Shown here in pieces: positions 1-64,000 of a stretch of 64,000 nucleotides of DNA. The position numbers were made by a program, and so were the translations under genes. The stretch is from Patiria pectinifera. Taxonomy: Eukaryota > Echinodermata > Asteroidea > Valvatida > Asterinidae. The number at the start of each line of letters is the position of its first letter. Position 1 is the first letter of the stretch. The stretch covers positions 12,481,501 to 12,545,500 of the forward strand of contig CM057146.1 of NCBI GenBank assembly GCA_029964075.1, in the 5' to 3' direction. The notes beneath the pieces are model-generated. The model made no database searches. It had not been told where the DNA came from and was given only the letters and a program-made list of their open reading frames with translations.

Positions 1-633
1 TTTTTTATGCGAATTAGTATTGTTTTTGTTGATGTGGGCGGGGGGGGGGGGCAACATGGGACACTCGCACATCCATGCTAAAATGTACACACTTTTTTTC
101 CGGGCATTTTTTGGCATCCGTAATATCAGAAAATGGTGGGGGAGGGGCTGGTATACCATCTTCCAATGGGGGCGGTCTTTACAACCGACGATTATGCAAA
201 CTTGGCGATTTTCAGGGCGCATCGTAATGCATTTGTCGTTCATGTCCTCTCTATACCAATTTTGGGAATATCGTTACAAACAAAATATTATATATTTGCC
301 AACGTGGACAGACTGCATTGTGAGATACCTACCATAACGTAAGTTACCAATATTAATATCCCTCTAGAGAGTTTACGATTGTTTTTTTGATAATTGAACT
401 GGCAGCTTGCACATGACTTACACCCGACCGACCGCTAAATGTCCACTTCGCCGACAACCACTTCGCCGTACATGGAGCAGTGTGGTGCAACATAATTGTT
501 TTGCTTTGTCCTTTTCTGGTAACGTGAGTTATGCCTACTAATAACAAAAACATTGCCAGACCAATAAAAGTTGGTTTTGTTGCCCTTTTTGTAGAATGTG
601 CGCTTAATTTCAAGAGATTTTCTGTGAGAAAAA

Positions 634-803
634 TAGTCCGAAGCCCCATTGGTCCGAAGTCCCATTGGTCCGAAGTCCCAATTGTCCGAAGTCCCATTGG
701 TCCGAAGTCCCATTGGCCCGAAGTCCCATTGGTCCGAAGTCCCATTGGTCCGAAGTCCCATTGGTCCGAATTCCCATTGGTCCGAAGTCCCATTGGTCCG
801 AAA
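634..803 (+). repeat. 16-bp minisatellite (cccattggtccgaagt), first array, copy A
   Basis: About ten units of a 16-bp repeat in the orientation CCCATTGGTCCGAAGT. A second array of the reverse complement lies at 2,544-2,781. All six frames stay open through the units, which produces spurious ORFs. The array lies in what corresponds to RhoGDI intron 3. Confidence 0.95.
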
Positions 804-1106
804 CAGAATACTGTGGCGGAACCGATCCTGACACCATTTGTGGCGGAACCGGCGGGTGTTGGCGGGAACCCGAGGGGACTGGTCTTACTTATCCCGGGAC
901 TCCAACCCACACCAATTATCCCACAAAAATATTTATTAGCCTAACGAACGGGTAAGCGGCTACCCATACGAAAGGGGGGACAATTAACGAACGGTGGACT
1001 AAGCCTAGGGGCTGTTCGTTTGGTGGAAATTTACCATCGTTTTGTGATTGAGTAATTCATTGAATGTAAATAGAGCAAGACAAGTAGCGACGATAGGCCT
1101 CAAAGT

Positions 1107-1680
1107 GAACTCAGGTAACCCTCACAACAGACCTAGGTAACCCTCAGTGAACTTGGTAACCATCACAGTGAACCTAGTAACCCTCAAGGTGAACCTGAGT
1201 AACCCTCACATAGACGAGTTATTCCAAAGACGATTATCAATAGGATTTATTCAAGAATAGTTATAACAAGGGTCACTTGCAGTTACTGCACCCTTTGTAG
1301 TAAACTTAGCCTTGGGTAACCCTCACGTGGTCAACTGCACCACATGATTATAAACTTATACAAGTATAATCCCTGTTATTATCACAGTTCCAATAACCCT
1401 CACACAGATTGAGCTGTCCCAATAACCCTCACAGAGGAAAGGTAACCCTCAACCCAATTTACACTATGTGCCCGATGTACATATAGCCCTCGCACAAGAA
1501 AGGTAACCCTCAACACGATTTATCGTCAGAGCAGGCTGTACTTTGTAATCCAAATAACCCTCACACGATCTGAGCGGTCCCATTAACCCTCACAGGAAAC
1601 CAGTAAACCTCACAGTGAGTTATACAATATAAACCTTACGTGCAATAAATCTCACATGAAACAGGTAACCCTCACAAGTG
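1107..1680 (+). repeat. Dispersed degenerate GTAACCCTCAC motif, copy A
   Basis: About sixteen copies of a motif near (G/A)(G/A)TAACCCTCACA occur at irregular spacing of roughly 20-100 bp, all on the plus strand. It is the left part of the centre between the inverted 16-bp arrays. No gene is seen in 804-2,540. Confidence 0.8.
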
Positions 1681-2543
1681 CTCAGAACACGGCAAAGAGT
1701 AAACTCGTTAGGCAAGCTAATCCAATGGTTACGGCAATGATTGCCTCAGTCGTAAAACCCCACCGAATGGTGTCCAACCCACGACAAGCAATCTACCAGC
1801 GAATCACAGTCTCACTAGCCTCTCAAACCAAGTTGTACAACTCCTAGCCCTTTTGTTCTAGCATTAATCAAGACACAATAATCAGTCTTAATTTCCCTAC
1901 TAGATTCCATCTAAATCTTTGACCCCAATTATCTTAGACAGTCGACACTCAATAACAGACCTTGAGCTACAACTTCACTCAACATATATTAGATAACACT
2001 TAGCTTACTGCTAATAACCCGGGGCTACAACTCCCGAACCCGGCCGCACCAGAGCGTCCACCATCAGAGATGAGCTCCTACTCCCGACCGGGGAGTACGT
2101 AACAGCAACGAAGCCCCCAGCAACGGTACCGTGACTTGACTCGTCCCTGAACCCTGAAGCTTGGCTTCTTGCAACTTGGCAACAGCACCAGAACGCGTTC
2201 CTACTACATTGACGTCATCTTGCGAACTCACGAGATGATCTCAGGACCCCACGCTAAAGCATGCTAATTCGCGCACAGCCTTCACAATACGCGTTGCTGA
2301 TTGGTCACTGTACACCATGAATTATTAATCTCCTGATCACGCAGAACAATTTATTGCTAATTGGTCCACGCGCACTTTGGCATTATAAGCACGCACCAAA
2401 TGTCCTAGATCACGCGCATAAATAATTCCTAGGACTTAGACTCCTACACAAGTCTTCATATACATGTCCCCTGTTTCGTCACAATACTGTGTAGTTCCAC
2501 TTGTTCAGGTTGACTGACTCTAACCCTAACCCTAATCCTATGG

Positions 2544-2781
2544 GGCGTCGGACCAATGGGACTTCGGACCAATGGGATTTCGGACCAATGGGACTTCGGA
2601 TCAATGGGACTTCGGACCAATGGGACTTCGGACCAATGGGACTTCGGGCCAATGGTACTTCGGACCAATGGGACGTCGGACCAATGGGACGTTTATACCA
2701 ATGGAACGTATAGACCAATGGGACTTCGGACCAATGGGACTTCGGACCAATGGGACTTCGGACCAATGGGACTTCGGACTA
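2544..2781 (-). repeat. 16-bp minisatellite, second array in inverted orientation, copy A
   Basis: Reverse complement of the 634-803 repeat (gaccaatgggacttcg), about fourteen units with a few variants near 2,690-2,710. Together the arrays form terminal inverted blocks around a 1.7-kb centre, as in a foldback element. Telomere-like taaccctaaccctaatcc precedes it at about 2,521. Confidence 0.93.
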
Positions 2782-2901
2782 TAGAGACGTCCCCGAAAAA
2801 TCAACCCTAAATGCTTTGGATTTATAGAATGACAGCACAGAGTTTACGAAAGACCCCCCTCTATAAATATAACTGTGGAACTGCCCTGTGTTTTCGTTTA
2901 C

Positions 2902-3952
2902 CTGTCAGATCCAGAACAGTTTCCTCGTGGTCTACTGGAGCAAATACCATGGCCTTCAATAGTACATTTGGTCCGCCTTCATCTGAAATTTAAGGAATTA
3001 AAAAGGTCATCTAAAGCACATGTATACGTATTTATAAACTGGCTTATCCATTTTGTGCCAGCAACAAAAGAGATATAGCGCACAGCCGCACATAGGCGGG
3101 CGCTTTCGAATTAAAATAAACCAAACAGGTGACGTCATCTTAAAAAGAAGATTTTAAGTTTTATATCTAGAGAACTACAGGTTCGATTGGGTTGAAACCT
3201 TGAAGGTGCATGGACAGGGATGTGTTGTAGACGAAAATTGAAATGAGATTATTATGACGTCATAATGTGATTTTATTCAGATCTTTGAAATTTTGAAGAT
3301 TATAATCATATCTCACGAACACAACATGCTCAAATCAAAATTGACAGTCACAACTATCAGCCCAATTGTGTTAGAAAGTTGTGACTCGTTATAATGTCAG
3401 CCAAAACATAACTTTTTTTATATATCGATCATTTACACGCATATACACTTCCACAGGGAAGCATAAACCAGTAACAAAATCATAACGCTGAAAGGTCCTA
3501 TATATTCTGTTCTTAGACAGATATAGACTTTGTCTTGTTCTTCTTTTTTTTTTTTTAATGTATTTGCACAGTACCTAAAACATCTGTAGTGCTACCCAGT
3601 AGAGCTTGCTTGTACTTGACCAGACTTTCATCATCGGCGTCAAGTTCTTGAAGCGTCTGCAAGTCCACTTTTTTGGGCGGTTTGTAGTCGCGGGTAAGCT
3701 CTTCAGTACCCCTCTGAGCTGGCACGGCTTCTGGTTCATCTCCCCTCTTTACTGCACTCCGACAGGGAGAGACAGAATTAACTTGAACGCTTGCATTACA
3801 TTATACTACATTAAAGAAGATTCCCTGCTGAAAATGATAATAAAAAGAACTTTCCGTGGTTTGGGGCAGTACCTTACAAAGAGTAGCAGTTGTTTACTGC
3901 AGACTGACGCGGTACATGGATGCATGGGTTAACACGTACCTTTTCCAGACAT
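2902..3952 (-). CDS. ARHGDI: Second RhoGDI gene, exons 1-3 only (copy A; rest lies left of the window)
   Basis: Exon 1 is 3952-3940, exon 2 is 3751-3575 (177 nt) and exon 3 is 2982-2902, with the same splice sites and phases as copy B. Exon 2 encodes the canonical arm: EELTRDYKPPKKVDLQ then ELDADDESLVKYK. The intact YKPP motif makes this copy look closer to the ancestral RhoGDI than copy B. No stop or frameshift is seen. Exons 4-6 would lie to the left of position 1 if the 33-kb unit repeats again. If no such exons exist there, this is a truncated duplicate. Confidence 0.88.
3130..3262. promoter_or_regulatory. Two perfect TGACGTCA palindromes in RhoGDI intron 2 (copy A)
   Basis: TGACGTCA (the CREB/ATF consensus) occurs at 3130-3137 and 3255-3262, with a third at 2210-2217. 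All three are retained in copy B at 36195-36202, 36318-36325 and 35259-35266. Whether they act as enhancer sites is unknown. Confidence 0.35.
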
Positions 3953-5517
3953 GGCGTTTCAGAGTTGGACTGTACCAAACGATTCCGAAGATTTAAATTA
4001 CTACAAGCAAATGTCAATGTCTGAAATAGCAGAGATTACTTCCAACTAGTACAACTGTCTGAAATTATACAAACGTATGTGCCATTTTTCGTGAACATTT
4101 CACAGACTTTCAGGAAGGAAGGGAGATTGTTTTGTTTGTAACTTTTTTAATGTTGTCCATCGTCTTTACACTGCTTAAGGATACCTTTAAGGGTGTGCTT
4201 AATTAACCAAGAACACACACTAACTCCGCATGGCAAAGAATTTCATATTTTAAAAGTTGGCAATGTGGCCATGACAAATCAAGATAGGTCCGCGTGACCA
4301 TGTGACACATTAGTGTGTTTGGCAGTTTGGCTTCATCTGATATTTCTGTTGTGAATCTCTTAAAAGTCGCACACTCTCCACGAAGAGATGCCATTTTGTT
4401 AAAGCAGTAATAAAACAGGTTCAGCAGAATTTTATTTGCTTAATTTGTCAAAATTAAATACAAAACCTACTCATTTTTTGAATGAGATCTCGTCAAAAAG
4501 CGACATTTAGTTATTTAATTATTTCTTCACAAACCTTGAATTATTAGCTGATGGACAATTTGTCAGGAAGTGTTTAATTTCGGCAAAACGCCCTTTTTTC
4601 CCAAAATGCCTAAAAATGGGATGAAGTACAATTTTCACTAAATTAAAAATAATAAGAGCCAGGAAACATGCTTCTTTAACCCTGAACTCCAAAGAACTTA
4701 TTGGGGATGCAGTACCAAATGCTAAAAAAACACTAATGGTAATGGGCTTTGTACATGCCAGTAAATGGCACATTTTGCAACGTATGCTCGTCCCTCCGCT
4801 GCAGATGCTTTTCGCCGTGATGTTTTTTGAACCGTCATGAAGCGCTTAAGTTATTTGCGTATCTTCTACTTGCGCGTTGCATTTTTAGAGTACACATTTA
4901 AAATTCAATCCATCTATTTTGATTGTGTTCTACAAACACGTACATAAATTCAAAATGTCTGCGCCCAGAGCGGCTTCAGGGTGTCGAGCAGTACGCGCCC
5001 ACCACTACCTGCTCTCTCACCCTGGTATTGGATCAGTTGCATGTGCAAGATTTTTGAACACGTATGCAAATTAGGAGTAGTCTGGTGCCTGCCTGTGCGT
5101 TACATTTGCGTTTGATTTTGTATGTGGTGTCTGGGGTAAAAACAGAATCAATTCGTCGCAGCGCGAGCATGGCGTGAGTTACGAAAACATGATTTTATGT
5201 TAATTAAACTGTTACAATCTTAACGAGACACCATGCAGTATCACATTTCATATTAATATTAACAAACTGAAAAGGAAATGAATATTTTCGAGAAGGCGTG
5301 GACGGATGATCGCGAAAACACGTACTGCACGTTGTGAATAACAACACCAAGTACACGATATAAATCCACTTCTAGCCAATTGCGGTATCGAATCAGGAAT
5401 CAGGAAGGAAGTTTCCTATCCAGGGCTTACTATTGGAAACAACGTTGGAAATAAAGTAAGCACTGGGGACGACGTTGGCTTCACGCGCGCAAGAATAAGA
5501 AGTTAGCACTCTAGTAA

Positions 5518-5523
5518 TTTAAT
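5518..5523 (-). terminator. Probable polyadenylation signal ATTAAA of the peptide gene (copy A)
   Basis: ATTAAA on the minus strand, about 50 nt after the TGA of the candidate secreted peptide. It is the commonest variant of AATAAA, and the same hexamer is kept at the matching place in copy B. Confidence 0.4.
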
Positions 5524-5573
5524 ATAGCTCTATGCTTATAAGTGAGATTAGTAAAGATGACAGATACAAACAA

Positions 5574-6300
5574 TCACGCAAACCTACACTCGGTCAGGTA
5601 TTCTCGCAGGTATTCCAGAAGCAACTCATCTTTGGCAGATTTCTCTGAAAAAAGTAAACAAAAAGTGAAATCAAACCAAGTCAAAAAGTGGATAGACATA
5701 ATGTTATAGTTGTGTAATGTTATTGTTATGTTTTCTCTAAGATGTTCGTCATATATTGAATTGTACCTTTAATGTTATTTAATATAATACTTAATGGGTC
5801 TCCGTCCTTTGAATATTTACGGTATGGCTGTTCTATACTCGTAAGCCATTATTACTCATTTACTGTGTTTGATGCTTAGAAGTATAATAGCTTTTCTGAA
5901 ATAATTCGTCTTTTTTTGTGTAATGGCATGCTTAAAACAAGCTACAACACAATACAATTTTTGCTACCTCTACCAGTCTTTACATCTTAACCAAGACTGG
6001 TATTATTTCTCATTTCTGCCGTTACACGAGGAACTACATGTGTTTGCGAATAGTTTAATTCCCAATCGTATAGACAAAGCGCAGTTAGAGGATAAAGGCA
6101 GGGTCAAAAAGACTGTGTGCCAAATGCCATGCTTGTATCATCAAAGGCACAATTCCCTCAAATATTGTCTCTTTCTGTCCCACTTTAAATCTTACATAGG
6201 GTCTATCTTACAATCACATGAACATGTACATACCTTGAAGTGCCGTAGCACATACACAGCTGAGGCACATCAAGAGAATCACACAGGCGTGTCCCTTCAT
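5574..6300 (-). CDS. Candidate 45-aa secreted peptide gene, two exons (copy A)
   Basis: Exon 1 (6300-6234) begins MKGHACVILLMC and continues LSCVCATALQ, a textbook signal peptide with a likely cut after CATA, then donor GTATGT in phase 1. Exon 2 (5644-5574) has acceptor tttttcag and encodes KSAKDELLLEY then LREYLTECRFA and TGA. Joined, the split codon is Glu and the mature part is about 25 residues: an acidic amphipathic helix with one Cys. An ATTAAA signal lies about 50 nt past the stop. I do not recognise the family. Another symmetric phase-1 exon in the 589-nt intron cannot be excluded, though I saw none. The gene lies about 1.6 kb upstream of RhoGDI on the same strand. Confidence 0.55.
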
Positions 6301-7118
6301 TTCAAGTCTCTTCTGTTCTTTTGTAACGAAACAAATGGGGGCAGTCATGTTGGGAAGACACTTGTATTGATACATCGTGGAAGTGACTATGGGAATTGAA
6401 AAGTCCCATCGTCCATCTTTGGTTTAATTGTACGCACGGATGTCGCTAGAGAAGGGGTGTTGGGTCCCTCCACCCAATCAATCGGTTTGTTGGCAAAGCT
6501 ATCGTCCTGTCGGCAAATATACTTTAGTTTTGGAGTTTGTGTATATATACACGAGTGCCACTAGTGAGCGCAAATTTGCATCCTTTTGGAGACATTTCCA
6601 CAATAGGGAACAAAAGATTGTATAGGTCTCCACAGGGCAATTTCTATAGATGAATAGGTCTCCACAAGGTTTTCACGAAATAGATATATGGATTTTACCC
6701 AAAAACTAGGAATTTCCAAGGGTGGTTGATTTGTCGCAAATGGAAGAGTTTTAGAAAAGGGATATTAAGTCCGAATTTCAGCCAAGGAAATTAATTCTGG
6801 TTAAAATAAGAGCATTTTGGAACTTCACTTTCAAACTCGAAAACTTTACTACACGAGAACAAGGAAATGTCTCCACAAGGATACACATTTGAGCGTGTGT
6901 GAAGGGGTGTGAGAACCCCCATCAATTGGTTTTGTCGGAAAAACTGTCGTCCTGTCGGTAAATATACTTTGGTTTGAGTACACACGAGTACCACTAGAGA
7001 AGGGTTGGGGTGACATACATTTTCGCAAAATTGTCGTCCTGTCCAATATATGCTTTGACGAGTGGCGCAACCTATCTTCCCATAATTGTTTGAAGATCGT
7101 TCGCTTTGAATAGTGCGG

Positions 7119-7193
7119 CCCGGGGGTAGACGCCATCCAACTTTGGGGGCACTGATCGACATGCCCCAAAAGTTGGATGGTGTCCACCCCGGG
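7119..7193. repeat. Imperfect hairpin, about 32-bp arms
   Basis: CCCGGGGGTAGACGCCATCC at the left pairs with GGATGGTGTCCACCCCGGG at the right, around a short loop containing ctgatcgaca; the arms also include CAACTTTGGGGGCA and TGCCCCAAAAGTTG. Copies occur at about 39,902-39,977 and, right arm only, 42,936-42,968. The surrounding 6,430-7,110 holds three imperfect copies of a motif starting tcgtcctgtcggnaaatata and no gene. Confidence 0.8.
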
Positions 7194-7290
7194 CTAGCTT
7201 CCAGTACAGACGGCCTGTCGACAATTTTCTGTCAACACCCTCCATTAAAATTAACATTGGTAGGCGACGCGCTGTATTTGCAGGGGCCGT

Positions 7291-7556
7291 ATCATAAGTC
7301 CGACGCCTCATAGGTCCGACGCCTCATAAGTCCGAAATTTCGGACTTATGAGGCGTCGGACTTGTGAGGCATAAAATTTATTTATTCCGCCTCATATAGG
7401 TCCGACGCCTCATAAGTCCGACGCCTCATACGTCGGACGCCTCATAGCTCCGACGCTTCGTAAGTCCGACAATTAAACGCCTCGTTTTTCCGTTGTCGGA
7501 CTTATGAGGTGTCGGACTTATGAGGCGTCGGACCTATATGAGGACTTATGAGCGGA
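7291..7556. repeat. GTCCGACGCCTCATAA repeat in both orientations, copy A
   Basis: A 16-bp unit, ataagtccgacgcctc, is repeated on both strands, with a perfect palindrome aagtccgaaatttcggactt at the first turn. It forms a palindromic minisatellite. Part recurs at 40,076-40,110, where it is cut by a module junction. Confidence 0.9.
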
Positions 7557-8279
7557 CCCATATTTGCATTTCTCACAGCGCTTGTACCCGAGTTTTGATC
7601 GACCGAATAATCATGGTCACCTGACCAAAACTCTGAATGGACATGATCTGACAGGTCAATAATGCGCTGTCTGATACAGAAGCAGGAAGGTCCGTTTCAT
7701 TATGAGAGAGGTATTCACTGGGGGGGGGGGGCAGGTGCAATGTTATTATGAATGAAATCAAAGATGGCAGCTATTTTGAAAAATCCAAGATGGCTGCCAT
7801 CCATCTGGGATACATCATCAGCAATGGGTCATTAAGATTACTAGGTATCAAATGTATGGGGTTTGCCACCGAAATTGACTTCGTACGACATTCGAGTCAA
7901 AATTTAGAGGGAAAATTCAATTGGTACATGTCCACACATGGCATCCATTATTTTAACTTTAATTTAGGCAAATTGATATACGGCATTTATGCAAATTATA
8001 CGGCATTTGGAAAATTACGGAAACATAGGGATTTTTAAATTTACCTAGGACTAGAATAATGAGGAAATCAATGTAAAAGGACCAAAACTGTCGTTTAAAA
8101 TACCTCAAAAAGCTACCTAGTATGCAAAATCTGACCAAATTAATGCAAAAGTCCTAACGTAAATTATTTAGTATGTGATTTTAGGGACCTTATAGAAATG
8201 CACTGTAGTGAAAAAAATTCTGTTGCAATTTGTTTGAAGTCAAACCTTATATTGCCTGTACTAGTGGTCGAAACGACAC

Positions 8280-8958
8280 AACACGACAGGCCCGATTGCG
8301 CCTGTGATAATCAGGCAAACACACAATTAAGCCACTGACACCGGTGCGGCCGCCATCAGTAAAGAAGACATCCAAAAGGAATTCAGCGCGGTAAAGGATA
8401 CCGTCTCACGAGTACAACTGGACTCTTCACTCAGGCTGTGTGAGGGCCCCAACAGGTACCAATAATAAAACTGAGAGGGCACTTTACTTTCTGCTACAAA
8501 AGAGCAGTCGCTACGTATAAACAGTTCTGAAAGTGCTTCAGCTAGCGTACAGCGACCTTCACAAGAATGAAAGTGTGGATCCATCATTCTTGGACCAGCT
8601 GGCTGTAACTTTGAAAGCCAACTTGGACTACAATCAGCTAGAGTACGAGGGAGTTATTGTGGCATCACAATTCGACGAGGATACCTCCAAGTTGGTTCAC
8701 AGCTTTCAGAAAAACAATGCTTGCTTCTCGGATCGAGGGGTGAACCAGCTAAAATTAGCAGCAGAACTAGCCGCAGCTTCAAGAAAACCAACATCAGGGC
8801 ACGTTCAAATTGTAGGTTATATCCCCCAGAGGCAGGGTACTTATACTTATAGAAATTATGGTAGAGGTGTAGGTGGTCGTGGTCAAGGTAGAACGGATGT
8901 GTTCCATGGCTTAGCAGCCAACTATCCTCCCAACCAACCTCAATATGGAGGAGAATAG
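8280..8958 (+). pseudogene. Gag-like relic of a retroelement, copy A
   Basis: An open stretch at 8,533-8,958 (about 140 codons) encodes VKNxDxLxQL-type acidic and helical sequence, then a Gly/Arg-rich tail (YRNYGRGVGGRGQGRTD) typical of the C-terminus of retroelement Gag proteins. The frame continues upstream (GTNNKTERALYFLLQK), but copy A has an in-frame TAA at about 8,519 where copy B modules read GAA. It lies directly upstream of the reverse transcriptase fragment. Assignment as Gag is by position and composition only. Confidence 0.5.
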
Positions 8959-8967
8959 TTCTCAATC

Positions 8968-9528
8968 ATGCCACTCTCTAACTATTCCAAATGGCAAGAA
9001 ATAGGTGCGTCTCCGACTGTTATTAGTTGGCTTCAATGTGGTGTTACACTACCGTTTACCACTTACCCACCGGTGATTGAATTGCTTAACAGAAATTTTT
9101 CAAGTGATCAAAACACTTTTCTGAATAGTGAGATAAAGAACTTGCTTCAGAAAGGTATGATTGCCAGATGTGCCTTTAAACCTAGAGTTGTCGCTCCACT
9201 GAATGTGGTACCGAAGAAGGGCAAAAACAAGTGGAGACTTATTATTGCTCTTCGTGTTGTTAATTCTTACATTAATGCTCCCAAGTTTTCTAACGAGAAA
9301 ATTCATGTTGTTTATTCATTAGTGAAGAGTGAGGACCAGTTAATTACGATTGATCTCAAGGATGGGTTTTATCATGTGCCTGTGTGTGAATCTCAACAAA
9401 CCTTCCTAGGGTTTAAATGGAATCATAATTGTTATTGCTGGACCAGACTTCCATTTGGGTTAAATATGCCTCACCTTACTTCTTTGCAAAAGTTTTACGA
9501 CCGGTTCTTGAATAATGTTAGGGTCTAA
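8968..9528 (+). pseudogene. Truncated DIRS-like reverse transcriptase, copy A
   Basis: The frame shows the N-terminal half of a reverse transcriptase: EIKNLLQKGMIARCAFKPRV, VVPKKGKNKWRLII, motif A TIDLKDGFYHVPV with the first catalytic Asp, FLGFKW and LPFGLN. The wording around LPFGL and, in module 3, FAKVLRPVL resembles DIRS-order elements. It breaks just after LPFGLN by a one-base deletion, and the YxDD motif C is absent, so it cannot be active. Expected RNase H and tyrosine recombinase domains are not seen downstream. Confidence 0.82.
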
Positions 9529-9685
9529 CAAACAAAAGAGGCAGGTTGGATGGGGCACTACTTTGGCGCATAAAAACTACGTTTGTGGTTGGCGCTGTAG
9601 AATTATGGATTAGAGGATTACTGGTCACATATGCTTGCCTGTGTTGATAAACACTATGGGATAAGGGATTCGGCCAGAGTTTTTT

Positions 9686-10000
9686 TTTATTACACCTATT
9701 ATAATAATTATTATTATAATTAGTATACCAAAGATTCCCAATGAGCGCCCTAAAGGTACTGTAGCTTGCAAGCGTTAAGAAACCTGTAGAAAGGATAGTA
9801 TTGAGTAGTAATTACAGTTTTAGAGGAGAAGACAGAATACTTCGAGAGAAAGGCAACCGAATGAGGCAGGAAGAAGCCCGGCCACGTGTATGTTGGCCCA
9901 TGTGGAACTCGGACCCGGGTCACAGCGGTGGAAGGCAAGACAGCTAGTACTGCTACGCCAACCCGACTGAAGTAATGGGAATGAGTTATTTTGTTCAATC
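9686..10000 (-). mobile_element. tRNA-derived SINE inside the retroelement relic, copy A
   Basis: On the minus strand the head at about 9,985-9,900 has an A-box-like TGGCGTAGCAGT and, about 40 nt on, a B-box-like GGGTCCGAGTTCC, the internal RNA polymerase III promoter of tRNAs. A body of about 200 bp follows, ending in an AT-rich tail (taattataataataattatt). The same SINE lies at the same place in all five copy B modules. Confidence 0.72.
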
Positions 10001-10243
10001 TCGTCTGAGGTTTTGAAAGGTTAATTTGGAACAGGGACGCCCAAAACGAAAGTTATCAATTGAAACACGTGTTCTTCTCACCCGAAACCGATCTGTACAG
10101 TCCTTTAAGTCGCTGTAAGCTCTGGGGATTAGCAGGACATTAGGCCTTGTCGTCGTGTTGCTAATGTGTGCATGCTGGCCAGCATTGGTAGGCTAATATA
10201 CATTGACCCGTTCCTGAATCACACGTTAATTAAACTCCAAACT

Positions 10244-10398
10244 ACAATGTAAAAATGTTTGGTAAATAATTCGTTGGGCAAAATATAAACAACACAATAT
10301 GTATTAGGCAATGTTGCCCGATAGTTAAACGTGTTAACTATTCGCCAATCGTTGGTCGAATAATCAACCCTTTTGCCCAACTTTTTTTTACAGTGCAG
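10244..10398. mobile_element. Small palindromic MITE-like element
   Basis: The ends are near-complementary: cactgtaaaaaaa..gttgggcaa on one side and aatgtaaaaatgtttgg with cgttgggcaaaa on the other. There is an internal inverted pair gttgcccgatagtta / taactattcgcc. No clear target duplication. It is repeated in each copy B module. Confidence 0.45.
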
Positions 10399-11109
10399 GT
10401 TTGAAACTGTACGGCATTGCAAAAACCACGACGTTCAGTTCAGTTCAGAAACATATATTTACGTTTGAAAACCTCTGAACGGTTCGTGGTCAATGGAGCT
10501 GGAGGTCCGGTGAAAAAAACCAAAAAAACCAGATGAACTTACCACGACTAAGTGTTACAAAAGTGAGTCACAATAATAAGGCGGCAACTTGCGCTTTACT
10601 AAACACCAACCGATCTCCACGAGGGGCTCCAAGTAGCTGTCTTTTTTTCTGCGGTTCTCTGTTCGCTATCCAGTCACACTGAAAGAGTAGAGTGTTTTTT
10701 ATGGCGAGGACACGAATGATTAAGTAGTGGCGATCGCGATATGGGCGCTTTCACCTCCGCCCACGGTTGAACAGACTTGGTTATTTCCACCGTGAAAGCA
10801 TTGGCTTTCGTCCTTGGGTATAAGTGTGTTTTTTTTTCAATGCAAACAAACTAAATAAAATATGCACCAACGCACAAACTAAATGGCACAATGAACCTAA
10901 TGGCTTGCATAGAAGTAGACATTTAACCTGCATAGAAGTTGAAATTCTACCTCCATTTGTATAACTAAATATCAAAGTGACCCTGCACAAATACACTTGA
11001 TATACACGCACATCTGTAAAGGTACTGCGTACTGTATAGGCCCTAGCGGACTGTGCACGGATCTCCCGTCTCGTTAATTATAGTCCAGGCAAAATACTTT
11101 TATTTTTAA

Positions 11110-11632
11110 AGCTATAGTCCATCTTTTGTAATTACCGGTAGTGCATTTTGTTCGTTTGAAGCAAAAAAAAGTGTTCAAATCTGAAGAAGGATCCTGAACA
11201 ACTTACTTGATGAAGTTTCAGCTCAGCTTCAACTTCATATCCCGAGAAAAACAGCATTCTATGATCTCAATTTCAATTCAAAAGTTGCTAAATCATGTTT
11301 CGAATTGTTTTGAATTTGCAGCTTTACGCGATGTTGCGCACTGATCCAACGAATTATAGCAACCGCGCGCGCCTGTGCGTTGTTCCCATCCAATGCTTGT
11401 GCGCGCTGCGCCGAATAACAAAACGAACAACTAATTTAAATTTTCCAACGGTGCTTCTTAAGAAGCACCGTTGGAAATGCCTTCTTTCATTGATTTCTTC
11501 AAAATGAGAGCTTGCCAGAAAGGATAATTTCACAGGGAGTTTAGTCTCCTTACTATCTTTCAACCAGTATGTTTTTCAACAATAATTACGCCGGTTACTT
11601 TTTTGGATAGCTGCAAATGATGGACTCGGGCT
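11110..11632. mobile_element. MITE flanked by TTAA, copy A only
   Basis: The terminal inverted repeats are AAAGCTATAGTCCATC and GATGGACTcgGGCTTT, with TTAA at both ends (11,106-11,109 and 11,633-11,636). Copy B at about 57,015 has the undivided site atttttaaaatgaaactc, so the insertion is clean. TTAA target duplication is typical of piggyBac-type transposition. A related element lies at 25,640-26,170. A 36-bp perfect palindrome is at 11,442-11,477. Confidence 0.85.
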
Positions 11633-11636
11633 TTAA

Positions 11637-13840
11637 AGTGAAACTCACACATACAAACCGCAACAGAATTTGGAATTCTACCTACATTTCCTTGTTTGGA
11701 TAACATTTTCTAAAGCAAATCACTATCAGAGACCGGATAAGGACATAATAAAGATACAAAATGGCTAGTATCATTATACTTTAAATTAAGTTGCGCGCAA
11801 ATACCTTTTACTCATACATTCTCGACAAAGGTCAGTATTGATGAGCTTCAAATTCACAAACTTCTATCTACTGGCACAAACTTCTTTCTACTAACAAAAA
11901 TAAACGGTGAATTATGTGAAAAATTCTTGATCATATGCCAAAATCAGTACCGGGGGGAATGTGGTGTTCATGGTTAATTGGGCTGAACAGTAGGCGACGG
12001 GTTGCCTAACGAACGAAATAAAGGATTATTGATGCTTACAATAATACTGTCAAGTTATAGGTTTTGCCCTATACGTCAAAATGTTTTCTTACCAGCAATT
12101 TTGGAATTTCCTTGAACTTTTAGGCACCCACCTGCTTTTTAGCCCAATTATACAGCTAGACACCTCTTTCCCCGTTTGTTTTTGTTTTCTGGGCTAAACA
12201 TCACATTTTTATCATTGTTCAAATTTGCAGGAGCTAATTCACGTTGGGTCATTTTTGGAATTCAAATTCGCCATTAAGCAACATTTGTGAAATGTAAGCA
12301 AAGGAATTCGAAACCGGTTCATGTGATTACTTTGTTTGTGTGTTTCTTTGTTCCAATTTGAAAATGCTTAATACTATTTCCCACAAGATACGGCTACATA
12401 GCAGCAGCCACAAATGACCATATTTTGATCGCTTTTTTGCATAAAAACAAGCACATGTTACTGAAATGAAGCATGTTTTATGATCAAGTTAGGGCCTCAA
12501 TGAGAAAAAGGTCAAAGACATAAGAAAACCAAGATCGTCATTTAAATCTAGAAGATAGAAGGGCAAATGCACAGTAGTTTAAAACCATATATAATATGAC
12601 CCAGACATCATCAATATTCTTGAATTATCATAAAAAATATCATTGAAAATGAATTCAAATGCAATCATTTAACATGTAAAATATTTTCCAAATTCATTAG
12701 TACGTGCATCTTTGTCAAAACGATGCAGATTTTGCTATTCAGGAGTTTTACTCGCTGCTAGGGAGTAGCGCCCTCGGTTGACCAATAGTGTACAGTGTGA
12801 CAACTTTTTTTTTCAGGTCAAAACTTCGCGGATCTAGGGCGACGTACGTTCACTGCGCTATTTTGTGAGATCAAAAGTAAGACTTACCCATGCTTTTATT
12901 CAATCTACACGATTGGGACTTATTAATTTACTGGAGAATTTTCATTTTAGAAGGAATGTAGCGTAATTTTTAATCATTGTTTTCCCTCGAAATTTGGGAA
13001 ATGAAATTAATCATTGTGTGCGCATGTACGCATGTATGTTTATGATGTTTCTCGCTTTTTTCAGTTTTGGGGAAGAGAGGGCAATCAGTAGTATGTTAGT
13101 AGTATTTTTTTTATATTCTAAAAAGAAAAACAACCAAAACTACTTTGTAACTTACTCTAAGTAGAAAAAAATCAAAAGTACTTTGTAACTAATTACTCTA
13201 AGCTTTATGCTGGGCTAAAGGTGTTCCATCTCACGATTTTCTTTGCTTATGTGATCGCGAAATCTGCCTGATATACTGACAACAAAATAATGCTTCATCG
13301 ACCGAGAAACTCATCCAATCACACCTTTTTTGTTTGTCACTGTGCCGCGTTTTAATTGTCTTTGCTTCCATAAAGTCACTGTTTAATAATCTGATTCGAC
13401 ATAGGATTTTCTAAGTGTATTTAGGTCCAGGTTATCAATAATAATTTCCTAGGCAACATTGATGAAGCTTTTTAAAAATCCATGTTTTGTAGCTTTGGTC
13501 AGTTTGTTTCTTGGAGATAAAAAAAACCTTAAAATTGAGATGAAGGCTTTTACACTTAATGGACAGACCAAGTTTTGCTGTAAGTGAAAGTCATACAGAA
13601 TCATTCTAAACACCTTTCCCTAATTCATAATGAAACAGAAAGGGTCTATTCCGAAATAAACTGTGCTACAATTATTATAGTCCAAAATGCACATGGCATT
13701 TTGAATCTAAGTTACTGTCTGACACGAGCAGTTATTTAGTTTACAAAAAATATTATTTTCTTTCTTAACTTTACAAGAAATTAAGTGTCAGATATTAACT
13801 ACTCTACATGACATCAACACCCTACAAAGAACCTGCCTTT
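11637..13840. other. Intergenic sequence without recognisable genes
   Basis: AT-rich single-copy-looking sequence present in both A and B, except that 12,025-12,830 is missing from B at a shared GGAT. Nothing coding is supported. Confidence 0.6.
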
Positions 13841-14274
13841 GCGAAATGTGCACCTTTATTTCATGCCAAGGACAATTAGTAAAATGTGATATCGATGTAC
13901 ATGTGATATGTACATGCCTCATGTGCATGTACAATACGCGAGGTTGGCTCACTACAGAACAATCGGATTGGAAAGGGAATTTCCCTCTTCATAGCTTGTC
14001 AACAGAGGGCGCTGTTTTTCTGACTCGGCCGCTGCGGTCCGATCACCTAGCCCGCGAAAATGATCGATTTTTCGGAATGAAGAAGATTTTGGGGGATTTT
14101 GGGGGCTATTTTATTTTTGTAGCCAGATAGTCTGTCCAACAATTTATGAAGGCAAAAGTGCAAAATACTCTGGCCATTGGTGGCCGATTGAAAAAAATGT
14201 GTAAAGTATTGGTTTTGTTAATATTTTTCTTTAAATAGCGATATAATCTTTGTGTCTGCGCTCATTTAACATTA

Positions 14275-14459
14275 CAGACACACTCTCGCAAAATGTTGTC
14301 CGGCAGCTTTCTATACAAAAACCTCGTTGGCTTGGGGTTTTGTACATAAACCTTATCAGTCAGCCGATCACGCTCAATTGACTTCGGCCAAACCGCAGTC
14401 CCATCATAAGAAATAAGTTAACAATGTTAACCGGACCATTTTTTCCAAGAGTGTGTCTC
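14275..14459. mobile_element. TA-flanked MITE, first copy (A)
   Basis: Inverted ends CATTACAGACACACTCTC and GAGTGTGTCTCTAATG, with TA at the boundary, as for Tc1/mariner-type elements. Body about 185 bp, no coding capacity. A second copy lies at 14,980-15,164. Confidence 0.75.
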
Positions 14460-14979
14460 TAATGGTTGATGGGCTTTTAAAAAGAACTTTTGCAAATGGG
14501 AAAGACACTTTGGAAACATCCAATCAGTTTGAATATGCTTCATGAATTTCTGAATAAACGAGCACATTTTTAACAGTATTTAATTACTATTATTTTTCGG
14601 TGTGGTGGTGGGGGGGGGGGTGCTCGTAGGGGGGGGGGTAAGCTAGACAGAAGATATATCAGAATGGTGCAATAAGACCAACAGCGGGCGCAATAATTTT
14701 GATTAGGGTTTTAACATTTCTACGCGTCCGAGTCGTTAATTTGCATAAAAAGTGCCCCCACAATTTTTTTGTAAAAAACGAGACCGTCTAGTTTAAAAAT
14801 CGGTGGAATCGTGCGAATATAGCCGAGGATCATCTCCCTAGCTTTTGGGCTATTATCTAAGAGCAGATTTGATAAAATTAGGGTCCAAATATGGGTCCTA
14901 TTTGCACGAGAAAATGTATGGATGCCACTGGTAACTTTGGCAGTGCAGGCTCAGCATTACCGGCAGGCTTCAAGCATTA

Positions 14980-15164
14980 CGGACACACTCTCGCAAAATG
15001 TGGTCCGACAGCTTTCTATACAAAAACCTCGTTGGCTCGGGGTTTTGTACGTAAACCCTATAAGTCAGCCGATCACGCTCAATTGACTTCGGCCAAACCG
15101 CAGTCCCATCATAAGAAATAAGTTAGCAATGTTAACCGGACCATCTTTTCCATGAGTGTGTCTA
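14980..15164. mobile_element. TA-flanked MITE, second copy (A)
   Basis: Same family as 14,275-14,459, with ends ATTACGGACACACTC and GAGTGTGTCTATAAT. In copy B the equivalent (59,541-59,639) is cut after gccgatcacgc by a deletion running into the satellite. Confidence 0.75.
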
Positions 15165-15225
15165 TAATGCTGACATTTTCTCCTTAACCCTTAAGTCTCA
15201 AGACTTGAGTCTTTTCAAGCTTGTT

Positions 15226-15605
15226 GGTCTAAGGCCAAAAAAAAGTCTCCGGTTTCTGGTATGGAGCTTACCCAAAAAGTGGTGCGGCGACGCGTTTTTT
15301 TTGTTTGTTTTTTTTTACCTGAATTTTTTGCTTCAAATGTCGGCTGATGACTGCAAATGGTGCCCCACTAAACTTAGTGCAAATATATAGGAGTCCAGAG
15401 AGGTCACATAAAGCTTATTCTCGACCACAACCCAATCTAAAAACACGTTAAAATTGTGCAGCAGCAGGATTCCAGTCAACATGTGAGTTTGGCGGTTTTG
15501 AGACATCATCTTTCATTGAAAAGAAAACTTTTTCATTTTACCGACGCGCATGGCTACAGCGACGCGCGCGCATACCAGAAACCGGAGACATTTTTTTGAT
15601 CCTAA
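15226..15605. mobile_element. Foldback-like MITE with GTCTCCGGTTTCTGG arms
   Basis: The left arm ctaaggccaaaaaaaagtct followed by ccggtttctggtatg pairs with cataccagaaaccggagac and tttttttgatcctaag at the right end. It is absent from copy B through deletion. A single end of the same family lies at 32,443-32,482 in the RhoGDI gene. Confidence 0.6.
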
Positions 15606-15639
15606 GCAGCAGCTTTCGAACAATATATATATAGTTTGT

Positions 15640-18600
15640 CTAAAACTATTTAGGTTAAGGTACCTTTTGACTGCGATATATAGAGCCAGTATGCCTGGGC
15701 GCTGACAGGCCTCCCTATGGGAATTACTGCACAAAGTGGAAACTATAAGTGCATCATGTACTACACCTGAACCCTTCAGACTCAAGACTTGAATCTCTTC
15801 CAGCTTGTTTGTCTATTCAGCAGCTTTTGAACAAGGAATAGTTTGTCTAAAACTACCCATGTTAAGGTACCTTTTGACTGCGATATACAGAGCCAGAATG
15901 CCTGGGCGCTAACAGGCCTTGGGAATTACTGCACAAAGTGTAAACTTAGTGCATCATCTACTACATCTGGCATTTTCTCCTTAACCTTTGGGACACAAGA
16001 CTTGAATCTTTTCCAGCTTGTTGGTCTCTTCAGCAACTTTTGTACAACGCATAGTCTGTCTTAAACTATCGAGGTTAAGGTACATTTTGACTGCGATATA
16101 CAGAGCCAGTATGCCTGGGCGCTGACAGGCCTTCCTAAGGGATTTACAGCACAAAGTGGAAACTAAGTGCATCATCATGTACTAAATCTGGCAGTTTCTC
16201 CTTAACCCTTAAGTCTCAAGAGTTGAATATATGAGATACATGAGAGCCCTGCCGGTTGGCGCTGACAGGCCTTGCTATGAGATTTACTGCACAAAAACGA
16301 AACTAGCATCAACACATACCTACATCTGACGCTTCCTCCAATAGTTTCTAGTCTGAAGCCTTGCCGATTTGCCAGCTTGTTGGCCCATTAATAAGCTTTC
16401 CAACAAGCTATAGTTTGTCCAAAACCATCTATGTTAAGGTACCTTTAGACTTAGACTGCGATACATGAGAGCCATTCCGGTTGGCGCTGACAGGCCTTGC
16501 TGTGGGATTTACTGCACAAAAATGAAAATAGTGGCATCATGTACTGCGTCTGACGTCTTCAAATGTTTTAAGTCTGAAACCTTGCCGATTTGCCAGCTTA
16601 GTGGCCTATTGATCAGCTTTCCAACAAGCTATAGTTTGTCCAAAACAATCCATGTTCAAGTAACTTTAGACGGCGATACATGAGAGCCATATGCCAGTTG
16701 GCGCTGACAGGCCTTGCTATAGGATTTACTGCACAAAAACGAAACTAGTGTAATCATGTACTACATCTGACGTTTACTCCAAAAGTTTCAAGTCTGAAAT
16801 CTTGTAATTGTAATTGGTTTATTTCATAAAAATCATATTGCAGCAAAATGCTGAATTACATGACATTTACAGTGTTCAATCAAAAAGACAGCTAACACAA
16901 AAAAATTATTTAAAAAAAACCCCCAAAACAGGATATTACATTTACATTGGATAATAAGAGTTTTTAAATTGAAGATAAAACATTTAGTTATATAAAATAC
17001 AGTACAACAGACAAATTGATTAACGATTGACGATGGTGAGGCCGTAATTGCACTATTTCTTGTTCAACAACTCAGTCATGTAAGGCAGGGGGCTAGTTCT
17101 GAATCTGTTGGTGCTGCACCTATATGGTTTGAATTTAGTTTGGGTTCTGAGGGTCATTGATGATTTGTACTCAGAGGGAGGGAACCACTCAGAGAACTGC
17201 GGAGATGTACATGCTTTTGTGGCAAAGTCTCTGCAGATTTGCTGTCGCCTTACATGAAGAGACTCAAGTTCTAGTTTCATCAAGGAATCTGGGTAGGATG
17301 TGAACTGTGTGCCTAGAATGCATTTACAGACACGCTTTTGAATCATCTCAATTTGGTTACTTTGTCTCTGATCTTGCCAATTTGCCAGCTTCTTGGCCTA
17401 TTCATCAGCTTTTTAACAAGTTATAGTTTGTCCAAAACCATCCATGAAAAGGTACCTTTACATTTACCTTTAGACTGCGATACATGAGAGCCACGCCGGT
17501 TGGCGCCGACAGGCCTTGCTGTGGAATTTGCTGCACAAAAACAAAACAAGAGGCACCATCTAATACATCTGATGTTTACTCCAAAAGTTTCAAGTCTGAA
17601 ACCTTGCCGATGTGCCAGCTTGTTGGCCTATTCATCAGCTTTCATACAAGCTATAGTTTGTCCAAAAGCTTCTATGTTAAGGTACCTTTAGACTGCGATA
17701 CATGAGAGCCATTCCGGTTGGCGCTGACAGGCCTTGCTGTGGGATTTACTGCACACAAAAAAGAAACTAGTGGCATCATGTACTGCGTCTGACGTCTTCA
17801 AATGTTTTAAGTCTGAAACCTTGCCGATTTGCCAGCTTAGTGGCCTATTGATCAGCTTTCCAACAAGCTATAGTTTGTCCAAAACCATTTATGTTAAGGT
17901 ACCTTTAGAATGCGATACATGAGAGCCATGCCAGTTGGCCCTGACAGGCCTTGCTATAGGATTACTGCACAAAAACAAAACTAGTGGCATCATGTACCTA
18001 CATCTGACGTTTACTCCAAAAGTGTCAAGTTTGAACCTTGCCGATTTGCCAGCGTGTTGGCCTATTCAACAGCTTTCCAACAGGCTATAGTTTGTTCAAG
18101 ACCATTCTTGTCAAGGTTCCTTTAGACTGCGATACATGAGAGCCGTGCCAGTTGGCCCTGACATGTCGACAGGCCATGCTATGGGATTTACTGCACAAAA
18201 GCGAAACTAGTGGCATCATGTACTACATCTGACGGTTACTCCAAAAGTTTCAAGTCTGAAATCTTGCCAATTTGTCAGCTTGTTGGCCTATTTATCAGCT
18301 TTTTAACAAGTTATAGTTTGTCCAAAACCATCCATCTTAAGGTACTTTTAGACTGCGATACATGAGAGCCACGCCGGTTGGCGCTGACAGGCCTTGCTGT
18401 GGGATTTACTGCACAAAAACGAAACTAGTGGCATCGTGTACTAATTTTGACGTTTATTCCAAAAGTTTCAAATCTGAAACCTTGCCGATTTGTCACCTTG
18501 TTGCCCTAGTCATCAGTTTTCCAACAAGCTATAAGTTTGTCCAAAACAATCCATGTTCAGGTAACTTTAGACGGCGATACATGAGAGCCATGCCGGTTGG

Positions 18601-19405
18601 CGCTGACAGGCCTTGCTATGGGATTTACTGCACAAAAATGAAACTAGTGGCATCATGTACTGCGTCTGACGTCTTCAAATGTTTTAAGTCTGAAACCTTG
18701 CCGATTTGCCAGCTTAGTGGCCTATTGATCAGCTTTCCAACAAGCTATAGTTTGTCCAAAACCATTTATGTTAAGGTACCTTTAGACTGCGATACATGAG
18801 AGCCATGCAAGTTGGCCCTGACATGTCGGCAGGCCTTGCTATGGGATTTACTGCACAAAAGCAAAACTAGTGGCATCATGTACTACATCTGACGGTTTCT
18901 CCAAAAGTTTCAAGTCTGAAACCTTGCCGATTTGCCAGCTTGTTCGCCTATTCAGCAGCTTTCCAACAAGCTATAGTTTGTCCAAAACAATTAATGATAA
19001 GGTACCTTTAGACTGCGATGCATGAGAGCCATGCCGGCTGGCGCTGACAGGTCTGCTGTGGGATTTACTGCACAAAAACGAAATTAGTGGCATCATTTAC
19101 ATACATCTGACGCTCACTCCAACAGTTTCAAGTCTGAAGCCTTGCCGATTTGCTAGATTGTTGGCCTATTCATCCGCTTTCTAACAAGCTATAGTTTGTC
19201 GAAATCCATCTATGTCAAGGTACCTTTAGACTGCGATACATGAGAGCCATGTCGGCTGGCGCTGACAGGCCTTGCTAAGAGATTTACTGCACAAAAACGA
19301 AACTAGTGGCATTATGTACCTACATCTGACTCGCACTCCAAAAGTTTAAAGTCTGAAGCCTTGCAGATTTGCCAGCTTGTTGGCCTATTCATCTGCTTTC
19401 CAACT
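15640..19405 (+). repeat. About 215-bp satellite, copy A (about 15 units)
   Basis: Units begin near gactgcgatacatgagagcc and contain ggcgctgacaggccttgct, gggatttactgcac and tttgtccaaaaccat. Unit length is about 215-222 bp. Many units keep a 72-73 codon frame (MRAMPVGADRPC...) whose TGA overlaps the next unit's ATG. Substitutions are spread over all codon positions and some units are broken, so I do not call a gene. A LINE end is embedded at 16,805-17,370. Confidence 0.93.
16805..17370 (-). mobile_element. LINE 3' end inserted in the satellite, copy A
   Basis: The minus-strand frame 17,346-17,053 encodes IQKRVCKCILGTQFTSYP, LESLHVRRQQICRDFA and SPLPYMTELLNKK then stop. This is the C-terminal region found after the reverse transcriptase of Jockey/CR1/L2-like elements. 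The 3' tail ends in repeated attaca units. Flanking ATCTTG at 16,799-16,804 and 17,371-17,376 is a target-site duplication. It is 5'-truncated. Confidence 0.85.
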
Positions 19406-19648
19406 AGTGGTCAGTTCTCGAAGGGTAGACCGTAATTATACCCGCCACTATCAGCATCGAAAATGTAGGGGCAGGAGGTGTTGCTGTTAGTGCACCAAAC
19501 TAGCGTCCCTAAATAACAGATTTTAAATAGATGTTTGCAGACCTTATATGGAACAAATTAAAACACTCTCTCACAAAAAGATACAAGCATTATTTATTTA
19601 TTTATCTATCCATTCCTGTACCAAACTGAAACATGATTACGAGTATAA

Positions 19649-20374
19649 GGGCCCTGTCACACTTCTGCGTATCCCAATTCCTTATGAGTTGCGCATTGAC
19701 ATTTTTTTCATACGCAGTCGTACGCACAATACGCACCTCATATGCATCTGTATCCTTTTGTGTAAGTTTTATGTACGCAGGCATACGCATAGTACGGCCC
19801 AGTACGCCAGATAGTTTTGGGCATGCACAAAACTACGCTGCGTACGCTGTTACGCAGGTCATAAGTTATAAATACGCAGCGCATCGGTCCCGCATCTGTC
19901 GATCACGGTACGAGTACGCTATGTGTTCGTGGGGGATAAGCGGTTCATACGCAGTAATACGCTGACCTCCCGGCACGCACCCCGTCAGCATATGAGCCGC
20001 CTATAATTGGACGTACTCATAGCGTTCTTGCAGCGCAGATACAACGCACGCTGAACGAACTCATAGCGAAAGCCGACGTATTGCGTCAGGCATGCGGTCG
20101 GCATAAGTCGGTTACGTCCGGAATACGCTCAGCATGCGCACTGCATACTAACCTATTCGCAGCCCGAAAAATAATGTTGTGCACTGCATACGCAACTCAT
20201 ACGCATCTCATACGCAATTGATGCGCTGAATTCGTTACTTGTACGCTAGATGTGCGTCGCACATAAGTCAAAGTATTCAAAAAATGTCGACGTTTTGAGC
20301 GTACGGCTGCGTATTGAAAATTTTTGATAAGGAACTCATAAAAAATTAGGATACGCGAAAGTGTGACAGGGGCT
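19649..20374. mobile_element. 726-bp MITE flanked by TAA, copy A only
   Basis: Ends GGGCCCTGTCACACTTctgc and, inverted, AGCCCCTGTCACACTTtcgc, with TAA at 19,646-19,648 and 20,375-20,377. Copy B has a single TAA at 63,139-63,141. A 3-bp TWA duplication suggests a PIF/Harbinger-type source. The interior is rich in tacgca motifs, and no protein is seen. Confidence 0.85.
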
Positions 20375-21115
20375 TAAGGTAGACATTGACTTTCTTTTCA
20401 TTTGCGACTGCATCCAATGAAGTCATATAGGCTAATCTAACAGAAGAGGCACAGAAAACTTGAATCCAGTTGAAATTATTTTCAAAACTAAAAGGCCCAA
20501 TATGGATAACTTGATATAAAAAGTATGACAGTTTTGTAAGTTGTTTTTGTTAAGCGCACGATGGTGATTTTTCCCAGTATAGAGCCTTGTGTAACATAGA
20601 CTTTTGTAGTTTTTAAATATCATAGGATAACGTTACACTTTGCAGGTGCTGATTGGATTTCGTACTGATACTGAGTCAGCACTTTGAAAATGGAATGTTC
20701 GACTTTTTTCAACTTGGTTAAAGTTCAATGACGTAGACGGGAAGCACACGGTTTCGTTAAACAAACAAAACAAAACACCCCTGAAAGTTGAACTGCTACT
20801 CATTACCGACCCTAACCGACTTGTTCCTGAGTATGCTTAATTAACTATAGAATCAAGATGCTTTCTATATAGACATGGTAGACAAAGTATCAATGTGGAA
20901 TGATTCTACATTGTACCTGATATTGATTCAAAACTAACCTAGTGAAATATATAACATTACTATTTGTGTGCAGAATGCAAATGGCTTATCCCATTAACAG
21001 ACGACTTCTTTGAAGGGGCTTCACAGGAATCAATACGCATGCCTCTGGTTTACTTCCAAGGTATAGGGGGCTTCGCTAATCCAAAATGGAAACTACTACA
21101 TTGTTAAAGTACACA
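20375..21115. other. Intergenic sequence without recognisable genes
   Basis: Shared with 63,142-63,871. AT-rich; no splice-supported coding exon found. Confidence 0.6.
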
Positions 21116-21125
21116 GATGCTTTCA

Positions 21126-21338
21126 AGGGCGGATCCGGGGGGGGGGCAAAGGGGGCCATGGCCCCCCCCCCAAAAAAAACGAAACCAATGTTGTTTTTTT
21201 TTTTGTGTTCATGTGACATCGCAATAAAGGCAGGCAATGTGTACCCCACCATCTATTCCGTAATTTGTTTGACCCACTTTTTGGGGGACCAAACTTTTTT
21301 TTGGCCCCCCCAAAAATTGTGTTCTGGATCCGCCCTGG
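21126..21338. mobile_element. 213-bp MITE with GGGCGGATCC ends, copy A only
   Basis: Ends AGGGCGGATCC and GGATCCGCCCT, long G/C homopolymers just inside, and GATGCTTTCA repeated on both sides (21,116-21,125 and 21,339-21,348). Copy B has one GATGCTTTCA at 63,872-63,881. It is the same family as 53,461-53,775, whose 8-bp flanks suggest hAT. Confidence 0.82.
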
Positions 21339-21479
21339 GATGCTTTCAGATAACGTGTCATTTTGGTCCTCGTTTTTTTGTCCTCATCTTGAGATTTATG
21401 CCAACATGGGCTGATCGTTATTTGATGAGGTAATTTATTCCATTCTTTCATTAAAGAAACTACATTCTAGTGCTGACAA

Positions 21480-22343
21480 AAATAGCTTGTCGAATGGTAG
21501 GCATGCAACTGTCGTAATACTGGTGGCTTTATGTTACCAGGTTCCCAAAGCCCTTGGTCAAAATCTCCATGAATTAGATGACAACATAGAAGACACCAGA
21601 TCACTACTATTGGCAAACAAGCCATACATCATTGCTGAAATATAACATCATATTATGCACCTGTTAATGCAAAACCACATATTAAACCAAACCTTTAACA
21701 ATTAAAATATAACAACAGAAAATATCTATGACAAACTAGTCTAATTACAGCCTGAGGCAGGCTGCAAAGATAAAACAAAGCCTGCTATACAACCAACATG
21801 TATCATTAATTCCCAAAAGTAACCTAATAAGCGATTACAACAAATAGCATCATCAAAATGTATTTCCTAATAAATGCGTTGTTTTATAGACTTCCACAAA
21901 ATGAAAGAGTTGTACAAGTTGCTCTGATAAACTTTGAGAAAAGGCAATGTCCATACAAAACAAGTATATACGTCATTTGTTTTGTTCTGTACATAGATGA
22001 TGGCATCCATATATACATGTACACATTTTTGGGGGAAACGTGCAGTTCCTTTTTCTGAGAGACTAACAAAAGCCATCATTGGCAATGCTGATGACTAATG
22101 CCACAATTAATTCTATCAAAAAAAAGTGCCACTTTGGGAAAAAAATCAATTACATGTTCATTGTATATGTTGTGGCATACATTTAACTAACATAATCCCT
22201 ATACTTGCTGAACCATGATAACATAAATTCAATTAAGAATTTCACATTCAAGATGTACCCCCTCAAAAACCAACAGCATCATCTACAAGTAAACCGCACT
22301 TCCAATAGACCAATTTCCTTTGTAGGAAATCATCACTATAATC
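21480..22343. other. Probable 3' UTR and flank of RhoGDI
   Basis: This segment lies directly downstream of the RhoGDI stop on the minus strand. It is AT-rich with no coding exon seen. A minus-strand AATAAA is present near 21,430, just inside the duplicated segment. Confidence 0.4.
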
Positions 22344-22540
22344 TTATTCCCAATCTTTCTTAACGGAGAAACTCCACTCCCACTCTAAGTAGATATTCTT
22401 GTCATCGTCTGTGAATTTACTCTTGACAAAGTAGACACCACGGCTTAGCATACCTGTGGGTAACTCTTCCACAGGAGTCTGGAAGAATTGCTCTTCCGTT
22501 TTGGGCCCGTAACTTCCAACCATGAAATTGTGCTTGTCCA
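22344..22540 (-). CDS. ARHGDI: RhoGDI exon 6 (C-terminal half of the core, stop)
   Basis: This is a 197-nt coding exon with acceptor ttctttgcag. It encodes VDKHNFMVGSYGPK, TPVEELPTGMLSRGVY, KSKFTDDDK and LEWEWSFSVKKDWE, then TAA. These are the most conserved RhoGDI strands; FTDDDK and the second Trp of WEW correspond to human Asp185 and Trp194. The open frame continues upstream past the splice site to about 22,925, but that part reads intron and GACTC repeats and is not protein. Only about 30 nt of ordinary intron separates the exon from a TIR transposon. Confidence 0.96.
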
Positions 22541-25500
22541 CTGCAAAGAACAAGTGGTTGATTGGGGTTATGCCAGAGTTGTAATGACTCGACTCGAGTC
22601 CGACTCGAGTCACAATTTTTGGTGACTCGGCTCGACTCGAGTCCCTATGGGCAAATGACTCGACTCGACTCGAGTCCTTACGAGCAAATGACTCGACTCG
22701 ACTCGAGTCCCTCATCAGAATGACTGGACTCGACTCGAGGAAAGCTATTGAGACTCGAGTCCCAAAAACATAAGCAAAACTTTGCGAAAAATATTTGCAA
22801 TGACTTACGCCGGTGCCAGTTTTTGTTCGCGTCGCGATAGAATGTTCGCGAATAATGTATACATATACATGTACATACGTGGTTTGATCAGTGTCCCCAT
22901 TAGTTGAATGACGATCAGCTGGCACCCCTTAGCAGTAGCCCGAATGTAAAATTTAAAAAGTCAAAAAATGACTTTCTCTCTTGTGTTTATTTATTGTATA
23001 GTGCTCAAATATCTGTGACTCGAATTAACTCAAGCTAAATAATTGACTCGACTCGACTCGACTCGACTCGACCACACACTGTGACTCGACTCGACTCAAT
23101 TCGACTGTCTTGACCTAATGACTTGACTCGACTCGAGTCACTTCTTTAAAATGACTCGACTCGACTCGACTCGAGTCACTAAAATCAGTGACTCATTACA
23201 ACTCTTGCTTATGCAGGGTGAGTCAAAAAAGCGAAATCCACCCCCCCCCCAAAAAAAAAATAGTAAAAATTTGTAGCACCGAAAATAATAATAATGACTG
23301 GAAAGCCAATTTCAGAAACTGCTTTAAGATAAAAAAAAATGAAATTGCATAATCCGTTCGTAGAATAGGCCTATATCACCATTTAAACGCAATGACCCTA
23401 AAAAGCGTTTCGTCCAAAAAAGAGAGGAATATATTGTGTCCTGTTTGGAACAACATAGATAATGACACGGAATACTTGTTTTAACTGTCAACAACTTTAG
23501 TACACAATATCTTTACTAACAACCCTGCTTAGGCAAACAATATCACTTCTACAATCCACTTTAAAATAAAACAAGGAAGAAGGGCCTTCAAAAGAACTTT
23601 GTGAAATATTTTTAAGTTTTAAACTTAGGTTTTATCGCTGATGATGTTTGAAGACAATTGTGACGACTATTCTTGAAATAGCATTTTAAGTTTTATGGTC
23701 ACCGTATTTAAATGGTAATATTCTTTGAAATGTTTGAGCAATTTTTTTAAATCTAAAATTGCCTTCTATGAAATTAGCTTTCCAGTCATTACTCAAACTG
23801 TACATGTTATTTGCATATCCTGGATTTGAAGAGCCAGCCAACCGACCGACCGACTGACCAGCTTTATTACCACTTCGACTGAAAATGATTAATTGGACTG
23901 CCTGACTGCAATGTCCAACTGACCAGCCTTGAACCTCTCGAGCCCTGCTTAAGTATGGAAGTTTATAGGTTTGTTATTTTCCATTTGTCGATCACCTGTC
24001 GTGATGTGTTCTTGGGGATGGGCTCCGTGCGCGAACAAAGAGGGCGCCATTTTACCTAGCAACAACTTCCCAATGGACGGGACATTTCGCTTGTTGACGC
24101 GCACCGTTCCTTGTGTGTGATACATTTCCTTGATTCCTTGACGTTCCTTGTGTGTGATACAACTCGAGTTACGATGTGTAACACGTCGCATTCAGCACCC
24201 AATTTCACGAAGCGCTGCGACGCGTCGATTTCACGAAAGTTGCGATGTGTTGAACGCATCGAACGTTCCTTGACAACGGCTTAAAAGACGTCGCAAGTTA
24301 CGACGTGTCTAGTGGTCATCGCAAAATAAGAAGAGTCATGAAATAACAAGGGTGCAAGCGACCGACTTCATCAAACTCTTCGTATTTAACGATGCATAGC
24401 AGCGATGCGTCGCAGCTACGACGCGTCCTGCGATCCATTTCACGAAACACATCGTAAGTGCGATGCGTCGCAGATGTATTTATGGCACAACTCGATGTCT
24501 GTTTTATGTATATAGCTATCGTACAGTAAATAGTCGTCTGATATTCAACAAAGACTCGTCGTATCTCAGCTCGAAATTTGTTAAAATGTAAAACAAAATG
24601 GTGGCCGTGAATCTCGTTTTTGTTATGTTTATGGCATTAAACTGGCTTAGAAAGGGACTCTTCTTATTAGACACGTCGTAACTTGCGACGCGTTTTAAAC
24701 CGTTGTCAAGGAACTTACGACGCGTTCAACACATGGCAACTTTCGTGAAATGGATGATACTAGGCGTCGCGAGTTGCGACGTGTTACACGTCGTAACTCG
24801 AGTTGCGACGCGTCGCAGCGCTTTGTGAAATCTGGTGCAGTGGTCGCAACTCGCGACGCGTCGTATCATCCTATTCACGAAAGTTGTTGCGATGTGCTGA
24901 ACGCGTCGTAAGTTCCTTGACAAGAGCTTAAAACACGTCGCAAATTATGACGTGTCTAGTAGTCATCGCAAAATAAGAAGAGTCCTTTTTAGCCAGTTTT
25001 ATGCCACAAACATTACATAAAGTAGATTATAATACCGAGGCAATGTGTGTAAAATTGTCAATAGAAAATTCATTAAATAATTATGAATTAGACTGGAATA
25101 TTGATTTGAAATTTTCAAAGTAGCTATACAGTCCACTTAGAGCTTGTTTTCCTTCAAAATTGCATCTCACGACGGCCATTTTGTTTTACGTTTTAACAAA
25201 TTTCGAGCTGAGATCCGACGACTCTTTGTTGAATATCAGACGACTATTTACTGTACGCTGATTACTGAATACATAAAACAGTCACCGAGTTGTGCTATAA
25301 ATACACATGCGACGCATCGCACTTACGACGTGTTTTGTGAAATGGATCGCAGGACGCGTCGTAGCTGTGACGCATCGTAGGGATACGACGTGTCGCAGCC
25401 ACTGATCTCTATATAAAGACTAGAAAGCGGATAGAGAGCCGCAAAATGAATGAATTTGACGCCATATCGGTGAGGCCAGTGAGACCGCGGCTGGTGATCT

Positions 25501-28500
25501 ACAAAGGACAAGTTGCCGTCTTTATAGGCATCATGAATACTTTTGTAACATCGCGGTTCATTTGATTTATATTTCGACCACCACCACTGACCACGATTTA
25601 CAATTTTTCTTTTGTCGTGGTTTACTTCTTTTTTTTTAAAGATATTGTCCATCATTTGTAATTTATGCATTTTGTTCGTTTGAGGCACCAAAAGTGCTCA
25701 AAATCTGAAGAAGGGTGCTGAACAACTAACTTGATGAAGTTTCAGATCAGCTTCAGCTGTACATTCCGAGAAAAACAGCATTCTAGGATCTCAATTTTAA
25801 ATCAAAAGTTGCTGAATCATGTTTTGAATTGGGCCTGAATTCAGCGTCCGAGACACGTTCTCACTGAGCCGATTGCAGCTACGCGATGTCGCGCATCAAT
25901 CCGACGAATTATAGCAACTGCGCGCGCGTGTGCGTCGTGCAAATGCTTGCGCGCGCTTCGCCGAATAACAAAAACGAACTACTAATTAAATGTTCCAACG
26001 GTGCGTCTTAAGAAGGCCTTCTTTCGTCAATTTCTTCAAAATGACAGCTTGCCAGAAAGAATAATTTCACAAGAAGTTTAGTCTCCTTACTATCTTTCAA
26101 CCAAGTATGTTTTTCAACAATAATTTTGCCAGTTACTTTTCGGATAGCTGCAAAATGATGGACTATAGCTTTAATGCCGCAGTTCCTTTTTTGGCGTTTT
26201 GGAAATAATAATCACTGCGGAAATGTGTCCTTTTAGAACATCATAATACGTGTGCGTGACCAAAATGCGCGTCAACTCTTCATACAACGCGCGCGATATA
26301 TACGCGTAGAACGTTTGTAATTATACGCGGCCATCTTCGTGAGACCGGGGGCGAACTGGTCAATATGCAAAATCTACTGTGTGACTGGTGTATGGATATC
26401 CGCAATCCAGTCTTTATATAGAGATCAGTGGTCGCAGCGCTGCGATGCATCGTAAGTTACGAAGAGTTTGATGAGGATCAATTGAACTATGTACACGGTA
26501 CGCAGTGGCTGCGCTTTGGGGTTTGGGGTACATGACTCAGCAATTTGTAATGAAAATTTTCAATCAGTTTTCAGGTTGGGCACATTGTTTTTGGATATTT
26601 TGTGTTTCAATGTGGACGGTCTTCAATATTGCCAGAACATCCTTCTAGCCTATTTAGAACTTAAAATTCAAGCATTTCTAGAAATTCCCTACACCCTATT
26701 TTGTTCTATCCATTTTCAGCATTAATTAAAGTAGATTTGCAAGTGATCTTGGATTTTGCATCCCTAAGCAATACCCTTAACTGCGATGGTTCCTCAGCAC
26801 AAACAAAGAAAAGGCAGCTATTAATTAGGGCACCATGTCGCGTCACATTGAGACTTTTTTGGAGGGTCCAAAAAAGATGGTTGCCCTGTACTACGGGTGT
26901 TTTCTCACAAAAAGCACACCCATGCAGTGTTCTATTCAAGTTCAGCACATTACAAGTCCATTCACAAAAAAAATCACATATACATTTTAAAATCTGGTCA
27001 CAAGTAGTAGAGGATGACTAATAACAAAAGATTGCATTAGTCAGAGGTCATTTCAACAGCTTGTGAAAGACCTTTGGACTGGATATTGCGTGACTAAAAT
27101 CAAAATGCAACACCGTACATTCACTCACCTCTGATGCCCTTTCTGTAAATAGCTTGAAAATACCGCAGTCCAGAGACAAATTCACGTTGGATCTTATTGG
27201 ATACAGACCAAAAAAACGAAGACAACAATTCAAGAATCACGAAAAATCTTACTTTAAGTCTATTCTGTTCGGACCGCACGCCTGAGTGCAGAAGTCATCA
27301 TCATCATTATCAGTAAGATTTGAGGCTTTGCATGGTGGAGATACTAAATAATGAAAGGTTTGCGGAAACACCATGTGCGAATAATTTCTCAACTAAGAGA
27401 ATGGTTCTGAAAAGAACCAGAGGTATAAACTCGACGTTCCGGTCAGTATGCTCTGACCGTCTTTAGGAGAGTGCCTAAACTCTAAGAAAGTGAATACTTA
27501 AGTAGCAAAAGGCGAAGTCAATGAAGTGAGAAGTTGCATCCTGTGCGGATGCCAAGTAGACAGGATCCTAGAACAATCATCATTATCATTCTCAACCGTT
27601 ATCTGCCCACTGCAAGGTGAAGGCCTTCCCAAGATGGCGAGAGCCTGTGCCGCTCTCATCCTTGATCTTCTGTATGCCTCCGCTAACGGAGATTAGCCTT
27701 CCCCGTCTCTGGCAGCCAACCGCACCAGATTCCTCCAAGATGTTTTCTCCTTGCCCGATCGGGATGCAGCCCCAATCGACAGACCTGTCCCGTTGCGGAT
27801 GTCAGCTATATACTGTCGCCATTGCCGGCCTCTCTGCCTCTTCCCTGGATGGTATCCAGCAATTATGTCCCAAGACAAACCACCGTGGCCAAAGAAGCTG
27901 TGTCGTGGTTTTGACATTGGCGAGCAGGGTTCTTGTGGTGCTGAGCTCCTAGAGGATGCTGTCATTAGTCCGTTTGTCTCTCCCGGTAAAGCGGAGAATC
28001 CTGCGATAGACCCACATTTTAACAGCCCTAGAGCGCGTTTCTCTGCAGCTCGTATTTTAGGACATGCCAGATGAGGGCACATACTATATGGAGTTTGACT
28101 TTCCTGGAGTGACACCTCTATCTTTCCAGATGGGCACCTCGCCCAGTGTGCGCTTCTTTGCCATTGTTATTCTGCTCTTGATGTCTGTTGAGCAGACGCC
28201 GTTCGTTGTCTTGAGGGAACCCAGATATTTAACCTGTGCCACACGCTCGACCTCTGTATAGTGCATGGACCATATACCAGCCAAAGTGGAATATTACACT
28301 TTGGACGGCATTTTGTGGTAAAAGCAGGCAACCATGTCAGATCAGTTAGTTAAAGGATGGAGAAGAAAAAAATAGGTGGATGCCACCCTTAATTTTTTAG
28401 GTAGATAGATAGATAAAAAGATAGACAGATCAGATGAGATAAGATAAGACTAGATAGATTAGATAGATTAGATAGATTAGATATATTAGACAGATTTGAC

Positions 28501-31500
28501 AGATTAGATAGATTAGATAGATTAGATAGATTACATAGATTAGATAGATTACATAGATTACATAGATTACATAGATTACATAGATTAAATAGATTACATA
28601 GATTACATAGAGACAGACAGACAGACAAGCCCGACAGCACGACAGACAGAAAGACAGACAGATATTATATATTTATTCCCATATTTCGGTATATTCTTCA
28701 ATTTTTAAGAAAAAACAAGTATTTTAGTGATCGTACTTCACACCCTTCCCTAAATAACATGTACTTCAGGTTCGGCAAGACTACTTGAAGACTACTTGAA
28801 GATATCTGGAGCCAGGTAAATTCGCAACTTTTGGGTATAATAGTAGCAATTTTGGATCGTTACTACGTCCTCATAATTATTCAGTAACTTATATGCTTTA
28901 GAAAAATGTTGATAAAGGAAGGCTGTGCAAGTAGAATCACCTTTTTTTCAAAATAAAAAAACAACAAATATACCCAAATATGGGGGGAAATATGTTACAC
29001 GGATGGTATTAACGCTGCAAATACATGAACTGTCTCTCTTGGTCTCCATTGCACAGCTTTGTCCATCTGTTGTCATTTGTTCAGGGCATAACATGCCCTG
29101 CCCGCTTCCATTTTCACTTCATCATCTTCTATGATGTCTTATACTCTGTTTGCTCTCTTATTCGTTAACACGTTTTATTCTGTCCTTTTAGCTTCTTTGC
29201 GTTGTTTGGATCATTATTACACGACAAATCAAAACTTTTAATTATTAGTCTTTTTTAATGAATTGATGTATCATCACAAACCTTTACATAGTTTCAAAAT
29301 ATCAAACCCGTAAAATATGCAAGTAACAAAAAATAACATCATCATGGCTGCCAGGACATCAAAAAAAAAAAGACAGCTTGGCAGTCTTGCAAACCCCCCA
29401 AAACACACTGCAAATAGGTTAAATATTTAAGTTACTTTTTCTCAAAATGTCCTTATAAAGTGAGATACATCAATTTACCGAAATAGGGCTTGCGGCACTG
29501 AAGAGTTTATGCAATACTGTACACAATTGTCTTATTTGACTCCTTTTTGAATATTGATCTTTTCGCTTTCGGTGTAAAGTCTTTTGGATGATATTCCCCA
29601 GCTATAGATTTTCTTAATAATCTGTATATAACTTTGATGTATTCTAATGCCTTCTAATGCCTCCTGATGCCTCTTGATGCCAAATGGCTAGTGATGACTT
29701 AATTCTGATGCCTAATACTGATGTCTCTTTGATGCCTCAATGCTCGATGGTCAGTCATGACTTCTATTGCCTTACTGGTGCCTCTTTGAAGCCCCTTTGA
29801 TGCCTGATGGCTAGAGATGACTTTATTCTGATGCCTTGGTGATGCCTCATTGATGCCTCAATGCTCGATGGTCAGTCGTGACTTCTGTTGCCTTACTGGT
29901 GCCTCATTGATGCCCCTTTGATGCCTGATGGCTACAGATGACTTTATTCTGCTGCCTTGCTGGTGCCTCATTGATGCCTCAATGCTCGATGGTCAGTCAT
30001 GACTTCTATTGCCTTACTTGTGCCTCTTTGATGCCCCTTTGATGCCTGATGGCTAGAGATGACTTTATTCTGATGTCTTGCTGGTGCCTCATTGATGCCT
30101 CAATGCTCGATGGTCAGTCGTGACTTCTATTGCCTTACTTGTGCCTCTTTGATGCACCTTTGATGCCTGATGGCTAGAGATGACTTTATTCTGATGCCTT
30201 GGTGATGCCGCATTGATGCCTCAATGCTCGATGGTCAGTCGTGACTTCTGATACCTTCCTTGCAGGTGTCCTACCACTCGACCGAGCTAACGGGATCGGT
30301 TGGCTGGTTCGAATCTGATGTACATAGCAGCGGGTACCGCATAAACTATTATAAGATGGAATTTTGCGTCGGGGTGATATAAATCAAATTAGTTTGCCCT
30401 TCACCGACGTATAAACGCACGAAGGGCAAACCTAATTTGATTTATATCACCCGACGCAAAATTCCATGATGCCTTAATGTTCGATGGTCAGTCGTAGCTT
30501 CTAATGCCTTCCTGGTGCTGCTTTGATGTCTGATGCCTTGGTGATGCCTCTTTGATGCCTCAATGCTCGATGGTCAGTCATAACTTATGATGCCTTCGTG
30601 ATGCCTTCGTGATGCCTTGCTGATGCCTGATGGTCTGTCATGACCACGAATGCCTTCCTGGTGCCTCATTGATGCCACTTTGATGCCTGATGGCTAGTGA
30701 TGGCTTAACGCTAATGTGTTGCTGATGCCTCTTTGATGCGTCAATGCTAGATTGTCAGTCATAATATCTAATACCTGGTTCCTCTTTAATTGATGCCCCT
30801 TGGATGCCTGATTGTTAGTGATGACATACTTCTGATGCCTTGCTGATGCCTCTTTGATGACTCAACGCTCGATGGTTAGTCATGACTTCTACTGCCTTTA
30901 TGCTGCCTTCCTGGTGCCTCGTTGATACACCTTTGATGCTTGATGGCAAGTGATGACTTAATTCTGATTCCTTGCTGATCGATGCCTCTTTGATGCCTCA
31001 ATTCCTCGATGTTCAGTCATAACTTTCAATGATTTCCGGATGCCTCTTTGATGCCCCTTTGATGCCTGATGGCTAGTGATGACTTAATTTTGATGCCTTG
31101 CTGCTGCCTCGTTGATGCCTCAATGCTCGAAGGCCAGTCAGGTTTTATGATGCCTCTTTATTCCTCAGTGCTCGATGGTCAGTCATGACTAATGATGCCT
31201 TTCTGAAGCCTCTTTGATGCCCCTTTGATGCCTGATACAGTCAATGATGACTTCTGATCGATGCCTGTTTGATGGCCGTTTGATGCCTGTTTGATACCTG
31301 CCTGTGATGCCTGATGCTCAGTGATGACTTCTGATGCCTTCCCGATACCTAATATTGATGCCTAAACAATGCCATGTGCTTCAGATGAACATCAGCAGTC
31401 ATCATTTTTACATCAATTATATGTTTCTTGATGATTGATTAATGTACGCCTTTAATGTTTTTCTTTATAAACTTTGCTCAAATTGCTACTCTTTTGATGA

Positions 31501-34500
31501 CCATTTGATGCCTATTTGATGGCAAGGCAGCTAATTCATGGCAAGTTCAGCCAAGCCGCCTGAAAGGTAAAGGGCGTTATCTTGGCATTGGGAGTTAAAG
31601 GAAATACACAACTTTTGCTTTTGCTGTACTTTTCAGAAAGGATGTAGTTGGGCGGAGTATATTGCAGCAAATATCGTCATTGAACTGACCTGTTAAAGTT
31701 TGTGTTTATACATGCAGATGCTGAAAGAAAAAAAAAACCGAAAGCTGTTCTTGTAGTCTAGTTGCCTGACCTTACTTCAGACGAAACAGACCAATTTATA
31801 GAGGACGGGGAATTGTCAGGTCAGGGAACTGAATCAACTGGTCTCCACCCGTTCACGGATGTGTAACTTCAAACAAAATGTGGACTTATAAACTTGTTAA
31901 AATGGGGCAGTATTTGAACCAAAATAGTATTTTTTTCCAATGATGGGCAGTACAAAATGATCAACTTTTCTTGAAAATGACAGCACACCAGGTGCAATGA
32001 TTACACATGACGCATGGGCCCTGGACTACGATTTTTATATTTTTTTTTATGTTGCAAATGATTAAGGTGTATATATTCCCTTTTAAAAAATTCCAAGTAT
32101 GCCCCATGGTTTGCACATTAGCAAGAACATAATCCCCAAAATATTCTGGTTGGTGTGTTTTCCATGATTCAATATTTCAAACGCAGGCTCCGATATAATA
32201 GAATCTACTCACCTTGAATTTGATTTTATTAATCCTAAATTTGATTTTAATCTTCATGCTACGCACAATAGCGAGATCCATAATGTGGCTGTTGCATTTC
32301 CATTGATGCAATTCTTGAAAGGCAGGCACTGTCAATATAAATTAGAATCAACTCACCCTGAACTTGAGTTTAATCCTGTACTCGGCGCCTTCCTTAACCA
32401 CAATTGGGTTTTGCTTCAATTGAGACATATCACCTTAGAACATGCCAGAAACCGGAGACTTTTTTTTTTGGCCTTAGCAAGAATATGGCAATCCCAAAGC
32501 AATCTGGTTGTTACTGACTTAATGTAAAGTACTAGGTAGACTTAGCTCACCCTGAATTTGACTTCAAACCTGTAGGAGATGCCTTCCTTAACCACAAATG
32601 GCTTCCCCTTAAACTTAGAAAGATCACCTTGGAACAAAACAAAGAGGATGAAAAAAAGTGTGACAATCCAAGTGAAAATTGGGAAAACAAAACAATTTCA
32701 AAAGAAGACAACATAGTTTAAAGCCACATAGGATCACTTGCATTTGTTGCGATAATGCCAAGGCTAAGTCCTTAACAGTGTGGCGTAACTAGGGTTAAAC
32801 TTCTAGGCAGGCACCTGCGGGTCCATTTTTTTTTAAGGGGAGACTGAAGTGAGAATATGGTCAACTGCATTTTTGTTAAATATTTTTTGGGGGGAGGGGG
32901 AGGGTTGTTAAAAAAAATATGGCCGTTTAGAAGTTATTTAGGCACCTTTTTCACATACAAAGTGTTACATGTAATGTGAGTTTCTTTTTTTAAGGCAGAG
33001 AAGTAAGGTACATTTTTTTATGCGAATAGCCTTTTGGGGGGGGGTCGGCTTTTAGTATTGTTTTTGTTGATGTGGGCGGGGGGGGGGCAACATGGGACAC
33101 TCGCACATCCATGCTAAAATGTTCACACTTTTTCCGGGCATTTTTTGGCATCCGTAATATCAGAAAATGGTGGGGGAGGGGCTGGTATACCATCTTCCAA
33201 TGGGGGCGGTCTTTACAACCGACGATTATGCAAACTTGGCGATTTTCAGGGCGCATTGTAATGCATTTGTCGTTCATGTCCTCTCTATACCAATTTTGGG
33301 AATATCGTTACAAACAAAATATTATATATTTGCCAACGTGGACAGACTGCATTGTGAGATACCTACCATAACGTAAGTTACCAATATTAATATCCCTCTA
33401 GAGAGTTTACGATTGTTTTTTTGATAATTGAACTGGCAGCTTGCACATGACTTACACCCGACCGACACCCGGGTGTCGGTCACTTCGCTAAATGTCCACT
33501 TCGCCGACAACCACTTCGCCGTACATGGAGCAGTGTGGTGCAACATAATTGTTTTGCTTTGTCCTTTTCTGGTAACGTGAGTTATGCCTACTAATAACAA
33601 AAACATTGCCAGACCAATAAAAGTTGGTTTTGTTGCCCTTTTTGTAGAATGTGCGCTTAATTTCAAGAGATTTTCTGTGAGAAAAATAGTCCGAAGCCCC
33701 ATTGGTCCGAAGTCCCATTGGTCCGAAGTCCCAATTGTCCGAAGTCCCATTGGTCCGAAGTCCCATTGGCCCGAAGTCCCATTGGTCCGAAGTCCCATTG
33801 GTCCGAAGTCCCATTGGTCCGAATTCCCATTGGTCCGAAGTCCCATTGGTCCGAAACAGAATACTGTGGCGGAACCGATCCTGACACCATTTGTGGCGGA
33901 ACCGGCGGGTGTTGGCGGGAACCCGAGGGGACTGGTCTTACTTATCCCGGGACTCCAACCCACACCAATTATCCCACAAAAATATTTATTAGCCTAACGA
34001 ACGGGTAAGCGGCTACCCATACGAAAGGGGGGACAATTAACGAACGGTGGACTAAGCCTAGGGGCTGTTCGTTTGGTGGAAATTTACCATCGTTTTGTGA
34101 TTGAGTAATTCATTGAATGTAAATAGAGCAAGACAAGTAGCGACGATAGGCCTCAAAGTGAACTCAGGTAACCCTCACAACAGACCTAGGTAACCCTCAG
34201 TGAACTTGGTAACCATCACAGTGAACCTAGTAACCCTCAAGGTGAACCTGAGTAACCCTCACATAGACGAGTTATTCCAAAGACGATTATCAATAGGATT
34301 TATTCAAGAATAGTTATAACAAGGGTCACTTGCAGTTACTGCACCCTTTGTAGTAAACTTAGCCTTGGGTAACCCTCACGTGGTCAACTGCACCACATGA
34401 TTATAAACTTATACAAGTATAATCCCTGTTATTATCACAGTTCCAATAACCCTCACACAGATTGAGCTGTCCCAATAACCCTCACAGAGGAAAGGTAACC

Positions 34501-37015
34501 CTCAACCCAATTTACACTATGAGCCCGATGTACATATAGCCCTCGCACAAGAAAGGTAACCCTCAACACGATTTATCGTCAGAGCAGGCTGTACTTTGTA
34601 ATCCAAATAACCCTCACACGATCGAGCGGTCCCATTAACCCTCACAGGAAACCAGTAAACCTCACAGTGAGTTATACAATATAAACCTTACGTGCAATAA
34701 ATCTCACATGAAACAGGTAACCCTCACAAGTGCTCAGAACACGGCAAAGAGTAAACTCGTTAGGCAAGCTAATCCAATGGTTACGGCAATGATTGCCTCA
34801 GTCGTAAAACCCCACCGAATGGTGTCCAACCCACGACAAGCAATCTACCAGCGAATCACAGTCTCACTAGCCTCTCAAACCAAGTTGTACAACTCCTAGC
34901 CCTTTTGTTCTAGCATTAATCAAGACACAATAATCAGTCTTAATTTCCCTACTAGATTCCATCTAAATCTTTGACCCCAATTATCTTAGACAGCCGACAC
35001 TAAATAACAGACCTTGAGCTACAACTTCCCTCAACATATATTAGATAACACTTAGCTTACTGCTAATAACCCGGGGCTACAACTCCCGAACCCGGCCGCA
35101 CCAGAGCGTCCACCATCAGAGATGAGCTCCTACTCCCGACCGGGGAGTACGTAACAGCAACGAAGCCCCAGCAACGGTACCGTGACTTGACTCGTCCCTG
35201 AACCCTGAAGCTTGGCTTCTTGCAACAGCAACAGCACCAGAACGCGTTCCTACTACATTGACGTCATCTTGCGAACTCACGAGATGATCTCAGGACCCCA
35301 CGCTAAAGCATGCTAATTCGCGCACAGCCTTCACAATACGCGTTGCTGATTGGTCACTGTACACCATGAATTATTAATCTCCTGATCACGCAGAACAATT
35401 TATTGCTAATTGGTCCACGCGCACTTTGGCATTATAAGCACGCACCAAATGTCCTAGATCACGCGCATAAATAATTCCTAGGACTTAGACTCCTACACAA
35501 GTCTTCATATACATGTCCCCTGTTTCGTCACAATACTGTGTAGTTCCACTTGTTCAGGTTGACTGACTCTAACCCTAACCCTAATCCTATGGGGCGTCGG
35601 ACCAATGGGACTTCGGACCAATGGGATTTCGGACCAATGGGACTTCGGATCAATGGGACTTCGGACCAATGGGACTTCGGACCAATGGGACTTCGGGCCA
35701 ATGGTACTTCGGACCAATGGGACGTCGGACCAATGGGACGTTTATACCAATGGAACGTATAGACCAATGGGACTTCGGACCAATGGGACTTCGGACCAAT
35801 GGGACTTCGGACCAATGGGACTTCGGACCAATGGGACTTCGGACTATAGAGACGTCCCCGAAAAATCAACCCTAAATGCTTTGGATTTATAGAATGACAG
35901 CACAGAGTTTACGAAAGACCCCCCTCTATAAATATAACTGTGGAACTGCCCTGTGTTTTCGTTTACCTGTCAGATCCAGAACAGTTTCCTCGTGGTCTAC
36001 TGGAGCAAATACCATGGCCTTCAATAGTACATTTGGTCCGCCTTCATCTGAAATTTAAGGAATTAAAAAGGTCATCTAAAGCACATGTATACGTATTTAT
36101 AAACTGGCTTATCCATTTTGTGCCAGCAACAAAAGAGATATAGCGCACAGCCGCACATAGGCGGGCGCTTTCGAATTAACATAAACCAAACAGGTGACGT
36201 CATCTTAAAGAAGATTTTAAGTTTCATATCTAGAGAACTACAAGTTCGATTGGGTTGAAACCTTGAAGGTACATGGACAGGGATGTGTTATAGACGAAAA
36301 TTGAAATGAGATTATTATGACGTCATAATGTGATTTTATTCAGATCATTGAAATGTTGAAGATTATAATCATATCTCACGAACACAACATGCTCAATCAA
36401 AATTGTTTTGTAACAAGTTAGTTATGTCAAAACTATCAGCACAATTGTGTTAGAAAGTTGTGACTCGTTATAACGTCATCCAAAACATGATTTTCTTTTT
36501 ATATTTCGATCATTTACACGCATTATACACTTCCACAGAAAAGCATAAACCAGTAACAAAATCATAACGCTGAAAGGTCCTATATATATAGGCAGATATA
36601 GACTTTGTCTTGTTCTTCTTTTTTTTTTTTAATGTATTTGCACAGTACCTAAAACATCTGCAGTGCTACCCAGTAGAGCTTGCTTGTACTTGACCAGACT
36701 TTCATCATCGGCGTCAAGTTCTTGAAGCGTCTGCAAGTCCACTTCTTGGCGCGGTATGTACCCTTCAGTACCCCTCTGAGCTGGCACGGCTTCTGGTTCA
36801 TCTCCCCTCTTTACTGCACTCCGACAGGGAGAGACAGAATTAACCTTAACGCTTGTATTACATTATACTACATTTAAGAGGATTCCCTGCTGAAACTGAT
36901 AATAAAAAAGAACTTTCCGTGGTTTGGGGCAGTACCTTACATAGAGTTGCAGTAATTTTCTGCAGACTGACGCGGTACAGGGATGCATGGGTTAACACGT
37001 ACCTTTTCCAGACAT
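22344..37015 (-). CDS. ARHGDI: Rho GDP-dissociation inhibitor (RhoGDI), complete spliced gene
   Basis: RhoGDI binds prenylated Rho/Rac/Cdc42, blocks GDP release and holds them in the cytosol. Joining 37015-37003, 36813-36649, 36047-35967, one 77-nt exon (32627-32551 or 32433-32357), 27192-27129 and 22540-22344 gives 597 nt, a 198-aa protein with stop; vertebrate RhoGDI has about 200-204 residues. Every junction is AG/GT with matching phase (1, 1, 1, 0, 1). Family landmarks seen: the N-terminal arm with ELDADDESL and KYKQALLG, the immunoglobulin-like core with FVVKEG, the MVGSYGP strand, FTDDDK (human Asp185) and the WEW pocket Trp near the end. Intron positions match those I recall for vertebrate RhoGDI. 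Exons 1-3 lie in duplicated copy B and exons 4-6 in the interval before it. No convincing TATA box is seen. The polyadenylation site is uncertain; a minus-strand AATAAA near 21,430 is one candidate. Confidence 0.93.
22574..23217. mobile_element. hAT-like TIR element with GACTCGACTCGAG repeats, RhoGDI intron 5
   Basis: Ends CAGAGTTGTAATGACTC and GAGTCATTACAACTCTTG (inverted). Both flanks contain TTATGC. Subterminal blocks (about 22,580-22,760 and 23,020-23,190) are built of gactcgactcgagtc units. The left end is 31 nt from the exon 6 acceptor. Confidence 0.72.
23220..23950. other. Intron sequence, no feature beyond a short (ccga)n tract
   Basis: Part of RhoGDI intron 5. A few accgaccgaccgactgacc units lie near 23,840. 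No coding sequence seen. Confidence 0.6.
25400..26430. mobile_element. hAT-like element with perfect 8-bp target duplication
   Basis: Ends CACTGATCTCTATATAAAGA and the inverse TCTTTATATAGAGATCAGTG, flanked by GTCGCAGC at 25,392-25,399 and 26,431-26,438. Length is 1,031 bp. An 8-bp duplication with CA..TG ends fits hAT. It contains the TTAA MITE at 25,640-26,170 and no intact transposase, so it is non-autonomous. Confidence 0.9.
25640..26170. mobile_element. TTAA-flanked MITE nested in a hAT-like element
   Basis: Relative of 11,110-11,632, with ends near AAAGATATTGTCCATC and GATGGACTATAGCTTT, TTAA on both sides. The centre shares acaacttgatgaagtttcag-type sequence with the first copy. Confidence 0.8.
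26480..27128. other. RhoGDI intron 5, no other feature seen
   Basis: No exon with matching splice sites was found between the repeat nest and exon 5. Confidence 0.6.
27129..27192 (-). CDS. ARHGDI: RhoGDI exon 5
   Basis: This is a 64-nt exon, acceptor ccaataag after a T-rich tract and donor GTGAGT. It encodes IQREFVSGLRYFQ then AIYRKGIR plus one base. It aligns without gaps to the 21-residue human segment from V118 to K138, with the REIVSG and TYRKG landmarks. It starts in phase 0, compatible with either exon 4 version, and ends in phase 1, compatible with exon 6. Confidence 0.94.
27575..28300 (-). mobile_element. LINE 3' end relic, RhoGDI intron 4
   Basis: Minus-strand frames contain VKYLGSLKTTNG with DIKSRITMAKK (about 28,230-28,165), then MWVYRRILRFTGRDKRTNDS and, in another frame, RGRQWRQYIADI with GLSIGAASRSGKEKTSWR (about 27,790-27,700). 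This order is the usual C-terminal tail after the reverse transcriptase of one non-LTR group. Frames shift at least twice. The 3' end has a catcatcattatc-type tail. Confidence 0.75.
28399..28660. repeat. GATA/GATTA and GACA microsatellite
   Basis: Runs of agatagattagatagatta, shifting to acatagattacatagatta and then (gaca)n. It lies in RhoGDI intron 4. Confidence 0.95.
28665..29635. other. RhoGDI intron 4, no feature seen
   Basis: AT-rich, with no exon or transposon ends recognised. Confidence 0.55.
29640..31330 (+). repeat. GATGCC minisatellite with 121-bp higher-order unit
   Basis: Short ttgatgcctc-type units form a higher-order repeat. The landmark tgctcgatggtcagtc recurs at 29,741, 29,862, 29,983, 30,104 and 30,225, exactly 121 bp apart, then more irregularly to about 31,190. 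It is interrupted by a hairpin insertion at 30,250-30,467. It lies in RhoGDI intron 4. Confidence 0.93.
30356..30467. repeat. 47-bp-arm hairpin inside the GATGCC array
   Basis: Arms ATGGAATTTTGCGTCGGG.. and ..CCCGACGCAAAATTCCAT match along 47 bp with one offset base, around an 18-nt loop accgacgtataaacgcac. No proteins. Probably a compact foldback element or MITE. Confidence 0.85.
31420..32210. other. RhoGDI intron 4, no feature seen
   Basis: No exon or repeat recognised until the decayed exon copy at 32,213. Confidence 0.5.
32213..32289 (-). pseudogene. Decayed third copy of RhoGDI exon 4
   Basis: The 3' part reads KIKIKFR then INKIKFK followed by a perfect AAG|GTGAGT donor, like the ends of exons 4a and 4b. 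The flanking intron is also related: ttctnnt..actcacc next to the donor, and a shared block around 32,115-32,150 and 32,478-32,510. The 5' part is not recognisable. The only nearby acceptor (AG at 32289-32290) would give a 76-nt exon in the wrong phase with an early stop. I read it as a degenerated tandem exon duplicate; a highly divergent functional exon is less likely. Confidence 0.55.
32357..32433 (-). CDS. ARHGDI: RhoGDI exon 4b (alternative, downstream copy)
   Basis: This is the second intact 77-nt version of exon 4, with acceptor ttctaag and donor GTGAGT. It encodes DMSQLKQNPIVVKEG and then AEYRIKLKFR, equivalent to human residues 93-117. Relative to exon 4a it keeps PxVVKEG but differs at many positions, including Ile in place of Phe at human position 102. 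The intron separating it from exon 4a is 117 nt (32434-32550). Its acceptor tract is purine-interrupted and overlaps sequence that resembles a MITE end found elsewhere in the window. Confidence 0.9.
32551..32627 (-). CDS. ARHGDI: RhoGDI exon 4a (alternative, upstream copy)
   Basis: This is a 77-nt exon with 25 whole codons, acceptor ttccaag after a strong pyrimidine tract and donor GTGAGC. It encodes DLSKFKGKPFVVKEG and then ISYRFEVKFR, equivalent to human residues 93-117. Human Phe102, which I recall as lining the isoprenyl pocket, is Phe here; human Ser101 (a PAK site) is Pro. A sister exon with the same length and phases lies 194 bp downstream. Because 77 is not a multiple of three, using both or neither would break the frame, so the two should be mutually exclusive. 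Confidence 0.92.
33460..33481. repeat. 22-bp perfect palindrome present only in copy B
   Basis: gaccgacacccgggtgtcgg plus tc is self-complementary. In copy A the matching place (about 429) has lost the palindrome, leaving a short junction, as expected for deletion of a hairpin during replication. Confidence 0.8.
33688..33856 (+). repeat. 16-bp minisatellite, first array, copy B
   Basis: Same array as 634-803 with the same unit variants, located in RhoGDI intron 3 (32,628-35,966). Confidence 0.95.
34158..34730 (+). repeat. Dispersed degenerate GTAACCCTCAC motif, copy B
   Basis: Near-identical copy of 1,107-1,680. The motif is kept with the same spacing; the few differences are single bases and a one-base indel. 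Confidence 0.8.
35594..35844 (-). repeat. 16-bp minisatellite, inverted second array, copy B
   Basis: Same as 2,544-2,781 but with one additional 16-bp unit at the right end, so the array length varies between duplicates. It ends about 120 bp before RhoGDI exon 3. Confidence 0.93.
35967..36047 (-). CDS. ARHGDI: RhoGDI exon 3 (first core strand), copy B
   Basis: The exon is 81 nt, acceptor tttcag and donor GTAAAC. It encodes GGPNVLLKAMVFAP and ends VLDLT plus the first base of Gly, matching the first beta strands of the RhoGDI immunoglobulin-like domain (human residues about 66-92). The preceding exon's final G joins the leading AT to make Asp. The following exon completes Gly as G|GT. The sequence is the same in copy A (2902-2982). 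Confidence 0.93.
36649..36813 (-). CDS. ARHGDI: RhoGDI exon 2 (N-terminal regulatory arm), copy B
   Basis: This 165-nt exon encodes 54 whole codons. It includes VDLQTLQELDADDESL and VKYKQALLG, which match the helix-turn-helix arm that clamps the Rho switch regions (human Asp45 lies in the DDES motif). The acceptor has a pyrimidine-rich lead (tctgtctctccctgtcgg); the donor is GTACTG. Compared with copy A it lacks 12 nt, and the conserved YKPP stretch (human Tyr27 region) reads YIPR, although the frame stays open. Differences cluster in about 30 nt while the rest of the exon is nearly identical between copies. Confidence 0.92.
37003..37015 (-). CDS. ARHGDI: RhoGDI exon 1 (start codon), copy B
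   Basis: The coding part is ATG TCT GGA AAA G followed by donor GTACGT, so the protein begins Met-Ser-Gly-Lys and the fifth codon is split in phase 1. The next acceptor (gtgcag, 36814-36819) supplies TA, completing Val. The exon is too short for ORF finders. I chose this ATG because it is followed directly by a strong donor in the right phase, and the same arrangement is kept in copy A at 3940-3952. The 5' UTR extends upstream to an unknown start. Confidence 0.78.
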
Positions 37016-38600
37016 GGCGTTTCAGAGTTGGACTGTACCAAACTATTCCGAAGATTTAAATTACTACAAGCAAATGTCAATGTCTGAAATAGCAGAGACT
37101 ACTTCCAACTACAACTGCCTGAAATTATACAAATGTATGTGCTATTTTTCGTGAACATTTCACAGACTTTCAGGAAGGAAGGAGGATTGTTTTGTTTTGT
37201 AACTTTTTTAATGTTGTCCATCGTCTAAACACTGCTTAAGGATACCTTTAAGGGTGTGCTTCAATTAACCAAGAACACACACTAACTCCGCATGGCAAAG
37301 AATTGCATATTTTAAAAGTTTACTCTCTTTTTTCAATATTTGCACAAGTTTGGCAATGTGGCCATGACAAATCAAGATAGGTCCGCGTGACCATGTGACA
37401 CATTAGTGTGTTTGGCAGTTTGGCTTCATCTGATATTTCTGTTGTGAATCTCTTAAAAGTCGCACACTCTCCACGAAGAGATGCCATTTTGTTAAAGCAG
37501 TAATAAAACAGGTTCAGCAGAATTTTATTTGCTTAATTTGTCAAAATTAAATACAAAACCTACTCATTTTTTGAATGAGATCTCGTCAAAAAGCGACATT
37601 TAGTTATTTAATTATTTCTTCACAAACCTTGAATTATTAGCTGATGGACAATTTGTCAGGAAGTGTTTAATTTCGGCAAAACGCCCTTTTTTCCCAAAAT
37701 GCCTAAAAATGGGATGAAGTACAATTTTCACTAAATTAAAAATAATAAGAGCCAGGAAACATGCTTCTTTAACCCTGAACTCCAAAGAACTTATTGGGGA
37801 TGCAGTACCAAATGCTAAAAAAACACTAATGGTAATGGGCTTTGTACATGCCAGTAAATGGCACATTTTGCAACGTATGCTCGTCCCTCCGCTGCAGATG
37901 CTTTTCGCCGTGATGTTTTTTGAACCGTCATGAAGCGCTTAAGTTATTTGCGTATCTTCTACTTGCGCGTTGCATTTTTAGAGTACACATTTAAAATTCA
38001 ATCCATCTATTTTGATTGTGTTCTACAAACACGTACATAAATTCAAAATGTCTGCGCCCAGAGCGGCTTCAGGGTGTCGAGCAGTACGCGCCCACCACTA
38101 CCTGCTCTCTCACCCTGGTATTGGATCAGTTGCATGTGCAAGATTTTTGAACACGTATGCAAATTAGGAGTAGTCTGGTGCCTGCCTGTACGTTACATTT
38201 GCGTTTGATTTTGTATGTGGTGTCTGGGGTAAAAACAGAATCAATTCGTCGCAGCGCGAGCATGGCGTGAGTTACGAAAACATGATTTTATGTTAATTAA
38301 ACTGTTACAATCTTAACGAGACACCATGCAGTATCACATTTCATATTAATATTAACAAACTGAAAAGGAAATGAATATTTTCGAGAAGGCGTGGACGGAT
38401 GATCGCGAAAACACGTACTGCACGTTGTGAATAACAACACCAAGTACACGATATAAATCCACTTCTAGCCAATTGCGGTATCGAATCAGGAATCAGGAAG
38501 GAAGTTTCCTATCCAGGGCTTACTATTGGAAACAACGTTGGAAATAAAGTAAGCACTGGGGACGACGTTGGCTTCACGCGCGCAAGAATAAGAAGTTAGC
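37016..38600. other. RhoGDI upstream region, copy B (equivalent to 3,953-5,510)
   Basis: This is the interval between the RhoGDI start and the peptide gene's polyadenylation signal, expected to hold the RhoGDI promoter. No TATA box is obvious. 37,555-38,600 is almost identical to copy A. An 84-codon minus-strand frame (37,866-37,612; 4,773-4,519) is kept in both but has no splice or codon support. Confidence 0.4.
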
Positions 38601-38610
38601 ACTCTAGTAA

Positions 38611-38616
38611 TTTAAT
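38611..38616 (-). terminator. Probable polyadenylation signal ATTAAA of the peptide gene (copy B)
   Basis: The same hexamer and spacing as in copy A, downstream of the stop at 38667-38669 on the minus strand. Confidence 0.4.
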
Positions 38617-38666
38617 ATAGCTCTATGCTTATAAGTGAGATTAGTAAAGATGACAGATACAAACAA

Positions 38667-39415
38667 TCACGCAAACCTACACTCGGTCAGGTATTCTCGC
38701 AGGTATTCCAGAAGCAACTCATCTTTGGCAGATTTCTCTGAAAAAAGTAAACAAAAAGTGAAATCAAACCAAGTCAAAAAGTGGATAGACATACAAATGT
38801 TATAGTTGTGTAATGTTATTGTTATGTTTTTTTCTAAGATGTTCGTCATATATTTTGTAAACGTAAACTTGAATTGTACCTTTAATGTTATTTAATATAA
38901 TACTTTTAATATGTCTCCGTCCTTTGGATATTTACGGTATGGCTGTTCTATACTCGTAAGCCATTATTACTCATTTACTGTGTTTGATGCTTAGAAGTAT
39001 AATAGCTTTTCTGAAATAATTTGTCTGTTTTTGTGTAATGGCATGCTTAAAACAAGCTACAACACAATACAATTTTTGCTACCTCTACCAGTCTTTACAT
39101 CTTAACCAAGACTGGTATTATTTCTCATTTCTGCCGTTACACGAGGAAATACATGTGTTTGCGAATAGTTTAATTCCCAATCGTATAGACAAAGCGCAGT
39201 TAGAGGATAAAGGCATGGTCAAAAAGACTGTGTGCCAAATGCCATGCTTGTATCATCAAAGGCACAATTCCCTCAAATATTGTCCCTATCTGTCCCACTT
39301 TAAGTCTTACATAGGGTCTATCTTACAATCACATGAACATGTACATACCTTGAAGTGCCGTAGCACATACACAGCTGAGGCACATCAAGAGAATCACACA
39401 TGCGTGTCCCTTCAT
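38667..39415 (-). CDS. Candidate 45-aa secreted peptide gene, two exons (copy B)
   Basis: This is the duplicate of the gene at 5574-6300. Exon 1 is 39415-39349 and exon 2 is 38737-38667, with the same splice sites, phase and stop. Exon 1 differs from copy A by one synonymous change (Ala GCC to GCA), so the protein is identical, whereas the surrounding intron carries several substitutions and small indels. That is mildly suggestive of coding constraint but too few sites to test. Function unknown: hydrophobic leader, then a short helical acidic tail with a single Cys. Confidence 0.55.
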
Positions 39416-40639
39416 TTCAAGTCTCTTCTGTTCTTTTGTAATGAAACAAATGGGGGCAGTCATGTTGGGAAGACATTTGTATTGATACATCGTGGAAGTG
39501 ACCATGGGAAGTGAAAAGTCCCATCGTCCATTTTGGGTTTAATTGTACGCACGGATGTCGCTAGAGAAGGGGTGTTGGGTACCTCCACCCAATCAATCGG
39601 TTTGTCGCCAAAGCTATCGTCCTGTCTGCAAATATACTTTAGTTTTGGAGTTTGTGTATATATACACGAGTGCCTGTGTGAAGGGGTACGGGTGTGAGAA
39701 CCCCCATCAATTGGTTTTGTTGGAAAAATTGTCGTCCTGTCGGTAAATATACTTTGGTTTGAGTACACACGAGTACCACTAGAGAAGGGTTGGGGTGACA
39801 TACATTTTGGCAAAATTGTCGTCCTGTCCAATATATGCTTTGACGAGTGGCGCAACCTATCTTCCCATAATCGTTTGAAGATCGTTCGCTTTGAATAGTG
39901 CGGCCCGGGGGTAGACGCCATCCAACTTTTGGGGGCACTGATCGACATGCCCCAAAAGTTGGATGGTGTCCAGCCCGGGCTAGCTTCCAGTACAGACGGC
40001 CTGTCGACAATTTTCTGTCAACACCCTCCATTAAAATTAACATTGGTAGGCGACGCCCTGTATTTGCAGGGGCCGTATCATAAGTCCGACGCCTCATAGG
40101 TCCGACGCCTATAATAAATAATAAAACGTTACCAATAATAAAACTGAGAGGGCACTTTACTTTCTGCTACAAAAGAGCAGTCGCTACGTAGAAACAGTTC
40201 TGAAAGTGCTTCAGCTAGCGTACAGCGCGCGATCTTCACAAGAATGAGAGTGTGGATCCAGCATTCTTGGACCAGCTGGCTGTAACTTTGAAAGCCAACT
40301 TGGACTACAATCAGCAGTACGAGGCAGTTATTGTGGCATCACATTTCGACGAGGATACCTCCAAGTTGGTTCACAGCTTTCAGAAAAACAATGCTTTCTT
40401 CTCTGATCGAGGGTGAACCAGCTAAAATTAGCAGCAGAACTAGCCGCAGCTTCAAGAAAACCAACATCAGGGGCACGTTCAAGTTGTAGGTTATATCCCC
40501 CCAGAGGCAGGGGTACTTATACTTATAGAAATTATGGTAGAGGTGTAGGTGGTCGTGGTCAAGGTAGAACGGATGTGTTCCATGGCTTAGCAGCCAACTA
40601 TCCTCCCAACCAACCTCAATATGGAGGAGAATAGTTCTC

Positions 40640-41190
40640 AATCATGCCACTCTCTAACTATTCCAAATGGCAAGAAATAGGTGCGTCTCCTACTGTTATT
40701 AGTTGGCTTCAATGTGGTGTTACACTACCGTTTACCACTGACCCACCGGTGATTGAATTGCCTAACAGAAATTTTTCAAGTGATCAAAAAACTGTTTGAA
40801 TAGTGAGATTAAGAACTTGCTTCAGGAAGATGTGCCTTAAAACCTAGAGTTGTCTCTCCACTGAATGTGGTACCGAAGAAGGGCAAAAACAAGTGGAGAC
40901 TTATTATTGCTCTTCGTGTTGTTAATTCTTACATTAATGCTCCCAAGTTTTCTAACGAGAAAATTGATGTTGTTTATTCATTAGTGAAGAGTGAGGACCA
41001 GTTAATTACGATTGATCTCAAGGATGGGTTTTATCATGTGCCTGTGTGTGAATCTCAACAAACCTTCCTAGGGTTTAAATGGAATCATAATTGTTATTGC
41101 TGGACCAGACTTCCATTTGGGTTAAATATGCCTCACCTTACTTCTTTGCAAAAGTTTTACGACCGGTTCTTGAATAATGTTAGGGTCTAA
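40640..41190 (+). pseudogene. Truncated DIRS-like reverse transcriptase, module 1
   Basis: Open from VVPKKGKNKW through TIDLKDGFYHVPV, FLGFKW and LPFGLN, then frameshifted as in copy A. Upstream, a deletion shortens LLQKG..CAFKP to an out-of-frame remnant. No motif C. Confidence 0.82.
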
Positions 41191-41339
41191 CAAACAAAAG
41201 AGGCAGGTTGGATGGGGCACTACTTTGGCGCATAAAAACTACGTTTGTGGTTGGCGCTGTAGAATTATGGATTAGAGGATTACTGGTCACATATGCTTGC
41301 CTGTGTTGATAAACACTATAGGATAAGGGATTCGGCCTG

Positions 41340-41645
41340 AGTTTTTTTTTTATTACACCTATTATAATAATTATTATTATAATTAGTATACCAAAGATTC
41401 CCAAAGAGCGCCCTAAAGGTACTGTAGCTTGCAAGCGTTAAGAAACCTGTAGAAAGGATAGTATTGAGTAGTAATTACAGTTTTAGAGGAGAAGACAGAA
41501 TACTTCGAGGGAAAGGCAACCGAATGAGGCAGGAAGAAGCCCGGCCACGTGTATGTTGGCCCATGTGGAACTCGGACCCGGGTCACAGCGGTGGAAGGCA
41601 AGACAGCTAGTACTGCTACGCCAACCCGACTGAAGTAATGGGAAT
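41340..41645 (-). mobile_element. tRNA-derived SINE, module 1
   Basis: Same SINE and position within the module as 9,686-10,000, with A- and B-box-like head near 41,630 and 41,578. Confidence 0.7.
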
Positions 41646-43065
41646 GAGTTATTTTGTTCAATCTCGTCTGAGGTTTTGAAAGGTTAATTTGGAATAGGGA
41701 CGCCCAAAAACGGAAGTTATCCATTGAACACCTGTTCTTCTCATTCCGAAACCGATATGTACAGTCCTTTCAGTCGCCGTAAGCTCTGGGGATTAGCAGG
41801 ACATTAGGCCTTGTCGTCGTGTTGCTAATGTGTGCATGCTGGCCAGCATTGGTAGGCTAATATACATTGACCCGTTCCTGAATCACACGTTAATTAAACT
41901 CCAAACTACAATGTAAAAATGTTTGGCAAATAATTCGTTGGGCAAATATGTATTAGGCAATGTTGCCCAATAGTTAAACGTGTTAACTATTTGCCAATCG
42001 TTGGTCAAAATAATAATCAACCCTTTTGCCCAACTTTTTTTTTTACAGTGCAGGTTTGAAACTGTACGGCATTGCAAAAACCACGACGTTCACTTCAGTT
42101 CAGATACATATATTTACGTTTGAAAACCTCTGCACGGTTCGTGGTCAATGGAGCTGGAGGTCCGGTGAAAAAAAAGAAAACCAGATGAACTTACCACGAT
42201 GTTACAAAAGTAAGTCACAATAATAAGGCGGCAACTTGCGCTTTACTAAACACCAACCGATCTCCACGAGGGGCTCCAAGTAGCTGTCTTTTTTTCCTGC
42301 GGTTCTCTGTTCGCTATCCAGTCACACTGAAAGAGTAGAGTGTTTTTTTATGGCGAGGACACGAATGAGTAAGTAGTGGCGATCGCGATATGGGCCCTTT
42401 CACCTCCGCCCACGGTTGAACAGACTTGGTTATTTCCACCGTGAAAGCATTGGCTTTCGTCCTTGGGAAGTGGTTTTTTTTCTATGCAAACAAGCTAAAT
42501 AAATATGCACCAATAAACTAAATGGCACAATGAACCTTATGGCTTGCAAAGAAGTAGAAATTTTACCTGCAATAATTGAGGTTGAAATTCTACCTCCATT
42601 TGTATAACTAAATATCAAAGTGACTCTGCACAAATACACTTGATATACACGCACATCTGTAAAGGTACTGCGTACTGTATAGGCCCTAGCGGACTGTGCA
42701 CGGATCTCCCGTCTCGTTAATTATAGGCCAGGCAAAATACTTTTATTTATAAAATGAAACTCACACATACAAACTGCAACAGAATTTGGAATTCTACTAC
42801 ATTTCCTTGTTTGAATAACATTTTCTAAGCAAATCACTATCAGAGACCGGATAAGGACATAATAAAGATACAAAATGGCTAGTATCATTATATTCTAAAT
42901 TAAGTTGCGCACAAATACCTTTTACGGATCGACATGCCCCAAAAGTTGGATGGTGTCCACCCCGGGCTAGCTTCCAGTACATAAGGCCTGTCAATAATTT
43001 TCTGTCAACACCCTCCATTAAAATTAACATTGGTAGGCGACGCCCTGTATTTGCAGGGGCCGTAT

Positions 43066-43360
43066 CATACGTCCGACGCCTCATAGGTCCGACGCCTCAT
43101 AAGTCCGAAATTTCGGACTTATGAGGCGTCGGACTTATGAGGCATAAAATTTATTTATTCCGCCTCATAGGTCCGACGCCTCATAAGTCCGACAACGGAA
43201 AAAACGAGGCGTTTTATTTGTCGGACTTACGAAGCGTCGGAGCTATGAGGCGTCGGGCCTATGAGGCGTCGGACTTATGAGGCGTCGGACTTATGGGCCT
43301 TTATTTGGTAAGGGGGTGCGATTCTGTCGGACCTATGAGGCGTCGGACTTATGAGCGGAC
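43066..43360. repeat. GTCCGACGCCTCATAA repeat, retroelement module 2 of copy B
   Basis: Same family as 7,291-7,556 with a different arrangement and number of units, including the aagtccgaaatttcggactt palindrome. It is present because module 2 starts at the equivalent of A position 7,156. Confidence 0.9.
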
Positions 43361-44802
43361 CCCCATTTGCATTTCTCACAGCGCTTGTACCCGAGTTTTG
43401 ATCGACCGAATAATCATGGTCACCTGACCAAAACTCTGAATGGGCATGATCTGACAGGGCAATAATGCACTGCCTGATACAGAAGCAGGAAGGTCCATTT
43501 CATTATGAGAGAGGTATTCACTGGGGGGGGGGGGGGCAGGTGCAATGTTATTATAAATGAAATCCAAGATGGCAGCTATTTTGAAAAATCCAAGATGGCT
43601 GCCATCCATCTGGGATACATCATCAGCAATGGGTCATTAAGATTACTAGGTATCAAATGTATGGGGTTTGCCACCGAAATTGACTTCGTACGACATTCGA
43701 GTCCAAATAGAGGGAAAATTCAATTGGTACATGTCCACACATGGCATCCATTATTTTAACTTTAATTTAGGCAAATTGATATACGGCATTTATGCAAATT
43801 ATACGGCATTTCGAAAATTACGGAAACATAGGGATCTTGAAATTTATTTAGGACTAGAATAATGAGTAAATCAATGTAAAAGGACTAAAGTTGTCGTTTG
43901 AAGTACCTCCAAAATCTACCTAGTATGAGAAATATGACCAAATCAATGCGAAAGTCCTAACATAAATTAGGCATATTTCCACCACCTGGATTTTCAAAGA
44001 CTTTTAGTATGTGATTTTAGGGACCTTATAGAAATGCACTGTAGTGAAAAAAAATTCTGTTGCAATTTGTTTGAAGTCAAACCTTATATCGCCTGTACTA
44101 GTGGTCGAAACGACACAACACGACAGGCCCGATTGCGCCTGTGATAATCAGGCAAACACACAATAAGCCACTGACACCGGTGCGGCCGCCATCAGTAAAG
44201 AAGACATCCAAAAGGAATTCAGCGCGGTAAAGGATACCGTCTCACGAGTACAACTGGAGTCTTCACTCAGGCTGTGTGAGGGCCCCAACAGGTACCAATA
44301 ATAAAACTGAGAGGGCACTTTACTTTCTGCTACAAAAGAGCAGTCGCTACGTAGAAACAGTTCTGAAAGTGCTTCAGCTAGCGTACAACGCGCGACCTTC
44401 ACAAGAATGAGAGTGTGGATCCAGCATTCTTGGACCAGCTGGCTGTAACTTTGAAAGCCAACTTGGACTACAATCAGCAGTACGAGGCAGTTATTGTGGC
44501 ATCACATTTCGACGAGGATACCTCCAAGTTGGTTCACAGCTTTCAGAAAAACAATGTTTGCTTCTCTGATCGAGGGTGAACCAGCTAAAATTAGCAGCAG
44601 AACTAGCCGCAGCTTCAAGAAAACCAACATCAGGGGCACGTTCAAGTTGTAGGTTATATCCCCCCAGAGGCAGGGGTACTTATACTTATAGAAATTATGG
44701 TAGAGGTGTAGGTGGTCGTGGTCAAGGTAGAACGGATGTGTTCCATGGCTTAGCAGCCAACTATCCTTCCAACCAACCTCAATATGGAGGAGAATAGTTC
44801 TC

Positions 44803-45353
44803 AATCATGCCACTCTCTAACTATTCCAAATGGCAAGAAATAGGTGCGTCTCCTACTGTTATTAGTTGGCTTCAATGTGGTGTTACACTACCGTTTACCA
44901 CTGACCCACCGGTGATTGAATTGCCTAACAGAATTTTTTCAAGCGATCAAAAAACTGTTTGAATAGTGAGATTAAGAACTTGCTTCAGGAAGATGTGCCT
45001 TAAAACCTAGAGTTGTCTCTCCACTGAATGTGGTACCGAAGAAGGGCAAAAACAAGTGGAGACTTATTATTGCTCTTCGTGTTGTTAATTCTTACATTAA
45101 TGCTCCCAAGTTTTCTAACGAGAAAATTGATGTTGTTTATTCATTAGTGAAGAGTGAGGACCAGTTAATTACGATTGATCTCAAGGATGGGTTTTATCAT
45201 GTGCCTGTGTGTGAATCTCAACAAACCTTCCTAGGGTTTAAATGGAATCATAATTGTTATTGCTGGACCAGACTTCCATTTGGGTTAAATATGCCTCACC
45301 TTACTTCTTTGCAAAAGTTTTACGACCGGTTCTTGAATAATGTTAGGGTCTAA
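44803..45353 (+). pseudogene. Truncated DIRS-like reverse transcriptase, module 2
   Basis: Nearly the same as module 1, with the same 5' deletion and the same frameshift after LPFGLN, so the two were duplicated after these lesions arose. Confidence 0.82.
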
Positions 45354-45505
45354 CAAACAAAAGAGGCAGGTTGGATGGGGCACTACTTTGGCGCATAAAA
45401 ACTACGTTTGTGGTTGGCGCTGTAGAATTATGGATTAGAGGATTACTGGTCACATATGCTTGCCTGTGTTGATAAACACTATAGGATAAGGGATTCGGCC
45501 AGAGT

Positions 45506-45810
45506 TTTTTTTTTTATTACACCTATTATAATAATTATTATTATAATTAGTATACCAAAGATTCCCAATGAGCGCCCTAAAGGTACTGTAGCTTGCAAGC
45601 GTTAAGAAACCTGTAGAAAGGATAGTATTGAGTAGTAATTACAGTTTTAGAGGAGAAGACAGAATACTTCGGGGGAAAGGCAACCGAATGAGGCAGGAAG
45701 AAGCCCGGCCACGCGTATGTTGGCCCATGTGGAACTCGGACCCGGGTCACAGCGGTGGAAGGCAAGACAGCTAGTACTGCTACGCCAACCCGACTGAAGT
45801 AATGGGAATG
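45506..45810 (-). mobile_element. tRNA-derived SINE, module 2
   Basis: As in module 1; head near 45,795-45,730. Confidence 0.7.
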
Positions 45811-46864
45811 AGTTATTTTGTTCAATCTCGTCTGAGGTTTTGAAAGGTTAATTTGGAACAGGGACGCCCAAAAACGGAAGTTATCCAATGAACACCTGTT
45901 CTTCTCATCCCGAAACCGATCTGTACAGTCCTTTCAGTCGCCGTAAGCTCTGGGGATTAGCAGGACATTAGGCCTTGTCGTCGTGTTGCTAATGTGTGCA
46001 TGCTGGCCAGCATTGGTAGGCTAATATACATTGACCCGTTCCTGAATCACACGTTAATTAAACTCCAAACTACAATGTAAAAATGTTTGGTAAATAATTC
46101 GTTGGGCAAAATATAAACAACACAATATGTATTAGGCAATGTTGCCCGATAGTTAAACGTGTTAACTATTCGCCAATCGTTGGTCGAATAATCAACCCTT
46201 TTGCCCAACTTTTTTTTACAGTGCAGGTTTGAAACTGTACGGCATTGCAAAAACCACGACGTTCACTTCAGTTCAGATACATATATTTACGTTTGAAAAC
46301 CTCTGAACGGTTCGAGGTCAATGGAGCTGGAGGTCCGGTGAAAAAAGAAAGAAAACCAGATGAACTTACCACGACTAAGTGTTACAAAAGTGAGTCACAA
46401 TAATAAGGCGGCAACTTGCGCTTTACTAAACACCAACCGATCTCCACGAGGGGCTCCAAGTAGCTGTCTTTTTTTCTGCGGTTCTCTGTTCGCTATCCAG
46501 TCACACTGAAAGAGTAGAGTTTTTTTATGGCGAGGACACGAATGAGTAAGTAGTGGCGATCGCGATATGGCCGCTTTCACCTCCGCCCACGGTTGAACAG
46601 ACTTGGTTATTTCCACCGTGAAAGCATTGGCTTAAATTCGTCCTTGGGTAGTGGGTTTTTTTTCAATGCAAACAAACTAAATAAAATATGCACCAACACA
46701 CAAACTAAATGGCAATGAACCTTATGGCTTGCATAGAAATAGAAATTTTACCTGCATTAATTGAGGTTGAAATTCTACCTCCATTTGCATAACTAAATAT
46801 CAATGTGACCCTGCACAAACACACTTGATATACACGCATATCTGTAAAGGTACTGCGTACTGTA

Positions 46865-47286
46865 TTCCCGCTCTCTTGGGTGTTATATCAGCACCCGTTG
46901 GATTGGTGCTAGAAGGAACGTTTATAGGCCCTTTTGGTATAGATATTCTGCTTAGAATCGTGTGTAAGCGATTATCCGCCAAGCTAAAAAAGCACGACCA
47001 GATTAAAATATTAGCAGACTCCAAACTTAACACGATTGAAGAATATGTGTCTCAAGCCATCAACGACGGAGATATATCGCACGAAGAGTTTATATTGATT
47101 ACGAGAGAGCTCGCAAAATTTAACGAGCTCAAGCAGAAAATTAGAACAAAGACCAGCACAAAGCTTCACAAAATTAAAAGCGATTCAGACTTTGACAAAG
47201 AAGTTAAAAAACGGGTAGACGAACGGCTGGCAAAGGAAAAAAATCTCTTTTCGAAAAACTTACAAGTTCGAATTCTCAGTAAATAA
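46865..47286 (+). CDS. ORF of unknown function, tandem unit 1 (5'-truncated, frameshifted end)
   Basis: A Gly/Pro/hydrophobic segment (IPALLGVISAPVGLVLEG, then GTFIGPFGIDILLRI) is followed by a charged helical region (KLKKHDQIKILADSKLNTI, then ELAKFNELKQKIRTKT). I recall short proteins of this layout as multicopy, mobile-element-linked families in cnidarians and other marine invertebrates, but cannot verify this. The frame is open back to a TTG at 46,825, but that part is retroelement tail; there is no ATG, so it is a truncated insert. A missing A in an A-run changes the last ~14 residues relative to unit 3. Confidence 0.5.
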
Positions 47287-47790
47287 ACATTATGAAGGCG
47301 ATCCACCGAGTTATACCTTTCCTCTTAGGGTGTTACCCTCAGCTCCACCTTTATTGTAGCGGTCATCGTATCTTTTTAAGGCTTTCTATGACTGAACGTT
47401 TATCACTCAACCTTACACAAAGCATTGACGTTAGGTTAAAACATTTAAGTGGCACCTCGCGGGAGCCAGTAGGATATAGTTGCTGGTACCTGACGTTTGC
47501 CGCGGGAAATTCCCCTATATTTTTCCCAAACTATTTTTAGAACCGATTAGTTGCTGGTACCTGGCGTCAGATTTCTAAAAGTTTGCCGCGGGGGATTTCT
47601 CCCATTTTGATCCGGTACCTGGCGTCAGATTTCTAAAAATTTGCCTCGGGTGGATTTCTCCCATTTTGATCCGGTACCTGACGCCAGATTTTCTAAAAAT
47701 TTGCCGCGGGGGATTTTTAGAAACGAGAGCGACGTGTTCAGGCTTGCCACAGATTTTCCATTTTGATCTGGTAGCCCCACTATCCCTACT
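47287..47790 (+). repeat. Spacer with about 60-bp tandem units, unit 1
   Basis: Begins aacattatgaaggcgatcc. From about 47,475 it holds three to four units of ggtacctggcgtcagatttc followed by taaaaatttgccgcggg. Similar spacers lie at 50,276-50,785 and 54,502-54,950, the last with one unit fewer. Short ORFs here are not supported as genes. Confidence 0.75.
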
Positions 47791-47795
47791 ACTCA

Positions 47796-48335
47796 AGTGG
47801 CAAGAAATAGGTGGGCCTCCTACTGTTATTAGTTGGCTTCAATGCGGTGTTACACTACCGTTTACCACTGACCCACCGGTGATTGAATTGCCTCACAGAA
47901 ATTTTTCAAGTGATCAAAACACTTTTTGAATAGTGAGATTAAGAACTTGCTTCAGAAAGGTATTATTTTGCCAGATGTGCCTTCAAACCTAGAGTTGTCT
48001 CTCCACTGAATGTGGTACCGAAGAAGAAGGGCAAAAACAAGTGGAGACTTACTATTGATCTTCGTGTTGTTAATTCTTACATTAATGCTCCCAAGTTTTC
48101 TAACGAGAAAATTCATGTTGTTTATTCATTAGTGAAGAGTGAGGACCAGTTAATTACGATTGATCTCAAGGATGGGTTTTATCATGTGCCTGTGTGTGAA
48201 TCTCAACAAACCTTCCTAGGGTTTAAATGGAATCATAATTGTTATTGTTGGACCAAACTTCCATTTGGGTTAAATGTCTCACCTTACTTCTTTGCAAAAG
48301 TTTTACGACCGGTTCTTGAATATGTTAGGGTCTAA
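47796..48335 (+). pseudogene. Truncated DIRS-like reverse transcriptase, module 3
   Basis: The best preserved 3' end: LTIDLRVVN, TIDLKDGFYHVPV, LPFGLNVSPYFFAKVLRPVL then EYVRV and stop. It shows what the frameshifted copies lost. The 5' part is still broken by a stop after SSDQNTF. No YxDD motif follows. Confidence 0.85.
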
Positions 48336-48484
48336 CAAACAAAAGAGGCAGGTTGGATGGGGCACTACTTTGGCGCATAAAAACTACGTTTGTGGTTGGC
48401 GCTGTAGAATTATGGATTAGGGGATTACTGGTCACATATGCTTGCCTGTGTTGATAAACACTATAGGATAAGGGATTCGGCCAG

Positions 48485-48790
48485 AGTTTTTTTTTATTAC
48501 ACCTATTATAATAATTATTATTATAATTAGTATACCAAAGATTCCCAATGAGCGCCCTAAAGGTACTGTAGCTTGCAAGCGTTAAGAAACCTGTAGAAAG
48601 GATAGTATTGAGTAGTAATTACAGTTTTAGAGGAGAAGACAGAATACTTCGAGGGAAAGGCAACCGAATGAGGCAGGAAGAAGCCCGGCCACGCGTATGT
48701 TGGCCCATGTGGAACTCGGACCCGGGTCACAGCGGTGGAAGGCAAGACAGCTAGTACTGCTACGCCAACCCGACTGAAGTAATGGGAATG
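48485..48790 (-). mobile_element. tRNA-derived SINE, module 3
   Basis: Same insertion, carried along by tandem amplification. Confidence 0.7.
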
Positions 48791-49853
48791 AGTTATTTTG
48801 TTCAATCTCGTCTGAGGTTTTGAAAGGTTAATTTGGAACAGGGACGCCCAAAAACGGAAGTTATCCAATGAACACCTGTTCTTCTCATCCCGAAACCGAT
48901 ATGTACAGTCCTTTCAGTCGCCGTAAGCTCTGGTGATTAGCAGGACATTAGGCCTCGTCGTCGTGTTGCTAATGTGTGCATGCTGGCCAGCATTGGTAGG
49001 CTAATACAGTGTGTATACATGACCCGTTCCTGAATCACACGTTAATTAAACTCCAAACTACAATGTAAAAATGTTTGGTAAATAATTCGTTGGGCAAAAT
49101 ATAAACAACACAATATGTATTAGGCAATGTTGCCCGATAGTTAAACGTGTTAACTATTCGCCAATCGTTGGTCGAATAATCAACCCTTTTACCCAACTTT
49201 TTTTTACAGTGCAGGTTTGAAACTGTACGGCATTGCAAAAACCACGACGTTCAGTTCAGTTCAGATACATATAATAACGTTTGAAAACCTCTGAATGGTT
49301 CGTGGTCAATGGAGCTGGAGGTCCGGTGAAAAAAAAGAAAACCAGATGAACTTACCACGACTAAGTGTTACAAAAGTGAGTCACAATAATAAGGCGGCAA
49401 CTTGCGCTTTACTAAACACCAACCGATCTCCACGAGGGGCTCCAAGTAGCTGTCTTTTTTTCTGCGGTTCTCTGTTCGCTATCCAGTCACACTGAAAGAG
49501 TAGAGTGTTTTTTATGGCGAGGACACGAATGATTAAGTAGTGGCGATCGCGATATGGGCGCTTTCACCTCCGCCCACGGTTGAACAGACTTGGTTATTTC
49601 CACCGTGAAAGCATTGGCTTTCGTCCTTGGGTATAAGTGGTTTTTTTTTCCAATGCAAACAAACTAAATAAAATATGCACCAACGCACAAACTAAATGGC
49701 ACAATGAACCTAATGGCTTGCATAGAAATAGAAATTTTACCTGCATTAATTGAGGCTGAAATTCTACCTCCATTTGCATAACTAAATATCAATGTGACCT
49801 TGCACAAACACACTTGATATACACGCATATCTGTAAAGGTACTGCGTACTGTA

Positions 49854-50275
49854 TTCCCGCTCTCTTGGGTGTTATATCAGCACCCGTTGGATTGGTGCTA
49901 GAAGGAACGTTTATAGGCCCTTTTGGTATAGATATTCTGCTTAGAATCGTGTGTAAGCGATTATCCGCCAAGCTAAAAAAGCACGACCAGATTAAAATAT
50001 TAGCAGACTCCAAACTTAACACGATTGAAGAATATGTGTCTCAAGCCATCAACGACGGAGATATATCGCACGAAGAGTTTATATTGATTACGAGAGAGCT
50101 CGCAAAATTTAACGAGCTCAAGCAGAAAATTAGAACAAAGACCAGCACAAAGCTTCACAAAATTAAAAGCGATTCAGACTTTGAAAAAGGAGTTAAAAAA
50201 CGGGTAGACGAACGGCTGGCAAAGGAAAAAAATCTCTTTTCGAAAAACTTACAAGTTCGAATTCTCAGTAAATAA
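49854..50275 (+). CDS. ORF of unknown function, tandem unit 2
   Basis: Copy of the 46,865 ORF 2,989 bp downstream. It differs by Asp-Lys-Glu to Glu-Lys-Gly near the C-terminus and shares the A-run frameshift, ending QVRILSK. No ATG start. Confidence 0.5.
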
Positions 50276-50785
50276 ACATTATGAAGGCGATCCACCGAGT
50301 TATACCTTTCCTCTTAGGGTGTCACCCTCAGCTCCACCTTTATTGTAGCGGTCATCGTATCTTTTTAAGGCTTTCTATGACTGAACGTTTATCACTCAAC
50401 CTTACACAAAGCATTGACGTTAGGTTAAAACATTTAAGTGGCACCCCGCGGGAGCCAGTAGGATATAGTTGCTGGTACCTGACGTTTGCCGCGGGAAATT
50501 CCCCTATATTTTTCCCAAACTATTTTTAGAACCGATTAGTTGCTGGTACCTGGCGTCAGATTTCTAAAAATTTGCCGCGGGTGGATTTCTCCCATTTTGA
50601 TCCGGTACCTGGCGTCAGATTTCAAAAAATTTGCCTCGGGTGGATTTCTCCCATTTTGATCCGGTACCTGACGCCAGATTTTCTAAAAATTTGCCGCGGG
50701 GGATTTTTAGAAACGAGAGCGACGTGTTCAGGCTTGCCACAGATTTTCCATTTTGATCTGGTAGCCCCACTATCCCTACTACTCA

Positions 50786-51323
50786 AGTGGCAAGAAATAT
50801 GTGGGCCTCCTACTGTTATTAGTTGGCTTCAATGCGGTGTTACACTACCGTTTACCACTGACCCACCGGTGATTGAATTGCCTCACAGAAATTTTTCAAG
50901 TGATCAAAACACTTTTTGAATAGTGAGATTAAGAACTTGCTTCAGAAAGGTATTATTGCCAGATGTGCCTTCAAACCTAGAGTTGTCTCTCCACTGAATG
51001 TGGTACCGAAGAAGGGCAAAAACAAGTGGAGACTTACTATTGATCTTCGTGTTGTTAATTCTTACATTAATGCTCCCAAGTTTTCTAACGAGAAAATTCA
51101 TGTTGTTTATTCATTAGTGAAGAGTGAGGACCAGTTAATTAGATTGATCTCAAGGATGGGTTTTATCATGTGCCTGTGTGTGAATCTCAACAAACCTTCC
51201 TAGGGTTTAAATGGAATCATAATTGTTATTGTTGGACCAAACTTCCATTTGGGTTAAATATGCCTCACCTTACTTCTTTGCAAAAGTTTTACGACCGGTT
51301 CTTGAATAATGTTGGGGTCTAAC
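50786..51323 (+). pseudogene. Truncated DIRS-like reverse transcriptase, module 4
   Basis: Open at 50,916-51,203 from EIKNLLQKGIIARCAFKPRV to SLVKSEDQLI, then a one-base deletion in motif A (attagattgatctc instead of attacgattgatctc) breaks the catalytic Asp region. Confidence 0.82.
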
Positions 51324-51461
51324 AAACAAAAGAGGCAGGTTGGATGGGGCACTACTTTGGCGCATAAAAACTACGTTTGTGGTTGGCGCTGTAGAATTAT
51401 GGATTAGAGGATTACTGGTCACATATGCTTGCCTGTGTTGATAAACACTATAGGATAAGGG

Positions 51462-51770
51462 ATTTTTTTTTTATTACACCTATTATAATAATTATTATTA
51501 TAATTAGTATACCAAAGATTCCCAATGAGCGCCCTAAAGGTACTGTAGCTTGCAAGCGTTAAGAAACCTGTAGAAAGGATAGTATTGAGTAGTAATTACA
51601 GTTTTAGAGGAGAAGACAGAATACTTCGAGGGAAAGGCAACCGAATGAGGCAGGAAGAAGCCTGGCCACGTGTATGTTGGCCCATGTGGAACTCGGACCC
51701 GGGTCACAGCGGTGGAAGGCAAGACAGCTAGTACTGCTACGCCAACCCGACTGAAGTAATGGGAATGAGT
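51462..51770 (-). mobile_element. tRNA-derived SINE, module 4
   Basis: Same insertion. A short deletion just left of the tail (ggatttttttttt) is shared with module 5. Confidence 0.7.
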
Positions 51771-52822
51771 TATTTTGTTCAATCTCGTCTGAGGTTTTGA
51801 AAGGTTAATTTGGAACAGGGACGCCCAAAAACGGAAGTTATCCAATGAACACCTGTTCTTCTCATCCCGAAACCGATATGTACAGTCCTTTCAGTCGCCG
51901 TAAGCTCTGGGGATTAGCAGGACATTAGGCCTCGTCGTCGTGTTGCTAATGTGTGCATGCTGGCCAGCATTGGTAGGCTAATATACATTGACCCGTTCCT
52001 GAATCACACGTTAATTAAACTCCAAACTACAATGTAAAAATGTTTGGTAAATAATTCGTTGGGCAAAATATAAACAACACAATATGTATTAGGCAATGTT
52101 GCCCGATAGTTAAACGTGTTAACTATTCGCCAATCGTTGGTCGAATAATCAACCCTTTTGCCCAACTTTTTTTTACAGTGCAGGTTTGAAACTGTACGGC
52201 ATTGCAAAAACCACGACGTTCAGTTCAGTTCAGATACATATATTTACGTTTGAAAACCTCTGAACGGTTCGAGGTCAATGGAGCTGGAGGTCCGGTGAAA
52301 AAAGAAAGAAAACCAGATGAACTTACCACGACTAAGTGTTACAAAAGTGAGTCACAATAATAAGGCGGCAACTTGCGCTTTACTAAACACCAACCGATCT
52401 CCACGAGGGGCTCCAAGTAGCTGTCTTTTTTTCTGCGGTTCTCTGTTCGCTATCCAGTCACACTGAAAGAGTAGAGTGTTTTTTATGGCGATGGCACGAA
52501 TAAGTACGTTGTGGTAATCGCGATATGGCCGCTTTCACCTCCGCCCACGGTTGAACAGACTTGGTTATTTCCACCGTGAAAGCATTGGCTTAAATTCGTC
52601 CTTGGGTAGTGGGTTTTTTTTCAATGCAAACAAACTAAATAAAATATGCACCAACACACAAACTAAATGGCAATGAACCTTATGGCTTGCATAGAAATAG
52701 AAATTTTACCTGCATTAATTGAGGTTGAAATTCTACCTCCATTTGCATAACTAAATATCAATGTGACCCTGCACAAACACACTTGATATACACGCATATC
52801 TGTAAAGGTACTGCATACTGTA

Positions 52823-53241
52823 TTCCCGCTCTCTTGGGTGTTATATCAGCACCCGTTGGATTGGTGCTAGAAGGAACGTTTATAGGCCCTTTTGGTATAG
52901 ATATTCTGCTTAGAATCGTGTGTAAGCGATTATCCGCCAAGCTAAAAAAGCACGACCAGATTAAAATATTAGCAGACTCCAAACTTAACACGATTGAAGA
53001 ATATGTGTCTCAAGCCATCAACGACGGAGATATATCGCACGAAGAGTTTATATTGATTACGAGAGAGCTCGCAAAATTCAACGAGCTCAAGCAGAAAATT
53101 AGAACAAAGACCAGCACAAAGCTTCACAAAATTAAAAGCGATTCAGACTTTGAAAAAGGAGTTAAAAAACGGGTAGACGAACGGCTGGCAAAGGAAAAAA
53201 AATCTCTTTTCGAAAAACTTACAAGTTCGAATTCTCAGTAA
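52823..53241 (+). CDS. ORF of unknown function, tandem unit 3 (intact C-terminus)
   Basis: Third copy, 2,969 bp further on. The A-run has one more A, and the end reads KKSLFEKLTSSNSQ, continuing the charged helix naturally; this is probably the original frame. The stop codon's last bases (GTAAATAA) form the target duplication of a hAT-like insertion. Confidence 0.5.
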
Positions 53242-53245
53242 ATAA

Positions 53246-54493
53246 CAGTGTTGGAGCAAAGGCTTTGACCCTCAAGGCCAAGGCCAAGGCCAAGGCTTTG
53301 ACCCTCAAGGGTAAGGCCAAGGCCAAGGCTTTGACCCTCAAGCCTCGAGGCCAAGGCCAAGGCTTAACCCTCAAGGCCAAGGCCAAGGCCAAGGCCCTGT
53401 TTTATGAAATGACCACTGATATAGAACTAATTATAGTCACATGAGTGACACATCATCACGCAAGGGCGGATCCAGAACACAATTGGGGGGGGGGGCAAAG
53501 AAATTTTGGTCCCCCCCAAAAAAGTGGGTCCAAAAATTACGGCTTGGGCTTCGGGGCCCGCTTTAATAAGGGCCCCGAACAAAAATTTGGATTCAAGATG
53601 CTCTGTGGTGCGATTTGAGGCAATTTCTGACCATTTTAACCGATGTTTTTTTAGGAAAAGATGGTGGTGTACTCATTGCCTGCCTTTATTACGACGTCAC
53701 ATAAAAAAAACGGTTTCGTTTTTTTTTTTGGGGGGGGGGGGCATGGCCCCTTTTGGCCCCCCTGGACCGCCCTTATGATCACGAATTGCTCATTACGAAG
53801 AACAACATTTCTTTAATTGCAATCAACATGCTCGCATAGGCCTACACCGTTTTATGACTGCACTGTACCTAAAGTATAAGTTCAGGTCTTCAATATGGTT
53901 TAACTAAACAAAATAATGATTTACTTCTATATTGACACACAATTCTCCCAAGTGTAACAAAAGGGGGATCCAAGAAACTGATTTGGGAAATTTTTATTTG
54001 CTGGCCCAACATGGTCAGAAATATCAGCATTATCTAAAACAGATACATGCAAATCTTTAGCACTTATCAGGGAGACATATACATGTACAACCAATCAGAT
54101 CTATTCCATAGTTATATACAATTAAAGTGATCATCTCATTAGCTCCACAAGTGTACGGAATATTTTTGCAGCAAATCTACTACAATGGTAACAAAATATG
54201 ATGCTACAAAAGTGGAAGTGTGCCCAACACACAAATCTATAGGGTGCTTCCCTCCTCCATGGTAATACGATTAAAATGGTAACAGCAAAATTTCGAACAG
54301 ATTTATCTGGAAAATGCAAAATTCTATGGGCCTTGAAGAGCCTTGACTCAAAATTGCAAGGCCCTGAACCCTCAAGGCCAAGGCCAAGGCCAAGGCTTTT
54401 GCCCTCAAGCCTCGAGGCCAAGGCCAAGGCCCTAAAATCCAGCCTTAAGGCAGCCTTAAGGCCAAGGCCCAGCATCAAGGCACTACATCACTG
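53246..54493. mobile_element. hAT-like element in tandem unit 3, GTAAATAA target duplication
   Basis: Ends CAGTGTTGGAG and CTACATCACTG (inverted: CAGTGATGTAG), flanked by GTAAATAA at 53,238-53,245 and 54,494-54,501. Units 1 and 2 show the empty site cagtaaataaacattatg. Both ends carry tandem aaggccaaggcc repeats. No transposase seen; a smaller MITE is nested inside. Confidence 0.9.
53461..53775. mobile_element. MITE with GGGCGGATCC ends nested in the hAT-like element
   Basis: Ends CAAGGGCGGATCCAG and CTGGACCGCCCTT(A), with flanks TCATCACG and TGATCACG (7 of 8 match). It shares ccccccaaaaa tracts and a gttctggatccgccc-type end with 21,126-21,338, read in opposite orientation. Confidence 0.82.
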
Positions 54494-54954
54494 GTAAATA
54501 AACATTATGAAGGCGATCCACCGAGTTATACCTTTCCTCTTAGGGTGTCACCCTCAGCTCCACCTTTATTGTAGCGGTCATCGTATCTTTTTAAGGCTTT
54601 CTATGACTGAACGTTTATCACTCAACCTTACACAAAGCATTGACGTTAGGTTAAAACATTTAAGTGGCACCTCGCGGGAGCCAGTAGGATATAGTTGCTG
54701 GTACCTGACGTTTGCCGCGGGAAATTCCCCTATATTTTTTCCCAAACTATTTTTAGAACCGATTAGTTGCTGGTACCTGGCGTCAGATTTCTAAAAATTT
54801 GCCGCGGGGGATTTCTCCCATTTTGATCCGGTACCTGACGCCAGATTTTCTAAAAATTTGCCGCGGGGGATTTTTAGAAACGAGAGCGACGTGTTCAGGC
54901 TTGCCACAGATTTTCTATTTTGATCTGGTAGCCCCACTATCCCTACTACTCAAG

Positions 54955-55492
54955 TGGCAAGAAATAGGTGGGCCTCCTACTGTTATTAGTTGGCTTCAAT
55001 GCGGTGTTACACTACCGTTTACCACTGACCCACCGGTGATTAAATTGCCTCACAGAAATATTTCAAGTGATCAAAACACTTTTTGAATAGTGAGATTAAG
55101 AACTTGCTTCAGAAAGGTATTATTGCCAGATGTGCCTTCAAACCTAGAGTTGTCTCTCCACTGAATGTGGTACCGAAGAAGAAGGGCAAAAACAAGTGGA
55201 GACTTACTATTGATCTTCGTGTTGTTAATTCTTACATTAATGCTCCCAAGTTTTCTAACGAGAAAATTCATGTTGTTTATTCATTAGTGAAGAGTGAGGA
55301 CCAGTTAATTAGATTGATCTCAAGGATGGGTTTTATCATGTGCCTGTGTGTGAATCTCAACAAACCTTCCTAGGGTTTAAATGGAATCATAATTGTTATT
55401 GTTGGACCAAACTTCCATTTGGGTTAAATATGCCTCACCTTACTTCTTTGCAAAAGTTTTACGACCGGTTCTTGAATAATGTTGGGGTCTAA
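54955..55492 (+). pseudogene. Truncated DIRS-like reverse transcriptase, module 5
   Basis: Shares the motif A deletion of module 4 and has a duplicated Lys codon (VVPKKKGKNKW) as in module 3, so it is mosaic between them. No motif C. Confidence 0.82.
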
Positions 55493-55631
55493 CAAACAAA
55501 AGAGGCAGGTTGGATGGGGCACTACTTTGGCGCATAAAAACTACGTTTGTGGTTGGCGCTGTAGAATTATGGATTAGAGGATTACTGGTCACATATGCTT
55601 GCCTGTGTTGATAAACACTATAGGATAAGGG

Positions 55632-55940
55632 ATTTTTTTTTTATTACACCTATTATAATAATTATTATTATAATTAGTATACCAAAGATTCCCAATGAGC
55701 GCCCTAAAGGTACTGTAGCTTGCAAGCGTTAAGAAACCTGTAGAAAGGATAGTATTGAGTAGTAATTACAGTTTTAGAGGAGAAGACAGAATACTTCGAG
55801 GGAAAGGCAACCGAATGAGGCAGGAAGAAGCCCGGCCACGTGTATGTTGGCCCATGTGGAACTCGGACCCGGGTCACAGCGGTGGAAGGCAAGACAGCTA
55901 GTACTGCTACGCCAACCCGACTGAAGTAATGGGAATGAGT
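55632..55940 (-). mobile_element. tRNA-derived SINE, module 5
   Basis: Same insertion, with the left-side deletion of module 4. Confidence 0.7.
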
Positions 55941-56944
55941 TATTTTGTTCAATCTCGTCTGAGGTTTTGAAAGGTTAATTTGGAACAGGGACGCCCAAAA
56001 ACGGAAGTTATCCAATGAACACCTGTTCTTCTCATCCCGAAACCGATATGTACAGTCCTTTCAGTCGCCGTAAGCTCTGGGGATTAGCAGGACATTAGGC
56101 CTTGTCGTCGTGTTGATAATGTGTGCATGCTGGCCAGCATTGGTAGGCTAATATACATTGACCCGTTCCTGAATCACACGTTAATTAAACTCCAAACTAC
56201 AATGTACTACAAAATATAAACAACACAATATGTATTAGGCAATGTTGCCCGATAGTTAAACGTGTTAACTATTCGCCAATCGTTGGTCGAATAATCAACC
56301 CTTTTGCCCAACTTTTTTTTACAGTGCAGGTTTGAAACTGTACGGCATTGCAAAAACCACGACGTTCAGTTCAGTTCAGATACATATATTTACGTTTGAA
56401 AACCTCTGAACGGTTCGCGGTCAATGGAGCTGGAGGTCCGGTGAAAAAAAAAGAAAACCAGATGAACTTACCACGACTAAGTGTTACAAAAGTGAGTCAC
56501 AATAATAAGGCGGCAACTTGCGCTTTACTAAACCCCAACCGATCTCTACGAGGGGCTCCAAGTAGCTGTCTTTTTTTCTGCGGTTCTCTGTTCGCTATCC
56601 AGTCACACTGAAAGAGTAGAGTGTTTTTTATGGCGATGACACGAATAAGTAAGTTGTGGTAATCGCGATATGGCCGCTTTCACCTCCGCCCACGGTTGAA
56701 CAGACTTTGGTTATTTCCACCGTGAAAGCATTGGCTTAAATTCGTCCTTGGGTAGTGGGTTTTTTTTTCCAATGCAAACAAACTAAACTAAATGGCACAA
56801 TGAACCTTGTGGCTTGCAAAGAAGTAGAAATTTAACCTACATAGAAGTTGAAATTCTACCTCCATTTGTATAACTAAATATCAAAGTGACCCTGCACAAA
56901 TACACTTGATATACACGCACATCTGTAAAGGTACTGCGTACTGT

Positions 56945-58850
56945 ATAGGCCCTAGCGGACTGTGCACGGATCTCCCGTCTCGTTAATTATAGGCCAGGCA
57001 AAATACTTTTATTTTTAAAATGAAACTCACACATACAAACTGCAACAGAATTTGGAATTCTACTACATTTCCTTGTTTGAATAACATTTTCTAAGCAAAT
57101 CACTATCAGAGACCGGATAATGACATAATAAAGATACAAAATGGCTAGTATCATTATACCCTAAATTAAGTTGCGCGCAAATACCTTTTACTCATACATT
57201 CTCGACAAAGGTCAGTATTGATGAGCTTCAAATTCACAAACTTCTATCTACTGGCACAAACTTCTTTCTACTAACAAAAATAAACGGTGAATTATGTGAA
57301 AAATTCTTGATCATATGCCAAAATCAGTACCGGGGGGAATGTGGTGTTCATGGTAAATTGGGCTAAACAGTAGGCGACGGGTTGCCTAACGAACGAAATA
57401 AAGGATCTAGGACGACGTACGTTCACTGCGCTATTTTGTGAGATCAAAAGTAAGACTTACCCATGCTTGTATTCAATCTACACAAATGGGACTTATTAAT
57501 TTACTGGAGAATTTTCATTTTCGAAGGAATGTAGCGTAATTTTTAATCATTGTTTTCCCTCGAAATTTGGGAAATAAAATCAATCATTGTGTGCGCGTGC
57601 GACGCAGGGGAATAATGTATGTTTATGATGTTTCTCGCTTTTTTAGTTTTGGGGAAGAGAGGGCAATCAGTAGTATGTTGGAAGTATTTTTATATTCTAA
57701 AAAGAAAAACAACCAATACTACTTTGTAACTTTCTCTAAGTAGAAAAGAAAAAATCAAAAGTACTTTAACTTACTCTAAGCTTTATGCCGGGCTAAAGGT
57801 GTTCCATCTCACGATTTTCTTTGCTTATGTGATCGCGAAATCTGCCTGATATACTGACAACAAAATAATGCTTCATCGACCGAGAAACTCATCCAATCAC
57901 ACCTTTTTTGTTTGTCACTGTGCCGCGTTTTAATTGTCTTTGCTTCCATAAAGTCACTGTTTAATAATCTGATTCGACATAGGATTTTCTAAGTGTATTT
58001 AGGTCCAGGTTATCAATAATAATTTCCTAGGCAACATTGATGAAGCTTTTTAAAAATCCATGTTTTGTAGCTTTGGTCAGTTTGTTTCTTGGAGAGAAAA
58101 AAAACCTTAAAATTGAGATGAAGGCTTTTACACTTAATGGACAGACCAGGTTTTGCTGTAAGTGAAAGTCATACAGAATCATTCTAAACACCTTTCCCTA
58201 ATTCATAATGAAACAGAAAGGGCCTATTCCGAAATAAACTGTGCTACAATTATTATAGTCCAAAATGCACATGGCATTTTGAATCTAAGTTACTGTCTGA
58301 CACGAGCAGTTATTTAGTTTACAAAAAATATTATTTTCTTTCTTAACTTTACAAGAAATTAAGTTTCAGATATTAACTACTCTACATGACATCAACACCC
58401 TACAAAGAACCTGCCTTTGCGAAATGTGCACCTTTATTTCATGCCAAGGACAATTAGTAAAATGTGATATCGATGTACATGTGATATGTACATGCCTCAT
58501 GTGCATGTACAATACGCGAGGTTGGCTCACTACAGAACAATCGGATTGGAAAGGGAATTTCCCTCTTCATAGCTTGTCAACAGAGGGCGCTGTTTTTCTG
58601 ACTCGGCCGCTGCGGTCCGATCACCTAGCCCGCGAAAATGATCGATTTTTCGGAATGAAGAAGATTTGGGGGGATTTTGGGGGCTATTTTATTTTTGTAG
58701 CCAGATAGTCTGTCCAACAATTTATGAAGGCAAAAGTGCAAAATACTCTGGCCGTTGGTGGCCGATTGAAAAAAATGTGTAAAGTATTGGTTTTGTTAAT
58801 ATTTTTCTTTAAATAGCGATATAATCTTTGTGTCTGCGCTCATTTAACAT
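56945..58850. other. Intergenic sequence, copy B, no genes seen
   Basis: Equivalent to A 11,040-14,270 minus the TTAA MITE and minus A 12,025-12,830; the junction is at about 57,404. A 94-codon frame at 58,424-58,708 has a near-identical twin at 13,846-14,130 but no other coding support. Confidence 0.6.
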
Positions 58851-58852
58851 TA

Positions 58853-59037
58853 CAGACACACTCTCGCAAAATGTTGTCCGGCAGCTTTCTATACAAAAAC
58901 CTCGTTGGCTTGGGGTTTTGTACATAAACCTTATCAGTCAGCCGATCACGCTCAATTGACTTCGGCCAAACTGCAGTCCCATCATAAGAAATAAGTTAAC
59001 AATGTTAACCGGACCATTTTTTCCAAGAGTGTGTCTC
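58853..59037. mobile_element. TA-flanked MITE (copy B)
   Basis: Orthologue of 14,275-14,459 with the same ends and TA flanks; only single-base differences. Confidence 0.75.
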
Positions 59038-59639
59038 TAATGGTTGATGGGCTTTTAAAAAGAACTTTTGCAAATGGGAAAGACACTTTGGAAACATCAT
59101 CAGTTTGAATATGCTTCATGAATTTCTGAAAAAACGTGCACAATTTTTTAACAGTATTTAATTACAATTATTTTTCGGTGTGGTGGTGGTGGGTGGCTGG
59201 GGGGCCAGACAGAAGATATATCAAAATGGCGCAATAAGACCAACAGCAGGCGCAATAAATTTGATTAGGGTTTCAAAAATTTCTACGCGAGTCGTTATTT
59301 TGCATAAAAAGTGCCCCCACAATTTTTTTGTAAAAAACGAGACCGTCTAGTTTAAAAATCGGTGGAATCGTGCGAATATAGCCGAGGATCATCTCCCTAG
59401 CTTTTGGGCTATTATCTAAGAGCAGATTTGATAAAATTAGGGTCCAAATATGGGTCCTATTTGCACGAGAAAATGTATGGATGCCACTGGTAACTTTGGC
59501 AGTATGCAGGCTCAGCATTACCGGCAGGCTTCAAGCATTACGGACACACTCTCGCAAAATGTGGTCCGACAGCTTTCTATACAAAAACCTCGTTGACTCG
59601 GGGTTTTGTACGTAAACCCTATAAGTCAGCCGATCACGC

Positions 59640-62600
59640 CAGTATGCCTGGGCGCTAACAGGCCTTGGGAATTACTGCACAAAGTGTAAACTTAGTGCAT
59701 CATCTACTACATCTGGCATTTTCTCCTTAACCTTTGGGACACAAGACTTGAATCTTTTCCAGCTTGTTGGTCTCTTCAGCAACTTTTGTACAACGCATAG
59801 TCTGTCTTAAACTATCGAGGTTAAGGTACATTTTGACTGCGATATACAGAGCCAGTATGCCTGGGCGCTGACAGGCCTTCCTAAGGGATTTACAGCACAA
59901 AGTGGAAACTAAGTGCATCATCATGTACTAAATCTGGCATTTTCTCCTTAACCCTTAAGTCTCAAGAGTTGAATATATGAGATACATGAGAGCCCTGCCG
60001 GTTGGCGCTGACAGGCCTTGCTATGAGATTTACTGCACAAAAACGAAACTAGCATCATCGCATACCTACATCCGACGCTTCCTCCAATAGTTTCTAGTCT
60101 GAAGCCTTGCCGATTTGCCAGCTTGTTGGCCCATTAATAAGCTTTCCAACAAGCTATAGTTTGTCCAAAACCATCCATGTTAAGGTACCTTTAGACTTAG
60201 ACTGCGATACATGAGAGCCATTCCGGTTGGCGCTGACAGGCCTTGCTGTGGGATTTACTGCACAAAAATGAAAATAGTGGCATCATGTACTGCGTCTGAC
60301 GTCTTCAAATGTTTTAAGTCTGAAATCTTGTCGATTTTTTAAGTCTGAAACCTTGCCGATTTGCCAGCTTAGTGGCCTATTGATCAGCTTTCCAACAAGC
60401 TATAGTTTGTCCAAAACAATCCATGTTCAAGTAACTTTAGACGGCGATACATGAGAGCCATGCCAGTTGGCGCTGACAGGCCTTGCTATAGGATTTACTG
60501 CACAAAAACGAAACTAGTGTAATCATGTACTACATCTGACGTTTACTCCAAAAATTTCAAGTCTGAAATCTTGTAATTGTAATTGGTTTATTTCATAAAA
60601 ATCATATTGCAGCAAAATGCTGAATTACATGACATTTACAGTGTTCAATCAAAAAGACAGCTAACACAAAAAAATTATTTAAAAAAAAAAACCAAAACAG
60701 GATATTACATTTACATTGGATAATAAGAGTTTTTAAATTGAAGATAAAACATTTAGTTGTATAAAATACAGTACAACAGACAAACTGATTAACGATTGAC
60801 GATGGTGAGGCCGTAATTGCACTATTTCTTGTTCAACAACTCAGTCATGTAAGGCAGGGGGCTAGTTCTGAATCTGTTGGTGCTGCACCTATATGGTTTG
60901 AATTTAGTTTGGGTTCTGAGGGTCATTGATGATTTGTACTCAGAGGGAGGGAACCACTCAGAGAACTGCGGAGATGTACATGCTTTTGTGGCAAAGTCTC
61001 TGCAGATTTGCTGTCGCCTTACATGAAGAGACTCAAGTTCTAGTTTCATCAAGGAATCTGGGTAGGATGTGAACTGTGTGCCTAGAATGCATTTACAGAC
61101 ACGTTTTTGAATCATCTCAATTTGGTTACTTTGTCTCTGATCTTGCCAATTTGCCAGCTTCTTGGCCTATTCATCAGCTTTTTAACAAGTTATAGTTTGT
61201 CCAAAACCATCCATGTAAAGGTACCTTTAGATTGCGATACATGAGAGCCACGCCGGTGGGCGCCGACAGGCCTTGCTGTGGGATTTGCTGCACAAAAAAC
61301 AAAACAAGAGGCACCATCTAATACATCTGATGTTTACTCCAAAAGTTTCAAGTCTGAAACCTTGCCGATGTGCCAGCTTGTTGGCCTATTCATCAGCTTT
61401 CCTACAAGCTATAGTTTGTCCAAAAGCTTTTATGTTAAGGTACCTTTAGACTGCGATACATGAGAGCCATTCCGGTTGGCGCTGACAGGCCTTGCTGTGG
61501 GATTTACTGCACAAAAATGAAACTAGTGGCATCATGTACTGCGTCTGACGTCTTCAAATGTTTTAAGTCTGAAACCTTGCCGATTTGCCAGCTTAATGGC
61601 CTATTGATCAGCTTTCCAACAAGCTATAGTTTGTCAAAAACCATCCATGTTAAGGTACCTTTAGACTGCGATACATGAGAGCCATGCCAGTTGGCCCTGA
61701 CAGGCCTTGCTGTGGGATTTACTGCAAAAAAATGAAACTAGTGGCATCATGTACTGCGTCTGACGTCTTCAAATGTTTTAAGTCTGAAACCTTGCCGATT
61801 TGCCAGCGTGTTGGCCAATTCAACAGCTTTCCAACAGGCTATAGTTTGTTCAAGACCATTCTTGTCAAGGTACCTTTAGACTGCGATACATGAGAGCCGT
61901 GCCAGTTGGCCCTGACATGTCGACAGGACTTGCTATGGGATTTACTGCACAAAAGCGAAACTAGTGGCATCATGTACTACATCTGACGGTTACTCCAAAA
62001 GTTTCAAGTCTGAAATCTTGCCAATTTGCCAGCTTGTTGGACTATTTATCAGCTTTTTAACAAGCTATAGTTTGTCCAAAACCATCCATCTTAAGTACCT
62101 TTAGACTGCAATACATGAGAGCCACGCCGGTTGGCGCTGACAGGCCTTGCTGTAGGATTTACTGCACAAAAACGAAACTAGTGGCATCGTGTACTAATTT
62201 TGACGTTTATTCCAAAAGTTTCAATCTGAAACCTTGCCGATTTGTCACCTTGTTGCCCTAGTCATCAGTTTTCCAACAAGCTATAAGTTTGTCCAAAACA
62301 ATCCATGTTCAGGTAACTTTAGACGTTGATACATGAGAGCCATGCCGGTTGGCGCTGACAGGCCTTGCTATGGGATTTACTGTACAAAAACAAAACTAGT
62401 GGCATCATGTACTACATATGACGTTTACTCCAAATGTGCCAAGTTTGAACCTAGCCGATTTGCCAGCGTGTACCTTATCATAATTAATGATAAGATACCT
62501 TTAGACTGCGATGCATGAGAGCCATGCCGGTTGGCGCTGACAGGCCTTGCTATAGGATTTATTGCACAAAAACGAAACTAGTGTAATCATGTACTACATC

Positions 62601-62900
62601 TGACGTTTACTCCAACAGTTTCAAGTCTGAAGCATTGCCGATTTGCCAGCTTGTTGGTTTATTCATCTGCTTTTCAACAAGCTATAGTTTGTCCAAATCC
62701 ATCCCTGTTAAGGTACCTTTAGACTGCGATACATGAGAGCCATGTCGGCTGGCGCTGACAGGCCTTGCTCAGAGATTTACTGCACAAAAACAAAACTAGT
62801 GGCATCATGTACCTACATCTGACGCGCACTCCAAAAGTTTAAAGTCTGAAGCCTTGTAGATTTGCCAGCTTGTTGGCCTATTCATCTGCTTTCCAACTAG
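59640..62900 (+). repeat. About 215-bp satellite, copy B (about 13 units)
   Basis: Same satellite as 15,640-19,405 with fewer units and internal rearrangements, for example a short duplication near 60,330. It starts at a deletion junction with the truncated MITE at 59,639. Confidence 0.93.
60574..61139 (-). mobile_element. LINE 3' end inserted in the satellite, copy B
   Basis: Same insertion and same ATCTTG flanks (60,568-60,573 and 61,140-61,145) as copy A. The 97-codon frame at 61,115-60,822 is unchanged in sequence. The insertion therefore predates the segmental duplication. Confidence 0.85.
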
Positions 62901-64000
62901 TGGTCGGTTCTCGAAGGGTAGACCGTAAGTATACCCGCCACTATCAACATCAATAATGTAGGGGCCGGAGGTGTTGCTGTTAGTGCACCAAATTAGCGTC
63001 CCTAAATAACAGATTTTAGATAGATGTTTGCAGACCTTATATGGAACAAATTAAAACACTCTCTCACAAAAAGATATAAGCATTATTTATTTATTTATCT
63101 ATCCATTCCTGTACCAAACTGAAACATGATTACGAGTATAAGGTAGACATTGACTTTCTTTTCATTTGCGACTGCATCCAATTAAGTCATATAGGCTAAT
63201 CTAACAGAAGATGCACAGAAAAATTGAATCCAGTTGAAATTATTTTCAAAACTAAAAGGCCCAATATGGATAACTTGATATAAAAAGTATGACAGTTTTT
63301 GTTTAGTGCACGATGGTGATTTTTCCCTGTATAGAGCCTTGTGTAACATAGACTTTTGTATTTTTTAAATATCATTGGATAACGTTACACTTTGCAGGTG
63401 CTGATTGGATTTCGTGCTGAACTGAGTCAGCACTTTGAAAATGGAATGTTCGACACTTTCAACTTGGTTAAAGTTCAATGACGGGAAGCACAAGGTTTCT
63501 TTAAACAAACAAAACAAAACACCCCTGAAAGTTGAACTGCTACTCATTACCGACCCTAACCGACTTGTTCCTGAGTATGCTAAACTATAGAATCAAGATT
63601 GCTTTCTATATAGACATGGTAAACCAAGTATCAATGTGGAATGATTCTACGTTGTACCTGATATTGATTCGAAACTAACCTAGTGCAATATATAACATTA
63701 CTACATTTTTTCTTTGTGCAGAATGCAATTGGCTTATAGACAATGACCATTAACAGACGACTTCTTTGAAGGGGCTTCACAGGAATCAATACGCATGCCT
63801 CTGGTTCACTTCCAAGGTACAGGGGGCTTCGCTAATCCAAAATGGAAACTGCTACATTGTTAAAGTACACAGATGCTTTCAGATAACGTGTCATTTTGGT
63901 CCTCGTTTTTTGTCCTCATCTTGAGATTTATGCCAACATGGGCTGATCGTTATTTGATGAGGTAATTTATTCCATTCTTTCATTAAAGAAACTACATTCT
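62901..64000. other. Right end of copy B, no genes seen
   Basis: Equivalent to A 19,406-21,480 without the two MITEs. Nothing coding recognised. Confidence 0.6.

Follow-up and report, generated by a model that had tools for sequence, protein, structure and literature searches.

A homologous, frame-incompatible exon pair in sea star RhoGDI genes and the probable capture of one of its exons from a sister gene

Homologous exons that substitute for one another are commonly put down to duplication within a single gene. Two neighbouring exons, 4a and 4b, in a RhoGDI gene (Q3) of the sea star Patiria pectinifera raise the question of whether that explanation applies here, and whether both exons are put to use. 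The pair lies in a stretch of 64,000 nucleotides, referred to below as the window (Table 1). We lean towards the view that it is an alternative pair assembled from two sister RhoGDI genes, with both exons in use.

Table 1 Features of the Q3 gene, in window positions
Feature	Position	Strand	Remarks
Exon 2, coding part	36649-36832	(-)	acceptor not fixed; without the ATG of P2
Exon 3	35967-36047	(-)	
End of intron 3, including 4a acceptor tract	32628-32747	(-)	R-type, 16/18 diagnostic sites
Exon 4a	32551-32627	(-)	77 nt, P-type; product DLSKFKGKPFVVKEGISYRFEVKFR
4a-4b intron, 117 nt	32434-32550	(-)	P-type start, transposon terminal repeat, TTCTAAG with the 4b acceptor at the end
33-nt transposon end	32441-32473	(-)	same sequence as nt 1-33 of the P element; length equal to the terminal inverted repeat
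Exon 4b	32357-32433	(-)	77 nt, R-type; product DMSQLKQNPIVVKEGAEYRIKLKFR
4c, possible exon-4 remnant with GTGAGT donor	32213-32239 (about)	(-)	weak taken alone; intron after 4c resembles that after 4b
Exon 5	27129-27192	(-)	
Exon 6	22344-22540	(-)	contains the stop codon

The exon pair and its gene family

An earlier note on this DNA had described two 77-nt exons here, 194 nt apart on the minus strand, with identical phases and GT–AG sites, and all of this is confirmed by the sequence, the 194 nt being counted from start to start. Both exons begin at the second position of a codon and end at a codon border, both have AG and GT at their borders, and each keeps an open frame from exon 3 into exon 5. 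They share 58 of 77 bases and 14 of 25 residues and, with their borders included, are 77% alike over 100 nt. When both are included, translation reaches a stop at the sixth codon after 4a; when both are skipped, it stops at the fourth codon after exon 3. The claim that a productive transcript can use only one of them is thus borne out, and exon integrity and frame logic are established.

The pair resembles homologous mutually exclusive exons, treated in part of PMC9741552 as tandem duplicated exon substitutions, in that adjoining homologous exons of equal length and phase, each with its own AG and GT, exchange one segment of a protein. The non-productive frame with both exons or neither is a supporting feature of that class. 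The homology and frame incompatibility of the exons stand from the earlier description of a mutually exclusive pair in a RhoGDI gene, and their mutually exclusive use, with both spliced, is plausible. Among the open-access matches listed (in one list, 10 of 272), none describes by its title a RhoGDI splice switch of this type.

By sequence, the gene belongs to the RhoGDI family (PF02115; human RhoGDI1, PDB 1cc0), a family defined by the binding of prenylated Rho GTPases and the blocking of GDP release. With either exon spliced in, the Q3 protein matches nearly the whole of the Rho_GDI family model, at 196.2 bits with 4a and 196.4 bits with 4b (cut-off, 26.5). The Q genes differ from the family in having two alternative segments for residues 93–117 and Phe at the place of Ile122, and a start codon was not found in them. 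This mapping comes from the protein of a sister gene, P2, aligned to PDB chain 1cc0_E, in which the exon-4 Phe of P2 falls on Phe102; the alignment upholds both the span of 93–117 and the difference at human Phe102 given in the earlier note. In its register, 4a has Phe at residue 102 and 4b has Ile. We take Phe102 of RhoGDI to line the isoprenyl (prenyl) pocket, and the 4a and 4b forms might conceivably differ in prenyl or GTPase preference. Phe102 is not mentioned as a RhoGDI pocket residue in the available parts of PMC8622166, PMC5758567 and PMC9313812, and the Phe102 that appears in the available part of PMC6548291 is a residue of RabGDI rather than RhoGDI. The Phe at the Ile122 position lies in exon 5 and is found in the Q genes, whereas P, P2 and R have Ile.

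We scanned the genome from which the window was taken (613.5 Mb, 1,020 contigs) with PF02115. All 37 candidates were scored, and 12 exon-level matches resulted, eight C-terminal and four N-terminal exons, every one of them on contig C18. Searches by tblastn in the regions around these matches yielded eight RhoGDI genes, here called S, P, P2, R and Q0 to Q3. The copy number of the pair is equally firm: both 4a and 4b are present in four of the eight genes, Q0, Q1, Q2 and Q3. P and P2 each have one exon 4, of a-type; one exon 4 was found in R, of b-type; and S has a single, divergent exon 4. The pair is not a chance resemblance, because it recurs at three further loci and because in three sister genes the sole exon 4 found is of a-type or b-type. 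A genome-wide nucleotide search, with the 581 nt that surround the pair as query, gave hits above 200 bits at seven places, corresponding to Q0–Q3, P, P2 and R; only 40 of 277 candidates were scored, so that weaker copies could be missed, and S is too distant to be reached.

Q0 and P2 lie about 0.5 Mb away, in an inverted copy of the P–Q block (C18 11.90–11.94 Mb, against 12.42–12.46 Mb). This inverted block could be either a genuine duplication or a misplaced haplotype. The window also covers two exons of Q2, exons 2 and 3 (2902-3770, minus strand); the remaining exons of Q2 lie just beyond.

Mosaic sequence and a transposon footprint

Gene conversion or template switching between tandem paralogues copies short tracts and leaves mosaics. 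The Q genes have such a structure. Q3 aligns with R over 5.7 kb at 90.6%, and with P only in exons and short stretches, the best of which is 313 nt at 91% around 4a. Elsewhere, the introns of P and Q can hardly be aligned. We scored the mosaic at sites that differ between P and R. Before 4a, Q3 is R-like at 16 of 18 such sites. Exon 4a itself is P-like at 13 of 16 sites in Q3 (12 of 16 in Q0, Q1 and Q2), as are the next 30 nt of Q3 at 13 of 13. The sequence then changes back, and 4b with its following 30 nt is R-like at 28 of 29 sites in Q3. Of the 83 nt with which the intron after 4a begins, 82 match P in Q3 and 80 in each of Q0, Q1 and Q2. The R alignment across 4a was left out as forced, R having an unrelated insert there. 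An insert of about 220 nt sits in intron 3 of R just upstream of exon 4 (C18, about 12550372-12550590) and is absent from the four Q genes.

The short intron between the exons carries a second mark of its origin. In P, the corresponding intron contains a 368-bp element with TAA on both flanks, whose ends match at 28 of 33 positions and then at 0 of the next 17, which sets the terminal repeat at 33 nt. Just this terminal repeat is kept in the Q genes, with one A fewer in Q0, and the last seven bases of the 4b acceptor follow it directly. P2 has an empty site without the element. The family is dispersed, with at least 40 near-full-length copies on many contigs (40 of 1,810 candidates scored, P's own copy included), and the terminal piece alone gave at least 34 further matches in the 581-nt search (40 of 277 candidates scored). 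Its TAA flanks and GGCC ends are reminiscent of PIF/Harbinger elements.

The Q3 mosaic, together with the end of a transposon found entire in P and missing from P2, makes it very probable that 4a was copied from a P-type gene into an R-type gene, and the case for this direction is strong. As the element is complete in P and its site is empty in P2, the captured segment would have formed in a P-type gene after the insertion. Copying in the reverse direction, from Q to P, was considered and set aside; it would call for a complete element in Q, trimmed afterwards, as well as an exact excision in P2. A simple tandem duplication, our first idea, was dropped on the mosaic and transposon evidence: both copies with their flanks are expected to come from one gene, and here 4a and its intron are P-type and 4b is R-type.

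We propose that the recipient was of R-type and that its resident exon 4 is today's 4b. The patch, donated by a P-type gene and made up of exon 4a, the beginning of the intron that follows and the 33-nt transposon terminal repeat, would have landed between the R-type acceptor tract and exon 4b, and the hybrid gene would then have come to be present as the four copies Q0–Q3. Its pre-mRNA is predicted to be spliced to 4a or to 4b, with transcripts containing both or neither hitting an early stop and being lost, so that each Q gene could supply P-like or R-like residues 93–117 of the prenyl-binding domain.

The proposed event resembles gene conversion or template-switch patches in making a mosaic from a short tract exchanged between sister genes. 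It differs from them in that the resident exon was not replaced but gained a neighbour, and in that the patch ends exactly at a transposon terminal repeat. The mutually exclusive exons described in part of PMC9741552 are duplicates within a gene and, in human, mostly ancient events; in contrast, the putative alternative pair of the Q genes is young and very probably has one exon from a paralogue. Donor gene, recipient-type gene, empty and filled transposon sites and the junction can all be found in a single genome, so that the history can be followed base by base.

Exon 4 may have been doubled before. A possible remnant, 4c, follows 4b in Q and R alike. The intron that follows 4c is similar both to the one following 4b (z 10.0) and to the beginning of P2 intron 4 (z 8.6). 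The case for 4c rests on this intron likeness, because the exon remnant itself, aligned to R exon 4, scores 26, below the best of 300 shuffles (30; z 3.0). Two other comparisons, of the intron after 4b with P2 (z 1.8) and of the intron after 4a with that after 4b (z 0.9), were not significant. If 4c is real, exon 4 would have been doubled once already and one copy would have died; the present pair could meet the same fate.

Coding capacity and selection

In Q3 the reading frame runs uninterrupted from exon 2 as far as the stop codon in exon 6. The coding exons of Q0–Q3 and R differ by 32 nonsynonymous and 2 synonymous changes and contain no stops, which suggests that Q and R are live genes. 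From the intron rate of 0.0287 per site, we expected 13.5 nonsynonymous and 4.5 synonymous changes; this rate is lowered by the dropping of columns near gaps or in variable stretches, and it leaves out the last part of intron 4, where 81 columns are usable with R. The nonsynonymous share is above the neutral 75% (p = 0.004; 0.008 when counted by codon), in a test that is rough for the same reason and is weakened by conversion between copies, which makes changes come in blocks. The ratio is 24 to 1 without exon 5 (p = 0.007), 23 to 2 without exon 2 (p = 0.04; 0.07 by codon) and 15 to 1 within the Q genes alone (p = 0.06). Across the five genes, we found a single coding indel, of 12 nt, and no frameshift; intron 3 and the early part of intron 4, by comparison, show 50 indel events, of which 9 are multiples of three.

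Exon 4b is identical in Q0–Q3 and differs from R at three positions, all nonsynonymous. Its constancy is uninformative, because less than one change is expected in 77 nt at the Q intron rate of 0.0056. Comparison of 4a with 4b gave dN/dS of 1.01 in Q3 and 0.90 in Q2 (p = 1), which does not support positive selection between these exons, and P exon 4 against R exon 4 gave 1.77 (p = 0.34).

Exon 2 of Q0–Q3 and R lacks the ATG of P2 and has an in-frame stop upstream, so that these genes would need a further first exon. We sought one upstream in blocks of at least 60 nt shared by P2 with Q3 or Q1, and no clear exon with a start codon emerged; the only such block is one of 104–105 nt, GCAAC...GTTGC, which looks like a mobile element. 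The upstream comparison of P2 with R gave five common blocks.

Use of the two exons and competing explanations

Pyrimidines fill 18 of 21 positions of the acceptor tract at 4a, in R and in P, and 15 of 21 at 4b (Q3 and Q2); the 4b tract is poorer because it is now the end of the transposon. This difference, the transposon origin of the tract and the remnant state of 4c are what one would expect if only one exon, most likely 4a, were used in the Q genes, with 4b dead or dying after the loss of its acceptor tract, as 4c may have been before it. Exon 4b also shows no measurable conservation. However, 4b is undamaged and retains its AG and GT in each of the four Q genes, and its type is the sole exon 4 found in R; we regard single-exon use as possible but doubtful. 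We think that both exons are probably, though by no means certainly, in regular use. A 117-nt intron is probably long enough for splicing, so that exclusion would rest on the frame and on the loss of faulty transcripts.

Other explanations would deprive the pair of meaning or give it a different history. The Q and R genes could be decaying copies without a translation start, as the missing ATG, the upstream stop and the failure to find a start elsewhere in the upstream comparisons would allow, and the few synonymous and many nonsynonymous changes exclude strong purifying selection. Yet decay sits poorly with coding exons free of stops and frameshifts in five genes, with one 12-nt coding indel beside the many intron indels, and with a nonsynonymous share that exceeds the neutral one; we consider it improbable. 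An old tandem duplication within the gene, followed by loss of 4b in P and of 4a in R, is very unlikely. It would account for the likeness of 4a and 4b with their borders, and the similar introns after 4b and 4c make an earlier exon-4 duplication in the lineage seem likely, but 4a and its intron match P almost exactly where P and Q introns otherwise hardly align, and that intron contains the end of a transposon of which P has the full copy and P2 none. To an assembly error joining exons of separate genes or haplotypes we give hardly any weight: the cluster is repetitive, with Q0 and P2 in an inverted second copy, but one and the same junction is found at four separate Q loci.

Should both exons be spliced, the pair would form a splice switch within the RhoGDI prenyl-binding domain, and would illustrate how sister genes can be merged again into a single, alternatively spliced gene; protein variants that two genes encode separately may now come from one. 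We also offer a more tentative hypothesis, to which we would not yet commit: that the Q genes are active RhoGDI genes that evolve fast, within a cluster under selection for amino-acid change, and that in them the captured exon serves as a splice switch for the lipid-pocket segment of either sister gene and the transposon end enabled the switch by supplying the 4b acceptor tract.

The window holds several other features. Three near-identical open reading frames of 152–153 amino acids lie about 3 kb apart on the plus strand (46825-47286, 49814-50275 and 52783-53241); the one that was searched had no Pfam match. A 16-bp minisatellite (ATGGGACTTCGGACCA) occurs in Q3 intron 3 (35589-35844) and downstream of Q2 exon 3 (2540-2779). 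Q3 intron 4 contains a 121-bp tandem repeat (29642-30249) and an inverted repeat with perfect 21-nt arms and 39 nt between them (30372-30452). A reverse-transcriptase fragment (PF00078, E 9e-8) at 8968-9528, plus strand, is a retroelement relic.
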